A DNA stretch of 64,000 nt from Dehalococcoidia bacterium (lineage in GTDB: Bacteria; Chloroflexota; Dehalococcoidia; Lucifugimonadales; UBA3495), in assembly GCA_022827095.1 (NCBI GenBank), contig JAJDTP010000004.1:248001-312000 (forward strand), written 5' to 3'. Positions within the stretch are counted from its first letter, which is position 1. Every line of letters starts with the position of its first letter. The notes beneath the pieces are model-generated. The model had not been told where the DNA came from, searched no databases, and saw only the letters and a program-made list of their open reading frames with translations. Of the stretch, positions 1 to 64,000 are shown piece after piece. Both the position numbers and the translations under genes were made by a program.

Positions 1-231
1 CGGCGTTTCACCCTGGGGCGGGAGCGTCACGCCAACGCTGGCCGCCGGCGTTTCACCCTGGGGCGGGACTACCGCATCGTCAGACCCGCATCCAAATGCG
101 GCCACCAGCAGTAGGGCACAGAAGAACCACACCGACACCACGGGCGCATATCCCACCCGACTGAAGAATCGCGGGCGCCGTCCGTTGTACCGAACGGGCG
201 GCGCCTTTCCAAGTCGTTTACGGCTATTCAT
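1..231 (-). CDS. Putative lipoprotein, N-terminal part (runs off window)
   Basis: Reading the minus strand from the ATG at 231 to the window edge gives 77 uninterrupted codons. The product has a basic N-terminus (MNSRKRLGK), a hydrophobic stretch around residues 32-43 and a cysteine in AAFGCGS near residue 44. That pattern fits a type II signal peptide, so the protein is probably membrane-anchored and exported. After the cysteine the peptide PPQGETP occurs twice, encoded by two copies of a 23-bp sequence 45 bp apart (1-23 and 46-68), so a 15-residue repeat is beginning. The function is unknown and the C-terminus is missing. No clear Shine-Dalgarno sequence precedes the ATG. Confidence 0.6.
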   Translation of the reverse strand, partial: MNSRKRLGKAPPVRYNGRRPRFFSRVGYAPVVSVWFFCALLLVAAFGCGSDDAVVPPQGETPAASVGVTLPPQGETP

Positions 232-254
232 GTGAGCCGGAAAGAGGCAGTCGA

Positions 255-674
255 TCACTCTTCCATCAGGCCGGAGCCGTCGCGCTGCAGCAGTTCGATG
301 CGGACGTCGTCGGGGCCGCGGACGAAGGCGATGCGGACGCCGGGGCGGATGGTGCGCGGCTCCACGTAGATCTCGGCGCCTTTGCTGCGCAGGTCCTCGA
401 CGGCACCGTCAATGTCGTCCACGCGGAAGCCGAAATGGTCCAGGCCCAGGTGCGGGTCGCGCGGGCTCAGGTCGATGTGCTCCTCGGGCGGAACCGAGGC
501 GATGAAAATTGCCAGGCCGTTCACGTCCAGGTCGACACGGGGCACGCCGTCGCTCTGGATCAGGCGCAGGACCTTTGCGCCGAACATGGTCTCGAAGAAG
601 CCGGCCATGCCCTCCGGGTCCTTGGTGCGCACGTGGATGTGGTCGTACGTGTAGGTGTAGACGGGGGTGGTCAT
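255..674 (-). CDS. VOC-family (glyoxalase-like) protein
   Basis: A 139-residue protein of the vicinal oxygen chelate superfamily. It opens with YDHIHVRTKDPEGMAGFFE, the usual first beta-alpha unit with a metal-ligand His, and later has GLDHFGFRVDDIDGAV and a closing strand VRIELLQRDGS with a ligand-type Glu. These match the paired beta-alpha-beta-beta-beta modules of glyoxalase I and dioxygenase relatives. I place the start at 674, not further upstream, because a GGAGG lies about 8 nt before that ATG. Members act on varied substrates (isomerisation, ring cleavage, drug binding), so the reaction is not predictable. It follows nirK on the same strand, 180 nt downstream of it. Confidence 0.75.
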   Translation of the reverse strand: MTTPVYTYTYDHIHVRTKDPEGMAGFFETMFGAKVLRLIQSDGVPRVDLDVNGLAIFIASVPPEEHIDLSPRDPHLGLDHFGFRVDDIDGAVEDLRSKGAEIYVEPRTIRPGVRIAFVRGPDDVRIELLQRDGSGLMEE

Positions 675-740
675 GCCGAAGGCCTCCTCGGAGCGGGTCG
701 CGTCCGATGGGATGGTATTTTCTGTCACTATACATAGCAA

Positions 741-769
741 GGAGCGCAGTCACATTGCAACTGCGCTCC
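741..769 (-). terminator. Perfect 10-bp inverted repeat between nirK and the VOC gene
   Basis: GGAGCGCAGT at 741-750 pairs exactly with ACTGCGCTCC at 760-769 around a 9-nt loop. It lies downstream of the nirK stop (855) and upstream of the VOC start (674), both on the minus strand. It could be a terminator for nirK, although no U-run follows, or a dyad-type operator for the VOC gene. Confidence 0.4.
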
Positions 770-854
770 TGCGCGATTACCGCCATTCGCTCCTGATGCC
801 ACGAGGGATCACGCCCGTCACAACCCGACGGGTGGCCCGGTTACAACAGTCCGG

Positions 855-2129
855 TTACTGGATGGGGCCGGGCGGTGACACCTGCTCCATCAGGTCGTTG
901 TCCCATTCGCCCTCAGCGACGAGGATAGCCTTGGCGTCGAACGCGAATGCCTCGACGAGATTGTGGGACAGGTAAACGTACGTTCCCGACTGGCGGATGG
1001 TGGAGATGGACGCGCCGGCGGACCCGGCGGCGATGACCCACGTCTCCAGGCCGGTTTCGGGCGCGTCGGAGAAGCTGCCACGCTCCCAGACGTAGTCGCC
1101 GTGTCCGCCGATCAGGTGGGGATAGGACTGCCGGTTGGCCTGGGAGTGGACGATGAGGACGTTGTCGCCCACGTTGGCGGTCAACTGTCCGTCGCCCTGG
1201 AGCGCGCCGGTGACGCCGTTGAACACGATGTGTGTTGGGACCAGCGTCTTCATCGCTTCCAGGTCGTCCACGGCTGATGCTGCGGCGCTGTCGTAGCGCT
1301 TGAACTCGCCACTCTCATACCGGGGGATGTAGTAATCCTGCTCACCCACGTAGTAGGCACGGTCATAAGTGATCGGGTTGCCGGCGGGGTCTTTCAGGCC
1401 GCCGCGAGGCAGCACCATGATGGCGCCGTTCATGCCGTGGGTGACGTGCCAGGGCACCATGGTTCCGCCGGGCGCGCAGTGGTAGATGAACACGCCCGGC
1501 TTCACCGCCCGGAAACGCAGCACCACCTCCTGGCCCGGGCCGACGTTGGTCAGCGCACCACCGCCTAGGGCGCCAATAGAAGCGTGGAAGTCGATGTTGT
1601 GCAGCAAAACGTTGCTGGCGGGATTGGCCAGGGTCAGTTCCACGTAGTCGCCCTCGTGAACCACGATCATGGGCCCGGGGACGGAGCCGTGGAACGTGAA
1701 GGCCCACATGAACACGCCGGGCGCGACCTCGATCTCCTTCTCCTCGATCTCCATGCGAACCTCAACGACTCGGGGTTCGCCGTCGTAAACCTGCTCGTGC
1801 TCGGGGAAGAAGGTCGGGGCCACCAGCTCCTGGGTCACCCGCTCCAGGGTGCTGACGTCCTCGGGTTCCCAGGTGCGCGGGCCTTCCCAGGTGGAGGGCA
1901 CGGTGGAAACCACGGCCTCGCTGCCGGCGCCGGGGGCCGGCGCTGCCTCGGGGCTGGGCAGGGCGGTGGGCAGGGAGAACTCCTGGGTCACCGCGGGCAT
2001 GCCCGGGTCGCGGCCGCAGGCGATGCTTGCCAGCAGCAGCAACGCCACTCCAAACAGCGCGATCTTGACGCCAGGGAAGGGTTTAACCCTCTGGCGCTCT
2101 ATCCGACGGTCAACATTGTGGCCTCGCAT
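855..2129 (-). CDS. nirK: Copper-containing nitrite reductase (NO-forming), lipoprotein form
   Basis: A 424-residue two-cupredoxin enzyme that reduces nitrite to nitric oxide outside the cytoplasmic membrane. Residues 21-38 form a hydrophobic signal ending in LASIAC, a good lipobox with Cys38, followed by a Pro/Ala-rich linker to about residue 90. The copper sites are intact: LLHNIDFH gives His177 (type 1), catalytic Asp180 and His182 (type 2); YHCAP gives His217 (type 2) and Cys218 (type 1); PWH228 and GMNGA Met233 complete type 1; PTHIVFNG supplies catalytic His300 and GGHGDYVW His343. The start at 2129 has GGGGGTGA just upstream. No other denitrification gene is in the window, so nitrite detoxification or partial denitrification is an inference. 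Confidence 0.93.
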
Positions 2130-2473
2130 TATTCACCCCCACTGGCCGGCCAGGTATTGTGCAGCCGGGCATCAGTAGTGGTTTAAATTGTACTCCTTGC
2201 ACATACGCATAGATTACGAAAAGCGCGAGTCAATAATTCACCATTTGCCTTATATATGCTTTGTTATGCACATAATGATAGGTGATAATGCTTTTTCAAC
2301 TTTCATGTTGTTGCGTGACGACCGGTCATTGCGCCGGGATCAAACCGTTGGCGTTGGATTGCGATTGGTGCGGTTCCGTCATTGCTGTCCGAATAGCCTC
2401 GCTCTGTGACGTAGCCTGAGCCCGGCAGGTGGACCATTGCCAGGTAGCTTACGCGCGAGATCGCGCTTGGCCC
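2130..2473. other. Intergenic stretch, AT-rich upstream of nirK
   Basis: No convincing gene lies here. About 2160-2320 is clearly AT-richer than the surroundings and should hold the nirK promoter on the minus strand. I looked for an FNR-type TTGAT-N4-ATCAA palindrome and did not find a convincing one. Confidence 0.5.
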
Positions 2474-2872
2474 TTACAGTCTCTGTACGTTTGGCAGTGT
2501 TGCCATCCGGCGGTCGAGGGTCAGGGTTTCCAGGCCGGCGCGCCGATAATCGTCAGCGATGAGCCGGTCGAACAGTCCCGGGCTCTCTGGTGATTGCAGC
2601 GCTAGAAGCACGGCTTGACCGTTCAGCGGCGCGACCAGGCCGCTGGTCAGCACGCTGGTCAGCGCGGCACGCGTATCGGTGTCGGACGCACCGTAGTGGT
2701 GCTGAATGGTAACGTAGGCTTCGCCGATGACCTGATTGGACGCAAAGATCTCGCGACCTTCGTCCTCGACCATTGCCTGAAGCGCATCTACAGCATGACG
2801 AAAGTCGCTTTCCGGCTCTCCTACGACTAGCCTCACCAGGACCGAGGTGTCAATCCCTAAGCGAGGTGTCAT
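2474..2872 (-). CDS. PIN-domain toxin (VapC-like)
   Basis: About 132 residues with PIN-domain features: the first acidic residue in LGIDTSVLVRLV, a conserved Glu in NQVIGEAYVTI, and the C-terminal SPGLFDRLIADDYRRAG with two acidic residues. PIN proteins of this type are usually Mg-dependent ribonucleases held in check by a partner antitoxin. The ATG at 2872 overlaps the end of the AbrB-like antitoxin gene by 23 nt, as expected for a coupled pair; a GTG at 2884 is an alternative start. The family is clear, but the RNA target is unknown. Confidence 0.8.
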   Translation of the reverse strand: MTPRLGIDTSVLVRLVVGEPESDFRHAVDALQAMVEDEGREIFASNQVIGEAYVTIQHHYGASDTDTRAALTSVLTSGLVAPLNGQAVLLALQSPESPGLFDRLIADDYRRAGLETLTLDRRMATLPNVQRL

Positions 2873-3092
2873 AGGGCTGATCACGGAACTTCCGGATGTC
2901 GAACGGCGGTGTTCCGGGCACGATCTTGTCCCGCAGGGTGCCCAACCGCGAGTAGTCGATACGCCTGGGACGCAGGATGAAGCCGTCCTGACTTTCGGTC
3001 AGTTCCAAATGGTCTCCGGGCTTTACTCCCATGGCGTCCAGGACCCGGGCCGGAAACGTAACCTGACGCTTGGAGGTAATCTTGACAATCAT
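2850..3092 (-). CDS. AbrB/MazE-type antitoxin
   Basis: An 80-residue protein starting MIVKITSKRQVTFPARVLD followed by GVKPGDHLEL, the swapped-hairpin SpoVT/AbrB DNA-binding fold at residues 1-45. The C-terminal 35 residues (RPRRIDYSRLGTLRDKI onward) would be the toxin-binding tail. It is the first gene of a two-gene operon with the overlapping PIN gene. Such antitoxins normally neutralise the toxin and repress their own promoter. No operator palindrome was identified with confidence. Confidence 0.82.
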   Translation of the reverse strand: MIVKITSKRQVTFPARVLDAMGVKPGDHLELTESQDGFILRPRRIDYSRLGTLRDKIVPGTPPFDIRKFRDQPYDTSLRD

Positions 3093-3305
3093 AGCATCTC
3101 CTTACCAACATGCTATCCAGTGTAAGGCGCACTGTCAATGAATACCGGCGGAACGTGCCTGAAGGATCGCCTCAGAAGATACGAGCCCCCGGCCTCCGTC
3201 GGGCTGGAAGTTTTGAATAGTCCCCATGCTGATCATGACAAGCGGTGCGTCCCGTAACCCACGACTTCGAATGGACCACGCCCGCGACGGCTGACCACCG
3301 GCCCG

Positions 3306-3316
3306 TTTGCTATACT
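3306..3316 (+). promoter_or_regulatory. Extended -10 promoter candidate before the AAA ATPase gene
   Basis: TTTGCTATACT contains TG-N-TATACT, a good extended -10 element, 42 nt before the chosen ATG at 3358. No matching -35 is obvious. The same GCTATACT motif precedes the gene at 33581. Confidence 0.45.
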
Positions 3317-3357
3317 GCCGGCGGACCCCCACCCTGACCAAAGGACGGCCTGACTCC

Positions 3358-4767
3358 ATGTCCACGAACAATACTTTGCCCGCCACCATCGGCGAACTCC
3401 GCGATAGCGGATACCAATCGGTATCGGTGCGCGAGGAGATCCGTCGCAACCTGATCGCCAAAATACGCGCCGAAGAACCGGTGTTTCCCGGCATCATCGG
3501 CTTCGACCAGACGGTGATCCCGCAGCTGGAAAACGCCATCCTGGCGGGGCAGGACATCATCCTGCTGGGCGAGCGCGGGCAGGCGAAGACCCGGTTGATC
3601 CGTGAGATGGTCAACCTGCTGGACGAGCAGCTTCCGGTCATCGCTGGCGGCGAGCTGAACGACGACCCCTACAATCCCCTCAGTCCGGACGCCAGGCAGA
3701 TGGTGGCCGACATGGGCGACGACACCCCCGTGGCCTGGATCGGCCGGGACCTGCGCTACTCGGAAAAACTGGCCACGCCTGACATCTCCATCGCCGATCT
3801 CATCGGCGAGATCGACCCAATCAAGGTGGCCGAGGGGCGGCACCTATCGGACGAGTCGGCCATCCACTATGGCCTGGTGCCCCGCACCAACCGAGGGATC
3901 TTCTGCATCAACGAGCTGCCCGACCTGGCCGAGCGTATCCAGGTGGGCCTGTTCAACCTGATGGAAGAACGCGACGTGCAGATCAAGGGCTACCGCATCC
4001 GGATGCCACTGGACGTGTTCGTGGTGGCCACGGCCAACCCAGAGGACTACACTAACCGCGGTCGCATCGTCACACCGCTCAAGGACCGCTACGGGGCGCA
4101 GATTCACACCCACTATCCTCAGTCGCTCGACGAAGAGATCGCCATCATGGACCAGGAACGCAACCGCTTCCCCGACGAGGACCGGGTGGTGGTTCCCCAG
4201 TTCATGACGGACATCATCGCCGAGGTGACGGCGCGGGCCCGCTCCAGCAACGAGATCAACCAGCGCTCGGGCGTGAGCGTGCGCGTCTCCATCGCCAACT
4301 ACGAAACCCTCATCAGCAATGCGCTGCGGCGCAGCATCCGGCTGGGGGAAAACATCGCCTGCCCTCGCATCAGCGACCTGCCCTTTCTGGTCGCCTCTTT
4401 GGGAGGGAAGATCGAGTTGGAGACCTTCGGCGAGGGCCGGGAAGACCGGCTGGTGGAGGACCTCACCAAGCGGGCCACGCTGGGCATCTTCGGCCGCTAC
4501 TGCACCGTGGACAACCTGGAAGACATCGTCACATCCTTCGACCTGGGCAACGCCGTGGAAACTGGAAACGACGTGCCGGCTGCCGCCTACGCCACGGCGC
4601 TGGACAACGTGGATGGGCTGCGCGCAGCGGTTACCTCCCTGGTGGGCGACGAACAGCGCCCGGAGGTGCTGGCGTCAGCGGTGGAATTCGTGCTGGAAGG
4701 GCTCCACCTGAACCGCAGGCTCAACTGCGCGCGCACGCCGGCGGGCGGCTACCGTTACGCGCGGTAG
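3358..4767 (+). CDS. MoxR/ChlI-like AAA+ ATPase
   Basis: A 469-residue AAA+ protein of the magnesium-chelatase/MoxR type. The Walker A variant GERGQAKT is at residues 71-78 and Walker B is GIFCINELPDL (about 180-190), with Asn in place of the usual Asp, as in this subgroup. Next come LMEERDVQIKGYRI, sensor-1 VVATANPEDY (about 222-231) and an arginine-rich helical lid. MoxR-type ATPases usually act with a von Willebrand A-domain partner as metal-insertion or complex-assembly chaperones. No VWA gene follows; the next genes are Uma2 paralogues. The ATG at 3358 is preferred over the upstream in-frame start because it fits the family's N-terminus. Confidence 0.82.
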   Translation: MSTNNTLPATIGELRDSGYQSVSVREEIRRNLIAKIRAEEPVFPGIIGFDQTVIPQLENAILAGQDIILLGERGQAKTRLIREMVNLLDEQLPVIAGGELNDDPYNPLSPDARQMVADMGDDTPVAWIGRDLRYSEKLATPDISIADLIGEIDPIKVAEGRHLSDESAIHYGLVPRTNRGIFCINELPDLAERIQVGLFNLMEERDVQIKGYRIRMPLDVFVVATANPEDYTNRGRIVTPLKDRYGAQIHTHYPQSLDEEIAIMDQERNRFPDEDRVVVPQFMTDIIAEVTARARSSNEINQRSGVSVRVSIANYETLISNALRRSIRLGENIACPRISDLPFLVASLGGKIELETFGEGREDRLVEDLTKRATLGIFGRYCTVDNLEDIVTSFDLGNAVETGNDVPAAAYATALDNVDGLRAAVTSLVGDEQRPEVLASAVEFVLEGLHLNRRLNCARTPAGGYRYAR

Positions 4768-4796
4768 CGATTGAGACTTGACCAGGAGGTTTTGCC

Positions 4797-5372
4797 ATGA
4801 CGACGCAAAACATCACCGCCGCGCCGCCGGTTACGCTGGCGGAGTATGCCGCGTTGCCAAAGTATCCGCGCTACGAACTGGTCAACGGAGTCCTGATTGA
4901 ACTGATGGTTGCGTCGGAAGAACACGAAGAAGCGGCGGCTCTAAACACCGCGACCTTGGTGCATCATGTCTATCCCAATCGCTTGGGCAAGGTGTACACC
5001 GGCAACCGGGGGTACGTTACCGGACCGGATTCTCCGGCCACGTCACGGATGCCCGACGTTTCGTTCGTGTCCAACGCACGGCTGGCGCAACCCGACCTGG
5101 CGGGAAAGCTCTACAACGGTGCGCCGGACCTCGCTGTGGAAATCCTGTCCGACAGCAATACGCTGGCGGAAATAGCCCAAAAGATCAGGGAATACCTGGA
5201 TGCCGGCGGCAGGGCCGTCTGGGTCATCGACATCGACGCCCGCACCCTGACGGTGCACCGACCCGGCGCGCCGGCGCTGGTTTTGACTGACGGCGATACC
5301 GTGGACGGAGAGGACTATTTGCCGGGTTTCACCTGCCCGGTGGCCGATATGCTGCCCCGGCTACATTCATGA
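4797..5372 (+). CDS. Uma2-family putative endonuclease, tandem copy 1
   Basis: A 191-residue Uma2 (DUF820) protein with a PD-(D/E)XK-like fold. The signature parts are YELVNGVLIELMVAS, SRMPDVSFVS, the acidic core PDLAVEILSDSN, and KIREYLDAGGRAVWVID. AGGAGG sits 8 nt before the ATG. Uma2 genes are greatly expanded in some bacteria, and their biological role is unsettled. The next gene is a close paralogue in the same orientation. Confidence 0.88.
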   Translation: MTTQNITAAPPVTLAEYAALPKYPRYELVNGVLIELMVASEEHEEAAALNTATLVHHVYPNRLGKVYTGNRGYVTGPDSPATSRMPDVSFVSNARLAQPDLAGKLYNGAPDLAVEILSDSNTLAEIAQKIREYLDAGGRAVWVIDIDARTLTVHRPGAPALVLTDGDTVDGEDYLPGFTCPVADMLPRLHS

Positions 5373-5404
5373 TGACCAGCAGTCGATAATACGGAGGCTC
5401 CAAC

Positions 5405-5980
5405 GTGACGACGCAACCAACCGCCGCCGCGCCGCCGGTTTCACTGAAAGAGTATGCTGCGCTGCCGAAGCATCCGCGCCATGAACTGGTGAAGGGAGTA
5501 TTGGTCGAGCTGATGGTTGCGTCGGAAGAACACGAACATACCGGATCGCTGGTCGTTATACGGGTCGGCAATCATGTCTTGCTCAATCGTTTGGGACGAG
5601 TGTACCTCAGCAACCGGGGCTATGTGACCGGCCCCGATTCTCCGGCCACATCACGAATGCCTGACGTTTCCTTTGTTTCCAACGCCCGATTGGATCAGCC
5701 GGACGTGGCAGGGATGCTCTACGACGGCGCACCGGACCTGGCCGTCGAAATACTTTCCGAGAGCAATACGCCAACCCAAATCGCCCAGAAGATCCGCGAA
5801 TATCTGGGCGCCGGCGGCAGGGCGGTCTGGGTAATCGATATCGACGCCCGCACGCTGACGGTGCATACCGCCGACGCGCCGCCGTTGGTTCTCACCGACG
5901 CCGGCACGGTGGACGGCGGGGACTACCTGCCCGGCTTCGCCTGCCCTGTGGAGGATCTGCTGCCGCTCCGAGCCGGCTAA
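5405..5980 (+). CDS. Uma2-family putative endonuclease, tandem copy 2
   Basis: A 191-residue protein nearly collinear with the preceding gene: the same length, the same SRMPDVSFVSNARL block and almost the same PDLAVEILS and KIREYL segments. A recent tandem duplication is therefore likely. It starts with GTG, preceded by GGAGG. The N-terminal half has diverged more (EHTGSLVVIRVGNHVLLNRLG against EAAALNTATLVHHVYPNRLG). Its stop codon overlaps by 4 nt the end of the converging HesB-related gene. Confidence 0.88.
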   Translation: MTTQPTAAAPPVSLKEYAALPKHPRHELVKGVLVELMVASEEHEHTGSLVVIRVGNHVLLNRLGRVYLSNRGYVTGPDSPATSRMPDVSFVSNARLDQPDVAGMLYDGAPDLAVEILSESNTPTQIAQKIREYLGAGGRAVWVIDIDARTLTVHTADAPPLVLTDAGTVDGGDYLPGFACPVEDLLPLRAG

Positions 5981-6306
5981 ACGAGGGAAGCGCGACGGCC
6001 CAGCGTGACGCCGTGGGGCAGCACGATGGTGGCCTTGAGGTTCCGAAAGAGCAGGAACCGGCTCATCGAGACGTCCACCTGCACGGCGTATTCCGCGATG
6101 CCCGGGGCCAGGTACAGGGTGATGTCGTCCTGGCTGGCGGGGTCGTAGGACTCCAGGCTGCGACGCCGGCGGACGTTGGTATCGACCGATACCTCTACGG
6201 AATCGCCGCTTCAACCCTTCCAGCAGATCAGGTCGACCACGGCCTGACCGCCCTTCTGGCGGATGAACTGGGCAGCTTCTGGGGTTATTTCAAGCTGTGT
6301 GGTCAT
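5977..6306 (-). CDS. HesB-related protein with in-frame UGA, candidate selenoprotein
   Basis: Reading from the ATG at 6306 through one UGA to the TAG at 5977 gives 110 codons in a single frame. The N-terminus ITPEAAQFIRQKGGQAVVD is that of A-type Fe-S carrier (HesB) relatives. The UGA is codon 32 (6211-6213), in the context DLICWKG-UGA-SGDSVEV, where relatives have a Cys- or Sec-containing loop. After it the frame still looks protein-like (DDITLYLAPGIAEY, VDVSMSRFLLFRNLKATIVL). A SECIS-like hairpin follows the UGA. I recall HesB-like selenoproteins as a described class. A nonsense mutation is the alternative, but 77 clean codons downstream argue against decay. The ATG lies 5 nt after the hicA stop, so it may be co-transcribed with hicBA. 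Confidence 0.68.
6178..6210 (-). promoter_or_regulatory. SECIS-like hairpin downstream of the UGA codon
   Basis: On the minus strand the sequence immediately after the UGA contains GGTATC-GGTC-GATACC (6193-6178). This is a perfect 6-bp stem, or 7 bp if the loop G-C closes, with a GGUC apical loop 23 nt after the UGA. Bacterial SECIS elements have a stem with a G-rich GGU-type loop roughly 16-37 nt after the Sec codon; E. coli fdhF has a GGUC loop. A lower GCGG/CCGC pairing is possible. Confidence 0.62.
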
Positions 6307-6311
6307 GTCGT

Positions 6312-6620
6312 TCACTCATCCAGAGGCTGCCCGTCCCACGGCGCGTCGGGATCAAGGTAGCGGCGGGGGATTTCGCCCCGGAGGGCGGCGCGGAACTCCT
6401 CGGCGCTGTTCATCTTCAACTGCTTGATGGCGATGTCACCCATCAACGTGGCGCCTATATCTTTATCACCGTGCGATACCATGGTCCACAATCTGATCCC
6501 GGACGACATTACTAACCATTCGTGATGAAAATAGGTATGATCACGGTTATCCTGCACAAATCTCATCCGATGGAGCAGGCGGCGTAGTTCACGGGTTTTG
6601 ACGTTGGCTATCCTCACCAT
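6312..6620 (-). CDS. hicA: HicA-like toxin
   Basis: A 102-residue protein with the small dsRBD-like HicA fold: TRELRRLLHRMRFVQDNRDHTYFHH carries the catalytic-type His in DHTYF, followed by SGIRLWTMVSHGDKDIGATLMGDIAIKQL, matching the HicA strand and C-terminal helix. HicA toxins cleave mRNA. The gene begins 2 nt after the hicB stop. It is somewhat longer than classical HicA, with an extra tail of about 20 residues (RGEIPRRYLDPDAPWDG). The UGA-containing gene starts 5 nt downstream. Confidence 0.7.
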   Translation of the reverse strand: MVRIANVKTRELRRLLHRMRFVQDNRDHTYFHHEWLVMSSGIRLWTMVSHGDKDIGATLMGDIAIKQLKMNSAEEFRAALRGEIPRRYLDPDAPWDGQPLDE

Positions 6621-6622
6621 CT

Positions 6623-6913
6623 TTATGCGAGCGTCGGCGCAATAGCAGGTTCAACCTGGAGCACCCAATGGGCGATACCTTCCGAGGCCAAATCAGCGAG
6701 CTTTTCCGTCAACTCGTCTTGAGCCGCCTGATCCGATTTGGCTACTCCGGGCATCCTTTCCAGAAAGCCAGCCATGGTAGCCGCCGCTTCAGCCAGGGCT
6801 TCGGCCTCAGTGTCGCCTTGACCGTGAGCATAATTGATAGCTGGGCAAACTGCGGCGTAGCACTTGGAACCGTCGGACAGATCATCCAGCCAGACAACGA
6901 CTTCGTATTCCAT
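6623..6913 (-). CDS. hicB: HicB-like antitoxin
   Basis: A 96-residue protein with a partial RNase H-like HicB fold: YEVVVWLDDLSDGSKCYAAVCPAINYAHGQGDTEAEALAEAAATMAGFLE. The strand-turn-strand, the G-x-T-xx-EA-x-xx-A motif and the following helix are typical. I see no obvious C-terminal DNA-binding domain. It lies directly upstream of the hicA-like gene in the hicB-hicA order found in many genomes. Confidence 0.72.
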   Translation of the reverse strand: MEYEVVVWLDDLSDGSKCYAAVCPAINYAHGQGDTEAEALAEAAATMAGFLERMPGVAKSDQAAQDELTEKLADLASEGIAHWVLQVEPAIAPTLA

Positions 6914-6953
6914 GATATCCCTCTCTGCTTTCGTAAGACAATTATACTCTGAG

Positions 6954-7556
6954 CTACGATGCTGTCGCCAACAGCAAGGAGTTCCGCGCTTCGATGGCCG
7001 CGGGATGAACCGCTGAACCTTTGTTTAACATGCGCACCACATTCCTGGTTAGGAACATGATCATGGCAGCCGGGAGGTCGTTCTCCGCCAACTCCTTGAG
7101 CTCTCCCTGCCAGGGGTAACGCTTGACCTTTACCGGGTCCAGCTTGTCGGCGAGGAACACGATGTGGGCGATGGGGTCTCCGCCGGTCGGGTCGCCGGTG
7201 GTGTGCCAGTAGATGGCGTTGTAGAGTTGAGCATGGCCCAGGCCGTCCTCGCGCTTGAGCAACTCCGCGCCCACCATGCCGTGCAGGATGGCCGGATTGC
7301 GGCGTTCGAACTCGGTGACCGGAGGCAGGTCGTACTCCTCCATGCGAAGGAGGTTCTCCAAGCCGGAGAAGTGCTTGGTGGCGTCGTGGGCCAGGCCGGT
7401 CAGGCCGATAGCTTCCACGTCCTGGCCATGTCGCTCGGCGAGGCCACGGGCGATCTGCTCCACGCGCTGGCAGTGCTCCTGGAGCCCGGGCGGCAAACGG
7501 CGGATCCGGCGGTGGATGCGGTCGACCACGCGGTCGGAGATTTCGATGGTGGTCAT
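6954..7556 (-). CDS. HD-domain phosphohydrolase, YqeK-like
   Basis: A 200-residue HD-superfamily protein. Metal-binding motifs appear in order: HCQRVEQIARGLAERHG, LAHDATKHF (the HD pair), ILHGMVGAELL, YNAIYWHTTGDP and FLADKLDPVKVKRY. This order and the ADKLDP block match YqeK, which splits diadenosine tetraphosphate symmetrically to ADP. The ATG at 7556 is chosen over an upstream in-frame start because it leads straight into the conserved helix. An unusual feature is a C-terminal extension of about 30 residues rich in small residues. Cytosolic function is expected. Confidence 0.78.
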   Translation of the reverse strand: MTTIEISDRVVDRIHRRIRRLPPGLQEHCQRVEQIARGLAERHGQDVEAIGLTGLAHDATKHFSGLENLLRMEEYDLPPVTEFERRNPAILHGMVGAELLKREDGLGHAQLYNAIYWHTTGDPTGGDPIAHIVFLADKLDPVKVKRYPWQGELKELAENDLPAAMIMFLTRNVVRMLNKGSAVHPAAIEARNSLLLATAS

Positions 7557-7602
7557 GGATGTTATCGTCCTCGTCTCTGCCCATTCAGGCAATTAGAGAT
7601 AC

Positions 7603-9507
7603 CTAAACTTCGCCAGCGTCAGAGTCCTCATCATCGTCATCACTTCCCGGCTCTACAACTTCGACACTGCTAAAGTCAACGTGCCACCGATTCTTTACCC
7701 ACGCAAGCAATTTGGATCGGCGTTCATTGATAGCCTCTACGGTCCAGTAATCGTACTGGGCAAGCTCCTGCTCTTGGAAAAACGGTGACTCCGCATAGCA
7801 GGGATATTTGGCGCCATTTGCACCCTTCTTTTCAGGAAACGGTTTGTTGCCAAGGGAGGAGTTGTGTTTGGTTAGCGTCAAGTTCCCGATGTCATGCATG
7901 TATATTTTGTGTGTGCTTTTATCGAAATGATTCTGCCAATAGGGCTGGTTTTCTATCGACTGCGGCAGTATGTGTTCAATCGTATCTTTGAGGCCCGTGC
8001 TGATGACGTCCGTCCAATTGATTTTAGGCGATGCGCCTTTGGCTGATGCCAAATCCTGTTCGTACTCGTACAGGAAATACCTGAGGCCCCTCCTCCCATA
8101 CCAGTCGCGAGGTGTCGTTACGTCTGTAAACTCGTCAAACCCACGCCTTTCGTCGCTGACGTTGTAAATCCGCTTGATGGTACGGGAGACATTATCAAAT
8201 TCCATCCCGTGATAAACACGGTTGGCGAGGCGAAACATATGCGATTGCCGGAAGGTGGCATAGTATCGTGCCACCGTATAGAAACGGAAAGCTAACGCTT
8301 CACAGAGTCGTACTACCTCAAGGTATTTTTGCGGCTCGGAAGGCCAGCGTGTTCGAACCGCCATCAGCAAAGGCAGGTAGGTTGCAGTTACTCCTATTCT
8401 GACCAGTTTGGAGTTCCAAAGTTTGACATCATCCCAGCGTCCTGGATGGGAAGAGAATGACTGGAATGCGTCGCTTCGGTCGGGATTGAGCGCATCGCAG
8501 TAACAGATGCTGGCCGACCGAAGGCCTTCTATGTACTGCTGTAACTCGCCAAGCAACTGGACAGATTGCCCATGATAATTCCGAAGATCGAATTTATCTT
8601 TGGTGCTTTTGCTTCCGTTCCAATTCCGTGATTGAGGGTCATATTGCATGAGCCAGTGCGCACGGAGCAACCTATCCTCATCCGCGGGCGAACTTAATCC
8701 GGCAGACATCAACTGATCCAGTATGTACGCCCATGCATCATTGACAGAATCCACAAAATTACTTTTGCTGCTTTCCTCCACATCGAGAGGCGAAGTAGCA
8801 TGCAGTAGGTAGTTCTTAACTTTCTCCAGGTCAGTCAATGGCTTGCCGCGGTCGTTCATCACTTCAAATATAGTACCGACTCCCGCCGCGTCCTCGACCT
8901 CGTACAGGTTGAAGTGGAGGCGACCCGTGATATTGCTCCGCAGCTCCCGCAGCCATTGCTCTCGATCTGCCGTACTGTCCACCGCAGAGGTCAGATAGTC
9001 GGCAATCTGCTTCTGGGAATTCTGGAGTCGTTGTGCCGAAGCTATAGGCGGCCCCACGACGTCCGGTTTCTCCCGCAGAACGACAGACTTGAAGAAATCA
9101 TCGGTGCCCTTGTTAAGCTTCATCTTATAGAGCGGCAGACCGTCACGGCTTGTCTGGACGTAGCTCCTCGCGGTCCCTTTGGCTAGAGCGTCGCTGTTTG
9201 GGTAATCACTCAGTGCCCGGCTTATTTCATTGAGCAACAGAACGATAGTCGTCAGACGTTGCTGTCCGTCCACTATGTCCCAAACCTCATAGCTCGTCCC
9301 TTCGTCATCCTCCACCTCGTCAGACTGGCTACAGAGCACAATAGTGCCTGTATAGTGACGATAGCCGGGACTGGAGGAGGCGAGCAGCCTAAGATCATCC
9401 AGAAATTCCGCGACTTGCCGCTCCTCCCACGCATAGCCACGTTGGTAGTCAGGAACCTGGAAGATCCGCTTGCTGAACAATTCTTGGAGAGACAGCGTGT
9501 TATTCAT
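7603..9507 (-). CDS. GmrSD-type DUF262/DUF1524 nuclease (phage-defence type)
   Basis: A 634-residue protein with an N-terminal DUF262 ParB-like domain: FQVPDYQRGYAW (about 16-27), WDIVDGQQRLTTI with the DGQQR motif, and FEVMNDRGKPLTDLEKVKNYLL. Its C-terminal DUF1524 His-Me nuclease domain has EHILPQS followed by HDIGNLTLTKHNSSLGNKPF. The two halves correspond to GmrS and GmrD, which together form a type IV restriction enzyme acting on modified phage DNA; single-chain versions are common. The gene is visibly AT-richer than its neighbours, suggesting transfer. The C-terminus is strongly acidic (DDDDEDSDAGEV). Specificity cannot be told from sequence. Confidence 0.85.
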   Translation of the reverse strand: MNNTLSLQELFSKRIFQVPDYQRGYAWEERQVAEFLDDLRLLASSSPGYRHYTGTIVLCSQSDEVEDDEGTSYEVWDIVDGQQRLTTIVLLLNEISRALSDYPNSDALAKGTARSYVQTSRDGLPLYKMKLNKGTDDFFKSVVLREKPDVVGPPIASAQRLQNSQKQIADYLTSAVDSTADREQWLRELRSNITGRLHFNLYEVEDAAGVGTIFEVMNDRGKPLTDLEKVKNYLLHATSPLDVEESSKSNFVDSVNDAWAYILDQLMSAGLSSPADEDRLLRAHWLMQYDPQSRNWNGSKSTKDKFDLRNYHGQSVQLLGELQQYIEGLRSASICYCDALNPDRSDAFQSFSSHPGRWDDVKLWNSKLVRIGVTATYLPLLMAVRTRWPSEPQKYLEVVRLCEALAFRFYTVARYYATFRQSHMFRLANRVYHGMEFDNVSRTIKRIYNVSDERRGFDEFTDVTTPRDWYGRRGLRYFLYEYEQDLASAKGASPKINWTDVISTGLKDTIEHILPQSIENQPYWQNHFDKSTHKIYMHDIGNLTLTKHNSSLGNKPFPEKKGANGAKYPCYAESPFFQEQELAQYDYWTVEAINERRSKLLAWVKNRWHVDFSSVEVVEPGSDDDDEDSDAGEV

Positions 9508-9592
9508 AGGGTACCTCTAAGGGCAGTCCCTTCCGGTTGCCGGCACGCTCTGCACACACGGCATTGAGTTGAGAATTTGTGGAGGATTCTAG

Positions 9593-9949
9593 TCAGCCCA
9601 TCTCTCCCAGGCCGCGGCCGCCCAGCAGGTGCATGTGGGGCCAGGCGATGGTCTGGCCGGCGTCCTCGCCGTTGTTGACCACCAGGCGGTAGCCGCTGAT
9701 GGTGACGCCCTCGCGCCGTGCCATCTCGGCGGCCACCACGAACAGGTGCCCCATGGTGGCCTCCATGGCGGGGCTGATGTAATCGAGGCCGTTGATGGGC
9801 ATGTTGGGGATGATCAGCAGGTGCACGGGCGCTTTGGGGTTGATGTCGCGCACCACGAAGCAACGCTCGTCCCGGTAGATCACGTCGGGATGCAGCGGGT
9901 CGCGGGCCATGGCGGCGAAGGGCGAACTGCGGGCGGGGGTCATGGTCAT
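9593..9949 (-). CDS. HIT-family nucleotide hydrolase/transferase
   Basis: A 118-residue histidine-triad protein of the HINT branch. It has the phosphate-binding strand VRDINPKAPVHLLIIPN, the GYRLVVNNGEDAGQTI segment and the triad region AWPHMHLLGGR. In the canonical H-x-H-x-H motif the first His is replaced here by Trp, while the middle His, which forms the nucleotidyl intermediate in this family, and the last His are kept. Likely activity is hydrolysis of nucleotide phosphoramidates or related bonds. It is transcribed away from the repeat at 10015. Confidence 0.86.
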   Translation of the reverse strand: MTMTPARSSPFAAMARDPLHPDVIYRDERCFVVRDINPKAPVHLLIIPNMPINGLDYISPAMEATMGHLFVVAAEMARREGVTISGYRLVVNNGEDAGQTIAWPHMHLLGGRGLGEMG

Positions 9950-10014
9950 GGGTGGCGACTCCTTATTCTTTGCATGGATGCACAGGATGGACGGGATACT
10001 GACTGATATGAACC

Positions 10015-10123
10015 GTCAGAATCAGGATTACCAAGATTTGCGGATTGCCAGGATTGGAACCTTCCAGTGGATGCGAATACCCAATCCTGAAAATCCTAAA
10101 ATCCGGTAAATCCTGATTCTGAC
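10015..10123. repeat. 110-bp palindromic repeat, copy 1
   Basis: The element begins GTCAGAATCAGGATT and ends with the exact reverse complement AATCCTGATTCTGAC, with several internal CAGGATT-like heptamers. Related copies are at 27719-27828 and 29230-29340. It encodes no protein and sits between the ends of coding genes, so it is probably a non-autonomous mobile or REP-like element. Confidence 0.85.
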
Positions 10124-10130
10124 AATAGAG

Positions 10131-11270
10131 TTACCCCGCCTCAATCTCCTGCAACGCCACTTCCTTGTGGTCGTGGACGCTGCCGTAGGAGAGTTCCTGC
10201 ACCTTGGCGCGGCGCGTGTAGAGCTGGAGGTTGTGCTCCTGGGTGAAGCCGATGGCACCGTGGCACTGGTGGCCCAGGGAGCAGACCCGCTGGTAGGCTC
10301 CGCTGCACCAGGCCTTGGCGATGGCAACCTCACGCCGGGCAGACTGGCCCTCGGCCAGGGCCCAGGCGGCCTGGTAGGCCACGTGGCGCGCGCCCTCGAC
10401 GTCGGTGGCCATGTTGGAGCAGTGGTGCTGCACGGCCTGGAAACTTCCCACCGGCCGGCCGAACTGGGTCCGCTGCTTGACGTACTCGACGGTCATGTCG
10501 ACCACGGCCTCGGCTCCGCCCACCATCTGCACGCAGTGGGCTGCCGTCGCCCGCGCCAGCGCGCGCTCAATGACCGGCCAGGCCTGTCCAACCTCGCCGA
10601 GCACGGAGCCGGCGCCCACGGAGACGTTGTTCAGCCGGATCTCGCAGAGCCGCTCGTTGCCGATGGTGCTGATCTGCTCAATCTCGACGCCGGCCGCGTT
10701 GGAGGGCACCAGGAACAGGGTGATGCCCTGCTCGGGGTTGTCGCCGGCCGGCATGGTGCGGGCCGCCACGATGATGGTGTCGGCGGCGTGGGCGTCCTGG
10801 ACAAACAGCTTGGTGCCGCTGATGCTGTAGCCGTCGCCCGACGCGCTGGCCTGGGTCTCAACGCCCCACGCCTCGGTGGTGGCCGACGGCTCGGTGAGGG
10901 CCAGCGTGAGGCGGATGGTGCCGGCGCAGACGCCGGTGAGGATGTCGCGCTTCTGGTCGTCGTTGCCGGCGTCCAGCACGGTGAGCCCGCCCAGCACCAC
11001 GGTGGCGAAGAAAGGAGCCGGCAACAGCGCGCGTCCCATCTCCTCAACCAGCACGGCCAAGTCCAGGAAGGAACCGCCGGTGCCGCCGTACTGCTCGGGG
11101 AAGGGGATGCCGGTCCAGCCCAGGTTGGCCACCTGACGCCACAGGTCTTCGCTGAAGCCCTGCGGATCGTCTTCCAGTTCGCGCACCAGCGTGAGCGGGC
11201 ATTCCTGCGCCAGGAATTCGCGCGCCGAGTTCTTCAGCATCTGCTGAATCTCGCTGAGTCCCATGTCCAT
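10131..11270 (-). CDS. Acyl-CoA dehydrogenase
   Basis: A 379-residue flavoprotein of the acyl-CoA dehydrogenase superfamily. In order it shows the N-terminal helical domain with GWTGIPFPEQYGGTGGSFLDL, the middle beta-domain with LTLALTEPSATTEAWGV and SGTKLFVQDAHAAD, and a C-terminal helical domain with VQMVGGAEAVVDMTVEYVKQR, QFGRPVGSFQAVQHHCSNM and GAIGFTQEHNLQLYTRRAK. Such enzymes introduce a 2,3 double bond into an acyl-CoA and pass electrons to ETF. The chain-length preference is not evident, and the catalytic base was not assigned. It stands alone, with a repeat just downstream. Confidence 0.92.
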   Translation of the reverse strand: MDMGLSEIQQMLKNSAREFLAQECPLTLVRELEDDPQGFSEDLWRQVANLGWTGIPFPEQYGGTGGSFLDLAVLVEEMGRALLPAPFFATVVLGGLTVLDAGNDDQKRDILTGVCAGTIRLTLALTEPSATTEAWGVETQASASGDGYSISGTKLFVQDAHAADTIIVAARTMPAGDNPEQGITLFLVPSNAAGVEIEQISTIGNERLCEIRLNNVSVGAGSVLGEVGQAWPVIERALARATAAHCVQMVGGAEAVVDMTVEYVKQRTQFGRPVGSFQAVQHHCSNMATDVEGARHVAYQAAWALAEGQSARREVAIAKAWCSGAYQRVCSLGHQCHGAIGFTQEHNLQLYTRRAKVQELSYGSVHDHKEVALQEIEAG

Positions 11271-11339
11271 AAGTAGGCCCTCCGGGGCGGTGTCGGGGAA
11301 ATCGCAGGGAGTATATCGTACCGGGCCGGCAGCGGCAAT

Positions 11340-11666
11340 TCAGGTTGGCGGTCCCAGACCCATTCGCATCCGGCACTCTTCGTACACCGCTTCCAGGAAA
11401 CCGCCGGCGTAGTGCTGGTGGCTGAAAGTGATGCCGTGGGTCGAAGCGTCCGATTTCGCTGCTTCGTACAACCGCACCGCCGCTTCGTTGTCGTACGGGA
11501 AGGGCATGGGCCCCATATAGTGCTCGAAGTCGGAAATGTCGGCCCAGGCGATCAACTCACTCATTTCAGCGTGGTTCCTCGCCCATCGCTCACCGTCGTT
11601 CTTCCCACGCATCAGCGACCACGCCGGCAGGTTCTCCGGCGGCCTCAAGTCTCCGCCTGACGACAT
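11340..11666 (-). CDS. Conserved-looking protein of unknown function, coupled to an LLM gene
   Basis: A 108-residue soluble acidic protein, not recognised. It contains SLMRGKNDGERWARNHAEM, DISDFEHYMGPMPFPYDNEAAVRLYEAA and FSHQHYAGGFLEAVYEECRMRMG; several His, Tyr and Trp residues cluster near the end. It starts 2 nt after the stop of the upstream LLM oxidoreductase gene, so the two are almost certainly translated from one message. A role as accessory or substrate-binding partner is speculation. Confidence 0.6.
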   Translation of the reverse strand: MSSGGDLRPPENLPAWSLMRGKNDGERWARNHAEMSELIAWADISDFEHYMGPMPFPYDNEAAVRLYEAAKSDASTHGITFSHQHYAGGFLEAVYEECRMRMGLGPPT

Positions 11667-11668
11667 CC

Positions 11669-12511
11669 CTACAGAACCTGTTCCGCCAGGCGCTCCAGCT
11701 CGTTCAGACCCTCGGCGCCAGCGTCCGGCGGCAGGGCCACCGTCACCCGGTTGGCGCCGGCCTCGCCGTATCCGGCGATGACCTCCCGGTCCGGTTGGAC
11801 GTTAGTGACGATGAGCTGAATCGTGCTGGGATCCCTGCCGGCGGCCTCGGCCAGTTCGTCCATGGTGGCGCGGCCGGCCCGCACCTGCTCTTCGGTCACC
11901 CGCACCGGCATCCAGCCGTCGCCCCAGGCCACCACGCGCTTGAACACGTTGGCGGCGTAACCTCCGAGGAGCACCGGCGGATGCGGCTGCTGCACCGGCT
12001 TCGGGGAGCATTTGACCGGCGGGAAATCGAAGAAGCGTCCATGAAACTCCGCTTCTTCTTTGGTCCAAAGCTCCTTCATCGCCAGGATCGCTTCCCGCGT
12101 CTGTCCCCAGCGGTGGTCAAAATTACCGCCCATGATCTCGGTCTCTTCGCGCAGCCAACCCGCGCCAATGCCGAACAGGAATCTCCCTCCCGAGAACTTG
12201 TCCAGTGTGGCGATCTGCTTGGCTTGCATCAGTGGGTTGTGCTCAGGCACCAGGCTGATACTGGTGCCCAGCTTGATGGTGCTGGTGGCCGCTGCCGCCA
12301 TGGCCAGGGCAATAAGCGGATCACCGATGTCTGCCATGGAAGCCGGGATTGATCCGTCCGGCGTCCCACCGTACCGGGAGGTGGTATGCACGGGCAGGAT
12401 GGGGTGCTCCGGCAGCCAGAACGACTCAAACCCCAGTTCCTCTGCGCGCTTTGCCAATTCTGCCGGGTCAACCGACTCGCTCGAAGCCCTGGCGGTGACT
12501 CCAATATTCAT
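11669..12511 (-). CDS. LLM-class F420- or FMN-dependent oxidoreductase
   Basis: A 280-residue luciferase-like (TIM-barrel) oxidoreductase. Its hallmarks are ELAKRAEELGFESFWLPEH, the strand after AAAATSTIKLGTSI, QIATLDKFSGGRFLFGIGAGWLREE and the PPVLLGGYAANVFKRVVAWGDGWMP block. Enzymes of this F420-type subgroup reduce or oxidise varied substrates with F420 or FMN. It is the first gene of a pair with the 108-residue unknown protein. The purine-rich upstream sequence on the minus strand fits the start at 12511. Confidence 0.88.
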   Translation of the reverse strand: MNIGVTARASSESVDPAELAKRAEELGFESFWLPEHPILPVHTTSRYGGTPDGSIPASMADIGDPLIALAMAAAATSTIKLGTSISLVPEHNPLMQAKQIATLDKFSGGRFLFGIGAGWLREETEIMGGNFDHRWGQTREAILAMKELWTKEEAEFHGRFFDFPPVKCSPKPVQQPHPPVLLGGYAANVFKRVVAWGDGWMPVRVTEEQVRAGRATMDELAEAAGRDPSTIQLIVTNVQPDREVIAGYGEAGANRVTVALPPDAGAEGLNELERLAEQVL

Positions 12512-12583
12512 CTCGAGACCTCCCTTTGAGAACTTAGCGTGATATTACCACCTGCGACGAGATCGGCACGCCCTTCGTGTCAT

Positions 12584-12661
12584 CGCCCACGCCCTTCATT
12601 GCCGCCCTTCATTGCCCCCGTGTAGAATGCCGGCATCCAACTTCCCTATGACTTGTCAAGG
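12584..12661 (+). repeat. Direct repeat copy A flanking the phd/relE insertion
   Basis: This 78-bp segment matches 13153-13230 at about four bases in five, including GTGTAGAATGCCG and the TTCCCTA-N-G-N-TTGTCA-like end. It carries a promoter-like TTGCCG-N18-TAGAAT. The TA remnant lies between the two copies, suggesting that insertion duplicated the promoter region of the GlcG-like gene. Confidence 0.65.
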
Positions 12662-12816
12662 GCCGTTGCTGTCGAGAATCTTTCAAGAGTGAGCGCGCCC
12701 CAGCACGAAGCAGCGCGCGAAGGCAGCGATAACGATGAACGGATGGATGCGTGAATGGTGGCGGATTTGGCCTTACCAACGGTTGACCGGATGGCATAAC
12801 AAAAGGTGACGAGGCA

Positions 12817-13092
12817 ATGACAAAGCATACTGACGGAACGGAACATGGTCAGGCACTGCGGATACCGCATGACGTGGCCGACATCTCCGCGCGAGTTCAG
12901 AATGCTGGCGAGCGGATTCCGGTTGAGAAGGACGGCCGCACGGTAGCCGTGCTGGTCCCGACTTCCGACATGGCCGCGCTGGAAGCCCTGGAAGAACGTC
13001 TTGACTTGCTGGACGCACTGGACGCACTAGCCGACTACCGGGCGCACGGCGGGATGGAATGGACCGACCTTAAATCAGACTTGGGAATTTGA
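12817..13092 (+). CDS. Phd/YefM-type antitoxin
   Basis: A 91-residue protein with the Phd/YefM pattern in the middle, DVADISARVQNAGERIPVEKDGRTVAVLVPTSDMAALEALEE, where the EKDGRTVAVLVP strand and following helix are characteristic. The remaining tail (LDLLDALDALADYRAHGG) would bind a RelE/ParE-type toxin. The toxin frame begins at the overlapping stop but is cut short after about 20 codons, so this antitoxin is an orphan. Repeat copies at 12584 and 13153 bracket the module. Confidence 0.78.
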   Translation: MTKHTDGTEHGQALRIPHDVADISARVQNAGERIPVEKDGRTVAVLVPTSDMAALEALEERLDLLDALDALADYRAHGGMEWTDLKSDLGI

Positions 13093-13152
13093 CCTACCAC
13101 ATCATCATCTCCCGACCTGCGCAAAGGGACATCCGCCTATACTCTTGTGCGG
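13089..13152 (+). pseudogene. Truncated RelE/ParE-type toxin
   Basis: Overlapping the antitoxin stop, a TTG-initiated frame encodes TYHIIISRPAQRDIRLY, the usual first strand and helix of RelE/ParE toxins (compare Y-x-I-x-h-S-x-x-A-x-x-D-h). Similarity ends abruptly where repeat copy B begins. The frame runs on in non-homologous sequence. I read it as a toxin inactivated by deletion or by the duplication event. Confidence 0.6.
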
Positions 13153-13230
13153 CGCCCACACCCCTCGTTGCCGCCCATCATCGTCCCTGTGTAGAATGCC
13201 GCCATTCACCTTCCCTACTGCTCGTCACGG
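13153..13230 (+). repeat. Direct repeat copy B; promoter of the GlcG-like gene
   Basis: The second copy of the 78-bp repeat (see 12584-12661). It contains TTGCCG-N18-TAGAAT with TAGAAT at 13192-13197, placing a transcription start a little upstream of the GlcG-like gene at 13240. This is probably the original promoter. Confidence 0.6.
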
Positions 13231-13239
13231 AGGCCTCTC

Positions 13240-13659
13240 ATGTACAACCGTCCCACCCTCAGCCTGAGCCAGGTCCGCAGCGCCATGAACGCCATGCTGG
13301 ACAAGGCCGAACAGGAACCTGACCGCCCGCTGGCCATCGCCATAGTCGATGCCGACGCCAAACTGCTGAGCTACGCCCGCATGGACAACTGCCGCGCCCT
13401 ACCCCAGCGCATGGCCGTCAGCAAGGCTTACACCTCGGCCATGTCCGGCTCCGACTCCAACGCCTACGCCGAGCGCCTGAAGAACGAGGGGCGGAACATC
13501 GCCGACATCGGCGACCCGCAACTGGTGGCCGTGCAGGGCGCCGTGGTCGTCCGCGACCCCGAGACCGACCTGGTCCTCGGCGCCATCGGCGTCAGCGGCC
13601 TCTCCGCCCAGGAGGACGAGGACCTGGCCCGCCTGGGAGCGCAGGCGCTGGGGCTGTAA
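13240..13659 (+). CDS. GlcG/HbpS-like protein (DUF336)
   Basis: A 139-residue member of the GlcG/HbpS family: LSLSQVRSAMNAMLDKAEQ, PLAIAIVDADAKLLSYARMDNC, the helix QRMAVSKAYTSAMSG, GAVVVRDPETDLVLGAIGVSGLSAQEDEDLARLG. The order and spacing are typical. HbpS binds haem and senses redox stress in Streptomyces, and GlcG lies in glycolate operons, so the role depends on context and is unknown here. A GGAGG sits 10 nt before the ATG. The upstream promoter is duplicated. Confidence 0.85.
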   Translation: MYNRPTLSLSQVRSAMNAMLDKAEQEPDRPLAIAIVDADAKLLSYARMDNCRALPQRMAVSKAYTSAMSGSDSNAYAERLKNEGRNIADIGDPQLVAVQGAVVVRDPETDLVLGAIGVSGLSAQEDEDLARLGAQALGL

Positions 13660-13702
13660 CCTGCCCAGTGATGCCGGAGCCGGCCGTCGGGAAAACGCCG
13701 CA

Positions 13703-14953
13703 ATGTCCACGATAAGCGCCACCGGGTCAGCCCAATTATCAATCAGGCCTCCCGAACCCGGCAATCCGTTGATCCAACGTCTGAAGATCAGCGGGATGCT
13801 GTCCTTCGGGCCAAAGGGCATCGACCTGCCCATGGAGCGGTTGAACGTGCTCATCGGGCCGAACGGGTCGGGCAAGTCCAATTTCATCGAGGCGCTGGCG
13901 CTGCTGCAGGCGGCACCGCACGACCTGTCCGCTCCGGTCAGGCGGCCCAGCGGCATTTCGGAATGGCTTTGGAAGGGAGACGACACGCCCGGAGCCGCCG
14001 TCGTCGATGCGCTGGTCAGCTTTCCCCACGGCCCCATGCCTCTGCGCCACGTATTGGAAATCGGCCAGCAGGGAGAGCGCTTCGAGGTCAGGGATGAACG
14101 CATCGAAAACGAACGTCCCAACGCCTCCCAGACTGAACCATACTTCTACTACCGCTTTCAAAGAGGCGATCCGGTAATCAATGACTTCGTTGACGAACTT
14201 GGCGGTCCCCGCAAGGAGCGTAAGCTTCGCAGGAGTACCGTTCATCCGGAAGGCTCCATACTGTCCCAAAGAGACGACCCTGACCTTTATCCCGAACTGG
14301 CCTGGCTACAGGATCAATACCGCCGGATAAGCCTATATCGGAATTGGGAGTTCGGGCCGTCGGCAAGACTCCGCCAACCCCCACGCGCCGACGAACCCAG
14401 CACTTTCTTAACCGAACGCGGCGAAAACCTGGCGCTGCTGCTATCCAAACTGAGAGGCGACAGCCGGCAGACATTCGTTGAAACGTTGCAGCAGCTCTAC
14501 GACGGAATCGAGGGTTTCCAGGTTGAAGTCGGCAGAGGCGGAGCGGAGATTTTCGTCGTGGAGCAAGGCGCCGGCGAGCGATACATACCCGCGTCGCGCC
14601 TGTCCGACGGAACGCTGCGCTACATGGCGCTGGCGGCCATCCTGCTGGACCCGGAGCCACCGCCGTTGGTGGTGATCGAGGAGCCGGAGCTGGGGATACA
14701 CCCGGATATTACACTGGTAATCGGGCAAATGCTGGTGAAGGCGTCGCAACGGATGCAGTTGGTGGTGACTACACATTCCCGAGTGGTCGTGGACGCGCTA
14801 AGCGACTACCCGTCAAGCGTGGTAGTGTGCGAAAAGTACGAGGGGGAATCGGAATTTGAACGACTGGAGCCGAAGTACCTGACCAAGTGGCTGGAAGAGT
14901 ACAGCCTGGGCAAGCTGTGGAGTGCCGGCGACTTGGGGGGCAATCGATGGTGA
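13703..14953 (+). CDS. AAA15-family ATPase (OLD/RecF-like)
   Basis: A 416-residue ABC-type ATPase. LIQRLKISGMLSFGPKGIDL leads into Walker A NVLIGPNGSGKSNFIEAL (about residues 48-65). The long middle has no recognisable domain. Near the C-terminus come the signature-like ASRLSDGTLRYMALAAILL, Walker B LVVIEEPELGIHPD with catalytic Glu, and the switch His in LVVTTHSRVVVDAL. Such proteins sense DNA or phage signals and work with nuclease partners in several defence systems. It overlaps the DUF4276 gene by 7 nt, so the products are translationally coupled. Confidence 0.88.
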   Translation: MSTISATGSAQLSIRPPEPGNPLIQRLKISGMLSFGPKGIDLPMERLNVLIGPNGSGKSNFIEALALLQAAPHDLSAPVRRPSGISEWLWKGDDTPGAAVVDALVSFPHGPMPLRHVLEIGQQGERFEVRDERIENERPNASQTEPYFYYRFQRGDPVINDFVDELGGPRKERKLRRSTVHPEGSILSQRDDPDLYPELAWLQDQYRRISLYRNWEFGPSARLRQPPRADEPSTFLTERGENLALLLSKLRGDSRQTFVETLQQLYDGIEGFQVEVGRGGAEIFVVEQGAGERYIPASRLSDGTLRYMALAAILLDPEPPPLVVIEEPELGIHPDITLVIGQMLVKASQRMQLVVTTHSRVVVDALSDYPSSVVVCEKYEGESEFERLEPKYLTKWLEEYSLGKLWSAGDLGGNRW

Positions 14954-15558
14954 GGATCAAGATTTGCATCGAAGGCGGCGGCAGTGGTCGAGAGCACGAT
15001 GAAACTTTCCGGCAAGCTTGGACAAGGTTCTTTGCTGCCGCCGGGCTGAACCGCCGTATGCCCCGGATCGTGCGTGGCGAAAGCCGGACAAGGACTTTTG
15101 ACAAGTTCCGGGAAGCTCTACAACGCCGGCGTCACGATGAGATCGTGATTATGCTTGTTGACAGCGAAGGGCCGGTTACCGCTGGTCACAACCCATGGCA
15201 ACATTTAGGCAACAGGGACAATTGGGACCAGCCTCCGGAAGCCGACGACCACAGTGCGTACCTGATGGTGCAGTTTATGGAGACTTGGTTCCTGGCCGAC
15301 CAGACTGCGCTGCGTAACTTTTTCGGCCCGTCGTTTAACGAAAACCCGCTCAGAGAATGGCCGGATTTGGAAGCAGTGCCCAAGGATACGGTGCTTAACG
15401 CTCTGGACCGCGCCACGTCAGATTGCCAGAAACCTTACAGCAAGGGCAAGGTTTCTTTCGAGTTGCTGGAGCAGATTAATCCGGATGCCGTCGCTGCGGC
15501 TTGCCCTCATGCCAGGGAGTTGCTGGTGTTTCTACGAGGATTGACCCAACTTCGGTAA
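14947..15558 (+). CDS. DUF4276 protein, TOPRIM-like partner of the AAA15 ATPase
   Basis: A 203-residue protein matching DUF4276 features: the first strand RIKICIEGGGSG with an acidic Glu, then EIVIMLVDSEGPV with the DxE-type acidic pair, and later AYLMVQFMETWFLAD and KPYSKGKVSFELLEQI. The Glu plus Asp-x-Glu arrangement resembles TOPRIM nucleases. AAA15-plus-TOPRIM pairs recur in phage defence (OLD, Gabija and PARIS-like systems), which suggests nuclease activity gated by the ATPase. The start ATG at 14947 lies inside the end of the ATPase gene. Confidence 0.72.
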   Translation: MVRIKICIEGGGSGREHDETFRQAWTRFFAAAGLNRRMPRIVRGESRTRTFDKFREALQRRRHDEIVIMLVDSEGPVTAGHNPWQHLGNRDNWDQPPEADDHSAYLMVQFMETWFLADQTALRNFFGPSFNENPLREWPDLEAVPKDTVLNALDRATSDCQKPYSKGKVSFELLEQINPDAVAAACPHARELLVFLRGLTQLR

Positions 15559-15585
15559 CCAGGCAATAAGCGAAAAGTGAATATA

Positions 15586-16335
15586 ATGCCAAGTCTCCTC
15601 AACATCGCACTGAACTTTCTCGCCGGACGTGACCGGGAGGGTTACGATAAAGCCGGCTATGATCGTTTGGGGTATGATCGGGAGGGCTATTCGCGCTCGG
15701 GCCGTGACCGAGAGGGCTACGACAAGGCAGGTTATGACCGATACAGATATGACCGGAAAGGCTATGGCCGTCTAGGTTTCAATAGATCCGGCCTTCATCG
15801 CAACGGTACGCACTTCGATGACAATGGCTACGACGTATGGGGCCGTGATCGAAAAGGCTTTGATAAGCATGGCTATGACACAGACGGCTACAATCGACGG
15901 GGTTACAACCGGAAAGGGTATGACCGACGAGGCTATGACCGGAAAGGGTATAACAGGCATGGCTACGACGCAGGTGGCTACGATCGACGGGGCTACGACC
16001 GAAAGGGTTATAACCGACGGGGATTCAATCTCATTGGTCTTCATAGCAACGGTACATATTATGATGCTAGCGGTTGTGACTGGCACGGTCATCTTGGCCA
16101 TGAACTAGACTTGCACGGATATCGGGTTTCGGAAGCCCTTGCCGCAGTCGACAATGCGCTTATATCCGCCAAACGCAATGAGTGGAAATCCATCGCCATC
16201 ATTCATGGCAAAGGCACGGGAACGCTCAGGGACATGGTTCGTGGACATCTGGCGCAACACCCGCTTGTTCAGAATTGGTGGCCGCACGAGATTGCCTCAC
16301 GATCCGACGGCGAAGTATTTGTTGTTTTAGATTGA
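15586..16335 (+). CDS. GYDRx pentapeptide-repeat protein with C-terminal Smr domain
   Basis: A 249-residue protein (252 if the GTG at 15577 is used). Residues about 15-165 are about 28 tandem pentads of the form G-Y/F-D/N-R/K-x, interrupted twice by a longer unit, G-F-N-x-x-GLH-x-NGT-x-(F/Y)D. The rest is a Smr domain: ELDLHGYRVSEAL (the LDxHG motif) and SIAIIHGKGTGTLRDMVRGHL (the HGKGxGxLR motif). Smr domains are DNA/RNA nicking nucleases or ribosome-collision endonucleases. The repeats could be an elongated scaffold or nucleic-acid-binding fiber. It lies 27 nt after the DUF4276 gene on the same strand, probably in one operon. Confidence 0.8.
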   Translation: MPSLLNIALNFLAGRDREGYDKAGYDRLGYDREGYSRSGRDREGYDKAGYDRYRYDRKGYGRLGFNRSGLHRNGTHFDDNGYDVWGRDRKGFDKHGYDTDGYNRRGYNRKGYDRRGYDRKGYNRHGYDAGGYDRRGYDRKGYNRRGFNLIGLHSNGTYYDASGCDWHGHLGHELDLHGYRVSEALAAVDNALISAKRNEWKSIAIIHGKGTGTLRDMVRGHLAQHPLVQNWWPHEIASRSDGEVFVVLD

Positions 16336-16370
16336 CGTTGTGAATCTTTACACATGCAGAAGGTGTCGTA

Positions 16371-17243
16371 ATGCCCAACCCCCGCGCCGAATTCTCGCCC
16401 ATCTTCGACCGGCCCCGGCTGACCCTGCCCGACGGGGCCAGGGTCGCCGTCTGGTTCATCATCAACGTGGAGGAGTGGGACATCGATCAGCCCATGGCGC
16501 GGACGGCGCTGCCCTCGCCCCAGGGCGCGGCCGTGTCGCCCGACATCCCCAACTACTCCTGGTACGACTACGGCATGCGCGTGGGCTTCTGGCGGATGCA
16601 GCGGGCGCTGGCCGCGCACAACCTGCCCTGCACCATCAGCCTGAACGCGGCGGTCTGCGAGGCCTATCCCCAGATGGTGCAGTCGTGCCTGGACCTGGAC
16701 TGGGAGCTGCTGGGCCACGGCTACGTCCAGCAGGTGCTGCACAAGGAGCCGGACGAGCGGGCCACCATCCGCAAGACCATCGAGGTGATCCGGGAGTTCA
16801 GCGGCAGCGCGCCGCGGGGCTGGATGGGACCCGGCCTGGCCGAGACCCACCACACGCCGGACATCCTGGCCGAGGAGGGCATCGAGTACGTGGCCGACTG
16901 GGTGAATGACGACCAGCCCTACGAGATGAAGGTCGAGTCGGGCCGGCTGGTGGCCCTGCCGTACACGGTGGAACTGAACGACATCCCCATCTACCTGGTG
17001 CAGCACCACTCGGCGCCGGAGCTGTTCCGGCGCGCCAAGGACTCGCTGGAGGTCATGCTGGCCGAAGGCGAGGACAACGCCCGGGTGATGGCCATCTCCA
17101 TGCACCCTTACATCACCGGCGCGGCCCATCGGATCGGCCACTTCTACCGCCTGCTGGAATACATCACCCAGCTTGACGGCGTGACCTTCTGGACCGGCAG
17201 CGGCATCTTGGACTGGTACAACGGGCAGGTGGGACACAAGTAG
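16371..17243 (+). CDS. Polysaccharide deacetylase-family (PuuE-like) hydrolase
   Basis: A 290-residue NodB-homology protein of the cytosolic branch that includes allantoinase PuuE and related amidohydrolase-like deacetylases. Landmarks are VAVWFIINVEEWD, YGMRVGFWRMQRALAAHNLPCTISLN, WELLGHGY, GWMGPGLAETHHTPDILAEEGIEYVADW and the closing AISMHPYITGAAHRIGHFY. The metal-type His residues sit in HGY, THHT and SMHP. It has no signal peptide, so it is probably cytoplasmic and acts on a small amide. A TGTCGT leader and short gap follow the repeat gene, and membership of its operon is uncertain. Confidence 0.83.
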   Translation: MPNPRAEFSPIFDRPRLTLPDGARVAVWFIINVEEWDIDQPMARTALPSPQGAAVSPDIPNYSWYDYGMRVGFWRMQRALAAHNLPCTISLNAAVCEAYPQMVQSCLDLDWELLGHGYVQQVLHKEPDERATIRKTIEVIREFSGSAPRGWMGPGLAETHHTPDILAEEGIEYVADWVNDDQPYEMKVESGRLVALPYTVELNDIPIYLVQHHSAPELFRRAKDSLEVMLAEGEDNARVMAISMHPYITGAAHRIGHFYRLLEYITQLDGVTFWTGSGILDWYNGQVGHK

Positions 17244-17318
17244 ACTCCCCTTGCCGCCTTGCAAACCGGCAGTTATATTGGAGCAGAAGGGTATCGGGAG
17301 CCAAGGGGGGACATCACC

Positions 17319-17567
17319 ATGACTACTACTGGCATCGCAGCAAAGACCCTTGCTATTTCCTTGCCGGCTGATTTAGCCGATGCCGTTGCGATGATGGCGG
17401 AGAGGGACGGTCTCACGTTGGACGATTTCGTCGCCAAAACCCTGCAAGATGCTCGTAACGCTGATTTTGACGCGCAACTGGCAAAGATCCACGAAGGCTG
17501 GCACTTCCGTATTATGAGGCTTGGGTTATTCAGTGAAGAGGACATTTTCAGATACCTGGAATCATGA
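17319..17567 (+). CDS. Ribbon-helix-helix-type antitoxin
   Basis: An 82-residue protein: TLAISLPADLADAVAMMAERDGLTLDDFVAKTLQDA is a ribbon-helix-helix arrangement (one strand, two helices) at residues 10-45. The C-terminal half (FRIMRLGLFSEEDIFRYLES) would contact the toxin. AGGGGGG precedes the ATG at 17319. The stop overlaps the PIN gene by 4 nt (ATGA), as expected for a TA pair. Confidence 0.75.
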   Translation: MTTTGIAAKTLAISLPADLADAVAMMAERDGLTLDDFVAKTLQDARNADFDAQLAKIHEGWHFRIMRLGLFSEEDIFRYLES

Positions 17568-17971
17568 AAGTCACTTTCGATACCAATATTCTGGTATCGG
17601 CATTTGAATTCCCCAACGGACGTGCCGCCCGAGTTCTCCTAAACATCAGGTCACGTTTGGACCTGATGTTTATTTCTCATCCCATCATCGAGGAGCTCCT
17701 CCGGGTGCTCGCCTACAAATTCGGGCGAACGGAGGCTGAACTGGAAGGAGTACGGGCTTTCATCCAACAATTCGGCCACTTGGTAACATCCACGGAAACT
17801 TTGCACGTCCTCGCTAATGAGCCCGACAACCGGATCCTGGAATGCGCCGTCGCGGCCAACGCGGAAGTGATAGTGACCGGCGATCATCAGATGTTGGCCC
17901 TCCAGCGCTTTCGAGATATACGCATCGTGGCGCTTTCCGATTACCTGGAAGCGTCGATAAGTCGTTTATAA
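17564..17971 (+). CDS. PIN-domain toxin (TIGR00305-like)
   Basis: A 135-residue PIN protein: MKVTFDTNILVSAFEFPNGRA has the first catalytic Asp, ISHPIIEELLRVL the Glu, and EPDNRILECAVAANAEVIVTGDHQMLALQ the second Asp group. This matches the PIN subgroup often called putative TA toxin component. It is likely an RNase paired with the overlapping RHH antitoxin. The start is fixed by the ATGA overlap. Confidence 0.82.
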   Translation: MKVTFDTNILVSAFEFPNGRAARVLLNIRSRLDLMFISHPIIEELLRVLAYKFGRTEAELEGVRAFIQQFGHLVTSTETLHVLANEPDNRILECAVAANAEVIVTGDHQMLALQRFRDIRIVALSDYLEASISRL

Positions 17972-18224
17972 ACTGTGGACAAGAACCCTGACTTATGTGG
18001 GGAATACGCTGATAACTAGACAGTTCCCGTGGGCACTGCCATCGCTGCCTATCCGTCGTGGCTTGTTGTCAGCACAGCGATCCCAGATCCGAGTTGCTGC
18101 CAACGTATTTGTCTACCACTAAAACCGGGTTATGAACGGCAATTTCACGCTCAATATTTGGGTTTATCAACAATATCCACGCCCTTACTATCATTGCTAC
18201 TGCTTTTAAACAAACCATTTCAAA

Positions 18225-19532
18225 ATGATCGATACTGTAAGAATCAACGTAAAAGCAGGGAATGGCGGCGATGGCTGCATCAGCTTCCTGCGCCTCAAGT
18301 ACCAGCCCCGCGGCGGACCTGACGGTGGTGATGGCGGCGATGGGGGCAGCGCCTATATCGTCGGCGACTCGTCGATCAACACGCTGCTGCACCTGAAGTA
18401 CAACAGCACTTTCTACCTGCAGCGCGGCACCCACGGGAAAGGCAAGAACCAGCGCGGCGCTAACGGGAAGGACACCGAGATACGCGTGCCCATGGGCACC
18501 GTCATCTGGCGGATGCACCGGGACGGCACCAAGGACTTCCTGGCGGACGTTACCACGGAAGAACCGGTGCTGGTGGCCCAGGGGGGCAAAGGCGGTTGGG
18601 GTAATGCCCGATTCGTTTCTTCGACCAACCAGGAACCGATGCTGTCGGAATCGGGCGACAAGGGCGAGTACGCCGTGTTGTGGCTGGAGCTCAAGTTGCT
18701 GGCCGACGTGGGTCTGCTGGCCAAGCCCAACGCCGGGAAGTCCACGCTGATCTCTCGCTGCTCCGCCGCCAAGCCGAAGGTCGCCGACTACCCATTCACT
18801 ACGGTGGAGCCGGTGCTGGGCGTGGTCACTCACGGCGGGCAGGACTTCGTGATGATGGAGATTCCCGGCCTGCTGGAGGGAGCGCACCGGGGCATTGGCC
18901 TGGGGCACCAGTTCCTGCGCCACGCCGAGCGGGCCCGTGCGTACGTCCATCTCATCGATGGGCTGTCCGATGACCCGGCTGGCGATTTTCTGATGCTCAA
19001 CCGGGAATTGCGCGAGTTCAGCCCGATGCTGGCGTCCAAGCCGCAGGTGGTGGCGGTGAGCAAGCTGGATACCACCGACACCTACGAACTGCGTGACGTA
19101 ATTGAGGAAGAGTTGCGGCGCGCCATGACCATGGACGATGGTTTCGTGGCGGGCGAATATGAGACGCCAATTCATTTCGTATCGTCGGTTTCCGGCGCCG
19201 GCGTTGACGGGCTGCTGGGCGAACTGGTGCGCATCCTGGCTGAGGCGCCGCGCCAGGGCATCGACGCGTCCGAGTGGGAGGGAGATGTCCCGATTGCCAG
19301 CCCGGCCCGCGAACGGCCGCCGCTGGGTTTCCACCTGGATGGGGATGCCTACGTGGTGGAATCGGAACGTCTGGAGCGGCTCACCGGGCGGGCCGACATG
19401 CGGGACTATCGGGTGATGCTACAGCTGTGGCGAGAGATGAGTCGCCTGGGGATAGCGCAACGACTGGCGGAGGCTGGCATCGAGGCCGGCGACACCATTC
19501 GCATCGGCGATGCCGAGCTGGAGTGGTTCTGA
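18225..19532 (+). CDS. obg: Obg-family GTPase
   Basis: A 435-residue Obg protein involved in late 50S ribosome assembly. The glycine-rich OBG domain covers residues 1-155 (AGNGGDGCISFLRLKYQPRG, GGDGGDGG), the G domain about 157-330 (G1 AKPNAGKST, switch ADYPFTTVEP), and a C-terminal OCT domain. Two GTPase motifs deviate: G3 is MEIPG where DxPG is usual, and G4 is VSKLD where NKxD is usual. It overlaps nadD by 1 nt (TGATG), forming an obg-nadD-pyrE operon. Confidence 0.94.
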   Translation: MIDTVRINVKAGNGGDGCISFLRLKYQPRGGPDGGDGGDGGSAYIVGDSSINTLLHLKYNSTFYLQRGTHGKGKNQRGANGKDTEIRVPMGTVIWRMHRDGTKDFLADVTTEEPVLVAQGGKGGWGNARFVSSTNQEPMLSESGDKGEYAVLWLELKLLADVGLLAKPNAGKSTLISRCSAAKPKVADYPFTTVEPVLGVVTHGGQDFVMMEIPGLLEGAHRGIGLGHQFLRHAERARAYVHLIDGLSDDPAGDFLMLNRELREFSPMLASKPQVVAVSKLDTTDTYELRDVIEEELRRAMTMDDGFVAGEYETPIHFVSSVSGAGVDGLLGELVRILAEAPRQGIDASEWEGDVPIASPARERPPLGFHLDGDAYVVESERLERLTGRADMRDYRVMLQLWREMSRLGIAQRLAEAGIEAGDTIRIGDAELEWF

Positions 19533-20170
19533 TGCCCACGGGAGAGCCCGAGCGAAGGCGCATCGGTATATTGGGCGGCACCTTCGACCCGCCGCACCTG
19601 GGCCACCTGCTGATCGCCGAGACGGCGCGGGTGGCGCTGGACCTGGAAACTGTGATGTTCCTGCCGGCCGGAGAGCCCTGGCTCAAGTCGGGGCAGCGCA
19701 TCACGCCGGCGGAACACCGGCTACGGATGGTCCAACTGGCGGTCGCCGACAACCCCAATTTCTGCGTGTCCGATTGTGAGATACGGCGCGGCGGAGCAAC
19801 GTACACGGTGGATACGCTGCGTGAACTACGGTGCGGATTTCCGTCCGAAACCGAGCTGTACTTCATCGTCGGGTCGGACGTGCTGGACCAGTTCCACCAG
19901 TGGAAGGAACCGGAGGCCATCCTGGCGCTTTGCCGTCTGGTAGTCATCGAACGTCCGGGCGGGCCGGAAGAAGGCATAGCAGCGCTGAGAGGGACCTTCT
20001 CGGACGCGCTGGACGCCGGCGCGGTGGTGTCGGTGGCCGGGCCGCGAGTCGACTTCAGCGCATCTGAACTGCGGCGGGTGCTGGCGGCCAGCCAATCCAC
20101 CCGCTACCAGATACCGGACACGGTGGCGAAGTATATCGCGGAGCACGACCTTTACCGGACCATGGATTGA
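19532..20170 (+). CDS. nadD: Nicotinate-nucleotide adenylyltransferase
   Basis: A 212-residue enzyme that converts nicotinate mononucleotide and ATP into deamido-NAD. It has the nucleotidyltransferase signature GILGGTFDPPHLGHLLIAE with HxGH, the strand ELYFIVGSDVLDQFHQWKEP typical of NadD, and the C-terminal FSASELRRVLA corresponding to the ISST-x-x-R motif. The start ATG shares a base with the obg stop, which indicates translational coupling. Placement beside obg is common across bacteria. Confidence 0.95.
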   Translation: MPTGEPERRRIGILGGTFDPPHLGHLLIAETARVALDLETVMFLPAGEPWLKSGQRITPAEHRLRMVQLAVADNPNFCVSDCEIRRGGATYTVDTLRELRCGFPSETELYFIVGSDVLDQFHQWKEPEAILALCRLVVIERPGGPEEGIAALRGTFSDALDAGAVVSVAGPRVDFSASELRRVLAASQSTRYQIPDTVAKYIAEHDLYRTMD

Positions 20171-20187
20171 TGATCAACGGAGCGCGG

Positions 20188-20757
20188 ATGAACACCCATT
20201 CGGAAGACATAGCAGGTCGATTGCTGGAACTGGCCTTGGAGCGGGGAGCGCTCCAGTACGGCGACTTCACCCTTTCGTCAGGCAAGAAGAGCACATACTA
20301 CTTTGATGGTCGCTTGCTCAGCCTGGACCCGGAGGGTGCGCATCTCATCGGCAACGCGCTGCTGCCGCTCCTGGCCGACGATGGCGTCGACGCCATCGGC
20401 GGGCCCACCCTGGGCGCTGACCCCATAGTGACCGCGGCGGCCATGGCGTCGTGGCAGCACGGGGCGCCGCTGCCGGCTTTCATCGTGCGAAAGGAGGCCA
20501 AGGGCCACGGCATGACCCAGATGATCGAGGGCCCGTTGCCGGAGGCGGCGACCGTTGCCATCGTGGACGACACCTGCACCACCGGTGGGTCGCTGTTCCA
20601 CGCCATCAATGCGGCAGAAGAAGCCGGCTGCACGGTGGGTCTGGTCCTGGCGCTGCTCGACCGTAACGAGGGCGGCAGCGAGGCCATTCAGGATCGGGGT
20701 TACAAATTCGAGGCCCTGCTCACGGCTGGCGACGATGGGAAAATACGACCGGCGTAG
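20188..20757 (+). CDS. pyrE: Orotate phosphoribosyltransferase
   Basis: A 189-residue type I phosphoribosyltransferase that makes orotidine 5'-phosphate in pyrimidine synthesis. It has LQYGDFTLSSGKKSTYYFDGR at the N-terminus, GGPTLGADPIV, FIVRKEAKGHG (flexible loop) and the PRPP-binding VAIVDDTCTTGGSL. I chose the ATG at 20188 because GGAG lies 5 nt upstream; an ATG at 20170 overlapping the nadD stop would add six residues. It is the last gene of the obg-nadD-pyrE operon and converges on a Uma2 gene. Confidence 0.94.
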   Translation: MNTHSEDIAGRLLELALERGALQYGDFTLSSGKKSTYYFDGRLLSLDPEGAHLIGNALLPLLADDGVDAIGGPTLGADPIVTAAAMASWQHGAPLPAFIVRKEAKGHGMTQMIEGPLPEAATVAIVDDTCTTGGSLFHAINAAEEAGCTVGLVLALLDRNEGGSEAIQDRGYKFEALLTAGDDGKIRPA

Positions 20758-20805
20758 TACCGGCGTGATCAGTCGGGCTGCGAATCTGCGTGGCCCATGC
20801 GGGGA

Positions 20806-21543
20806 CTATTCCCCGCGCAGTTGGCGGAGCTGGTTTTCCGGTTCCTGGATCCTGACTTCGGCCGATGTTCGGGCTTCCTGTTCGGAGGCGGCGCGAGTCT
20901 CTGCTCGGGCACGGGCGTCGCGTTCGGACTCCAGGGAGGCAATGCGCTCGCCCGTTGCCGGGTCGTGCCAATGCAGTTGTCCGTCGGCGCAGCGCAGGTC
21001 CACGTTCAGCACGGCGCTGTGGCCCTGCCGGCTCCCGTCCGGCAATTCGTCAATCTGGATGGGCTCGTATCGGCCGTCCACCAGTCGGTCGCCGGCCAGT
21101 CGGGTTCCGTGGTATCGGCCCGTCTCGTCAAAGCGCCAGTACTCCGGTATGCCCAACTCGGCGTAAATGACCGGCTTGTCGACGGTATCCCTCCGTCCTG
21201 TGGAACGCGATGCTACTTCCAGAACGAAGTCGGGAGGCTTGCCCTGTTCCGAGATGACGTAGCCATTGCGGGCGAGGTAGGCAGCCGGGTCAACGTTGAA
21301 GGCCACCATCAGGTCGGGGTAGGGCACGCCGGACATGTCGGCCAGTTCGCCGGTGGGTGCCCGCGTTATGTAGAGGTCGGAGCCGACGACGGTGGTGTGG
21401 GGGTTGCCTAGATATACGACCAGGGAGTGAGCGCCGCCGGTGAGGGAGAGGTGCTTGGAGGCGGTCATCTTTTCGTCCTGGGACTTGAGAGGCTCCGGCA
21501 ACGCGAAGTCTGGTGGAAATTTCGGCGTCTTGGCGGTGGTCAT
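20806..21543 (-). CDS. Uma2-family protein with C-terminal coiled coil
   Basis: A 245-residue Uma2 protein: YLGNPHTTVVGSDLYITR, VPYPDLMVAFNVD, PPDFVLEVASRST, KPVIYAELGIPEYWRFDE. After the nuclease-like core, residues from about 205 form a charged helix (LESERDARARAETRAASEQEA) likely to be a coiled coil for oligomerisation. It is a close relative of the gene at 44656, which shares the unusual GNP-T-V opening and the coil. GAGG lies before the ATG at 21543. A GCGGGG/CCCCGC hairpin at 20799-20816 overlaps the stop and may terminate both converging genes. Confidence 0.87.
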   Translation of the reverse strand: MTTAKTPKFPPDFALPEPLKSQDEKMTASKHLSLTGGAHSLVVYLGNPHTTVVGSDLYITRAPTGELADMSGVPYPDLMVAFNVDPAAYLARNGYVISEQGKPPDFVLEVASRSTGRRDTVDKPVIYAELGIPEYWRFDETGRYHGTRLAGDRLVDGRYEPIQIDELPDGSRQGHSAVLNVDLRCADGQLHWHDPATGERIASLESERDARARAETRAASEQEARTSAEVRIQEPENQLRQLRGE

Positions 21544-21617
21544 GCTGAACCTCGCCTGGGTCGGCGTGTGTTGGCGGGAATTATACCTGCGTAGAGGATT
21601 GGCGGGGGCGACAGTGG

Positions 21618-23303
21618 CTACACGCGGTAGAAGCTGCCACCGCCGGCCCAACCGGCGCGCAGGGCCCGGCTCCCCACGACGGTATCGAACCCGATCCACT
21701 CTGCCGAGGGCTCGCCCACGGGCCCAACTTCAAATCGCGGCGACGCTACGGGATCGCCGGCTCGTGGCGTCAGCGGCTCCTCGCCACCGTTGGGCCACGC
21801 GAGGAAGAGCCGGCCCCGGCGCAGGATGACGCGGAAGCTGGTCAGGTAGGGAGCGTGGCTGCGGTAGTGGCCGACGAAAGCGTCCCACTCCGGCGGATAA
21901 TGCTCTGCGACAGCCAAGGGCGCGGCGCCATCCCGGACGTACACGGCGGGGCCGTGGCGCATCTCGACCACCGGGACATCCTGGCCAGCATCCTCAGGGG
22001 CGCGGAAGCGCAGGGGGAACGGGTCGAAGTCGTCATCGGGGACGCAGAAGGTGTTGCCGGCGATGTGCTCCAGGGTGATGGCGGGCTGGCCCTGGCGATG
22101 CAGGAGAAGCTGGCCGTCCCGGGCGGTTATGGTCAGGGCGACGCCGGATGCCTCGTCGATGAATTGGCCGGCGTAACGGTCGGCAGATTCAACCCGGGTG
22201 GGGTCCGACAGGGTTGGTACTTCCGGCGTGGGGTTCCCATCTCGGATCGCGGCCGCAAGTTGCAGCGCATAGCGGGCCGGCGTGTACAGGTCTCCACCGG
22301 AGCAGTTGCACAAGATGACGACGCCCAAGCCGTCCGTCTGGTCCGTGATCATGATGGACCGGAAGCCCACCGTGCTGCCGCCGTGGCCGATGAAATCGTG
22401 ACCGTCGGCCCGGTGGATTATCAGACCGAAGCCGTAGCCGTACTCATGCTGGTCGCCCCAGCGACCGGGCATCTCGATGACCGGGGTGGTCATCTGACGG
22501 TACAGGGCCTGCGAGATTATGGGACCAGCGTCTCCCCTCCCACCGTTTAGCCACAGCCGGGCGTAGCGCGCCATGTCGCCCGCGGTGGAAACCTGGCTAC
22601 CGTCGCCGACGGCGTATTCTGACCAGTGAGCCGGTATGAGGGTGTCGTTCAGCCGGCGAGGACGGTCGTCGTGGAGGTCCACGTAGCCGGTGGCCATCCC
22701 GTGCCAAGTGCGATGGCTGATGACGGGCTCGCTGGCTTGCATCCCCAGCGGCTCGAGGACGCGCTGGCGAACTATGCTGCCGTAATCCTGTCCAGTGACG
22801 TCCTCCAGCAGCCAGCCCAGCAACTTGTATCCGGTATTGGAGTAGTGGTACCGCGACCCGGGCTCCCAGGCGGCTTTGGTGTCGCGCAGGGCGTAGCCCT
22901 CGTAGCGGGCGGCGGGGGCGAAGTCGGTGCCCGCCGGCAGGCCGGCGGTGTGGCTCAGCAGGTGCCGCAGCGTGATCGGGCCGTAGCGGGAGGGCATGGC
23001 GAACCATGGCAGATGGGTGCTGATGGGCGCGTTGAGGTCAAGGCGGCCGGCCTGCGCCAGTTGCATCAAGGCAAGGGCGGTGAAGGACTTGCCGATGCTG
23101 CCGATCTGGAAAGTAGTGTCGGCCAGCACCGGGCTCCGCGCCGCCAAGTCGGCGTAGCCCACGCCGGCGGTGAAAAGCGTCTGCCGCCGGTCGGTGAGGG
23201 AGATGGACAGCCCCGCCGCCGGCACCGCGGAGAGCCAGCGGCCCAGGTATTCGGTGAGGGGCGCGAAGTTTTGTGCGTTGTTGGGATTAACTCGTGATGT
23301 CAT
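21618..23303 (-). CDS. Serine beta-lactamase-family hydrolase (class C/esterase-like)
   Basis: A 561-residue protein. The N-terminal 380 residues are a beta-lactamase/transpeptidase fold with the nucleophile in FQIGSIGKSFTAL (SxxK), the YSN motif in HYSNTGYKLLGWLLEDVTGQ and FIGHGGSTVGF as the third motif. The C-terminal 170 residues resemble the lipocalin-like extension often found after this fold. No signal peptide is apparent, so a cytosolic esterase or peptidase is more likely than an antibiotic resistance enzyme. The substrate is unknown. It stands alone on the minus strand. Confidence 0.85.
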   Translation of the reverse strand: MTSRVNPNNAQNFAPLTEYLGRWLSAVPAAGLSISLTDRRQTLFTAGVGYADLAARSPVLADTTFQIGSIGKSFTALALMQLAQAGRLDLNAPISTHLPWFAMPSRYGPITLRHLLSHTAGLPAGTDFAPAARYEGYALRDTKAAWEPGSRYHYSNTGYKLLGWLLEDVTGQDYGSIVRQRVLEPLGMQASEPVISHRTWHGMATGYVDLHDDRPRRLNDTLIPAHWSEYAVGDGSQVSTAGDMARYARLWLNGGRGDAGPIISQALYRQMTTPVIEMPGRWGDQHEYGYGFGLIIHRADGHDFIGHGGSTVGFRSIMITDQTDGLGVVILCNCSGGDLYTPARYALQLAAAIRDGNPTPEVPTLSDPTRVESADRYAGQFIDEASGVALTITARDGQLLLHRQGQPAITLEHIAGNTFCVPDDDFDPFPLRFRAPEDAGQDVPVVEMRHGPAVYVRDGAAPLAVAEHYPPEWDAFVGHYRSHAPYLTSFRVILRRGRLFLAWPNGGEEPLTPRAGDPVASPRFEVGPVGEPSAEWIGFDTVVGSRALRAGWAGGGSFYRV

Positions 23304-23321
23304 GATGGCGGCCGGGGGCGT

Positions 23322-23714
23322 TCAAACGGATATGATGCGCAGGCCCTGCAAGCGCTCGAAGTGGCGCCGGTTGTTGCTGAGGAGTGTCAGGTTGTGGTGC
23401 AAAGCGGTTGCACCGATGAGCAAGTCCATGTCCGGTATGAGGGTTCCCGAAGCGCGCAGTCTGGCGCGCTCGACGCCGAATATACGGCAGATGGGGATAT
23501 CCAGGTCGATGACGGGGTACCGGCCCAGGAAATCCGTCATTCGATTCTCGTTATGCGCCGGGTTGTTGCTGTTCAACACTCCTTCATATAGTTCCGCTAT
23601 GGACACGATGCTAATGCTGATGCCCTCCGGACGTAGTTCATCCATGCGGCGCACCGTTCGCGGAACGCGGTTCAGGTAATTTATGGCCCAATCGGTATCC
23701 AGCAGGTTGCTCAT
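23322..23714 (-). CDS. PIN-domain toxin (VapC family)
   Basis: A 130-residue VapC-like RNase: LLDTDWAINYLNR with the first Asp, SIVSIAELYEGVL with the Glu, then GTLIPDMDLLIGATALHHNLTLLSNNRRHFERLQGLRI with the DxDxxIGATA motif and the terminal N-x-x-HF. This is one of the most typical VapC patterns in the window. The ATG at 23714 lies 4 nt after the stop of the DUF104 antitoxin gene. Confidence 0.88.
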   Translation of the reverse strand: MSNLLDTDWAINYLNRVPRTVRRMDELRPEGISISIVSIAELYEGVLNSNNPAHNENRMTDFLGRYPVIDLDIPICRIFGVERARLRASGTLIPDMDLLIGATALHHNLTLLSNNRRHFERLQGLRIISV

Positions 23715-23718
23715 GCTG

Positions 23719-23982
23719 TCACGCCTTCGGCGCACAATAGATGCAATCGCAATTGCTGCCGCGGTGACGAGCACCGTAGATAAACCTTATCATTTCTTCC
23801 GCCGCTGCCTCAGCTTCCTGTACTTCGGCTTGGGTACTCGGCATCCAGTCCGGATCCTTCCAGTCTTCAAAGCCCTTTCTTATGTCGATGGTGATGGATA
23901 CTACCTCGTCCTTGGCCAGATTGAGCGGTTCCAACGGCACCAGAACCCCACCGGTGAACTTGGCTTTGATGGTCTTGATCAT
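23719..23982 (-). CDS. DUF104-type (AF2212-like) antitoxin
   Basis: An 87-residue protein: MIKTIKAKFTGGVLVPLEPLNLAKDEVVSITI is the beta-rich DUF104 domain, known as the antitoxin of VapC-type pairs in archaea and bacteria. The tail contains a Trp/Pro segment (EDWKDPDWMPS) and a closing Cys-rich CDCIYC, unusual for the family. It is the first gene of the TA operon with the PIN gene. Confidence 0.8.
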   Translation of the reverse strand: MIKTIKAKFTGGVLVPLEPLNLAKDEVVSITIDIRKGFEDWKDPDWMPSTQAEVQEAEAAAEEMIRFIYGARHRGSNCDCIYCAPKA

Positions 23983-24009
23983 ATTTGCTCCTTCGGCTGA
24001 CGAAACCGG

Positions 24010-25032
24010 CTACTGGCCCGGCCCCGGCTTTTCCGCGCCGAAGAGGAGGGGCTGAGCAGTGATGCGCGCGGTGATGCCCACCTCGCCGTCCCCATCCTCT
24101 GCGGACACCCGCAGCGCGCCGCCGACCTGCACCGCCGCGGTGCGCACATAGCCCAACCCGATGACGTGTGCTCCATCTGCTCCGGGAACCACCGTCGCCG
24201 ACGTCACCAGCCCCATCGCCGCGCCCTCGTCGTCCACCAGGCGAGAGCCGGGCAGCGCGCCGGCCTGGGACTGATCGGCGTCGAAATCCAGGGACACTAG
24301 GTACTTCTGCACCTTGTGGTAGGTGTCCAGGCGGGCGATAACCTCCTGGCCGATATAGCAGCCCTTGTGGAAGTCGATGGCGCCGATGAGGCCGGCCTCC
24401 AGCGGGTTGTAGGTGTCGCTCATCTCGCTGCCGTACGCCGGCCGGGCCTGGGCGATGCGCAGCGCCTCGGCGGTCTCCGCGTTGATGCTTACCGCGCCGG
24501 CCGCCACCAAGTCGGCCATGATCCGCGCGGCGTCGTCGGGATCGTCGGCCAGCAGGTAGCGGGTGGGGGGCCGCTCCGGGTCGTCCGGGTCCGTAGGCGG
24601 ATCTACCACCAGGATGCCGTCATCCGAGACCCCGGCCATCAGGTCCGCCGCGTCCGGTCCGGTCAGCCGCAGCATGGAAGTCTTGTCCGTGATGTCCTCG
24701 ACCTCCAGGTCCTCCATGATGGTGTACTTGTCCAGGAAGTCGGTCACGTTCTGCTGCTGGTCCGGGCTGGTGAGCATGACCTGGTGGTCGCCGCAGTGGA
24801 TGACGTGTACCAGGTCCACGATGCGGCCGCGGTCGCTGGTGAGCACGGTGACGGCGACCTCGCCAGCCGGCGCGTCCGGATCGATCAGGTTGGTGGACAG
24901 GCGATTGAGCAGGTCGCGGGCGTCCTCGCCGGTGAGGAGCAGGATTCCGGCGTCGTCGGGATAAACGGCGGCGCGCTCGGTGGCGGCGCGGAACTCCTCG
25001 GCGGTGTGGGTGTCGAAGACAGTGGTGGTCAT
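24010..25032 (-). CDS. ygfZ: YgfZ/GcvT-like folate-binding protein
   Basis: A 340-residue GcvT-fold protein with the YgfZ signature K-G-C-Y-x-G-Q-E in FHKGCYIGQEVIARLDTYHKV (about residue 240). YgfZ proteins bind tetrahydrofolate and help repair or assemble certain iron-sulfur enzymes. A GGAGGG precedes the ATG at 25032, and this start skips an upstream in-frame stretch that is repeat DNA. It lies about 250 bp from an A-type Fe-S carrier gene on the same strand, consistent with a shared Fe-S role. Confidence 0.88.
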   Translation of the reverse strand: MTTTVFDTHTAEEFRAATERAAVYPDDAGILLLTGEDARDLLNRLSTNLIDPDAPAGEVAVTVLTSDRGRIVDLVHVIHCGDHQVMLTSPDQQQNVTDFLDKYTIMEDLEVEDITDKTSMLRLTGPDAADLMAGVSDDGILVVDPPTDPDDPERPPTRYLLADDPDDAARIMADLVAAGAVSINAETAEALRIAQARPAYGSEMSDTYNPLEAGLIGAIDFHKGCYIGQEVIARLDTYHKVQKYLVSLDFDADQSQAGALPGSRLVDDEGAAMGLVTSATVVPGADGAHVIGLGYVRTAAVQVGGALRVSAEDGDGEVGITARITAQPLLFGAEKPGPGQ

Positions 25033-25088
25033 GGAGTCCCTCCGGGGTAAGTATGCAGTTATCCTGCCATCGCGGGGAGCATATATCC

Positions 25089-25182
25089 TGTCATCGCGAG
25101 GAGCGTAGCGAAGTGGCGGTCTCGTTTCTCGAGGCAGTCGTTCCGCTGGCAACGGGATTGCCGCGCTTCGCTCGCAATGACG
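25089..25182. repeat. Palindromic GCAATGACA-type intergenic repeat
   Basis: It begins TGTCATCGCGAGGAGCG and ends CGCTTCGCTCGCAATGAC. Related elements in the window are at 43157-43248, 55343-55452 and 56571-56663. All sit between genes. This matches a widespread palindromic repeat type found in many bacteria. No coding capacity. Confidence 0.8.
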
Positions 25183-25226
25183 GGTGGAGTGCGCGATGAC
25201 AGGTTGAGCGCAATCGCATACGCAAC

Positions 25227-25250
25227 AGGGGCGGGTCTGCACCCGCCCCT
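25227..25250. terminator. GC-rich hairpin between IscA-like and YgfZ genes
   Basis: AGGGGCGGGT pairs with ACCCGCCCCT around CTGC, a perfect 10-bp stem just downstream of the Fe-S carrier gene on the minus strand. No U-run follows. Similar GGGCGGGT hairpins occur at 46411 and 49807, so this may be a small repeat family used as terminators. Confidence 0.5.
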
Positions 25251-25282
25251 GCGCCGCCTCGTATCGGGTTTGGGCGCGCTGA

Positions 25283-25639
25283 CTACACGGCGAAGGAGGT
25301 GCCGCAGCCGCAGGCCTTCTTGGCGTTGGGGTTCTCGAAGACGAAGCCCTTGCCGTTGAGGCCGTCGGAGAAGTCCAGCTGGGTGCCGACCAGGTAGATG
25401 TAGGACTTCTTGTCCACCATCACCTTGACGCCGTATTGCTCGACGATCTTGTCCGACTCGCGTTCCTTGTCGGTGATGGTGAGGTCGTAGGTGAGGCCGG
25501 AGCAGCCGCCGCCCTTGACGGCCACGCGCAGGCCCACGTTGTCCGTGATGCCCTCTTTGTCAGCGAAATACTTGATCTTCTCGGCGGCCTTTTCCGAAAT
25601 CTCAACGGTGAGTTCTACGCCGTTCTGGGTAATGGGCAT
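25283..25639 (-). CDS. A-type iron-sulfur carrier (IscA/ErpA-like)
   Basis: A 118-residue HesB-domain protein with the three conserved cysteines: GGGCSGLTY (residue about 46) and the C-terminal ACGCGTSF pair. Such carriers receive Fe-S clusters from a scaffold and hand them to apo-enzymes. The N-terminus EISEKAAEKIKYFADKEG is typical. This canonical protein contrasts with the UGA-containing HesB-related gene at 5977-6306. Its stop is followed by a GC-rich hairpin. Confidence 0.94.
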   Translation of the reverse strand: MPITQNGVELTVEISEKAAEKIKYFADKEGITDNVGLRVAVKGGGCSGLTYDLTITDKERESDKIVEQYGVKVMVDKKSYIYLVGTQLDFSDGLNGKGFVFENPNAKKACGCGTSFAV

Positions 25640-25750
25640 GGTTGCGTAACCTCCGGGTCGGGGGTTGATGATGATTCGATTTTACGAAAAACGAAGGGGG
25701 CGCGTCAAATGGCCGTTGCCTGGAACGTGTTCAAGGTCGCACCGGATCGA

Positions 25751-26176
25751 TTATGACGGGTCATTGGTGAGCAGTTCCTGAAATCCTGCGGGGTTGACTA
25801 TTCGGAATGAGAATTCGCCATCAAGATCCAGGAGGTCCGCATCAGTGGTTATGATGGCGTCAACGTGTTGCCAGATGGCGAGATCCAGCACCGGGATGTC
25901 CCGAGGGTCTCGGCAGTGCACGCCCGACTGCGGCACCTGATCATAGGACAGGGCGTGGTGGAGATATTCGGCAATGATCGAATCCTGCTGTTCCGTGGTT
26001 AGCCGGAATCGAGGTTCCGCCAATTGGGTGATGAGTTCGTTGACTAGGTAGTCCGAGACGATAACCTGTATTACTCCGGATTGCATCCAGTGCCAAATAA
26101 TTGACCCCCGGTTGGGAACGGGAGTCATCGAGGATAGGATGGCGCTGTTGTCGCAGATAACGCGTTTCGGTGTCAT
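25751..26176 (-). CDS. PIN-domain toxin (PIN_3 type)
   Basis: A 141-residue PIN-like protein: KRVICDNSAILSSM with the first Asp, VSDYLVNELITQL with the Glu, and CRDPRDIPVLDLAIWQHVDAIITTDADLLDLDG holding the Asp cluster and T-D-D-L motif. The ATG overlaps the upstream antitoxin stop by 4 nt. It is a probable RNase toxin. The family is secure, the target unknown. Confidence 0.8.
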   Translation of the reverse strand: MTPKRVICDNSAILSSMTPVPNRGSIIWHWMQSGVIQVIVSDYLVNELITQLAEPRFRLTTEQQDSIIAEYLHHALSYDQVPQSGVHCRDPRDIPVLDLAIWQHVDAIITTDADLLDLDGEFSFRIVNPAGFQELLTNDPS

Positions 26177-26490
26177 GTGACGAGTATCTGATCCTCGTTG
26201 AGCCCGTTGGCCCGGAAGGCCTCGAGGGCCTGCTCGAAGGGAACATAGTCGGTCGGGGTCAGGGTGACACTATTCCCCTGGCGCCCTATGACCATGAAGC
26301 GTTCGCTGGGGAAGAGGTCCGCCATTGAGGCCGGGATGGTGAAGTGACGAGTCGCAAGTGGGTCGAACGCCCGGGCGTTGGAGCAGACCAGCGCCCGTAG
26401 CAGTTCATCCGGGCTTATCCCGAGGTCCCGACTGCGGCCGGCGATGTGTTCAGCCGTCCAATCGGGGAGGTCGACTTGGATCGATTGCAT
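26173..26490 (-). CDS. Putative antitoxin of the PIN pair
   Basis: A 105-residue protein. It starts MQSIQVDLPDWTAEHIAGRSRDLGISPDELLRALVCSNA, a strand plus two helices compatible with ribbon-helix-helix binding. The rest (HFTIPASMADLFPSERFMVIGRQGNSVTLTP) is longer than a simple tail and may form a beta-rich toxin-binding part. It overlaps the PIN gene by 4 nt, and function is inferred from that context. Confidence 0.6.
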   Translation of the reverse strand: MQSIQVDLPDWTAEHIAGRSRDLGISPDELLRALVCSNARAFDPLATRHFTIPASMADLFPSERFMVIGRQGNSVTLTPTDYVPFEQALEAFRANGLNEDQILVT

Positions 26491-26608
26491 GAGGCGGTGT
26501 CCGTGAACCTGTCGTGTGTGGCTGATTATAGTGCGCGGTTGCGCGGGTGGGGAAGGTTCTGGCGCGTTCCTGAAATTAAATGCTCCCAAATGAGCCTTTG
26601 GTCCAATG

Positions 26609-27679
26609 CTACTGCTCCGCCTCCGCCGTCAGCGCGAAGCAGGTGAGGCCGGGGCCGTGGTCCCAGATGGACTCGGAGAAGGGGCGGTGCTCGTCCTGCC
26701 GCTCCGGGCTTTCGGCGTTGAACACTGCGCACAGCTCGTAGTCCACGCCGCCGACGAGATGGTACCCGTAGGGACGGCCCGTGTCCGGGTCTGCTATGGA
26801 CTGGACGGAGTACTGCGGACCCTGCAGGTCGAAGAGGTTGGCGGGCATTGCGCCGTTGAACTCATAGTAACGGTCCACGTTGCGGGAGATGCTGCGCAGG
26901 TGTTGGATCCGCTCCTGGTCCAGGCGGACGTCGCGCTGCTGGCCGGGCGTGCCGACCACGTAGATGGAGTAACCCACCGTGGCCACCACGACCAGCACGG
27001 CGGCGATCACCAGGGCGCGCAGGATGGGCGCCGCCCGCGCCGCCGATGCCGACACCTCGTCCTCGGCCTGGCGCATGTCCCACAGGTAGTAGCCGAATAT
27101 GGGCACGACGATCAGCAGCACCGCGGCGACCTTGAGGAAGAAGTTCACCGTGGGATCGCCGGTGAGCAGGCTGGCCAGCAGGGCGATGATGTCGCCCAGG
27201 ATGATGCCCGCGCCCACCACCAGCGTCAGGTAGGTCAGCCAGCGGCGCACCAGCGACTGGCGACGTTCGGGGTCGGTAGCGACCGCCTGCGTCAGACGGC
27301 GCATCAGGATCAGGTACAGAGGGAAGGCGACGATTACCGCTGCGATGGCCGTGGCATCCGCAGTGGAAGGCGATGACCGGTAACGGTCCAGGGAGTCGGA
27401 GAAGGTGTGGTCGATGAGTCCGAAGAGCACGGCGCCCAGGCTGAAGGCGAAGACGTACAGGGCGATGAAAGAGACCAGATAAAGGAACGCCTCCCGCGCG
27501 TGCAGGTACGGACGGGGCCGGGGCACGGCCACCGGGAAGTCCACCTCGGCGTAGGCCGCCAGGGCGCTGCGCACGTCGCGCTCCTGCCACCCTGCTTCCA
27601 GCAGCACGGAGCGGATGCTCTCCCGGTCGATGCCCCGCTCCAGGGATTCCTTTATAAACCGGCGCAGTTCTTCGTTCAT
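26609..27679 (-). CDS. Multi-pass membrane protein (DUF5671-like)
   Basis: A 356-residue protein. The N-terminus (MNEELRRFIKESLERGIDRESIRSVLLEAGW) is a cytosolic helical UBA-like motif often seen before DUF5671. About five transmembrane helices follow between residues 60 and 245 (e.g. FLYLVSFIALYVFAFSLGAV, LTLVVGAGIILGDIIALLAS). The C-terminal domain of about 110 residues (SISRNVDRYYEFNGAMPANL, GRPYGYHLVGGVDYELCAVF) resembles a pilin-like extracytoplasmic domain. The role is unknown. The gene is monocistronic, with a repeat upstream. Confidence 0.7.
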   Translation of the reverse strand: MNEELRRFIKESLERGIDRESIRSVLLEAGWQERDVRSALAAYAEVDFPVAVPRPRPYLHAREAFLYLVSFIALYVFAFSLGAVLFGLIDHTFSDSLDRYRSSPSTADATAIAAVIVAFPLYLILMRRLTQAVATDPERRQSLVRRWLTYLTLVVGAGIILGDIIALLASLLTGDPTVNFFLKVAAVLLIVVPIFGYYLWDMRQAEDEVSASAARAAPILRALVIAAVLVVVATVGYSIYVVGTPGQQRDVRLDQERIQHLRSISRNVDRYYEFNGAMPANLFDLQGPQYSVQSIADPDTGRPYGYHLVGGVDYELCAVFNAESPERQDEHRPFSESIWDHGPGLTCFALTAEAEQ

Positions 27680-27718
27680 GGCGCGCTCTCGGTGGGTTAG
27701 CTCACTCTATCGGAAATC

Positions 27719-27828
27719 GTCAGAATCAGGATTTACAGGATTTTACGATTGGGCAGGATTGGCAGATCTCTATCGCAGAATGGTTCCAGTCCTGATAATC
27801 CCTGAATCTTGAAAACCCTGATTCTGAC
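27719..27828. repeat. 110-bp palindromic repeat, copy 2
   Basis: The same element as 10015-10123: it begins GTCAGAATCAGGATT and ends CCCTGATTCTGAC, with internal CAGGATT/AATCC heptamers. It lies between two minus-strand genes. The outer arms are identical to copy 1 apart from one base near the inner end. Confidence 0.85.
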
Positions 27829-27902
27829 AACACCCTGCTGCAAAACGGAGTTAGACTCGGACGCCAGCCGTGCTGCGAACGGTTGCGGAACGGCGCCCCG
27901 GG

Positions 27903-29141
27903 TCAGAACAGCGGCTGCTGCGGGTCCGGCTCGACGCTGGGGGCGATTTGCCGGATGGCCTCGAACCATTCCTCGGTGTGCTGGAAGGTGCGGTGGTTGA
28001 AGTTGCGCAGGAAGGGATGCTCCAGCCCGCCGTCGGCGGGGTCGGCGTACATCAGCACCGGCCGGGCCGGCTCGGCAGTGTGCGAGGCGTACATCAGCTC
28101 CGAGTACATTCCGGTGGAGAGCCGGCCGCCCATGGTGATGCGGTACGCGGCGACGCACTGGGCCTGCTCCACCATGGTCAGATCCCGGTGCCGCACCTGG
28201 TTCTCCATGTCGTCCCATACCTCCAGAGCCTCTCGGGGGTCCAGGGTCATGGGATACGGGTCGACCCGCCCCTCGGTGAGCGCCCCGGCAGTGTCCAGGG
28301 GCCAGCGCGCCTCGTCGGCGGTAACGGTGATCTCCGGCACAGCGTCGGCGCAGGCGGCCCGGGCCTTCTCGAAAACCTGGGGCGTGCCCTCGTCCAGCGT
28401 CAGGGGATCGAACACGATGAACCGCCGGTGCAGCTCGGCGCGGATGTCGTTGACCGCCGCCCGCAGGTCAGGGTCGTAGCGGATCGCCGTGATGGGAAAG
28501 CTGGAGTAGACCAGCGGGTACTGCCGCCGGGCGAAGATCAGGCGGTACAGCATCTCCGCCGGGTGCTTGATGCTGACCACGTAGTGGGGCACCGCCCGCT
28601 CGGGATAGAGGTTGCGGGCCAGCAGGTCCGCCATGGCGATCTCGGCGCTGCGCCACCCCAGTATCTCCCGCAAGCGCAGGCGGAAGTTGGTGTGCCGCTC
28701 AACGTCCCGCTGGGCCAGCGCGCTGTGGATGTCCAGCATGTCGTCCACCAGCGTGATGATACAGTCGGGACGCCACCGCCGGATGGTGGGCAGGTCGATC
28801 AGCGAGAACTGCCGCCCGCTGGTGTAGTAGGTCAGGTGCGCCGCGATGAGGCTGTGGCGCGGGTCGGTGGCCTCGATCCGTTCCGCGATGGCCTGGCCGG
28901 CCCGCTTCCACGCCGCCAGCTGGTAGGCGGGCCGAAAGGCGGCTAGCACGCCGGCCAGCTCGTTGCCCTGGGCGGCCAGCGCGTCCTCGATGCCGTCAGC
29001 GAGCAGTTCAGCCGGGTCGGCTGTGAAGGGGCCATCCCCGGCCGGCGCGCTTACCTCGCCGTGGGCACGGAGGCAGGCCAGCAGGTTGGCGACGACGATG
29101 TTCTTGTTGACGCCGGAGATGCCGGCCAGCAACGCGCGCAT
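27903..29141 (-). CDS. Adenylate-kinase-like P-loop protein with degenerate Walker A
   Basis: A 412-residue protein that I cannot name. It begins MRALLAGISGVNKNIVVANLL, the position and context of a P-loop, but reads G-I-S-G-V-N-K-N where G-x-x-G-x-G-K-S/T is expected. Later segments include SLIDLPTIRRWRPDCIITLVDD (Walker B-like), VVSIKHPAEMLYRLIFARR and VYSSFPITAIRYDP. The overall look recalls archaeal-type adenylate kinase or AAA-like nucleotide-handling enzymes that lost the canonical loop. It is cytosolic, between two 110-bp repeats. The function is unassigned. Confidence 0.5.
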   Translation of the reverse strand: MRALLAGISGVNKNIVVANLLACLRAHGEVSAPAGDGPFTADPAELLADGIEDALAAQGNELAGVLAAFRPAYQLAAWKRAGQAIAERIEATDPRHSLIAAHLTYYTSGRQFSLIDLPTIRRWRPDCIITLVDDMLDIHSALAQRDVERHTNFRLRLREILGWRSAEIAMADLLARNLYPERAVPHYVVSIKHPAEMLYRLIFARRQYPLVYSSFPITAIRYDPDLRAAVNDIRAELHRRFIVFDPLTLDEGTPQVFEKARAACADAVPEITVTADEARWPLDTAGALTEGRVDPYPMTLDPREALEVWDDMENQVRHRDLTMVEQAQCVAAYRITMGGRLSTGMYSELMYASHTAEPARPVLMYADPADGGLEHPFLRNFNHRTFQHTEEWFEAIRQIAPSVEPDPQQPLF

Positions 29142-29229
29142 GCATCAACGATGCCCGGCCGCCGCAGGGATGTCAACCCGACTGCTGGGCCCGGAGGGTT
29201 CACTCGAACCCGGTATGCGGCGGGGAAAC

Positions 29230-29340
29230 GTCAGAAGCAGGACTTTCGGGATTTTACGATTTGGCAGGATTGGGAACGTTCCCATCACTGGACGGTTCCA
29301 ATCCTGATAATCCGCAAATCTTGAAAATCCTGCTTCTGAC
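29230..29340. repeat. 110-bp palindromic repeat, copy 3
   Basis: It begins GTCAGAAGCAGGA and ends TCCTGCTTCTGAC. Compared with copies 1 and 2, one base differs in the left arm (T to G) and the matching base differs in the right arm (A to C), so the pairing is kept. It lies just upstream of the 412-residue gene's partner region. Confidence 0.85.
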
Positions 29341-29366
29341 GATCTACGAAACCGGGAGGGGCGCCC

Positions 29367-29861
29367 CTACCCTCCGAAGGGCCACCACCATCGTTTCTTC
29401 GGCGGCTCCGCTGCTACCGGTGCCGTCATGACCAGGGGACGCTCGCTGAGCGAATCCAGTTGCGCCACGGCCGAATCGAAACGGTTCACCTCGATGGGTT
29501 TGCGACAGAACCTGCCCGGGGAGATGTTGTACGACCAGAGCAGGCTCTGCTCTGCTGCGGTTCCAGTCAGGATCATTATCGGAATGTTCCGCAAGTTGGG
29601 GTCCTGATTCACCTCTTCGAGGACTTCCTGCCCGCTCTTCCTGGGCAACATCAGGTCCAGCAGGACCAGGTCGGGCCGGGGAGTGTACGCGTACTCACCC
29701 TGCCGGCGCAGGTAGGTCATCGCGTCCTCTCCGTCCTCGACCACCGACAGGTTCACGGCGTAGGCCGAGTCCTTGAGAATCTCTTCCGTCAGCCTGGCGT
29801 CCGCGGGATTGTCCTCAACCAGCAGCACCTCGATTGGGTTTTCCGGGGAGCGTGTAGTCAT
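29367..29861 (-). CDS. Rcp1-like response regulator (single receiver domain)
   Basis: A 164-residue CheY-fold receiver of the phytochrome-partner (Rcp1) type: acidic pocket VLLVEDNPADARL, phospho-acceptor Asp in DLVLLDLMLPRKSG, the T of MILTGTA and the Lys of CRKPIE. No output domain follows; the C-terminus ends KKRWWWPFGG, an unusual aromatic tail. It is the third gene of the operon after the histidine kinase and another receiver. Regulation of an unknown process by phosphotransfer is expected. Confidence 0.88.
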   Translation of the reverse strand: MTTRSPENPIEVLLVEDNPADARLTEEILKDSAYAVNLSVVEDGEDAMTYLRRQGEYAYTPRPDLVLLDLMLPRKSGQEVLEEVNQDPNLRNIPIMILTGTAAEQSLLWSYNISPGRFCRKPIEVNRFDSAVAQLDSLSERPLVMTAPVAAEPPKKRWWWPFGG

Positions 29862-29976
29862 GGCACTCTGCCTCCTTTGTCTTACGTCGTTACGGCGGTG
29901 TCGTAACGGTGGCCCACTTGGTGGACCCGCTGACTCATGCAGCGGGCTGCGCTGAGACGGACGGTTTGCGACGAGA

Positions 29977-30423
29977 TCACTCCGGCGGCAGCTTGGCGAC
30001 GGTAAGCCAGAACCCCTCGATCTTGCTGACCACGTCGATGAAACGATCCAGGTCGACGGGCTTGGTGACGTAGGCGTTGGCGTGGTGGTGATAGGAGTTG
30101 AGAATGTCCGTGTCCGCCTCCGAGGTGGTCATCACCACGATGGGTATGGACAGCAGGGCCGGATCGGTTTTCACGTCTTCCAGCACCTCGCGGCCGCTCT
30201 TGCGGGGCAGGTTCAGGTCCAGGAGGATCAGATCGGGCCGTGGGGCGTCGGAGTAGTTGCCCTGGCGTCTCAGGAAGGCCATGGCCTGCTCGCCGTCGCC
30301 CACCACGGACAGATTGTTGGACACGCTGGCGTCGGCGAAGGCCTCGCGGGTGAGCCGCGCGTCACCGGGGTTGTCTTCGACCAGGAGAATTTCGATGGCC
30401 CTGCGGCGTGATTGTTGTGTCAT
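29977..30423 (-). CDS. Rcp1-like response regulator (single receiver domain)
   Basis: A 148-residue receiver: [19 protein letters not shown], phospho-acceptor in [35 protein letters not shown] (signalling Thr/Ser), and [14 protein letters not shown] (Lys). It has no output domain, like its downstream neighbour, to which it is clearly paralogous. It lies between the histidine kinase and the second receiver, so it is probably phosphorylated by that kinase. Confidence 0.9.
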
Positions 30424-30515
30424 CGCCTTCGTCTCCCGCGCTGCGTGTGGGGGTTGCGACTGGCTCCGGGTTCAGTGGCTCTGATGTCAAGGGTGCTAAA
30501 TCAAGGGCGCTGCAA

Positions 30516-31934
30516 TCAACCGGCTGGCCCGCCCGTCGTGGCGGCCAGTCCGGGACCGGGAAGCGACTCGAGGTCCTTGGGGATGGTGAAGAAGAAGGTC
30601 GCCCCGGCGTCGGGTTGGGATTCGACCCAGATGCTCCCGTGATGCCTTTCCACGATCTTCTTGCAGACGGCCAGGCCGATGCCGGTGCCGGGGTACTGCC
30701 CGATCCCGTGCAGGCGTTGGAACACCTGGAAGATGCGGTCCGAGTACTGCGGGTCGATGCCGATGCCGTTATCCTGCACCGAGAACAGCCAGTCGTCACC
30801 CCGCTGCGTAGCTTCGACCTGAACCCGGGGCGGACTGTCACCGCGGAACTTGATGGCGTTGCCCACCAGGTTCTGCATCAACTGGGCCAGTTGCGATGCG
30901 TCGGCCGACAGGCTGGGCAACGGTCCGGAGCTGACGTCGGCGTCGCTCTCGGCGATGGCCACCTCCAGGTTCTGCAGTACCTGCTCGAGAACCGACTGGC
31001 AGTCCGTGGGCTCGAAGTCGGCTCCCCGGGTGCCGACGCGGGAGTAGGTCAATAGGTCCTGGATGAGGGTTTGCATCCGGGCGGCGCCGTCGACGGCAAA
31101 GGCGATGAAGTCGCTGGCGTCCTGGTCCAGGTTCGCCTTGTAGCGGCGCTCCAGCAATTGCAGGTAGCTGGTGACCATGCGCAGCGGTTCCTGGAGGTCG
31201 TGGGAGGCCACGTAGGCGAACTGCTCCAGCTCGGCGTTGGAGCGCTGTAGCTCGCGGGTCGCCTGCCGCAGCGCGCCGGTGAGCCGCCGCAGGTCCTCGT
31301 ACACGAACTGCAGCTCGAAGGTTGCCGTGTAGAACTTGGCCAGCTGCACCAGCTGGTCCTCGTCGGCCTGGTCGAATTCGCCCTCGAACTTGTCGCTGAG
31401 CTGCACCACGCCGATCAGTCCGCCGTCGCGGCGCAGCACGGGCACGGCCAGCCAGCCGGGCAGGGGCGGGTGTTCCAGCCCGTGGCCGTTCTTGAGGTCG
31501 CTGAAGCGCTTGAACTCCGGATGGGCGTAGAGCTCGTCCGTGGTCATCCGCACCGGCGCCCGGGTCCTGACCACCAGGCCCCAGATGCCGTCGCCCGTGG
31601 GCATCACGTCGTAGGCATTGTAGTGGGCGTACTTCTCGGAGAAGGAGTGGGTGTGGATGGCGGCCTTGAAATCGCCGTCGGGCACGTAACTGAGGGCCGC
31701 CTGGTGGGCGCCGATACGTAGCCGGGAGACCAGGGCCAAGCCGTGCAGGGCCTCGTGGAAGGTCTCCGAGCCGGCAACGTCGGTCGCTTCGGGGTCGGCG
31801 CGGACGATGGGAGCGCGGCGGCCGCTCTCGTCCAGGGTGAGCCGGGTGCGCAGGGAGGCGACTTCCTGGTCGCGCTCGGCCAGCGCCGCGGTGAGTCTGT
31901 CCACTTCCTGCTGAAGGTCCTGCTGTGTGCTCAT
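30516..31934 (-). CDS. GAF-domain sensor histidine kinase
   Basis: A 472-residue phytochrome-like kinase without transmembrane segments. It has an N-terminal coiled coil (MSTQQDLQQEVDRLTAALAERD), a GAF domain around 60-215 (PLPGWLAVPVLRRDGGLIGVVQLSDKFEG), a HisKA dimerisation domain with H in FAYVASHDLQEPLRMV (about 254), and a HATPase with N box LMQNLVGNAIKFR, G1 DNGIGID and G2 GTGIGLAVCKK. No chromophore-binding Cys was identified, so light sensing cannot be claimed. It is the first gene of the operon with two Rcp1-like regulators. A TTGACA-N17-TACTTT promoter lies upstream. Confidence 0.9.
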   Translation of the reverse strand: MSTQQDLQQEVDRLTAALAERDQEVASLRTRLTLDESGRRAPIVRADPEATDVAGSETFHEALHGLALVSRLRIGAHQAALSYVPDGDFKAAIHTHSFSEKYAHYNAYDVMPTGDGIWGLVVRTRAPVRMTTDELYAHPEFKRFSDLKNGHGLEHPPLPGWLAVPVLRRDGGLIGVVQLSDKFEGEFDQADEDQLVQLAKFYTATFELQFVYEDLRRLTGALRQATRELQRSNAELEQFAYVASHDLQEPLRMVTSYLQLLERRYKANLDQDASDFIAFAVDGAARMQTLIQDLLTYSRVGTRGADFEPTDCQSVLEQVLQNLEVAIAESDADVSSGPLPSLSADASQLAQLMQNLVGNAIKFRGDSPPRVQVEATQRGDDWLFSVQDNGIGIDPQYSDRIFQVFQRLHGIGQYPGTGIGLAVCKKIVERHHGSIWVESQPDAGATFFFTIPKDLESLPGPGLAATTGGPAG

Positions 31935-32006
31935 CGCCTTCGTCTCCCGTACACTGGATCCGTTATGCAGTCTGTGCTCTCAAGCAGCCCCTCATTATGG
32001 CGATAC

Positions 32007-32035
32007 AAAGTATTGCAACATACTATGAATGTCAA
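32007..32035 (-). promoter_or_regulatory. Sigma-70-type promoter for the histidine kinase operon
   Basis: On the minus strand, TTGACA at 32035-32030 and TACTTT at 32012-32007 are separated by exactly 17 nt. It lies about 70 nt upstream of the kinase ATG, in an AT-richer segment. Confidence 0.6.
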
Positions 32036-32170
32036 CGCCTGAATCACAGTTCCCAAGGGTTTTGGAGTCCGAAATCTGACCGTAGATTGGGCTGGTACCT
32101 AATGTTACCGTTGCAGCAGGGCTCAAACCGCACAAGGATGGTGTTGTTGTGTTGCGATGTCGGCGATGTT

Positions 32171-33373
32171 TCAACCGTCCCACGACAGGACCCAGGTGTA
32201 CGGCGATCTCTTGGCGACCACCCAATGACCGTCGGGCACGGATAGCGGAGGACTGGTGAATGCGCGGATCCGCAAATCGCGGATCGAAGGGCGGCCTATT
32301 TGATCCCAGCGGTCAATGAGTCCGATCAAAGTGTCGTACACCGCATCATCCCCGTAGACCATCACTCGGTCCGGGTGGCCATCTGACAGCACGGCGGCGC
32401 TCATGGTTTCGAGGTCGGTCAGCGCGTAACCAGCGCCCTGGAAAAGTCCGTCTCCGGACTCCCAGTGAACGACATTGATCCGTGGGTCGGTCGTAAGGAA
32501 CATGTAAAGGCCGGAGGAAAGATCCTGGGTGTGAAACTGGCCCTCCATGGAACGCCCTATATCCAGGAGTTGCCCCTCTCGGGCAAAAAGCTTCTCCAGC
32601 AGACGACGGTGGTTCGGGTCGTCCCGTTCCATCCCCATGTACATCTGCCGGGAGCCGCCGAGAGGATTGCCAACCGGGAAATATCCCTCGGTCCGGTCCG
32701 CGCTGCCGCGGATCGGGATGAACATGCACGGCGACGCGGACAGGCTTTCAAGCACGCCGTCGCGTTTCTCCAGGGCCACGCTGAGGCGGTAACCCCGGAA
32801 CCATATGGGGACCACCATGATCCCGCCGTCCCGCAACTGTTCAACCCAATGCGGTGAGACATCCTGGGCGCCCACAGTAACCATTATGCGGTCGTAGGGC
32901 TGGCCGGCGGCGAATCCTTCAAACCCATCCCGGCACACGGCCACGACACTGCTGCACCCGGCGTTGGACAGATTGCCGGCCGCCTCATCTACAATGTCCT
33001 GATCGATGTCCGCCGTGATGACTTTCCCGCTTTCGCCGACGACATGAGCCAGGATGGCGGCGTTGTATCCGGTACCGGCCCCGATCTCCAGCACCCGGCT
33101 GCCGGGTTCCAGGCGCAACTGCTCGGCCATGAAGGCCATCATGGTAGGTTGAGTGGACGAACTGATGGGGATACCGTCGTCCCAGCGGATGAAAACGGGC
33201 TGGTCGGCATAGGCGGTTTCGACGTTGACGTTGGGCGCGAACAGGTGGCGGGGCACGCTCGCGAACGCATCGCGCACCGGCGGAGTGACGATGGCGCCTT
33301 TCTCGACGAGGCTTTCGACCAGGACGTGGCGTAAGCCGGCGGCGTGGTCATCCGGTATTGGCCCAGTGGGCAT
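32171..33373 (-). CDS. PIMT-like O-methyltransferase with long C-terminal extension
   Basis: A 400-residue protein. Residues 1-210 match protein-L-isoaspartate methyltransferase: VPRHLFAPN, GIPISSSTQPTMMAFMAEQL, the SAM motif LEIGAGTGYNAAILAHVV and RDGFEGFAAGQPYDRIMVTVG. The remaining 190 residues (after SPHWVEQLRDGG) carry no domain that I recognise. Family members repair damaged Asp/Asn or modify substrates in peptide and antibiotic pathways; no peptide precursor is visible nearby, so repair or an unknown methylation remain open. Its operon membership is unclear. Confidence 0.82.
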   Translation of the reverse strand: MPTGPIPDDHAAGLRHVLVESLVEKGAIVTPPVRDAFASVPRHLFAPNVNVETAYADQPVFIRWDDGIPISSSTQPTMMAFMAEQLRLEPGSRVLEIGAGTGYNAAILAHVVGESGKVITADIDQDIVDEAAGNLSNAGCSSVVAVCRDGFEGFAAGQPYDRIMVTVGAQDVSPHWVEQLRDGGIMVVPIWFRGYRLSVALEKRDGVLESLSASPCMFIPIRGSADRTEGYFPVGNPLGGSRQMYMGMERDDPNHRRLLEKLFAREGQLLDIGRSMEGQFHTQDLSSGLYMFLTTDPRINVVHWESGDGLFQGAGYALTDLETMSAAVLSDGHPDRVMVYGDDAVYDTLIGLIDRWDQIGRPSIRDLRIRAFTSPPLSVPDGHWVVAKRSPYTWVLSWDG

Positions 33374-33501
33374 ATGTACTCCTTTCGGGCAGCCAGGGGC
33401 AGGCAGTCGCGGGATCCGGCGTACGCCAATGTATCACGCACGCCCCGACGGGCTGTCTGGGCGTCAACGGCTCCGTCAAAAAAGGGCCGGCGAAACCCCC
33501 G

Positions 33502-33510
33502 TGCTATACT
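33502..33510 (+). promoter_or_regulatory. Extended -10 promoter candidate of the LLM gene
   Basis: TGCTATACT matches the extended -10 TG-N-TATACT and lies about 70 nt before the ATG at 33581. The same GCTATACT core precedes the ATPase gene at 3358. No strong -35 is evident. Confidence 0.45.
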
Positions 33511-33580
33511 CCGCGCAACTGCGGAGCGCCGCCCTCATTTCATCGGCACGGAGCCCGCGGATGTTCACGGAGGCAAGCTG

Positions 33581-34708
33581 ATGGACGTTTTCTACTTCAC
33601 TGAGATGCCCTACGCCGAGTTCCCGGAGTCCGAGGCGGAGAAGTTCCCGTCCATGCGGCTCACCTTCCCCAACACCTACTTCGACCCGCAGACCGCCAGC
33701 GGCCTGATGAACCGTTACCTCGACGAGTACCAGCACGCCGAGGAGATGGGCTTCGACGGCCTGATGCTCAACGAGCACCACAACACGCCGTCGTGCATGG
33801 ACGTCGAGGTCAACATCACCGGCGGCATCCTGGCGCGCATCACCAAGCGGGCCAAGATCCTCATGCTGGGCAACATGCTGCCCACGTCCGACAACCCGGT
33901 GCGCCTGGCCGAGGAGATCGCCCTGCTGGACGTGATCTCCGGCGGGCGCATCATCTCCGGTTTCGTGCGGGGCATCGGCATCGAGTCCTGGGCCAACAAC
34001 ACCAACCCCATCCACAACCGCGAGCGGTTCGAGGAGTGCCACGACCTGGTGGTGAAGACCTGGACCACCCCCGGCCCCTTCCGCTGGGAGGGCAACCACT
34101 ACCACTACCGCGCCGTGAACCCGTGGATGCTGCCCATCCAGAAGCCGCACCCGCCGGTGTGGGTCCCCGGCACCGGCAGCCCCGAGACCGTCGAGTGGAC
34201 GGCGCGGCACCGCTACACCTACGCGGCTTTCCTGACGCCGCTGGAGGTTGCCAAGAACCTGTTCGCCCGCTACCGCGAGTATGCCGCCGCCGCCGGCTGG
34301 GAGCCCGGCCCCGAGAAGTTCGCCTTCATGATCTGCGCCCACGTCAACGATACCGACGAAAAGGCGCAGGAGGCGGGCAAGGCGTTCCTCTGGCGGATGA
34401 ACTACCCCCTGCGCGGCCCCCGCGAATACTGGTCGCCGCCGGGGTACACGTCCCGGGCCGGCGCGGCAGCGGCCGCCGCCCGCCGACCCACGCCCCTGAA
34501 CGAGATGTCATATCAGGAGCTGCAGGACCGCTACCACCTGGTGGTCGGCAGCCCCGACACCGTCATCAAAAAGCTGCGCCACATCCGCGACGAGCTGGGC
34601 ATCGGCTCCATCCTGCTGGAGGCCCAGGGCGGCCAGCTATCGCATCAGGACACTATGCGCTCCATAGAGCTCTTCGGGAAAGAAGTGATACCGGCGCTGA
34701 AGGAGTGA
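33581..34708 (+). CDS. LLM-class flavin-dependent oxidoreductase
   Basis: A 375-residue luciferase-like TIM-barrel protein. It has YQHAEEMGFDGLMLNEHH near the N-terminus, RAKILMLGNMLPTSDNPVRLAEEIALLDVISGG (the usual cofactor-binding strand), ESWANNTNPIHNRERFEE, and PHPPVWVPGTGSPETVEWTA. GGAGG lies 8 nt before the ATG at 33581. The longer barrel (extra C-terminal domain SPDTVIKKLRHIRDELGIG) fits the bacterial-luciferase/alkane-type monooxygenase group rather than the shorter F420 group at 11669. The substrate is unknown. Confidence 0.88.
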   Translation: MDVFYFTEMPYAEFPESEAEKFPSMRLTFPNTYFDPQTASGLMNRYLDEYQHAEEMGFDGLMLNEHHNTPSCMDVEVNITGGILARITKRAKILMLGNMLPTSDNPVRLAEEIALLDVISGGRIISGFVRGIGIESWANNTNPIHNRERFEECHDLVVKTWTTPGPFRWEGNHYHYRAVNPWMLPIQKPHPPVWVPGTGSPETVEWTARHRYTYAAFLTPLEVAKNLFARYREYAAAAGWEPGPEKFAFMICAHVNDTDEKAQEAGKAFLWRMNYPLRGPREYWSPPGYTSRAGAAAAAARRPTPLNEMSYQELQDRYHLVVGSPDTVIKKLRHIRDELGIGSILLEAQGGQLSHQDTMRSIELFGKEVIPALKE

Positions 34709-34913
34709 TGGGCTTTCTCTTGTGGGCAGAGTCCGCGTGACGTTGCGTTGGTTTGATTATATGGCCGCCATGGTTTAGAATGCTCGTTCCGAAGGGGCCA
34801 AATTCGAGGATATCTTGATTATTGGTTCGTTGGCAATGCAGACTTTGGGGCCTTTGAACTTGCCAGTCCTTCATTCGCCCGCTTCTTTCGTCGTTTAACT
34901 AGGGGTGCCAATT

Positions 34914-35447
34914 ATGGAATGGGCGGAAAGATCCCAAATAGAGCAAAGGGCCAAGGACGTTTTGGTGCAGCATGGGCTTTACTCTCTGCCTATTGATCCA
35001 GTGAACCTTGCCAACCTGCTGGGTGTCACGGTTCACAACGCCAAATTCGCGGACGATTCATGGGCCGGATTAATTGCCAAGCGTGGCCAGCATACGCAGA
35101 TCCTGGTGGAACAATCCGACCCGCCCTACAGAAAGCGATTCTCCATAGCTCACGAACTCGGGCATCATTTCCTGCACCTGCTTGACGACGGAGAGATCGT
35201 TGACAAGCGAGTGGACATGTTTCGTGAGAAGCAACCGACACTGGCGGACTGGTCTGCTCAGCGTCGCCGGGAAGTCGAGGCGAACTGGTTTGCCGCCGCG
35301 CTGCTCATGCCGGAAGAGTTGGTTAGGCAGCAATGGGCTGCCAATCCGAGCGTAATGGCGTTAGCCCGAGCATTCAACGTTTCTCAGGAAGCGATGGGTT
35401 ATCGAGTGGACTCTTTGGATCTTGAGGTTGCTTCCAATGTCGTTTGA
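34914..35447 (+). CDS. ImmA/IrrE-type metallopeptidase
   Basis: A 177-residue zinc peptidase of the IrrE/ImmA family. HELGH is at residues 80-84, followed by EVEANWFAAALLMP containing the third ligand Glu. These enzymes cleave partner repressors to trigger phage induction or stress and defence responses. AGGGG lies 9 nt before the ATG, which I prefer to the GTG at 34905. It is the first gene of a compact operon (overlap of 11 nt with the next gene) in an AT-richer stretch, and no cognate repressor is seen. Confidence 0.86.
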   Translation: MEWAERSQIEQRAKDVLVQHGLYSLPIDPVNLANLLGVTVHNAKFADDSWAGLIAKRGQHTQILVEQSDPPYRKRFSIAHELGHHFLHLLDDGEIVDKRVDMFREKQPTLADWSAQRRREVEANWFAAALLMPEELVRQQWAANPSVMALARAFNVSQEAMGYRVDSLDLEVASNVV

Positions 35448-35799
35448 TGTGGACGATGCTGTCAGTCCGTATATCGTCGGTATTGGTTCACGAGTAACTT
35501 CGGAAGATATCGACACGTACGATAGATTGGAACGGGTTACGTCCAGGTCCGAATCGCACCGCGCAGAACGGAATCTCCGACAAATTTATGCTCTGGTATG
35601 GCTAACATTATTATCTGTCGAAATCGTAACTGTCCTCGTGTTGGCGTTCCTGATCGGGTTCAGCGTCGTCGAAATCGATAAGTGGATCGCTACCGCGTTC
35701 ATTGGCGGAACGTTCGGCCAAGTTTCCAGTATGGCAATTGTAGTAATCAGGTACTTATTCCCACTGCAGAAAGGAGGAGGCCAAATTGACAAACCTTGA
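35437..35799 (+). CDS. Small two-helix membrane protein of unknown function
   Basis: A 120-residue protein. The N-terminal 50 residues are soluble and charged (SRVTSEDIDTYDRLERVTSRSESHRAERN). Two hydrophobic helices follow: YALVWLTLLSVEIVTVLVLAF (about 51-71) and WIATAFIGGTFGQVSSMAIVV (about 83-103). Coordinates overlap the preceding ImmA gene by 11 nt and the next gene by 14 nt, so it is translationally coupled to both. Placement between a peptidase and an enzyme suggests a membrane sensor or effector, but this is inferred. Confidence 0.68.
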   Translation: MSFDVDDAVSPYIVGIGSRVTSEDIDTYDRLERVTSRSESHRAERNLRQIYALVWLTLLSVEIVTVLVLAFLIGFSVVEIDKWIATAFIGGTFGQVSSMAIVVIRYLFPLQKGGGQIDKP

Positions 35800-36606
35800 T
35801 CTGCGAGAAGCCTTTAATGCTGTGTCCGATGTCGTAGTAAATCGGCCAGAAGCTTTGCGTGAGTTTGATCAAATCTACATGAAAATCGCCGATATGCTGT
35901 TGCATGCCGAGCTTGTAGGCCGTTGGGTTGATGGAAAGAGCGTGGTATTTTTGGGCGACGGAGATGCGATCGGGCTGACCTTAATGCATTTGAAAACGCT
36001 TGGAGTGGTTCGACAAGGGCCCGCGCGTGTGCATATCCTCGATTTTGACGAGCGGGTAGTAAACTCTGTTATCAGATTCGCCGAAAGGTACGAAATCGCG
36101 GATAAAATTACCGCGGAACTGTACAACGTGGCCCATCCGCTGCCGAGCGAGCATCGTTCCGCATTCGAGGCGTTCCATATCAACCCCCCCCGTTCGGGGC
36201 TAGTAACGAGGGGCGAAGCGTTGAAGCCTTTCTTCTGAGGGGCGATGAGGCTGTTCGAGAGGACGGAGTCGGTTGCATAGTCATCGCCGACGACCCTACT
36301 TTAGAGTGGACGAGGGCGGTTGCGCAGCAAGTTCAGTGTTATTTGTCAGAGAACGGGTTCGTTATCAACGAATTGCTTCCAAAATTTCATCGCTATCACC
36401 TGGACGACGCTCCCGAGTTGACATCGTGCAGTCTCATCGCAGTTCGCCACGGGAGCGACGGGATCAAATCGGACAGCAAACCTCTGCCCGAACACTCTTT
36501 AGAAAATTTCTACGGATCGCACTCTCCCCTCAATGTGAGATACGTGCGGGACCGGCGTGAAGGTGGGAAGTTGCCGTCCAAGGACTACTTCATAGAACCT
36601 TTGTAA
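35786..36606 (+). pseudogene. BpsA/DUF43-like enzyme interrupted by a frameshift at a C8 tract
   Basis: A TTG at 35786 has AGGAGGAGG upstream. The frame encodes a Rossmann core with VVFLGDGDAIGLTLMHLKTLG and VHILDFDERVVNSVIRFAERY, ending EAFHINPP at a run of eight Cs (36184-36191). After the run the correct continuation lies one base back: PFGASNEGRSVEAFLLRGDE through HLDDAPELTSCSLIAVRHGS to a TAA at 36606. Joined, the protein would be about 273 residues, like branched-polyamine synthase BpsA/DUF43 enzymes, whose NPP-(F/Y/W) motif is followed by GAS. A -1 slip on the tract restores the frame. It could be a phase-variable gene, programmed frameshift, true pseudogene or sequencing error. Confidence 0.78.
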
Positions 36607-36619
36607 TTGAGAGGAGCAA

Positions 36620-37189
36620 ATGGACCACGGAACACCTGAAGCTTTTGTTTTCATGCGAGTGGGGAACCACGCCGGGGAAACATTTGAAGAAATCTTGGCG
36701 CGCAAACAGCGAGAGTACGATCGTGCGGGCATGATATTTTGGGGGTATGGTGGGACAACACTACACCCGATTAGGCATGTTCAACCTTTCGTGAGGTCTC
36801 TATCCGAAAACGGGGGCGACCTCCGGATTATTATGGAACCAATCCAGTCCAGAGCAGATCCGGACATATTGCCAGCCCAAGAGTACTCGGTCGATGGGGT
36901 CCATTGGGAGCCGATCCCCGATGGTATAGAAGTGACCGGATCTAGGTACGCTGTAGTGCTCGATGAAATTAAGCCAGGTCATCTGGATTTGGACCTGTCT
37001 AAGTTCGAGGTCGGAATAGGTCCGAGTCGAGGACGCAATGCAGATGAATATGTCCGCGGTCGAGTCGACAAAGGTTGTTTCGTTGCCGCCGGCCTTGCTT
37101 CGGATCGATCTGTTGCCGCGGGCCGCATCATCCCGATTGAATATCAAGCACGTCTACTCGAGCCTTATGCGGTGATGCTTCGACACTGA
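36620..37189 (+). CDS. Protein of unknown function (FWGYGGTTLHP motif), operon end
   Basis: A 189-residue soluble protein. It opens DHGTPEAFVFMRVGNHAGETFEEIL and contains the striking MIFWGYGGTTLHPIRHVQPFVR, then VEVGIGPSRGRNADEYVRGRVDKGCFVAAG-like segments ending in a short basic tail. No domain is recognised. It starts 13 nt after the BpsA-like frame closes and is followed by a terminator hairpin at 37223. Because it shares the operon with an ImmA peptidase and a BpsA-like enzyme, a linked stress or defence role is plausible but unproven. Confidence 0.6.
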   Translation: MDHGTPEAFVFMRVGNHAGETFEEILARKQREYDRAGMIFWGYGGTTLHPIRHVQPFVRSLSENGGDLRIIMEPIQSRADPDILPAQEYSVDGVHWEPIPDGIEVTGSRYAVVLDEIKPGHLDLDLSKFEVGIGPSRGRNADEYVRGRVDKGCFVAAGLASDRSVAAGRIIPIEYQARLLEPYAVMLRH

Positions 37190-37222
37190 GGTTGTGGCCC
37201 CGCACGATTCATGACATGACTA

Positions 37223-37246
37223 CGCCCCCGACAATCGCCGGGGGCG
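37223..37246 (+). terminator. Terminator hairpin after the ImmA operon
   Basis: CGCCCCCG (37223-37230) pairs with CGGGGGCG (37239-37246), an 8-bp GC stem with an 8-nt loop, followed by the moderately T-rich CGTTCATTGTGTTG. It is positioned 34 nt after the stop of the last operon gene. Confidence 0.6.
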
Positions 37247-37339
37247 CGTTCATTGTGTTGCTAATCAGTGCCTACCATGGGAGAGGCAAGGCTCAACGCA
37301 ATGTTACGATAGAGATAATACCCGCACGGAGGTGCTGCT

Positions 37340-37576
37340 ATGGCGGCAAACGCATACGTACTGGTCAACGTGGAACCCGCCCGAACCCAGGAGGTTCTCG
37401 ATCGGCTGAATATGATCAGCGGAGCGGCGGTTCGCGAGGTGCTGGGGCCCTACGACGTGGTGGTCGAACTGGAGGCGGGGACGGTGGAGGACCTCACCGA
37501 GATCATGCGCCACCGCATCCGCCCCATAAACGGCGTGACCAACACGGTCACGTGCCTGTGGTTCACCAATATCTAA
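37340..37576 (+). CDS. Stand-alone Lrp/AsnC ligand-binding (RAM) domain
   Basis: A 78-residue protein consisting only of the RAM domain: AYVLVNVEPARTQEVLDRLN, REVLGPYDVVVELEAGTVEDL, INGVTNTVTCLWF. Such single-domain forms lack the DNA-binding HTH and oligomerise, probably sensing an amino acid and modulating partner regulators. GGAGGTG lies 6 nt before the ATG. It converges on the Ldh-family gene. Confidence 0.82.
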   Translation: MAANAYVLVNVEPARTQEVLDRLNMISGAAVREVLGPYDVVVELEAGTVEDLTEIMRHRIRPINGVTNTVTCLWFTNI

Positions 37577-37589
37577 ATCGGGCAGCCCA

Positions 37590-38666
37590 CTAGAATGGGC
37601 AGTCGATCGCCAGTTCCCCGCAGGTGTCGTGGAACCAGTCCACCACCTCCTGGTGCAGGGGGATGCCCTCGACCCGGCGCAGTTCCTCCATCTCGGCCTC
37701 GGGCTGGCCGGCGACCATGACCCGCTCCTCGCCGGGGGCCGGGCGGGTGGACTTCATCATGTGCAGCCACTCGTCCATCTGGTCCTTGAAATGGTCGGGG
37801 TCGTCGAAGCCGGCCACGTTATAGGCGGCGACGTAGTGTCCGAAGTTGGGCCGGCCCGGCACCGCGCCGTACCCGAACCCGGTGAGTACGCCGGCCAGGA
37901 TGTCCACCATGCAGGACAGGCCGTAGCCCTTGTGTGAGCCTAGTTCGCGGGTGCTGCCCAGGGTGAGCAGGGTGTAGTTGTCCGGCGCGTCGGCCTCCTC
38001 CATGATGGGGTTGCCCTCGGCGTCGGCCAGCCAGCCCGGCTCCAGCTTGACCCCCAGCCGGCGGGCGATGCCCACCTTGTTGCCGGCCACGGTGCTGGTG
38101 GCGGCGTCGAACACGAAGGGCGCCTCGTTGCGCGACGGCACGGCGATGGCGATGGGGTTGGTGCCAAGCCGCGGCTCGGCGCCGAAGGTCGGCACAACGG
38201 ACGGCGGACAGCTGGTCATGCACACGCCGATCATGTCGTGCTCCAGGGCCATCATGGCGTGGTACGACGCCATGCCCAGGTGCCGCGCGTTGCCCAGGGT
38301 GACCATGCCCACGCCCACCTCGGCGGCCTTGCGGATGGCGATGTCCATGGCCTTGGGCGTGGTGATGATGCCCAGGCCGCGGTCGGAGTCGATGCTGGCG
38401 GTGCTGGGGGTCTCGCGGACAATCTGCATGTTGGGGTTGGGGTTGATCTGGCCGCTGGTGTATCCGCTGACATAGCTGCGCAGCATGTTGGAGACGCCGT
38501 GGGAGTCGACGCCGCGCAGGTCGGCCACCACCAGCACGTCGGCGCCCAACTGCGCGTCCTCGGGCGGCACGCCCATCTTCTCGAAAACGGCGGCGACGGT
38601 GGACTTCAGGTCTTCCCCGGGAACCATCGTGGCCTCGTCCAGACTCACACGAAACTTGGGCAGCAC
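37590..38666 (-). CDS. Ldh-family (malate/L-lactate/ureidoglycolate dehydrogenase-like) oxidoreductase
   Basis: A 358-residue NAD(P)-dependent oxidoreductase of the malate/L-lactate dehydrogenase type II family. It has the catalytic-region ADLRGVDSHGVSNMLRSYV, VTLGNARHLGMASYHAMMAL, RLGTNPIAIAVPSRNEAPFVFDAATSTVAGNK and GSHKGYGLSCMVDILAG. The substrate (malate, sulfolactate, ureidoglycolate, others) cannot be told. Several SAR202-type Chloroflexota are rich in this family. It faces the RAM gene and is divergent from the Uma2 gene at 38813. Confidence 0.88.
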   Translation of the reverse strand: MLPKFRVSLDEATMVPGEDLKSTVAAVFEKMGVPPEDAQLGADVLVVADLRGVDSHGVSNMLRSYVSGYTSGQINPNPNMQIVRETPSTASIDSDRGLGIITTPKAMDIAIRKAAEVGVGMVTLGNARHLGMASYHAMMALEHDMIGVCMTSCPPSVVPTFGAEPRLGTNPIAIAVPSRNEAPFVFDAATSTVAGNKVGIARRLGVKLEPGWLADAEGNPIMEEADAPDNYTLLTLGSTRELGSHKGYGLSCMVDILAGVLTGFGYGAVPGRPNFGHYVAAYNVAGFDDPDHFKDQMDEWLHMMKSTRPAPGEERVMVAGQPEAEMEELRRVEGIPLHQEVVDWFHDTCGELAIDCPF

Positions 38667-38812
38667 AGCGCACCTCCGGTCCGCCGCGAGGGCGGATTTG
38701 CAGGGTCAAAATATACGCGCCGCAGTATAGCATCCGGCGGGTGTTGGCCGTTTGCCTAGCGTATACTGCGATGCCAGAATGGAGCCAACCCTACACTGGG
38801 TGCGGCAGACTT

Positions 38813-39370
38813 ATGACCACTTTGCGCAGACTGATCACCGCCGATGAGCTGCTGACTATGCCTAAAGGCTACGGCAAACGGTACGAGCTCATCCTAGGTG
38901 AATTGATCGAGCGGCCATCCAGTGGAAACGCAAAAGCCGTTGTCGTGGCCATGATAGCGACCGTATTGGGCAAGTTTGTCCTGCCACAGAACTACGGTGA
39001 GTTAGCCGCCGGTGACCCTGGCTACCTGCTGGAAATAGAGCCTGACACCGTCCGCGCCCCCGATGTAGCCTGGATTGCGCCGGGGCGGATACCGGAAGGA
39101 ACGACGGGCTATCCCAACCTGGTACCCGATCTAATTGTTGAGGTGAAATCGCACCTTGATGCATTCCCTGATCTGCGCCGCAAGGCAGAGATGTGGCTCA
39201 GCTTCGGCGCCCGGCTGGTCTGGGCGGCCGACCCCGAAACCACTACCATTACCGTGTACCGTCCCGACACCGAGCCCCTGGAATTGGGCGAGGACGACAC
39301 CATCGACGGGGGAGACCTGCTCCCCGACTTCACCACTCCGGTATGGAGCCTGTTTCGCTGGCAGAGGTAA
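38813..39370 (+). CDS. Uma2-family putative endonuclease
   Basis: A 185-residue Uma2 protein: RYELILGELIERPSSGNAK, RAPDVAWIAPGRIP, the acidic core VPDLIVEVKSHLD, and KAEMWLSFGARLVWAADPETTTITVYRP. A -10 like TATACT (38762-38767) lies upstream, and the ATG at 38813 gives the typical N-terminus, although no Shine-Dalgarno sequence is seen. Its end overlaps the upstream reading frame of the peptidase gene that follows 5 nt later. Confidence 0.87.
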   Translation: MTTLRRLITADELLTMPKGYGKRYELILGELIERPSSGNAKAVVVAMIATVLGKFVLPQNYGELAAGDPGYLLEIEPDTVRAPDVAWIAPGRIPEGTTGYPNLVPDLIVEVKSHLDAFPDLRRKAEMWLSFGARLVWAADPETTTITVYRPDTEPLELGEDDTIDGGDLLPDFTTPVWSLFRWQR

Positions 39371-39375
39371 CTATC

Positions 39376-40494
39376 TTGAGCATCACTAACCTTGACGACT
39401 ACAACGTCCGCGCCCTGGACTTCCTGGCCCGCCTGGGGGCGCAGCCCGCCGTGGCCTTCCACGAGCAGGGCGTCGCCACCGCCGTACGGGACGCGCTGAC
39501 CGAGATCGGCGTCTCGTGGCGTACCGACAACTTCGGCAACATCATCGCCCGCATCGCCGGCACCGACGCCGAAAAGCACCCGCCCATCGCGCTGATGGCC
39601 CACATGGACCATCCCGGCTTCGAGATCGTCGGCCGTGACGGCGACTACCTCATCGGCAAGGCTCTGGGCGGCGTGCCGTCGGGATCATTCGCAGCCGGCG
39701 TGCCCCTGCACATCGTCCTGCCCGGCGGCCGGCGTATTCCGGCCGAGACCGTGGGACCCCACGGCGAGGAGCGCGAACGCCAGGCGCAGATACGGCTGAC
39801 CGGCTCGGGCGATGAGGACGTGCCGATACCGTCGCCGGCGGTGTTCGATCTGCCCGACTTCAGCATCGAGGACGACCATATCGTCATGCGCGCCGCCGAC
39901 GACCTGGCCGGCTGCGGCTGCATTCTGGCGACCCTGTCGGCGTTGAAAGACGAGCCGGCCGCCGGCGATGTGTATGGCTTGTTCACCCGCGCCGAGGAGG
40001 TGGGCCTGGTGGGCGCGCGCCTGCTGGCTGAGGCCCGCACCCTGCCCATGGACACGCTGGTGGTGTCGCTGGAGTCGTCGCGGACCCTGCCGGGCGCGGT
40101 GATCGGCAACGGGCCGGTGATCCGCGTGGGCGACGCCGGCAGCACCTTCAACGCCGATGCCGAGTCGGCCCTGGTCCGCGCCCGCGAGACCCTGCTTGCC
40201 GATAACCCCGACTTTCGTTGCCAGCGCCAGTTGATGAGCGGCGGCGTCTGCGAGGCCAGCGCCTTCAACGCCTGGGGCTACCGTTCCACCGGCATGGCCT
40301 TCCCGCTGGGCAACTACCACAACGGCGCCGAGGACGGCTCCATCGCCGCCGAGTACATCCACCGTGACGACTACCTGAACGGCGCCGCATTGTGCACCGA
40401 GGCGGCCCGCCAGGTCCCTATGCGCTGGGACACCGCCTTCAGCCGCCGCATCCGCCAGGTGCCGGACGGGATGAGGGCGCGGCTGGGCGGGTAG
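39376..40494 (+). CDS. M42/M20-like metallopeptidase (aminopeptidase)
   Basis: A 372-residue zinc aminopeptidase-like protein: MAHMDHPGFEIVG (metal ligands), ADDLAGCGCILATLSAL, TRAEEVGLVGARLLAEA with the catalytic Glu pair, and NYHNGAEDGSIAAEYIHRDDY near the C-terminus. The family forms tetrahedral dodecamers in some M42 members. I choose the TTG at 39376, which has an AGAGGT 8 nt upstream and avoids overlapping the Uma2 gene; an ATG at 39343 is possible. The peptide substrate is unknown. Confidence 0.82.
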   Translation: MSITNLDDYNVRALDFLARLGAQPAVAFHEQGVATAVRDALTEIGVSWRTDNFGNIIARIAGTDAEKHPPIALMAHMDHPGFEIVGRDGDYLIGKALGGVPSGSFAAGVPLHIVLPGGRRIPAETVGPHGEERERQAQIRLTGSGDEDVPIPSPAVFDLPDFSIEDDHIVMRAADDLAGCGCILATLSALKDEPAAGDVYGLFTRAEEVGLVGARLLAEARTLPMDTLVVSLESSRTLPGAVIGNGPVIRVGDAGSTFNADAESALVRARETLLADNPDFRCQRQLMSGGVCEASAFNAWGYRSTGMAFPLGNYHNGAEDGSIAAEYIHRDDYLNGAALCTEAARQVPMRWDTAFSRRIRQVPDGMRARLGG

Positions 40495-40564
40495 CGATTC
40501 TCTTGCGTACCCGTCTTTTCGATGGGGATCAAGCCCGGATCATACGACAAAGGGAGTGCGAGTT

Positions 40565-40897
40565 ATGGCCATAACAGCCGAGATGCTGGACAAGGTTTCG
40601 GAGATCGTCCGCACGGAGTTGCCCAAGCGCCTCCCGGAGAGCATCCGCGTTCGCCGAGTCGAATCGGAGATCTGGGACGGCATCGAGAATGAAATCATTC
40701 ATGTCCTGGTCTTCTACGAAGGGGACAGAAAGGACCTCAATCCGAGGATGCTCAACCAGTTCGATCTGGAAATCGAGCCTATGCTGTTGGACATCGGAGT
40801 CGACGACGTAGTGCCCATTTCTTACACGAACCGGGAGGAAGTCGGCGAATCGGGCGGGGCCGATTCTGAAACTCCGCAGGGAGATCGCCCGGCATGA
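40565..40897 (+). CDS. Unknown small protein paired with a HEPN gene (antitoxin-like)
   Basis: A 110-residue soluble protein: VRRVESEIWDGIENEIIHVLVFYEGDRKDLNPRML followed by FDLEIEPMLLDIGVDDVVPISYTNREE. I do not recognise a family, and there is no GSxxxG-D-x-D nucleotidyltransferase motif. It overlaps the HEPN gene by 4 nt (ATGA), a classic antitoxin-first TA layout. A GGAGT lies before the ATG at 40565. Its function is inferred only from this arrangement. Confidence 0.6.
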   Translation: MAITAEMLDKVSEIVRTELPKRLPESIRVRRVESEIWDGIENEIIHVLVFYEGDRKDLNPRMLNQFDLEIEPMLLDIGVDDVVPISYTNREEVGESGGADSETPQGDRPA

Positions 40898-41367
40898 ACT
40901 GGGAAGCGTTGATAGCCAGCAGCCGCGCCCTCGTTGCACCGATACCGCCTGCCAGCGAACCTGCGGAAGAGGCGTTGCGACGAGCTATCAGCACGGCGTA
41001 CTACGCGATGTTTCACGCGCTGGCAACCAACAACGCGGACTGCATCATTGGAACTTCTAACGATCCGCTGTCGAGCCATGCGTGGGATCGCGTCTATCGG
41101 GGACTGGAACACGGAATTGCCAGGGTCCAATTGCGGGAAGATCGGCAACTGTTTTCGCCCTCGACCCGGTGGTTTGGGGAAACGTTCGGACGATTGCAGG
41201 AGGTCAGGCAGAGGGCCGACTACGACCATACCCGGACTTTCGATGTCATCGTGGCAAACATCTGGATCGACCGCGCCGAAGAGGCGATACGCGGGTTCAT
41301 GCAGGCGAGCATTGATGAGCGCACGGCGGTGGCGGTTCAATCGCTGATCCGCCGTCGCCGCAGTTGA
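40894..41367 (+). CDS. HEPN-domain protein (putative RNase toxin)
   Basis: A 157-residue all-helical protein with the HEPN signature: RRAISTAYYAMFHALATNNAD, and a later RQRADYDHTRTFDV giving R-x4-H, the active-site motif of HEPN ribonucleases. The remaining helices (ANIWIDRAEEAIRGFMQASI) complete the bundle. Coupled by overlap to an upstream unknown partner, it likely acts as a TA toxin. Some HEPN proteins lack RNase activity, so activity is unproven. Confidence 0.72.
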   Translation: MNWEALIASSRALVAPIPPASEPAEEALRRAISTAYYAMFHALATNNADCIIGTSNDPLSSHAWDRVYRGLEHGIARVQLREDRQLFSPSTRWFGETFGRLQEVRQRADYDHTRTFDVIVANIWIDRAEEAIRGFMQASIDERTAVAVQSLIRRRRS

Positions 41368-41408
41368 CGCACTCCTGATCCGCCTGGAGAGGCCGAGTTT
41401 CCCTGGGT

Positions 41409-41618
41409 CTATACCTCAATCCCCAACTTGGATTTCACCTCATCCAACGACACGAGGTTTCCTTCCTGCACGTCCCTGATGCCGCGCCGCAGGGCCTCCA
41501 TCATCTTCGCGTCGCCCATGATCTCCATGGTTTCGGCGATGGATTGAAACAGTTGGCGCGGCGTCTGGACCATGTAAACTACACTCCAGTTCTGTTGGAA
41601 ATTGGCTCGTGGTTGCAT
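41409..41618 (-). CDS. Antitoxin-like small protein following mazEF
   Basis: A 69-residue protein: QLFQSIAETMEIMGDAKMMEALRRGIRDVQEGNLVSLDEVKSKLGIEV. The stretch RGIRDVQEGNLVSLDEVKSKLG resembles the C-terminal toxin-binding helix-loop of RelE/ParE antitoxins, without an obvious DNA-binding N-terminus. It starts 1 nt after the mazF stop; a shorter start at 41573 is possible. It may be a leftover antitoxin or a third component of the module. Confidence 0.5.
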   Translation of the reverse strand: MQPRANFQQNWSVVYMVQTPRQLFQSIAETMEIMGDAKMMEALRRGIRDVQEGNLVSLDEVKSKLGIEV

Positions 41619-41619
41619 G

Positions 41620-41979
41620 TTAGGGCCGACCCACGCCGAACAGCAAGGCTTGCAGCAGTTCGAGCGTTTCGTTCAGAGTCTGGGCAGGGAGTTCGCCGGC
41701 CCACGTAGCGTTTCTGGCCCGCCAGTCCAAGCTCTTGACTTGATCGGCCAAAATGACGCCCGTCACAGGTGAGCCGTCCGGTATGTCAACCTCGAAGGGA
41801 TAGCCTTTCTTCTGGTTCGTGATTGGGCATACGACAGCCAGGCCCACAATGTCGTTGTAGGCGCGGGGTGAGAGCACAACGGCCGGGCGGTGGCCGGCCT
41901 GCTCGTGTCCGCTTTGGGGGTTGAAATCCATCCAAACGGCGTCGCCCCGATCGGGAACATCTGAACGGGACGTCACCAT
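41620..41979 (-). CDS. mazF: MazF-type mRNA interferase
   Basis: A 119-residue MazF/PemK toxin: RGDAVWMDFNPQSGHEQAGHRPAVVLSPRAYN has the conserved first strand-loop with the catalytic-type Arg region, then VCPITNQKKGYPFEVDIP and GVILADQVKSLDWRARN. MazF toxins cleave mRNA at short motifs. The start overlaps mazE by a few nucleotides. It is followed by an antitoxin-like gene. Confidence 0.9.
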   Translation of the reverse strand: MVTSRSDVPDRGDAVWMDFNPQSGHEQAGHRPAVVLSPRAYNDIVGLAVVCPITNQKKGYPFEVDIPDGSPVTGVILADQVKSLDWRARNATWAGELPAQTLNETLELLQALLFGVGRP

Positions 41980-42215
41980 ACCTCCCGGCCCACTGCGCCA
42001 CCGGTTTCAATTTCGCCGTGCCGATTAGCTTCGGTGACCCGCTCCAGCAATTTATTCAGTTGCACCGGAGTTTGGCTGGTCCGGCGGATGATGATCGCGG
42101 AGCCATGGACCGATATGTCCACCAGTGAGTTCGCCTCCAAACCCAGTTCAGCAGCGAATGCCTCGGGGATGGTCAGCGTCAGACCTTGCTTCAATCTGCC
42201 GGTGTGAACCTCCAT
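41973..42215 (-). CDS. mazE: MazE-type antitoxin
   Basis: An 80-residue AbrB-fold antitoxin: MEVHTGRLKQGLTLTIPEAFAAELGLEANSLVDISVHGSAIII, swapped-hairpin type at residues 1-45, then a toxin-binding tail (TPVQLNKLLERVTEANRHGEIETGG). GGAGGAG lies 6 nt before the ATG. It shares a divergent promoter region with the MBL gene and overlaps mazF. Confidence 0.85.
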   Translation of the reverse strand: MEVHTGRLKQGLTLTIPEAFAAELGLEANSLVDISVHGSAIIIRRTSQTPVQLNKLLERVTEANRHGEIETGGAVGREVW

Positions 42216-42407
42216 GTTCGCTCCTCCGTTCGGCGCGATCTTAGCAGTTAGTGAGCCATGTTTGTCCGGATAAGCGGTGCAAACATCATACCACCCGTCC
42301 GTGCGGCTGGCCGGGCGCCGACCCATAGCGCCCCGGCCCAACCACCCCGACAGTTTGTTACAATTCACCCGCAACTCCATCGAACCAACCCACAGGAGGG
42401 CACCAGC

Positions 42408-43070
42408 ATGCCAGTTCATCACCAGGCGCAGGGGGCGGGCGACGTCACCGTCCACAAGATCGAGAACATGGGGAGCCTGAGCAACAACGGCTACATCATC
42501 ATCTGTCCCGAGACCAACCAGGCCGTGTGCATCGACACTCCGGACGAACCGGAAAAGATGATCAACGAGGTGCGCGAGGCCGGCGTCGAAGTCCAGCACA
42601 TTCTGGTGACCCACGGCCACGGCGACCATCTGGCCGGCTACAACGAGATCACTGGCAGCATCGGCGCGCCGGCCGCCATCGGCGAGCTGGATGCCCACCT
42701 GCCACCCGGCCCGGTGCAGCGGCAGCTCAACGACGGCGACACGGTGCAGTTCGGCAACCGCACCATCCAGTGCATCCATACCCCGGGCCACACCGACGGT
42801 TCCACCTGCTACGTGGTGGGTGGGTTCCTGTTCTCCGGCGACACCCTTTTCCCCGGCGGCCCGGGACGCACCCGCAGTCCCGAGGCACTGGAGCAGGTGC
42901 TGAGCAGCATCAGCTCCAAGCTGCTCACCCTGCCCGAGGATACCTACGTGTACCCCGGCCACGGCCCCGACAACACCACCATCGCCGAGGCCAAGCGCCG
43001 GTACGACATCTTCATGTCCAAGGAGCACCCGGCTGACCTGCAAGGCGACGTGGACTGGCTGAACACCTAG
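42408..43070 (+). CDS. MBL-fold metallo-hydrolase
   Basis: A 220-residue glyoxalase II/beta-lactamase-fold protein: NNGYIIICPETNQAVCIDTP, the metal motif ILVTHGHGDHLAGYNEI (HxHxDH), CIHTPGHTDGSTCYVV, FLFSGDTLFPGGPGRT, and VYPGHGPDNTT. The layout matches the hydroxyacylglutathione-hydrolase-like subgroup, probably a thioester or persulfide hydrolase. AGGAGGG lies 8 nt before the ATG at 42408. It is divergent from mazEF. Confidence 0.9.
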   Translation: MPVHHQAQGAGDVTVHKIENMGSLSNNGYIIICPETNQAVCIDTPDEPEKMINEVREAGVEVQHILVTHGHGDHLAGYNEITGSIGAPAAIGELDAHLPPGPVQRQLNDGDTVQFGNRTIQCIHTPGHTDGSTCYVVGGFLFSGDTLFPGGPGRTRSPEALEQVLSSISSKLLTLPEDTYVYPGHGPDNTTIAEAKRRYDIFMSKEHPADLQGDVDWLNT

Positions 43071-43087
43071 GCGTGTTGCTCTGCTAC

Positions 43088-43115
43088 CGGCATTCCCGCG
43101 AAAGTGGGAATCCAG
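43088..43115. repeat. Short CATTCCNGCGAAAGNNGGAATCC-type repeat
   Basis: CGGCATTCCCGCGAAAGTGG plus GAATCCAG; the same inverted unit at 59402-59429 reads with GGCGAAAGCC. This is a widespread small intergenic palindromic repeat. Another partial copy (GCTTTAAGCCGGAATGAC) lies near 43300. Confidence 0.7.
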
Positions 43116-43156
43116 GGCGCTATGAGAGGTCATGCGTACCCGGTTTCAGCCGAACG

Positions 43157-43248
43157 GTCATTGCGAGTGGAGCGTGGCAATCCCGTCGGGGTAACCGGCA
43201 CGGTTCCGGCAACGGGATCGCCGCGTCGCTGTGCTCCTCGCGATGACA
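43157..43248. repeat. Palindromic GCAATGACA-type repeat
   Basis: It begins GTCATTGCGAGTGGAGCGTGG and ends CTCCTCGCGATGACA, related to 25089-25182, 55343-55452 and 56571-56663. It is non-coding and intergenic, between an MBL and an M16 peptidase gene. Confidence 0.75.
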
Positions 43249-43337
43249 AACTGGGTACGCGTGAGGTATGAGAGTATTGGCTGGGACCGATGCATTCGGG
43301 CTTTAAGCCGGAATGACGGTTACCCATTGAGGTGTTG

Positions 43338-44606
43338 ATGTACCGCAAAACGGTCCTCGATAACGGCCTGCGGGTGCTGACGGCGGAGATGCCACACACC
43401 CGCAGCATCTCCATGTTTGTCTCGGTGGGCGCGGGTTCGCGCTATGAGCCGGACGAGCTGGCCGGCCTGTCCCACTTCCTGGAGCATCTGCCCTTCAAGG
43501 GGACGCGAAACTGGCCCACGGCCCTGGCGATCTCCGAAGCGGTTGAGGGCGTCGGCGGCATGATGAACGCCGCAACCGACCGCGAGATGACGTCCTTCTG
43601 GTGCAAGGTGGCCAGCGTTCACGCCGACCGGGCTCTGCCCGTGATCCTGGACCTGATCCTGCACCCGCTCCTGGACCCCGCCGAAATGGAGAAGGAGCGG
43701 GAGGTCATCCTCGACGAGCTGCGGATGACCAACGACTACCCGGCCCAGGTGTGCGACCTGCTCATCGACCGTGCCCTGTGGCCCGACCAGGCCATGGGCC
43801 GGGACGTGGGCGGCACTGCGGAGACGGTGGCGGCCATCGTCCTGGGCGACGTGTGCCGGTACATGGAGCAACAGTACCGGCCCAACAACACCGTCATCGG
43901 CATCGCTGGAGCCATCGCACACGATGAGGCGGTGCGTTTCGTCGCGGGCGCTACTAAGGAATGGTCTCCCGGCGATACATTGACCTGGCAGCCGGTGTCC
44001 GATCCCGCCGGCGACGCGCCGGACATCCTGCTGGACACTCGGGCGACGGAAGACACTAGTATTTGCCTGGGGCTGCCCGGGTTTGCCATGAACGACCCGG
44101 ACCGCTACGCCGCCACCGTGATGAACGGTCTGCTGGGCGACGGAATGAGCAGCCGCCTGTTCCAGAACCTGCGGGAAAACCTGGGGCTGACCTACGACTG
44201 CCACAGTTCACTGATCAGCTACCACGACTGCGGCGCCCTGGTCGTGTCCTGCGGCACTGAGCCGTCCCGGGCGGCCGAGGCCGTTGCGGCGACCCGGCGA
44301 GAGCTGGAGGGCCTGCTGACGGCTCCGCCGGAATCCGAGGTGCACAAGGCCCGCGAGTACATCAAGGGTCGCCTGCTCATGCGCATGGAGGACTCCCGCG
44401 CCGTCGCCTCGTGGCTGGCCTCCCAGGAACTCCTGATGGAAGAGATCACCACGCCCGACGAGACCGCCGCCAGCATCGATGCGGTGACCCCCGACGACGT
44501 CCTGCGCGCCGCCCAGCGTCTGGTGGATGCGGACGCGTTTCGACTGGCTATAGTGGGACCGCACGAGGGTGCCGCCGGATTCGAGGCGGCGCTGGCCGGA
44601 AAGTGA
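43338..44606 (+). CDS. M16-family zinc peptidase
   Basis: A 422-residue insulinase-type peptidase: GLSHFLEHLPFKGT holds the inverted HxxEH metal motif, with the ligand Glu in EREVILDELRMTND. The C-terminal half has the usual substrate-binding fold (YPAQVCDLLIDRALW, MNGLLGDGMSSRLFQNLREN). Such single-chain M16 enzymes are mitochondrial processing-peptidase relatives of bacteria. The ATG at 43338 lies close behind GAGGTG. No partner M16 subunit is adjacent, so it may act as a homodimer. Confidence 0.88.
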   Translation: MYRKTVLDNGLRVLTAEMPHTRSISMFVSVGAGSRYEPDELAGLSHFLEHLPFKGTRNWPTALAISEAVEGVGGMMNAATDREMTSFWCKVASVHADRALPVILDLILHPLLDPAEMEKEREVILDELRMTNDYPAQVCDLLIDRALWPDQAMGRDVGGTAETVAAIVLGDVCRYMEQQYRPNNTVIGIAGAIAHDEAVRFVAGATKEWSPGDTLTWQPVSDPAGDAPDILLDTRATEDTSICLGLPGFAMNDPDRYAATVMNGLLGDGMSSRLFQNLRENLGLTYDCHSSLISYHDCGALVVSCGTEPSRAAEAVAATRRELEGLLTAPPESEVHKAREYIKGRLLMRMEDSRAVASWLASQELLMEEITTPDETAASIDAVTPDDVLRAAQRLVDADAFRLAIVGPHEGAAGFEAALAGK

Positions 44607-44655
44607 TCAACGAAATCGTGAATGCTCACCGGCTTCTCAACCACGCAGGTGCCCC

Positions 44656-45417
44656 ATGACGACTGCCAATAGCACCACCCAATCATTGGCTCGCCAGTCC
44701 CAATTTCAATTGCCGGACCCGCCGCCGCGCCACCCCGACGAGATGACCAGCTACGACCACGTGCACCAGCCCGGCAACTCCCACTTCCTCACCCAATACC
44801 TGGGCAACCCCGACACCACTCTGGTTTCAGCCGAACGCTATATCGTGCGGGAACTCGGGTCACCTGCCACCGAGCGTCGCGTGCCCGATTTGTTCATCGC
44901 CTTTGGCGTGGACCCGGCAGCCTACCGGGGGCGCAACGGGTACGTCATCGCCGAGCAGGGCAAGCCGCCGGACTTCGTGCTGGAAGTGGCCTCGCCAAGC
45001 ACTGCCGGCACCGATGTCGGGGAGAAGCGGGACGACTACGCCGCTTTCGGCATCCTGGAATACTGGCGTTTCGACGAGACGGGAGAACATCACGGGGCGC
45101 GGTTGGCCGGCGACAGGTTGGTGGCGGGACGGTATGAACCGATCGACATTGATGAGTTGGACGGAGGCGCGTTGCAGGGATACAGCTCGGTCTTGAACCT
45201 GTACTTGCGCTGGGAGAGCGGGAGTCTCGGTTGGTACGTCCCGGCCACTGGGGAGCACATCCCCACCTTCGAATCTCAGCGCGCTCGGGCTGACCGCGCA
45301 GAGGCTCAGGCTGACCGCGCGGAAGCTCAGGTCGAGCGAGAGCGAGAAGCCCGCCTACAGGCCGAAGCCCGCGTTCGGGAATTGGAAAGCGAACTTCGGG
45401 GCTTTGGGAATCAATAG
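44656..45417 (+). CDS. Uma2-family protein with C-terminal coiled coil
   Basis: A 253-residue relative of the gene at 20806: YLGNPDTTLVSAERYIVREL, VPDLFIAFGVD, PPDFVLEVASPST, KRDDYAAFGILEYWRFDE. After about residue 215 a highly charged helix (RADRAEAQADRAEAQVERE) forms a coiled coil. This shared architecture shows these two Uma2 genes form a subgroup. The ATG at 44656 is chosen as it starts the conserved N-terminal TTANS-like segment. Confidence 0.86.
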   Translation: MTTANSTTQSLARQSQFQLPDPPPRHPDEMTSYDHVHQPGNSHFLTQYLGNPDTTLVSAERYIVRELGSPATERRVPDLFIAFGVDPAAYRGRNGYVIAEQGKPPDFVLEVASPSTAGTDVGEKRDDYAAFGILEYWRFDETGEHHGARLAGDRLVAGRYEPIDIDELDGGALQGYSSVLNLYLRWESGSLGWYVPATGEHIPTFESQRARADRAEAQADRAEAQVEREREARLQAEARVRELESELRGFGNQ

Positions 45418-45521
45418 CTCGGTTCAGCAAACTCAGGATGATGCAAAACGGCCAGCCGAAGCGCCCGTGCTCGTGACAGCAGCTTGAACGGCGTATTTCG
45501 GCAATCCCAGGAGGCAACGGT

Positions 45522-46379
45522 ATGGCTACGCGCTACAGCAAGGTGATCCAGCTGCTGGAGGAGGGCAAGCCGGTGTTCGGCACTGGATTGATCTGGAACG
45601 GCAACCTGGACGAGATGATGTACTTTGCCGATTCCGACTACGACATGGTGATGATCGAGATGGAGCACGAAGGGTTGTCCTTCAACAACCTGCGCACGTC
45701 GCTCCAGTTCCTGCTCAACCGCAAGCGCGTCGCCGAGGGCGGCGGCCTCATGGCCGATCCCACCCCCGTGGTGCGCATCCCGCCCAACACCCGCGAGCAG
45801 AACCAGTGGGTCATCAAGCAGGCCCTGGACACCGGCGTGTACGGGCTTATCCTGCCCCACCTGGACACCGTGGAGGGCGCGATGTCCGCCGTGCAGTCGG
45901 CGCGGTATCCGCAGGTTCCGGGCGTGGCCGACTTCGAGCCCCACGGCGAGCGCGGCTGGTGGCAGCGCATCGCGCCGCGCTACTGGGGGCTATCCGCCGC
46001 CGAGTACTACGACGCTGCTGATCTGTGGCCCCTGGACCCCGATGGAAACATGCTGCTCATGGGCATAGTCGAGGAGCCCACCGGCGTGCGGAACCTGCCG
46101 GACATCCTGAGCCAGGTCAAGGGCATCGGCGCCGTCTGGGCCGGCCCGGGCGACATGTCCGTGGCGCTGGGGCACAAGGGCAACGCTGGGCACCCTGAGG
46201 TTCAGGAGATGCTGCTGCGCATCCTGGACACCTGCAAAAACGCAGGAGTGCCCTGCGCCGTGGGCTGCACCGCTGAGGAAGTCCCAATGCGGCTGGAGCA
46301 GGGGTTCAGTATCCTGATCACCGCGCCCATGCGGACGGCCGGTGGCCTAGAGGAAGGACGCCGCATTGCCGGTCGCTGA
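45522..46379 (+). CDS. HpcH/HpaI-family aldolase
   Basis: A 285-residue class II pyruvate-aldolase-like protein: DYDMVMIEMEHEGLSFNNLRT with the metal/base region, PTPVVRIPPNTREQNQWVIKQALDTGVYGLILPHLDTVEGA, KGIGAVWAGPGDMSVALGHKGN and a short C-terminal tail. Members cleave 2-keto-4-hydroxy acids in aromatic and sugar-acid degradation. No other pathway genes are adjacent, so the substrate is unknown. Its end abuts a hairpin that also terminates the converging Uma2 gene. Confidence 0.88.
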   Translation: MATRYSKVIQLLEEGKPVFGTGLIWNGNLDEMMYFADSDYDMVMIEMEHEGLSFNNLRTSLQFLLNRKRVAEGGGLMADPTPVVRIPPNTREQNQWVIKQALDTGVYGLILPHLDTVEGAMSAVQSARYPQVPGVADFEPHGERGWWQRIAPRYWGLSAAEYYDAADLWPLDPDGNMLLMGIVEEPTGVRNLPDILSQVKGIGAVWAGPGDMSVALGHKGNAGHPEVQEMLLRILDTCKNAGVPCAVGCTAEEVPMRLEQGFSILITAPMRTAGGLEEGRRIAGR

Positions 46380-46410
46380 CGCCAGGAAACGGAACGAACC
46401 CTCAAGTGTG

Positions 46411-46431
46411 GGGCGGGTTTACAACCCGCCC
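46411..46431. terminator. GGGCGGGTT hairpin between converging genes
   Basis: GGGCGGGTT pairs with AACCCGCCC around a TAC loop, a 9-bp stem located between the HpcH gene and the opposed Uma2 gene. It could terminate either. It is one of three GC-hairpins of the same type (25227, 49807). Confidence 0.5.
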
Positions 46432-47103
46432 TCATTGCATGTCGAAGATGTACTGCCGGACGCCAAATGAGAAGCCGGGCAGCACATTCTCGTCGTCCAG
46501 CGTCTCCGGGTCTTCCAGCGCTTCCGGCTCGGCTTGGCCGGCGCGGTAGACGTAGACCCGGCGGTTGGGCGGATCGATGAGCCAGCCCAAGCGAGCGCCG
46601 CCGTCCATCCAGAGTTGCATCTTGCGCCGCAGTGGGGCGAGGTTATCGGTGCGGGACCTGATCTCGACTACGAAGTCGGGAGGGCCGGGGAAGACGGTCT
46701 CACGTTCCTCATCGGTGGCGGCGTCGTAGCGTTCCTGGGTGATCCAGGCGGCATCGGGCCCGCGGATCGCCCCGGACGCGAGGCGGAACCGGCTGGTCTG
46801 CGAAGCGTTGACGCCACCGTTGGCCCGTTGCCAAATACCCAAGTCAATCGTTGTTTCAGTCTCTTGCCGATTGCCTCTGAAACCCACCATAGGCAGAATC
46901 ACCAACTCCCCGGCCTCGTTGATTTCCATCTCATAGTCGTCGTTGGCTTCACAGAACTCGATGAACCGGGTGGGGAAATCGGCGGCGCGAAAATCGAGAC
47001 CCAGCGCGTCCAGGCACAGCACGACGGAACCGGTGCGTTCCCCGATGGCAACGTCGTCCCCTGCATTCGGCTTTGCCGGCGGCTCTTTCGGCCTGGTGGT
47101 CAT
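46432..47103 (-). CDS. Uma2-family putative endonuclease
   Basis: A 223-residue Uma2 protein with an N-terminal extension of about 45 residues. The core has IRGPDAAWITQERYD, PPDFVVEIRSRTD, KMQLWMDGGARLGWLIDPPNRRVYVYR, and the end FSFGVRQYIFD. It lies downstream of hflC on the same strand with a 48-bp gap, perhaps within the same transcription unit. Confidence 0.86.
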   Translation of the reverse strand: MTTRPKEPPAKPNAGDDVAIGERTGSVVLCLDALGLDFRAADFPTRFIEFCEANDDYEMEINEAGELVILPMVGFRGNRQETETTIDLGIWQRANGGVNASQTSRFRLASGAIRGPDAAWITQERYDAATDEERETVFPGPPDFVVEIRSRTDNLAPLRRKMQLWMDGGARLGWLIDPPNRRVYVYRAGQAEPEALEDPETLDDENVLPGFSFGVRQYIFDMQ

Positions 47104-47151
47104 ATGGTGTCCCTGATATCGATCGGCGTGCCTTCTAGCAACGAATCCGCG

Positions 47152-48099
47152 CTAATTGCCCGCCGGCAAGGCCGGGCCGGCCAGGTAGTCGAACAGCGGC
47201 GCGTCTGAGGACAGGATGATGGTGTCCTGCTGGCGGATGATGCGTTGGTAGGATTCCAGACTGCGCAGGAAGGCGAAGAGTTCCGGATCGCGGTTCAGCG
47301 CTTCGGCCAGGATGCTGATGGCTTCGGCCTCGCCTTCACCCCGCCGCTTGTTGGACTCGCGCTCGGCTTCGGCCAGGATGACGTCGCGGTCGCGGTCGGT
47401 GGCGGCGCGGATCTTGCGGTCTTCCTCCTCACCCTCGGCGCGGAAACCGGCGGCGATACGGTTACGCTCGGCGCGCATCCTGGTGTAGATGGACGCGGTT
47501 ACGGCTTCCGGGAAGTCGGCGCGCTTGATTCGCACGTCGATCATCTCGATACCGAAATTGTCCCGCTGGGTTGTCTGGCGAACCGCCTGCAGCACCTCGT
47601 CGAGGATTTCCGTGCGGGTTTCCTGTCCCTCCACCAGGGGCAGGCCCTCTTCGTCAACGACGGGATTGCCGCTCTCGTCAATCAGCGGCTTGGCGCCGAT
47701 GATGTCGGTCCGGTCGCGCAGGGCCACCCGGTCACGCAGGGTGGAGGTCACGATGTCGCCCAGGCGGCTGCGGGCCGTGCTCTCGGTTTGCAGGGTCTTG
47801 CGGAACTGCACCGGGTCGGTGATCCGGTAGCGCGCGTAGATGTCGATTACCAGGTTTTCCTTGTCCTGGTCGGGCATGGATACGGGCGGCGCGTCGATTC
47901 TCAGGATCCGCTTGTCCAGCCGGACAACGGTGTCCACGAAGGGCGCCTTGACGCTGAGACCTGGGGTGGTGCGGGTATCCACCACTTCTCCGAAACGGAG
48001 GATGATTACCTGCTCAGTGACGTCGACCACATAGAGGGCCTGGCGCAGCACGACCAGTCCGACGATGATGACAATGGCGACGATGATCAAATTTCGCAT
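47152..48099 (-). CDS. hflC: HflC-like membrane protease modulator
   Basis: A 315-residue SPFH/Band-7 protein. An N-terminal TM (LIIVAIVIIVGLVVLRQALYVV) anchors it, followed by the SPFH domain (TEQVIILRFGEVVDT, NLVIDIYARYRIT, RFRKTLQTE-like) and helical EAEAISILAEALNR. HflK and HflC form the cage around FtsH and restrain its activity. It follows hflK with 47 nt between, and ftsH lies a few kilobases away. Confidence 0.9.
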   Translation of the reverse strand: MRNLIIVAIVIIVGLVVLRQALYVVDVTEQVIILRFGEVVDTRTTPGLSVKAPFVDTVVRLDKRILRIDAPPVSMPDQDKENLVIDIYARYRITDPVQFRKTLQTESTARSRLGDIVTSTLRDRVALRDRTDIIGAKPLIDESGNPVVDEEGLPLVEGQETRTEILDEVLQAVRQTTQRDNFGIEMIDVRIKRADFPEAVTASIYTRMRAERNRIAAGFRAEGEEEDRKIRAATDRDRDVILAEAERESNKRRGEGEAEAISILAEALNRDPELFAFLRSLESYQRIIRQQDTIILSSDAPLFDYLAGPALPAGN

Positions 48100-48146
48100 T
48101 GGGGGTTCTCCGGGGATGAGAGACGGTCAGTCTGGATAACCTGCGG

Positions 48147-49238
48147 TTACGGGTTGGGACCGATGGGGGCAGGTATGACGTTTCCGTCCTGTCCCAGAAT
48201 GAGTACCGGTTCGGTATCAGGGTCGACGATGATCTTGGTAACGCCCGGGAAGACGTTTTCCAGGGCCTCCAGATAGAGACGCTGGCGGGTTACCTCGGGA
48301 GAGCTCTGGTACTCGTTGAGCACCGATTCGAAACGCTGCGCTTCACCGTTGGCAGTCTCGATACGGGCGCGCTTGAACGCCTCGGCCGCCTCGATGATCC
48401 GCTCGGCGTCACCCCTGGCCCTCGGAATAACGTCCGCTTCGTAAGCCAGCGCCTGGTTGATGCGGGTTTCGCGCTCCTGGCGGCCGCGCAGCACGTCGTC
48501 GAACGCGTCGCGCACTTCTTCCGGCGCCTTCACGTCCTGCAACTGTACCGAGATGACCTCGATGCCGGCTTCGTATTCGTCGAGAATGGCCTGCAACCGT
48601 TGGCGGGTGTCGGTTTCCACCAATTCACGGCCCCTCACCAGCACGTCGTCGATGGAGCGTTGCCCCACCACCAGACGCAGGGCGGCTTCCGCGCCGTCCT
48701 TGAGGGTGCGCCCGTCGGGGCGTCCCTCCGGTATACCGCGCGGCGGCTCGCCGGGGTCGTCCACCTTGAACAGGAAGTTGTTCAGGTTGCTGATGCGGTA
48801 TTGCACCACCATCTGAACGTCCACGATGTTGAGGTCGCCTGAAATCATCAGGGCTTCGTCAAGGAACGGAGTATTGACCGCGGCTTCGTTGGAGCGGAAA
48901 CCCAGCTCCATGCGCCGCGTTTCAGTGACCAGCACCACGTCCTTGTTGCCCACTGGCGTCGGCCACCACCAGTGGAGACCTTCTTCCGATACGGGGGCGC
49001 CCTGCACGGCTCCGAACAGCCGCAGCGCGGCGTTTTCACCTGGGCTTACCGTGTACACTCCCGTGGCGGCCCAGATGATTATCAGCAGGGCGATGACGGC
49101 GAGAATTAAAATGCCCAGGTTTCCGCCGCCAAGGCGTCCACCGGAGCCACCAAACATGCCGCGCACGCGACCAAAGAGTTGTTCAAGGTCGAATTCGGGT
49201 TGACGAGGCGGCTGTTGACCTCCCCCGGGTGTGAACAT
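48147..49238 (-). CDS. hflK: HflK-like membrane protease modulator
   Basis: A 363-residue SPFH protein. The N-terminal 40 residues are Gly/Arg-rich cytosolic (GMFGGSGGRLGGGNLG), TM LGILILAVIALLIIIWAATGV at about 43-63, then the SPFH domain (PTPVGNKDVVLVTETRR, MISGDLNIVDVQMVVQYRIS) and the cap helices (ALAYEADVIPRARGDAERIIEAAE). It is transcribed ahead of hflC, as usual. Confidence 0.92.
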   Translation of the reverse strand: MFTPGGGQQPPRQPEFDLEQLFGRVRGMFGGSGGRLGGGNLGILILAVIALLIIIWAATGVYTVSPGENAALRLFGAVQGAPVSEEGLHWWWPTPVGNKDVVLVTETRRMELGFRSNEAAVNTPFLDEALMISGDLNIVDVQMVVQYRISNLNNFLFKVDDPGEPPRGIPEGRPDGRTLKDGAEAALRLVVGQRSIDDVLVRGRELVETDTRQRLQAILDEYEAGIEVISVQLQDVKAPEEVRDAFDDVLRGRQERETRINQALAYEADVIPRARGDAERIIEAAEAFKRARIETANGEAQRFESVLNEYQSSPEVTRQRLYLEALENVFPGVTKIIVDPDTEPVLILGQDGNVIPAPIGPNP

Positions 49239-49489
49239 ACGAAAGTGTCCTTTATGAAGTTGCTGGTTGGTCCCTGATCAATGTCAACCGTTATATCAGG
49301 ACTGACCGACGTAATCAGCGATTTCCGGTACGATTTTCGGACGGTTGGCCGAGACAGTATACCACCATCATTGGCGGCCGGGGTTTATAATTGGCCACCC
49401 GCTTTCATGGGTGTTGTCGCGTTCGCCATCGGACGCATCCCGGCTACGCCACCGACCCATTCGCCCGCTCTCGACAGGACAATCGCAGC

Positions 49490-49813
49490 ATGACTACGCC
49501 AGTTCAGTTAACGCCAGGCAACCAGGAAAGCCTTCCGCAACCCCAGGGGCTGACCGTCAAGATCAGCACGGATTTAGGGCGCATCCAGGCGACGTGCCCC
49601 CACCAGAGCGGCCTGATCTACGCGGTGCCTGCCGACCGCAGCTGGGTGTGCACCGACGAGCTGCGCCCGGCCCACGCCTTGGCGGGGTTCTTCCGCGAAC
49701 TCATCGCGCTGCAAGACCCACGCGTGGAGAGCCTGATGCAGCAGTGGGGTCTTTACTACCGCAGCCTGCCCCTGGACGCGGACTCCGACGGCGGCGAGGC
49801 CGAAACCGCGTAG
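49490..49813 (+). CDS. Hypothetical protein
   Basis: A 107-residue protein starting TTPVQLTPGNQESLPQPQGLTVKISTDLG, with ATCPHQSGLIYAVPADRSWVC and ALAGFFRELIALQDPRVESLM. It is acidic, with Cys residues spaced CPH and WVC that could bind metal. No family recognised. TATAAT (49386-49391) lies upstream. A strong GC hairpin follows the stop. Divergent from hflK. Confidence 0.55.
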   Translation: MTTPVQLTPGNQESLPQPQGLTVKISTDLGRIQATCPHQSGLIYAVPADRSWVCTDELRPAHALAGFFRELIALQDPRVESLMQQWGLYYRSLPLDADSDGGEAETA

Positions 49814-49839
49814 GGGCGGGTTCTACCCGCCCCTACGCG
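49807..49839. terminator. Perfect 15-bp GC hairpin after the hypothetical gene
   Basis: CGCGTAGGGGCGGGT pairs with ACCCGCCCCTACGCG with only TCT between, spanning the stop codon (49811-49813). It is followed by a duplicated ftsH 3' fragment and is the longest of the GC-hairpin family here. Confidence 0.6.
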
Positions 49840-49860
49840 TTAGGTCGCGCCTGGGACGAC

Positions 49861-49910
49861 GCGTCAGTCGTCGCCCGGTATCGGCTCCGCAGTGCTGGCG
49901 CTGCCGAAGG
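49861..49910. repeat. Duplicated 3' end of ftsH
   Basis: The 50 bases match 51079-51140, the end of ftsH, exactly except that 12 bases present there (CCCAGGCGAGGC) are missing here. The MazF-like module at 50042-50943 lies between the two copies. It is in the same orientation as the true copy. Confidence 0.8.
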
Positions 49911-50041
49911 GAAACCAGGATTGTCAGACGGACCTGCCATCGACTGTCCTGTATAATTTGCCCAACGCCCAAAAGACTGGCGAAGGTATTCGTCAGCCTG
50001 CCTCGCAGCTACGCCAATCGTTGAACTGGCAAAAGGAGAAA

Positions 50042-50599
50042 ATGATGGTCACGATGGAACATTCCATCATGGACCACATCGTGGGGTCGCCGGATGTCAG
50101 GGAAACCTGGGGACTGGAAGCAGCAATCCGGTCCATGATTTTCGACCTGTTGGCGCTCGACTACCACGGATGGCAGGAAAAGTTAGCCGCAAACGGCCTC
50201 ACTGATGGTCAAATTGAAAAGCTCAACGGTTTCCTTGGCCAGTGGGTCAGCGAGTTCAACACCTCAGGTTTGTCAGAGCAACTGCAAACCCTAAAGGACA
50301 TCGACAACGATTCCGCAATGGAACGGATCCTGAGTGAATGGATCCGTGGAATCTCGTCTGCCGACCTCCATAGACTGATTGCCCGCGAACGGTTTCCTAA
50401 CCCGCTAGATGTCCTCTGCTATGCAATGGCGCAGGTAAAACAAGTGCTCAACGGCATTGTGGCGTTCGAACTCATGCGCCGCGAGATAGAACTTGAACCA
50501 TCTGACGGCTGGTCGCTGGAAGAAGATCAGATCGAATATGGGACCGAATTGGCGGAGATTGGCCTTGCAGAGGATGCAAAAACATGGCCCCAATACTGA
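50042..50599 (+). CDS. Unknown protein upstream of a MazF-like toxin (candidate large antitoxin)
   Basis: A 185-residue acidic helical protein: HSIMDHIVGSPDVRETWGLEAAIRSMIF, SSADLHRLIARERFPNPLDVLCYAMAQVKQVLNG and an acidic tail (LEPSDGWSLEEDQIEYG). No DNA-binding motif is obvious. It overlaps the MazF-like gene by 16 nt in the antitoxin-first order, with AAAAGGAG before the ATG and a TATAAT at 49952-49957. That makes it a likely, unusually long antitoxin. Family unassigned. Confidence 0.58.
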   Translation: MMVTMEHSIMDHIVGSPDVRETWGLEAAIRSMIFDLLALDYHGWQEKLAANGLTDGQIEKLNGFLGQWVSEFNTSGLSEQLQTLKDIDNDSAMERILSEWIRGISSADLHRLIARERFPNPLDVLCYAMAQVKQVLNGIVAFELMRREIELEPSDGWSLEEDQIEYGTELAEIGLAEDAKTWPQY

Positions 50600-50943
50600 G
50601 AGGAGAAATCCGCCATGTGATCTTGGAACCTGCGCAGGTCCGGGGACATGAACAAGGTGGAGACCGCCCCGCTCTGATCCTCAGCACTGATCAATTCAAC
50701 GCCGTTTCTAAATTGGTCATTGTGGCATTGATCGGTTCATCTGAAGCTAATCACAATCGCAGTCTGTCGTACCCAATCAACTCGGTTTCGATGCCAAAGC
50801 CCTCTTGGGTCCTCACTGACCAGATTAGGACTTTGTCCGAGAGTCGCGTCACAGACTACTACGGTACGATGTCAGATGAGGAGCTTCTTGAAGTCCTTCG
50901 GCGCATTTTCCGATTGATATACCAACCCCTCCAGCAAGGATGA
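50584..50943 (+). CDS. MazF/PemK-like toxin
   Basis: A 119-residue protein with the MazF fold: LRGEIRHVILEPAQVRGHEQGGDRPALILST (with the E-x-G-xx-R-P-A-hhh motif), KLVIVALIGSSEANHNRSLSYPIN, PKPSWVLTDQIRTLSESRV. A probable mRNA-cleaving toxin. Both this gene and its large partner are flanked by duplicated ftsH 3' sequence, suggesting a recent insertion. A bidirectional terminator separates it from ftsH. Confidence 0.8.
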   Translation: MAPILRGEIRHVILEPAQVRGHEQGGDRPALILSTDQFNAVSKLVIVALIGSSEANHNRSLSYPINSVSMPKPSWVLTDQIRTLSESRVTDYYGTMSDEELLEVLRRIFRLIYQPLQQG

Positions 50944-51021
50944 CGGCATACAACCGGAATGGAAATTTTGGATTCGATCTGACGCGGCAGGCCCGCGGTA
51001 CTGGTTCCAGTCTTGCCAGTA

Positions 51022-51057
51022 AAGAAGGGGAGCAAGCTTTGATCTGCTCCCCTTCTT
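51022..51057. terminator. Bidirectional terminator hairpin before ftsH
   Basis: AAGAAGGGGAGCA pairs exactly with TGCTCCCCTTCTT (13 bp) around a 10-nt loop, between the converging MazF-like and ftsH genes. On the minus strand it is followed by a short T stretch. It is the strongest terminator-like structure in the window. Confidence 0.75.
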
Positions 51058-51080
51058 GCTGCTCTGATTCGATATGCGCG

Positions 51081-53081
<2,001 letters not shown>

Positions 53082-53246
53082 AACGTTCCTGCCCGTTCGT
53101 TCCTGCCGGTGAAGAGTGCACGGCCGCCCTGCGGTGCAAGTGAATCACCCAGACTGACCCAGTATACTACCCGCGTGCGGACTAATTTGCAAAGTTAGCA
53201 TCGTCAGCCGTCGGGATTCGTCGCCAGTCAACCACGTCGGCCCGGC

Positions 53247-53252
53247 GTAGAA
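53247..53252 (+). promoter_or_regulatory. -10 promoter candidate of the asparaginase-like gene
   Basis: TAGAAT at 53247-53252, about 40 nt before the ATG at 53291. The same TAGAAT core appears before the GlcG-like and Uma2 (62430) genes, suggesting a common housekeeping promoter type. Confidence 0.35.
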
Positions 53253-53290
53253 TGGTATTTTCAACCGGCCGGTCGACAAGGGGGTTTCAA

Positions 53291-54301
53291 ATGGCATACG
53301 AACCTGGGCGCCGCGTGTATCTGTTTGGCACGGGGGGCACCATCTCTTTCGTGGGCGAGTCTCGCACCGATTTCGCCAACTACAGCTACGGGGGGCAGCA
53401 ACTGACCATCCAGGAAATGCTGGCCCGGGTCCCGGAGGCCAACGAACTGGCCGAGGTGATACCGGAGCAGGTGATCAACGTGGGCAGCACTGAGGTATAT
53501 CCGCCCCACTGGCTCACCCTGGCGAAGCGCATCAACGAGCAGTTCGCCGCCGACCCCGATGCGGCCGGCGCCGCCGTGACCCACGGCACCGCCACCCTGG
53601 AGGAGACGGCCTACTTCCTCAACCTCACCGTGCGGGACAGCCGGCCCGTGGCCGTGACCGGCGCCATGCGTCCCCCGTCGGCCATGGGCACCGACGCCGA
53701 CAACAACCTGCTGGACGCCGTGCGGATCGCCGCGGCGCCCCAGTCCGCCGGCCGCGGCGCGCTGGTGGTGCTGAACAACGAGATCCAGTCCGCCCGCGAC
53801 GTGACCAAGACCGACTCCTACCGGGTCGAGACCTTCCAGTCGGGCCACATGGGCTTCCTGGGCTACGCCGATGCCGACGGCCAGGTGACCTACTACCGCC
53901 GGCCCGAACGGAGGCACACCGCCGATTCGGAGTTCGACGTGTCCGCCATCGACGAGTTGCCGCAGGTTGACATTGCCTACGGCTACGCCGGCGCCGGCAG
54001 CACGGTCATCGACGCCCTGGTCGCCGCCGGCGTGGACGGCATCGTGGCCGCCGGTTTGGGCAGCGGTGGGTCGCCGTCGACGTTCATGGCTGGCCTGAAA
54101 AACGCCCAGGCCGCCGGCATCCCGGTGGTCCTGTCCACCCACGTCGGCACCGGACGGGTCGTCCAGACCCGTCGCTTCACCGAGGAGGGCTACATCGTCG
54201 CCGACAACCTGCACCCCAAGAAGGCGCGCATCCTGCTCATGCTCGGCCTGACGCATACCAAAGACCATGCCGAGTTGCAGCGCATGATGCTGGAGTACTG
54301 A
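53291..54301 (+). CDS. Asparaginase-family protein with altered substrate motif
   Basis: A 336-residue asparaginase-type amidohydrolase. The nucleophile motif YLFGTGGTISF is present (residue about 13), and the second catalytic region has NNEIQSARDVTKTDS with the usual Lys. The substrate-binding motif reads THGTATLEETAYFL, where asparaginases normally have HGTDT; the Asp that holds the substrate's amino group is Ala here. It may act on a different amide or be inactive. There is no signal peptide, so it is cytosolic. The ATG is at 53291. Confidence 0.86.
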   Translation: MAYEPGRRVYLFGTGGTISFVGESRTDFANYSYGGQQLTIQEMLARVPEANELAEVIPEQVINVGSTEVYPPHWLTLAKRINEQFAADPDAAGAAVTHGTATLEETAYFLNLTVRDSRPVAVTGAMRPPSAMGTDADNNLLDAVRIAAAPQSAGRGALVVLNNEIQSARDVTKTDSYRVETFQSGHMGFLGYADADGQVTYYRRPERRHTADSEFDVSAIDELPQVDIAYGYAGAGSTVIDALVAAGVDGIVAAGLGSGGSPSTFMAGLKNAQAAGIPVVLSTHVGTGRVVQTRRFTEEGYIVADNLHPKKARILLMLGLTHTKDHAELQRMMLEY

Positions 54302-54401
54302 CGGACGGGTCCTACCCGTATCCGGCCCGGTGCTAAAATCGAATCGGTATCCGGCCCACGCCGCAGTGCATGAGCGGCTGCGCATCCAAAATGGTCAACT
54401 G

Positions 54402-55292
54402 ATGAACAGCCCGACAAGCCACGTGCGCGCTCCCGATCGAACCGCCCTGGAATTCGCCAAAGCGGTCCAATCGGAGTTGGCCGAGGACACGGTGATCCTG
54501 TTCGGTTCCAGGGCCCGGGGCGACCACCGCCCGAACTCCGACGTCGATCTGCTGATCATATCCGAGGCCGGCCCGGGCGCTGGCCGGGGCCAGGCCACCA
54601 GGGTCGCCCGGGAGTACTTCCGCGACAATCCGCCCCGCCTCCGCGTGGACGTGGTCACCATGGACGCGCGGACGTTCAACTACTGCCGCCGGGCCAAAAA
54701 TCACGTGGCCGCGCAGGCGATGCGGGACGGAGTATTGATGAGCGAAGAGAACCTGGATCTTTCCGGAGCCTACGAGGACGGTTATCCCGACAGCTGGCCC
54801 GACGTGAAAGAACGGTTACAGGCCACGTACCGCCAAATGCGGGCGTTTCATCGCTTGGTCGACTTTGACGATAGCGACCAGGAGATGTACGGCTTCCACG
54901 CCCAGCAGGCCGTGGAGAATGCCATCAAAGCGTGGTTGTCAGCGGCCGATCTTGAGTACCGGGCAGTCCACGACCTGCGGGAGGTTGCTGACCAGATTTT
55001 GCGCGATCCCACCGAGGCCGGCACGCTGGCGGCGGCGCAACTCCGGTTGCTGATCGACTACACTTCGTTTCCAAATGCCGGCCATGCCGGTGGACCGGAC
55101 AACTGGTTGATCCTCTATGCCGTCAGTTATCGTTACAGCGGTACAGCATTCCGCATGGACGACGTCGACCGGGACCGGTTCCGTGCTGAGATCAACCTTG
55201 CCGTCGGGATATTCATCAACCGCGCCTACGAACTGACCGGCACGAACGAGGCGGACGTGACCCAGGGACAATCCAACGGCCAACACGGATAG
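54402..55292 (+). CDS. Fused MNT nucleotidyltransferase-HEPN protein
   Basis: A 296-residue fusion. The N-terminal 130 residues are a minimal nucleotidyltransferase with VILFGSRARGDHRPNSDVDLLII (GS and D-x-D). The C-terminal 150 residues are a helical HEPN domain (MYGFHAQQAVENAIKAWLSAADL, AVHDLREVADQILRD). In separated MNT/HEPN pairs the nucleotidyltransferase AMPylates and silences the HEPN RNase, so this is a self-contained TA-like protein. The ATG at 54402 gives the cleanest start. Confidence 0.82.
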   Translation: MNSPTSHVRAPDRTALEFAKAVQSELAEDTVILFGSRARGDHRPNSDVDLLIISEAGPGAGRGQATRVAREYFRDNPPRLRVDVVTMDARTFNYCRRAKNHVAAQAMRDGVLMSEENLDLSGAYEDGYPDSWPDVKERLQATYRQMRAFHRLVDFDDSDQEMYGFHAQQAVENAIKAWLSAADLEYRAVHDLREVADQILRDPTEAGTLAAAQLRLLIDYTSFPNAGHAGGPDNWLILYAVSYRYSGTAFRMDDVDRDRFRAEINLAVGIFINRAYELTGTNEADVTQGQSNGQHG

Positions 55293-55342
55293 CCGGACCA
55301 ATACTGAGCGCGTCCGGTAACTGCCCAGAGTTGAGGGGAAAG

Positions 55343-55452
55343 TGTCATTGCGAGCGCAGCACGGCAATCTCGTTGGCGCAGGGGAGCCCTTTAGGGCAGA
55401 CGTTGCTGCTGCGGTGTCGAGATTGCCACGGCGCAAGCGCCTCGCAATGACA
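55343..55452. repeat. Palindromic GCAATGACA-type repeat
   Basis: It begins TGTCATTGCGAGCGCAGCACG and ends CTCGCAATGACA, with arms that form a long imperfect hairpin. It is related to 25089-25182, 43157-43248 and 56571-56663. It lies between the MNT-HEPN gene and the cobalamin riboswitch. Confidence 0.8.
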
Positions 55453-55547
55453 ACCTCCTGAATTCTGAACAGTTGCAGCGTCCGGCCGCGGTTTGACTCC
55501 GCCCGCGCCGGCTGCTACCCTGAAACCGTTAACAACTGAACCGTAAA

Positions 55548-55768
55548 CCCCCGCCGGTGGCCCGTCAGCAGCGCACCCAAACGTTCGCGCACGACGGGCT
55601 GAAAAGGAAATCCGGTGAAAATCCGGTGCGGTCCCGCCACTGTAATTGGTGAGACGCCCTCCCCCGCTGCTCACAGAGGTGACCAGCAAGCCACTGCCCG
55701 TGCCATGCGGGTGGGAAGGCGGAGGAGCGTCGTTATCAGCCATCAGCCAGGAGGCCTGCCAGCGGGTG
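55548..55768 (+). ncRNA. Cobalamin (B12) riboswitch
   Basis: The conserved core is clear: GAAATCCGGTGAAAATCCGG, GCGGTCCCGCCACTG (with GCCACTG at 55636-55642) and the 3' B12 box AGCCAGGAGGCCTGCC (55745-55760). CCCGC at 55550-55554 pairs with GCGGG at 55762-55766 to close P1. Binding of adenosylcobalamin is expected to repress the genes downstream. A terminator follows. Confidence 0.93.
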
Positions 55769-55851
55769 TGTTCCAGCTGCACTTCGTGGAACGAGTGGGC
55801 GGAATCCCGGTATACCCATAGCAAGACCGGTTCCCAGCCGCAGGCTCCGTC

Positions 55852-55883
55852 ACCCGACCGCAAGAGTGCAGTCGGGTTTTTTT
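55852..55883 (+). terminator. Riboswitch-controlled intrinsic terminator
   Basis: ACCCGAC pairs with GTCGGGT around a CGCAAGAGTGCA loop, followed by seven Ts (55877-55883). It is positioned about 85 nt after the B12 box, as expected for a transcriptional off-switch when cobalamin is bound. Confidence 0.85.
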
Positions 55884-56105
55884 GTTGCAGCCGGGGTTCT
55901 TGGTTCAGCAATGCTTGTTTCAGGAATGAACGATTACTCCCCTGCGCTGCTCCGGCGGACCGGTTCCTCCTCCATCGGTCCGTCGGGGCGCGCTTTCGTC
56001 AATTTGCCTTGCCGTCGCCGCTGGGTGATAATCGACCCGCGTGACCGTAAATCCAAAAACGCCCGCCGGACGGCCGGACCGTTACACCAATTGAGAGGTG
56101 ACTGC

Positions 56106-56546
56106 ATGAGCGACGTGATGCTCCGCGAGATACTTGAAGAATGCCGCGACGGGGTCGACGGCATCGGTTTCAACGAGGTCGTGGTGATGCTGGAGAGCAC
56201 CGCCGCCTCTGCCGAGGTTTACATGGACTTCGACGACCTGCGGTTCACTCCCGACGGGCGCATCGTGACCCTCATGGTGCCCGGCGGAACCCACATGCAC
56301 CTGGACATGTCCAAGATCCGCGAGGCCGAGTTCATCCACACCACCAACGACCAGGGGCTTCCGTCCTACCAACTGTGGATGCGCGACGGCGAGGGTAACC
56401 CGGCCATGCGGGTCTACCTGCGCAAGTCGGACGACGACGCCACCAACCCGCCGCGCCACAACTTCTTCATGGACCTGCTGGGCAAGTACCCCAGCAAGAT
56501 CGACCTGCCCGCCGAGGCCTACGGGTCGGCCGGCGACCACCCGTAG
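56106..56546 (+). CDS. Unknown protein under the B12 riboswitch (possible haem/tetrapyrrole-handling)
   Basis: A 146-residue protein: EVYMDFDDLRFTPDGRIVTLMVPGGTHMHLDMSKIREAEFIHTTN, SYQLWMRDGEGNPAMRVYLRKSDDD, FFMDLLGKYPSKIDL. It weakly recalls the beta-rich domain of ChuX/HutX hemin-utilisation proteins, but I would not assign it. GAGGTG lies before the ATG. It is the first gene after the riboswitch and ahead of cobB, so its expression should fall when B12 is plentiful; a role in corrinoid handling is an inference. Confidence 0.65.
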   Translation: MSDVMLREILEECRDGVDGIGFNEVVVMLESTAASAEVYMDFDDLRFTPDGRIVTLMVPGGTHMHLDMSKIREAEFIHTTNDQGLPSYQLWMRDGEGNPAMRVYLRKSDDDATNPPRHNFFMDLLGKYPSKIDLPAEAYGSAGDHP

Positions 56547-56570
56547 AGCCGGGCCATGCGCGACCTGCTT

Positions 56571-56663
56571 TGTCATCGCGAGGAGCGAAGTGGCGCGGCG
56601 ATCTCGATCCCGTGGCGACGCCCCTTGCCTTGACGAGATTGCCGCGCTTCGCTCGCAATGACA
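56571..56663. repeat. Palindromic GCAATGACA-type repeat
   Basis: It begins TGTCATCGCGAGGAGCG and ends CGCTTCGCTCGCAATGACA. It is closest to the copy at 25089-25182. It is inserted between the first gene of the B12-controlled unit and cobB. Confidence 0.8.
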
Positions 56664-56707
56664 GCGCCAGCGATGATGGATAGGCGACCGAACCACATGA
56701 GGCTGAT

Positions 56708-58084
56708 ATGACCTCGGCCGTAGTCATCGCCGGCGTGCGCTCCGGCGTCGGCAAGACCACCATCGCCAGCGGCGTCATGGGCGCTCTGGCCCGCCGGGGA
56801 ATGCGCGTCCAGCCTTTCAAAGCCGGCCCCGACTACATCGACCCCTCGTATCACACCATCGCCTGCGGGGTCACTTCGCGCAACCTGGACACCTGGCTGC
56901 TGCCCCATCCCGTGGTCTCCGAGCTGTTCCACCGTGCCGCCGGCGCCGCCGACATCGCGGTGGTCGAGGGTGTCATGGGCGTCTTCGACGGTCACTCTTC
57001 CTTGGACGAGGACGGCTCCACGGCCGAGTTGGCCAAGCTCCTGGACGCCCCGGTGATCCTCATCGCCGACGCCGGCAAGGTGGCCCGCAGCGTGGCCGCC
57101 GAGGTGTTGGGCTATCAGCAGTTCGACCCCGACCTGCGCGTGGCCGGCGTGATCCTCAACGGCGTGGGCAGCGAGCGGCACCTGGAGTTCTGCCAGCCCC
57201 AGATCGAGGCGACCACCGGCCTCCCCGTGGTGGGTTGGCTCCCCCGCCGCGACGACCTGGTGCAGCCCGAACGCCACCTGGGCCTCATCCCCACGGCGGA
57301 GGGCACCGTGCTCAACGACTGGTACGATGCCCTCAACGCCCAGATCGAGCAGACCATCGACCTGGACGCCATCGCCCGCATCGCCGCCACCGCCGGCCGG
57401 CCCCGGGCGACTGACGCCGGCGTTTTTCCCGATTCGCCCCAGGCTCCCCTTGCTGCCATCGCCGTGGCCCAGGATCGCGCCTTCTCCTTCTACTACCAGG
57501 ACTCGCTGGACCTGCTGGCAGCGTGGGGCGCGGAGATCGTGCCCTTCTCTCCGCTGGATGACGAATCCCTGCCGAACGGCGTGGGCGGCGTGTATCTCGG
57601 CGGTGGCTTCCCCGAGCTGTTCGCCGCGGAGCTGTCCGCCAACGCCGGCATGCTGGATTCAGTGCGGCAGGCCATCGGACGGGGCGTGCAGGTGTATGCG
57701 GAGTGCGGCGGCCTGATGTACCTGGGGCGCAGCCTGTCCGATCTGGACGGCCGGCAGTTCCCCATGGTCGGCGCGATTCCAGTCGTGTCCTCCATGGAGG
57801 GCCGGCGGCTGCACCTGGGCTACCGGGAGGTGGCGGCCTGCGGCGACGGCCCGCTGCTCACCGCCGGCCAGCAGGTGCGCGGCCACGAGTTCCACTGGTC
57901 GGTGCTGCAGGACCCGCCCGATGCCGCCAGCGCCGCCTACCGGGTGGTCAACCAGGACGACCGCCCCGAGGGATTCCGCGCCGGCAGCGTTTGGGCATCC
58001 TACATCCACGTCCACTTGGGCAGCCGCCCCGGCCTAGCGAAACGCTTTGTGGACACCTGCGCTGCGGCGGGCGGAAGTTTGTAG
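56708..58084 (+). CDS. cobB: Cobyrinic acid a,c-diamide synthase
   Basis: A 458-residue amidotransferase (CobB/CbiA). The N-terminal P-loop GVRSGVGKTTIASG and GPDYIDPSYH bind ATP and the corrin. The C-terminal class I glutaminase has GVYLGGGFPELF, the nucleophile region YAECGGLMYLG and the closing GHEFHWS. It converts the a and c carboxylates of cobyrinic acid (or hydrogenobyrinic acid) to amides with glutamine. It is the first recognised cobalamin enzyme under the riboswitch; a Uma2 gene follows directly. Confidence 0.95.
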   Translation: MTSAVVIAGVRSGVGKTTIASGVMGALARRGMRVQPFKAGPDYIDPSYHTIACGVTSRNLDTWLLPHPVVSELFHRAAGAADIAVVEGVMGVFDGHSSLDEDGSTAELAKLLDAPVILIADAGKVARSVAAEVLGYQQFDPDLRVAGVILNGVGSERHLEFCQPQIEATTGLPVVGWLPRRDDLVQPERHLGLIPTAEGTVLNDWYDALNAQIEQTIDLDAIARIAATAGRPRATDAGVFPDSPQAPLAAIAVAQDRAFSFYYQDSLDLLAAWGAEIVPFSPLDDESLPNGVGGVYLGGGFPELFAAELSANAGMLDSVRQAIGRGVQVYAECGGLMYLGRSLSDLDGRQFPMVGAIPVVSSMEGRRLHLGYREVAACGDGPLLTAGQQVRGHEFHWSVLQDPPDAASAAYRVVNQDDRPEGFRAGSVWASYIHVHLGSRPGLAKRFVDTCAAAGGSL

Positions 58085-58762
58085 ATGACCACCGCTAAAA
58101 CAACCGCGCCGCCGGATCTTCCACTCCCCGTCCGTATGCCTTCTGATTTTGAGGGCTACGTGCTGGTACCGCTGGCGGAGTTCGGGCTGTCTCTGGATAG
58201 CCCCGGCTTGGGCAACTGGCTGGAAGGTATTGCGGGTCGGAACAAGGACAATGTAGGCGATTTTGAAATCACCGCTCGAGGCGAGTTGAAAATCATGTCG
58301 CCGATAGGAATTCCGGGAGACTTGCATCAAGTCGAGCTCATGGCCAGCGTAGGAATGTGGGCGCGGGAAATGGGTGGCAGAGCAGGCGGCCCCACGTCGG
58401 CCTTTTGGCTGGTCGATGGTTCATTGCGCGGCCCTGATGCCTACTGGTTTTCGGCGGAACGTTGGGTCGGCGCACGCACACAAACGCGCCGGCCTCCTTT
58501 CTTGGCTGTTACTCCGGATTTCTTGGCCGAGATAGTCTCTCACTCCAACCGGGGGCCGGAACTGGAAAATAAGGTGCAGGTGTACCTGCAAGGCGGCGCG
58601 CGCCTGGTCTGGGTTATCAATGCCCGCCTGCGTCGCGTCACGGTACACCGACCCGGTGCTGAGCCTGAGATCCTGCAGGACCCGGATGTGCTGGGCGGCG
58701 GCGACGTGCTGCCCGGCTTCGCCTTCAACGTGCGGGAACGCATCTTCGACAACGTCCCGTGA
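58085..58762 (+). CDS. Uma2-family protein inside the cobalamin operon
   Basis: A 225-residue Uma2 protein: IMSPIGIPGDLHQVELMASVGMW, SLRGPDAYWFSAERWVG, TPDFLAEIVSHSN, KVQVYLQGGARLVWVINARLRRVTVHRPG. Its first codon directly abuts the cobB stop, so it lies in the same transcript. Nothing in the sequence links it to corrinoids, and insertion of a wandering Uma2 gene between cob genes is the simplest reading. Confidence 0.86.
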   Translation: MTTAKTTAPPDLPLPVRMPSDFEGYVLVPLAEFGLSLDSPGLGNWLEGIAGRNKDNVGDFEITARGELKIMSPIGIPGDLHQVELMASVGMWAREMGGRAGGPTSAFWLVDGSLRGPDAYWFSAERWVGARTQTRRPPFLAVTPDFLAEIVSHSNRGPELENKVQVYLQGGARLVWVINARLRRVTVHRPGAEPEILQDPDVLGGGDVLPGFAFNVRERIFDNVP

Positions 58763-58804
58763 CCTTGACCATCGCAACGCAAGCAATACAGGAGTGATGC
58801 TGAC

Positions 58805-59374
58805 ATGACAACGCAGGAAACGCGCCACGGCCCGCAGTCCGTCCGCGGCCCCCGCATCAACAAGGGCCTCGTCATCGTCAACACCGGCAACGGCAAGGGC
58901 AAGACCACCGCCGCCATGGGCGTGTTGATGCGCGCCTGGGGCCGCGACATGAAGGTCGTGATGCTCCAGTTCATCAAGCACACCACCGCCAACTTCGGCG
59001 AGCAGCGGGCCGCCGAGAAGATGGGCGTGACCGTGCGCGCCATGGGCGACGGCTTCACCTGGCGTTCCCAGGACCTGGACGCCAGCGCCGACCTCGCGCG
59101 CAACCTCTGGGAAGACGCCAAGGAGGTCATCGCTGCTGGCGAGTACGACCTGGTGATCCTCGACGAGTTCACCTACCCCATGCACTACGGCTGGCTGCCT
59201 GTGGAGGACGTGATCGACGCCCTCAAGGCCCGCCCCGAGATGCAGCACGTCATTATCACCGGCCGCCATGCCCCCGAGGCCCTGGTGGAATTCGCCGACC
59301 TGGTCACCGAGATGAACGTCGTCAAGCACCCCTACGACGCCGGCATCAAGGCCCAGCCCGGCATCGAGTTCTAG
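58805..59374 (+). CDS. cobO: Cob(I)yrinic acid a,c-diamide adenosyltransferase
   Basis: A 189-residue CobA/CobO/BtuR-type ATP:corrinoid adenosyltransferase. Landmarks are the P-loop [21 protein letters not shown] (about residue 28), [26 protein letters not shown] and [23 protein letters not shown]. It adds the upper adenosyl ligand to cob(I)yrinate. It follows a Uma2 gene with a short gap and stands in the cob operon, with a small palindromic repeat just downstream. Confidence 0.95.
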
Positions 59375-59401
59375 CGGCCGCTGCCGTACGTGCCCGCCTA
59401 C

Positions 59402-59429
59402 CGTCATTCCGGCGAAAGCCGGAATCCAG
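59402..59429. repeat. Short CATTCCGGCGAAAGCCGGAATCC repeat
   Basis: CGTCATTCCGGCGAAAGCCG followed by GAATCCAG; it pairs as ATTCCGGC/GCCGGAAT. It is the same type as 43088-43115. It lies between cobO and cobT without interrupting either. Confidence 0.75.
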
Positions 59430-59451
59430 TGCCTACAAGCAGGAAAGCGCC

Positions 59452-60519
59452 ATGCCCATCTCACCACTGGTTGACCAGACCATCGCCGCCATCGGGCCGC
59501 TGGACGCCGCCGCGGTTGCCGCCGCCGAGGCCCGCCAGGGCGTGCTCACCAAGCCGCCCGGCAGTCTGGGCCGGCTGGAAGCCCTGTCCATCCAGTTGGC
59601 GGGCATAACCGGCCAGCCTATCCCGGAGATCACCGGCAAGGCGGTCATCGTGGTGGCCGGCGACCACGGCGTCGCCTCCGAGGGCGTGTCGGCCTACCCT
59701 GCCGAGGTCACGCCGCAGATGGTGTTCAACTTCGTGGCCGGTGGCGCGGCGATCAACGCGCTGGCCCGAAACGCCGGCGCCAACATCAGCGTGATCGACG
59801 CCGGCGTGGCCGTGGACCTGGACCCGCAGCCCGGGCTCACCATCGCCAAGGTCGGTTACGGCGCGGGCAACATCGCCCGGGGCCCCGCCATGAGCCGGGA
59901 GGACGCCGTTCGCTGCCTGGAGATCGGCATCAACGCCGCCAACGAGCAGGCCGACGCGGGGGCCAACATCATCGCCGGCGGCGACATGGGCATCGGTAAC
60001 ACCACGCCGTCGGCCGCCATCACCGCCGCCATCACCGGCGCCGACGTGGCAACCGTCACCGGCCGCGGCACCGGCGTCGACGACGCGGGACTGGAAGGCA
60101 AGATCGCCACCATTCGCCGAGCCCTGGAGGTCAACCAACCCGACGGCAACAACGGCTTGGACGTGCTGACCAAAGTGGGCGGGTTCGAGATCGGCGTGCT
60201 GGCCGGCGTCATGTTGGGCGCCGCCGCGCGAAACTGCGCCGTGGTCGTGGACGGGTTCATCAGCGGCGCGGCGGCACTGATCGCCTGGCGGCTGTGCCCC
60301 AATATCGCGCAACGCTGCATCGCCGCCCACCGCTCCGTGGAGCCCGGCCACAACGTCGGCCTGCAGGCTATGGGATTGTCTCCCCTGCTGGACATGGACA
60401 TGCGCCTGGGCGAGGGCACCGGCGCGGCGCTGGCTATGCCCATCATAGAAGCCGCGGCCAAAACCCTGGCGGAGATGGCAACCTTTGCCGAGGCCGGCGT
60501 CTCCGACCGCGACGACTAG
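59452..60519 (+). CDS. cobT: Nicotinate-nucleotide-dimethylbenzimidazole phosphoribosyltransferase
   Basis: A 355-residue CobT. It has KPPGSLGRLEALSIQLAGIT near the N-terminus, VIVVAGDHGVASEGVSAYPAEVT, GNIARGPAMSREDAVRCLEIG, ANIIAGGDMGIGNTTPSAA, GLDVLTKVGGFEIGVLAGVML and the catalytic Glu in MRLGEGTGAALAM. It makes alpha-ribazole phosphate from nicotinate mononucleotide and the lower base. No dimethylbenzimidazole synthesis gene is visible, so the base may be imported or made elsewhere. Confidence 0.96.
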   Translation: MPISPLVDQTIAAIGPLDAAAVAAAEARQGVLTKPPGSLGRLEALSIQLAGITGQPIPEITGKAVIVVAGDHGVASEGVSAYPAEVTPQMVFNFVAGGAAINALARNAGANISVIDAGVAVDLDPQPGLTIAKVGYGAGNIARGPAMSREDAVRCLEIGINAANEQADAGANIIAGGDMGIGNTTPSAAITAAITGADVATVTGRGTGVDDAGLEGKIATIRRALEVNQPDGNNGLDVLTKVGGFEIGVLAGVMLGAAARNCAVVVDGFISGAAALIAWRLCPNIAQRCIAAHRSVEPGHNVGLQAMGLSPLLDMDMRLGEGTGAALAMPIIEAAAKTLAEMATFAEAGVSDRDD

Positions 60520-60537
60520 CCCCGCGTCCTCGCCACC

Positions 60538-61419
60538 GTGTTACGGGCCGCCTACGCCCCGCTGCTGGTGGCGCTGTCTTTCCTGACGCTGCTGCCGGTC
60601 GGGGTGGCAAACCCCACCGACGCCGAAATCTCCCGCTCCCGGGGCTGGTACCCCTTCGTCGGCGGGCTGTACGGCCTCCTGCTGGTGGGAGTGCTGTGGC
60701 TCTTCGTTCTAGTTCCTCCGCCGTTCGCCTTCTCACTGCTGGCCGCTGCGCTGCTGCTGGTAATTCCGGCACTGGTCAACCGGTTCCTGCACCTGGACGG
60801 CCTCATGGACTTCTGCGACGCCATGTGGGGCGGACGCACGGTGGAACGCCGCCTAGAGATAATGCGCGATTCCCGGGTCGGCTCTTTCGCGGTGGCCGGC
60901 TGCGCGTGCGTGCTGCTGATCAAGTTCGCCGCCCTGTCCAGCCTGACGCTGATGGGAGCAATCGCAGCATCCCTGCTGGTGTATCCGGTGATTTCCCGGT
61001 GGTCCATGACACTCCTGCTCACGGCCTTTCCATACGGACGCCAGCAGGGCATCGGCAGCGCGTTCTTCGCCGGTGACCGTCCCTGGCTGGCCACCGCGCT
61101 GGCCCTGTTGACCGCCGCCGCGCTGTGCTGGCTGGCCCTGGGCGTGGTGGGAGTCGCCGTGCTGGCCGCGTCTTCGTTGCTGGCCCTGGCGCTGGGTCTA
61201 TGGACCGCCCGCCGGCTCGGGGGCGGGTTGACCGGCGACTGCTATGGCGCCACCAACGAGATCGTGGAAGCGTTTTCACTCGCCTGTTTCACGGCGTGGC
61301 TCGGGATCGGGCCGCCACCGTATCTTGACCTGGGGTACGGCTCTGGCATCCTCTACCATGTCTTCAACTGGCTGCCCGCGCAAGTCGGCTGGTTCTCCTA
61401 CTCCTCATGGACCCCATAG
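60538..61419 (+). CDS. cobS: Adenosylcobinamide-GDP ribazoletransferase
   Basis: A 293-residue cobalamin synthase, an integral membrane enzyme. It has LRAAYAPLLVALSFLTLLPVGV, the acidic motif RFLHLDGLMDFCDAMWGG with the conserved D-x-x-D/E of the family, RDSRVGSFAVAGCACVLLIKFAAL, GGGLTGDCYGATNEIVEAFSLAC and about six to seven TM helices. It joins adenosylcobinamide-GDP to alpha-ribazole. It starts with GTG 18 nt after cobT and overlaps cbiB by 13 nt. Confidence 0.94.
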   Translation: MLRAAYAPLLVALSFLTLLPVGVANPTDAEISRSRGWYPFVGGLYGLLLVGVLWLFVLVPPPFAFSLLAAALLLVIPALVNRFLHLDGLMDFCDAMWGGRTVERRLEIMRDSRVGSFAVAGCACVLLIKFAALSSLTLMGAIAASLLVYPVISRWSMTLLLTAFPYGRQQGIGSAFFAGDRPWLATALALLTAAALCWLALGVVGVAVLAASSLLALALGLWTARRLGGGLTGDCYGATNEIVEAFSLACFTAWLGIGPPPYLDLGYGSGILYHVFNWLPAQVGWFSYSSWTP

Positions 61420-62387
61420 CCGCCGCGCTCGACACTCTTCCCGTCCCGCTGGACATGCTGGCGTTGCTGCTGGCGCTGCTGCTGGATCTGACACTGGGTG
61501 AGCCGCCCAACCGCCTGCATCCCACGGTGTGGATCGGCAACACCGTCGCCCTGGCCGAGCGCATCGCGCCCAGCGCGCAGGCTGCAACGCCGCTGCAACT
61601 GGCCTTCGGCGCCGGCATGTCCCTGCTGGTCCCGGCGGCGTGGGGCGCGATGGCATGGGCTGTCTCGTTCGGGCTGATGCAGTTGCACCCGCTGGCCTAC
61701 GTGCTGGTGGTGGCTGCCCTGCTCAAGACCGCCTTCTCCGTGCGGATGTTGCACCGGGTGGCCGCCGGTATAGGACGGATCCTGTCCTCCGGCGACATTG
61801 CGGAGGCGCGGCGGCAGATGTCGGCCCTGGTCAGCCGGGACACCTCCCAACTCACCACCGGGCAGATGGCCGCCGGCGCCATCGAGTCCGTCGCCGAGAA
61901 CATCACCGACAGCATCGTCGGCCCCCTGCTGGCCTTCGCGCTGTTCGGCCTGCCCGGCGCGGTGGCCTACCGGGCCATCAACACGCTGGACAGCATGGTG
62001 GGCTATCACGGCCGCTACGAGTACCTGGGCAAGGCGTCAGCCCGCCTGGACGACCTGGTGAACCTGGTCCCCGCGCGGCTGGCGGCGGCGCTGCTGTGGC
62101 TGTCCACCGTCATGCTGCCGGGAATGGTTGGCGGTCGGGCGTGGCGCATCATGTTCGCCCACCGCGGCCGCACCGAGTCGCCCAACGCCGGCTGGACCAT
62201 GGCCGCCATGGCCGGCGGCCTGGGCGTCACGCTGGAAAAGGTCGGCCACTACCGCCTGGGCGATCCCGCGCCGGAGCCGGAGGCCCGTCACATTGGCCGC
62301 GCCACCCGCGCCCTCTACGCCACCACAGCGCTGGCCGCCGCCGTCGCCATCGGCATCCTGTGGCTGCGGTGGGCCTACTGGCCGTAG
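61407..62387 (+). CDS. cbiB: Adenosylcobinamide-phosphate synthase
   Basis: A 326-residue CbiB/CobD membrane protein that attaches the aminopropanol phosphate linker to adenosylcobyrate. Markers are LLLDLTLGEPPNRLHPTVWIG, LKTAFSVRMLHRVAAGIGRIL, SVAENITDSIVGPLLAFALFG, NTLDSMVGYHGRYEYLGKASARLDD, NAGWTMAAMAGGLGVTLEK. The ATG lies within the end of cobS. It provides the step before CobS and after the threonine-phosphate decarboxylase encoded near the window edge. Confidence 0.94.
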   Translation: MDPIAAALDTLPVPLDMLALLLALLLDLTLGEPPNRLHPTVWIGNTVALAERIAPSAQAATPLQLAFGAGMSLLVPAAWGAMAWAVSFGLMQLHPLAYVLVVAALLKTAFSVRMLHRVAAGIGRILSSGDIAEARRQMSALVSRDTSQLTTGQMAAGAIESVAENITDSIVGPLLAFALFGLPGAVAYRAINTLDSMVGYHGRYEYLGKASARLDDLVNLVPARLAAALLWLSTVMLPGMVGGRAWRIMFAHRGRTESPNAGWTMAAMAGGLGVTLEKVGHYRLGDPAPEPEARHIGRATRALYATTALAAAVAIGILWLRWAYWP

Positions 62388-62389
62388 TG

Positions 62390-62395
62390 TAGAAT
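62390..62395 (+). promoter_or_regulatory. -10-like TAGAAT immediately after cbiB
   Basis: TAGAAT at 62390-62395 follows the cbiB stop, in the phrase GTGTAGAATGCCGGCAT, also found before the GlcG-like gene. It may start a secondary transcript for the Uma2 and decarboxylase genes, but read-through from the riboswitch operon is also possible. Confidence 0.35.
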
Positions 62396-62429
62396 GCCGG
62401 CATAGCAACCGGCTCTTGGAGTACCCGAG

Positions 62430-63017
62430 ATGACCACCGTACAACCCGGAACAAGAATGACCCTGGCCGAATACCGCGAGCTGGATGAAACTGACGGCGG
62501 CGTGTGGGAGTTGATTAATGGAGAGTTATATCAGATGCCGCCGGCCACTGGTAAGCACCAGTTTTTGATGGATTTCCTGGTGAGAATGATCAATAACCTG
62601 ATGGATGCCGTAAATCCGTCGCCGGGTTGGGCGTTTAGCAACCTCGGTTTGGCCCTGTCCGATTTGTACGCCCCGACACCCGACATCATCTATTTGAGAC
62701 AGGGGAACCTGCGTCTTATCAACGGCAGTTTTGTGGAGGGGATACCGGATTTGGTTGTAGAGATTTTGTCCTCCGACCGGAACCGTGACTTGGTGACGAA
62801 GCGGGCCTGGTACGCTGGAGCCGGTATACCAGAGTACTGGATAATTGATCTGGCCAATGAAGAGATCATCGTCCTGGAATGGAACGGAATAGAGTACGCT
62901 GAACGCGCCTTTTCGCGCGGCGATACACTCACGACGCAGACCATACCTGGATTTGAACTTCCTTTGGAGCAGATCTTCGGGCATCCGTCTCTCACCTCGA
63001 TTTCCGCCAATCGTTAG
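62430..63017 (+). CDS. Uma2-family protein inside the cobalamin operon
   Basis: A 195-residue Uma2 protein: VWELINGELYQMPPATGKHQ, PTPDIIYLRQGNLR, GIPDLVVEILSSDR, KRAWYAGAGIPEYWIIDLANEEIIVLEWNG. It is AT-richer than the flanking cob genes, suggesting recent arrival. It separates cbiB from the aminotransferase gene. Confidence 0.86.
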   Translation: MTTVQPGTRMTLAEYRELDETDGGVWELINGELYQMPPATGKHQFLMDFLVRMINNLMDAVNPSPGWAFSNLGLALSDLYAPTPDIIYLRQGNLRLINGSFVEGIPDLVVEILSSDRNRDLVTKRAWYAGAGIPEYWIIDLANEEIIVLEWNGIEYAERAFSRGDTLTTQTIPGFELPLEQIFGHPSLTSISANR

Positions 63018-63027
63018 CGGTATCCAG

Positions 63028-64000
63028 ATGCCCCAGGACCCACTCAACACTGTCCAACCTTCCCGTCCCGTCCACGGCGGCATCAAGGAGGCCGAGCTGC
63101 GGGCGCTGGGCCTGCGCCTGGAAGACTGCCTCGATTTCTCCGCCAGCGTCAGCCCCCTGGGTCCGCCGGAGGGCGTCGCCGAGGCCATCGCCGCCGTTGA
63201 CCTCACCGCCTACCCCGACCCCCACTGTCTGGCGCTGACCGAGGCCATCGCCGCGCATCATATCGGCGACGGGGTGTCCATCGGCAACGTCATCGTCGGC
63301 AACGGCTCAACCGAGATCATCCACCTGCTGACCCGGGCTTGGGTCGGCTCGCTCCCGGCGGGGAGCACCTCCAACGCCCTGCTGCTCACCCCCACCTACG
63401 GCGAGTACGACGGCGCCGTCCGCATCTCCGGCGGGAGCGTGTCGACTCTCACCGCCACCCGGTGCAGCGATGGGTTCGCCTGGGACACGGTTGCCGTGAC
63501 CGCGGCCATCGCCGCCCAACGGCCCGCCCTGACCTTCATCTGCAATCCCAACAACCCCACGGGCGTGCTGATGGATCGTGGTCAACTGGCGATGATCGCC
63601 GACGCCGCTGCCGGCGTTGGCGGCCTGCTGGTCGTCGACGAGGCATACATCAACCTGTCGGAACGCCGGGCCGACGCCGACGTAATTGAACTGGCCGCCC
63701 GTCACGGGTCCATAATCGCGCTGCGCTCCATGACCAAGGACTACGCGCTGACCGCCCTTCGCCTCGGCTACGCGGTGGCCAGCGAGCCGGTCATCGCACG
63801 TCTGGCGGCCCTGCAACCCGACTGGAGCGTCAACGGCCTGGCCCAGGCGGCGGGCTTGATCGCCATCGCGGACGCGGAATACCTGGAGCGAGCGCGTCAG
63901 GCGGTCGCGGCCTCCCGCGATTGCGTGGTTGAGCGCTTGACCGCTCTGGGCATCCGTTGTTATCCCACCGCGGCCAACTTCGTGCTGGCGCAGGTGGGCG
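63028..64000 (+). CDS. Threonine-phosphate decarboxylase-like aminotransferase, N-terminal part
   Basis: The frame from the ATG at 63028 runs 324 codons to the window edge without a stop. It is a PLP fold-type I protein: DFSASVSPLGPPEGV, YPDPHCLALTEAIAAHH, IVGNGSTEIIHLLTRAW, FICNPNNPTG, LVVDEAYINLSE and the lysine region LRSMTKDYALTALRLGY. The context and the opening motif fit CobC/CobD, which makes (R)-1-amino-2-propanol phosphate for CbiB; a histidinol-phosphate aminotransferase is the alternative. The C-terminus is missing. Confidence 0.85.
   Translation, partial: MPQDPLNTVQPSRPVHGGIKEAELRALGLRLEDCLDFSASVSPLGPPEGVAEAIAAVDLTAYPDPHCLALTEAIAAHHIGDGVSIGNVIVGNGSTEIIHLLTRAWVGSLPAGSTSNALLLTPTYGEYDGAVRISGGSVSTLTATRCSDGFAWDTVAVTAAIAAQRPALTFICNPNNPTGVLMDRGQLAMIADAAAGVGGLLVVDEAYINLSERRADADVIELAARHGSIIALRSMTKDYALTALRLGYAVASEPVIARLAALQPDWSVNGLAQAAGLIAIADAEYLERARQAVAASRDCVVERLTALGIRCYPTAANFVLAQVG

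Follow-up and report, generated by a model that had tools for sequence, protein, structure and literature searches.

A predicted selenoprotein gene split by an in-frame UGA

A minus-strand gene in the window (the whole 64,000-nucleotide stretch of a Dehalococcoidia genome analysed here) almost certainly encodes a real selenoprotein of the catalogued, functionally uncharacterised family NF041239, judging from comparison with its homologues. We put the probability that positions 6306-5977 are correctly read as a selenoprotein at roughly 93%. The first-pass annotation had described a 330-bp frame that starts with an ATG at 6306, meets UGA at codon 32 (6213-6211) and continues for 77 codons to a TAG. 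Translation bears this out, giving MTTQLEITPEAAQFIRQKGGQAVVDLICWKG-U-SGDSVEVSVDTN...RRASLV, followed by TAG. As that annotation had also anticipated, standard gene calling misses the frame: the ordinary open reading frame (ORF) list splits the gene and does not contain 6306-5977. The gene, its predicted recoding elements and its conserved neighbours are given in Table 1.

Table 1. Features at the selenoprotein locus (window coordinates).
Feature	Position	Strand	Remarks
Predicted selenoprotein gene, NF041239 family	5977..6306	-	109 aa, ATG start, TAG stop
In-frame UGA, codon 32, putatively read as selenocysteine	6211..6213	-	TGA column in homologues; Cys in L095, L096
Predicted apical hairpin of bacterial SECIS, GGUAUC-GGUC-GAUACC	6178..6193	-	encodes EVSVDT; comparative evidence
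Small ORF resembling HicA	6312..6620	-	by eye; stop TGA, 5 nt before selenoprotein ATG
Small ORF resembling HicB	6623..6913	-	by eye
YqeK, HD-domain symmetrical Ap4A hydrolase	6954..7592	-	TIGR00488 above cut-off; conserved upstream neighbour
HIT-family protein (HinT-like)	9593..9949	-	conserved upstream neighbour
Acyl-CoA dehydrogenase	10131..11270	-	outer member of conserved gene order

Family assignment

The window protein scores 47 bits against NF041239 (cut-off 40, hmmscan), and the same profile is matched by all 33 aligned relatives. NF041239, the "CC/Se motif (seleno)protein" family (hypothetical protein of Moorella thermoacetica), is listed in a 2026 review as a predicted selenoprotein with the motif CxxU, apart from the HesB-like family TIGR01911 with the motif UxGP (PMC13188914). 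Sources differ on the name-giving motif, which is CxxU in the review and adjacent Cys-Cys/Sec according to the family name; the window protein has CxxxU, with the Cys at -4, and many relatives lack this Cys.

No match to TIGR01911 was found by hmmscan at E<=1, either for the window protein or for any of the 33 aligned members. The two groups are alike in being small HesB-related proteins in which xG follows the one Sec, and differ in that the TIGR01911 motif is UxGP and that of the window group UxG[D/E]. The earlier statement that HesB-like selenoproteins form an established class is correct and refers to TIGR01911, although the window protein lies outside it. Its description as HesB-related stands at the superfamily level, on the fold search and profile alignment described below and on weak PF01521 matches in 11 of the 33 family members. 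It does not stand as membership of PF01521 or TIGR01911: the window protein matches neither PF01521 nor any other Pfam entry, and belongs to NF041239.

NF041239 is already catalogued as a predicted selenoprotein family. What appears to be new, from the sequences compared here, is that the partner Cys is not conserved in the group and that the gene lies downstream of HIT and YqeK genes at about 85% of loci. For this uncharacterised family the analysis also supplies a conserved gene neighbourhood, a predicted fold and the place of the active site within it.

Predicted fold and the position of selenocysteine

An AlphaFold2 model of the window protein, with a 33-row alignment, reached a pLDDT of 81, with low values around the Sec loop. 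A fold search with this model recovered SufA (Z 8.9; 86 residues superposed at an rmsd of 2.8), IscA (7.8) and DsrR (7.4), and the first chain that is not of the A type followed at 2.8. Alignment by hhalign against 15 HesB proteins (E 3.8e-5, probability 71%) placed Sec32 over the HesB Cys (KG-U-SG over GG-C-SG). A profile search against PDB sequences returned marginal matches only, to DsrR and Gp7 (E 1.2). The model makes a HesB/IscA/SufA-type fold very likely for the window protein, and supports a predicted location of Sec at the end of a flexible loop, at the position of Cys35 in IscA.

The ligands of IscA are Cys35 and a C-terminal CxC. Of these three cluster ligands only the first position is kept in the window protein, as Sec, and the C-terminus reads LGRRASLV. 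The protein is similar to the A-type carriers IscA, SufA and HesB (PF01521) and to DsrR in its predicted fold and in the position of Sec/Cys, but differs in having no C-terminal CxC, no PF01521 match and another gene neighbourhood. The Cys at -4 (CWKGU in the window) is replaced in relatives, which read SFTSU, MSSU, QHSSU or PPLTU, and Sec is the sole conserved thiol-like residue in the alignment.

A selenoprotein that, like IscA, is a genuine Fe-S cluster carrier and binds the cluster through Sec would account for the fold and for the Cys35 position. We consider this alternative to a redox or metal role unlikely, since the C-terminal CxC is missing, the family conserves no further Cys, and the genome has separate HesB genes, of which the one at L001 retains all ligands. 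The absence of both the C-terminal Cys ligands and a second conserved Cys makes an ordinary Fe-S scaffold an improbable role for the window protein. Redox or soft-metal chemistry at its lone selenolate, perhaps in a dimer, would be the most likely use; we give such a redox or metal role about even odds.

Coding through the UGA

Homologues were taken from species genomes and from 50 genomes of the taxonomic family to which the window belongs. The family-level search reads through stops and merely counts them, and so is unbiased towards UGA. It returned 32 matches in 31 of the 50 genomes, all with exactly one TGA, and no Cys form among them. In the alignment of 34 distinct homologous frames, whose identity to the window protein is about 31-98%, the TGA falls at one column in every case, far more than chance would produce. 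Median dN/dS in the close clade (Nei-Gojobori) is 0.15 before the UGA and 0.18 after it, and pooled pN/pS is 0.23 and 0.26, respectively. The similar dN/dS on both sides, together with the single TGA column, indicates that the part after the UGA is translated in the same frame.

Cys occupies the place of Sec in two distant relatives from other Chloroflexota genomes (L095 and L096, ...HRCC-G...), in which the second Cys replaces Sec; the sequence L097 reads ...RC-U-SG. The Cys homologues are few and distant. The first-pass annotation had proposed an alignment around the UGA, and had named homologues that end there or carry an unrelated residue as evidence against Sec. Neither kind was found: the aligned homologues have the UGA at this codon (34/34), and the Cys homologues L095 and L096 have Cys in its place. 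A phylum-wide search with the window protein recovered its own genome only; the relatives came from the family-level and NF041239 searches. Protein and profile searches of viral contigs found no relatives, and none were found in plasmids.

Were the UGA a true stop, the product would be a peptide of 31 residues, and a separate gene would follow; a TTG-started ORF in another frame does begin beside it. This arrangement is very improbable, because no start codon in the same frame is conserved close behind the UGA in the alignment, the NF041239 profile and the IscA fold cover the whole protein, and the Cys variants L095 and L096 run through in one frame. A pseudogene or assembly error, in which a once-intact gene is stopped by UGA, would agree with the split in the standard ORF listing, but is ruled out for practical purposes by conservation across genomes: 34 distinct sequences, assembled independently, share this UGA, and purifying selection acts on the codons before and after it.

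Two of the loci, L059 and L058, carry a tandem second selenoprotein copy, at 1856-2248 (+) and at 1947-2339 (reverse-complement coordinates), respectively. In these copies the UGA lies in a CLD[HK]-U motif (CLDHU or CLDKU), the C-terminus is longer, and the GGTATC hairpin sequence is absent.

A candidate SECIS hairpin within the coding sequence

A hairpin had been named earlier as part of the evidence, without coordinates; we located it at 6193-6178, and its support is comparative rather than derived from folding energy. With its GGUC loop, 6-bp stem and a distance of 23 nt from the UGA to the loop, it agrees in loop, stem, G position and spacing with the bacterial SECIS model, which has an apical loop of 3-9 nt with a G in its first two positions, a stem of 4-16 bp and a spacing of 16-37 nt from the UGA (PMC13188914). 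Taken by itself, the window sequence has an unremarkable folding energy (z -0.68 in single-sequence folding), and an Rfam search of positions 5900-6400 gave no match. Because single-sequence folding is not significant, the SECIS argument rests on comparison.

In the homologue alignment the pairing is intact in 99.6% of cells, and slid pairings lower the share of paired cells to 20-53%. The observed covariation score was reached by none of 500 shuffles. The innermost (apical) pair is G-C, C-G or A-U. The codons for Val39 and Asp42 covary, with all changes silent: GTA occurs with GAT (n=29) and GTG with GAC (n=5), with no mixed combinations (n=0), where the counts are of related sequences and not of independent events. 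The codons of the EVSVDT stretch are frozen: their mean top-codon share is 0.93, compared with 0.59 for the remaining conserved residues (p 0.0005). The Cys forms L095 and L096 do not have the hairpin sequence. The hairpin offers a clean comparative case of a SECIS element freezing synonymous codons within a coding stretch, with silent compensatory changes.

SelB-dependent insertion of Sec at codon 32 is strongly supported by these comparisons. In this mechanism, SelB-GTP carrying Sec-tRNA(Sec) would bind the hairpin directly downstream of the UGA, delivering selenocysteine at codon 32, and the ribosome would then continue to the TAG.

Selenocysteine machinery

The first-pass annotation had suggested a search for selA, selB, selC and selD, and held that a genome with no Sec machinery would count against its reading. 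All four are present, the genome encoding tRNA-Sec (anticodon UCA), SelA, SelB and SelD. In the taxonomic family, SelB scores above cut-off in 28 of the 31 genomes that bear the gene, and the remaining three genomes are 73-85% complete. Since almost every genome of this family has SelB, its co-occurrence with the gene is consistent with Sec insertion but not discriminating. SelB is also found in one Cys-form genome, so the use of Sec or Cys does not simply track the machinery. General reassignment of UGA in this genome (for example to Trp or Gly) is extremely improbable: we found no support for it, within the window the HIT gene, a Uma2 gene and the HicA-like ORF all end in UGA, and the UCA anticodon that was found belongs to tRNA-Sec.

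The SelD of the same genome (L038, G000:C20:25694-26614) is itself a selenoprotein candidate, with its own UGA in the context CAG-U-AAK. A hairpin (GGACCU-GGGUC-AGGUCC) follows the UGA of this selD gene and resembles the window hairpin in its GGU loop.

Lineage and gene neighbourhood

One relative (L012) is from SAR202 bin87 of the sponge Aplysina aerophoba. SelA and SelB are reported to be enriched in sponge symbionts, their substrates going unnamed in the part of that source drawn on here (PMC5649159). In the literature on SAR202 selenoproteins we found no description of the present gene. The reading proposed here would correct a gene split by standard annotation in a lineage whose sponge symbionts are, according to the same part of that source, enriched in SelA and SelB (PMC5649159).

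Of 36 loci, 31 have YqeK upstream of the selenoprotein gene and 30 have HIT there, and these include loci where the selenoprotein is only about 40% identical; as the flanks of many loci extend for only 1.5 kb, both counts are minimum values. In the genus to which the window belongs, YqeK is separated from the selenoprotein gene by the HicA- and HicB-like ORFs. Neither of these ORFs in the window has a Pfam or NCBIfam match, and in most close loci a homologue of the HicA-like one occupies the corresponding position.

From gene order, we infer that the process served by the selenoprotein may be linked to the adjacent HIT and YqeK nucleotide hydrolases. The fuller proposal, of an obligate-Sec protein with an IscA fold and a lone selenolate without partner Cys that works with the HIT and YqeK hydrolases, is speculative and, taken as a whole, quite doubtful. 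If true, it would point to a selenium-based redox or metal sensor or regulator in the dinucleotide-polyphosphate metabolism of SAR202-type sponge symbionts.

Several other genes of the window were noted. A GmrSD-type restriction gene (7603-9507, minus strand) lies between HIT and YqeK; it looks inserted, because HIT and YqeK are directly adjacent in several relatives. On the other side of the selenoprotein gene are tandem Uma2-family genes (4797-5372 and 5405-5980, plus strand), the second of which converges on it with a 4-base overlap. Farther away, an ORF at 15577-16335 (plus strand) encodes many GYDRxGY-type repeats, followed by an apparent Smr-like C-terminal part.
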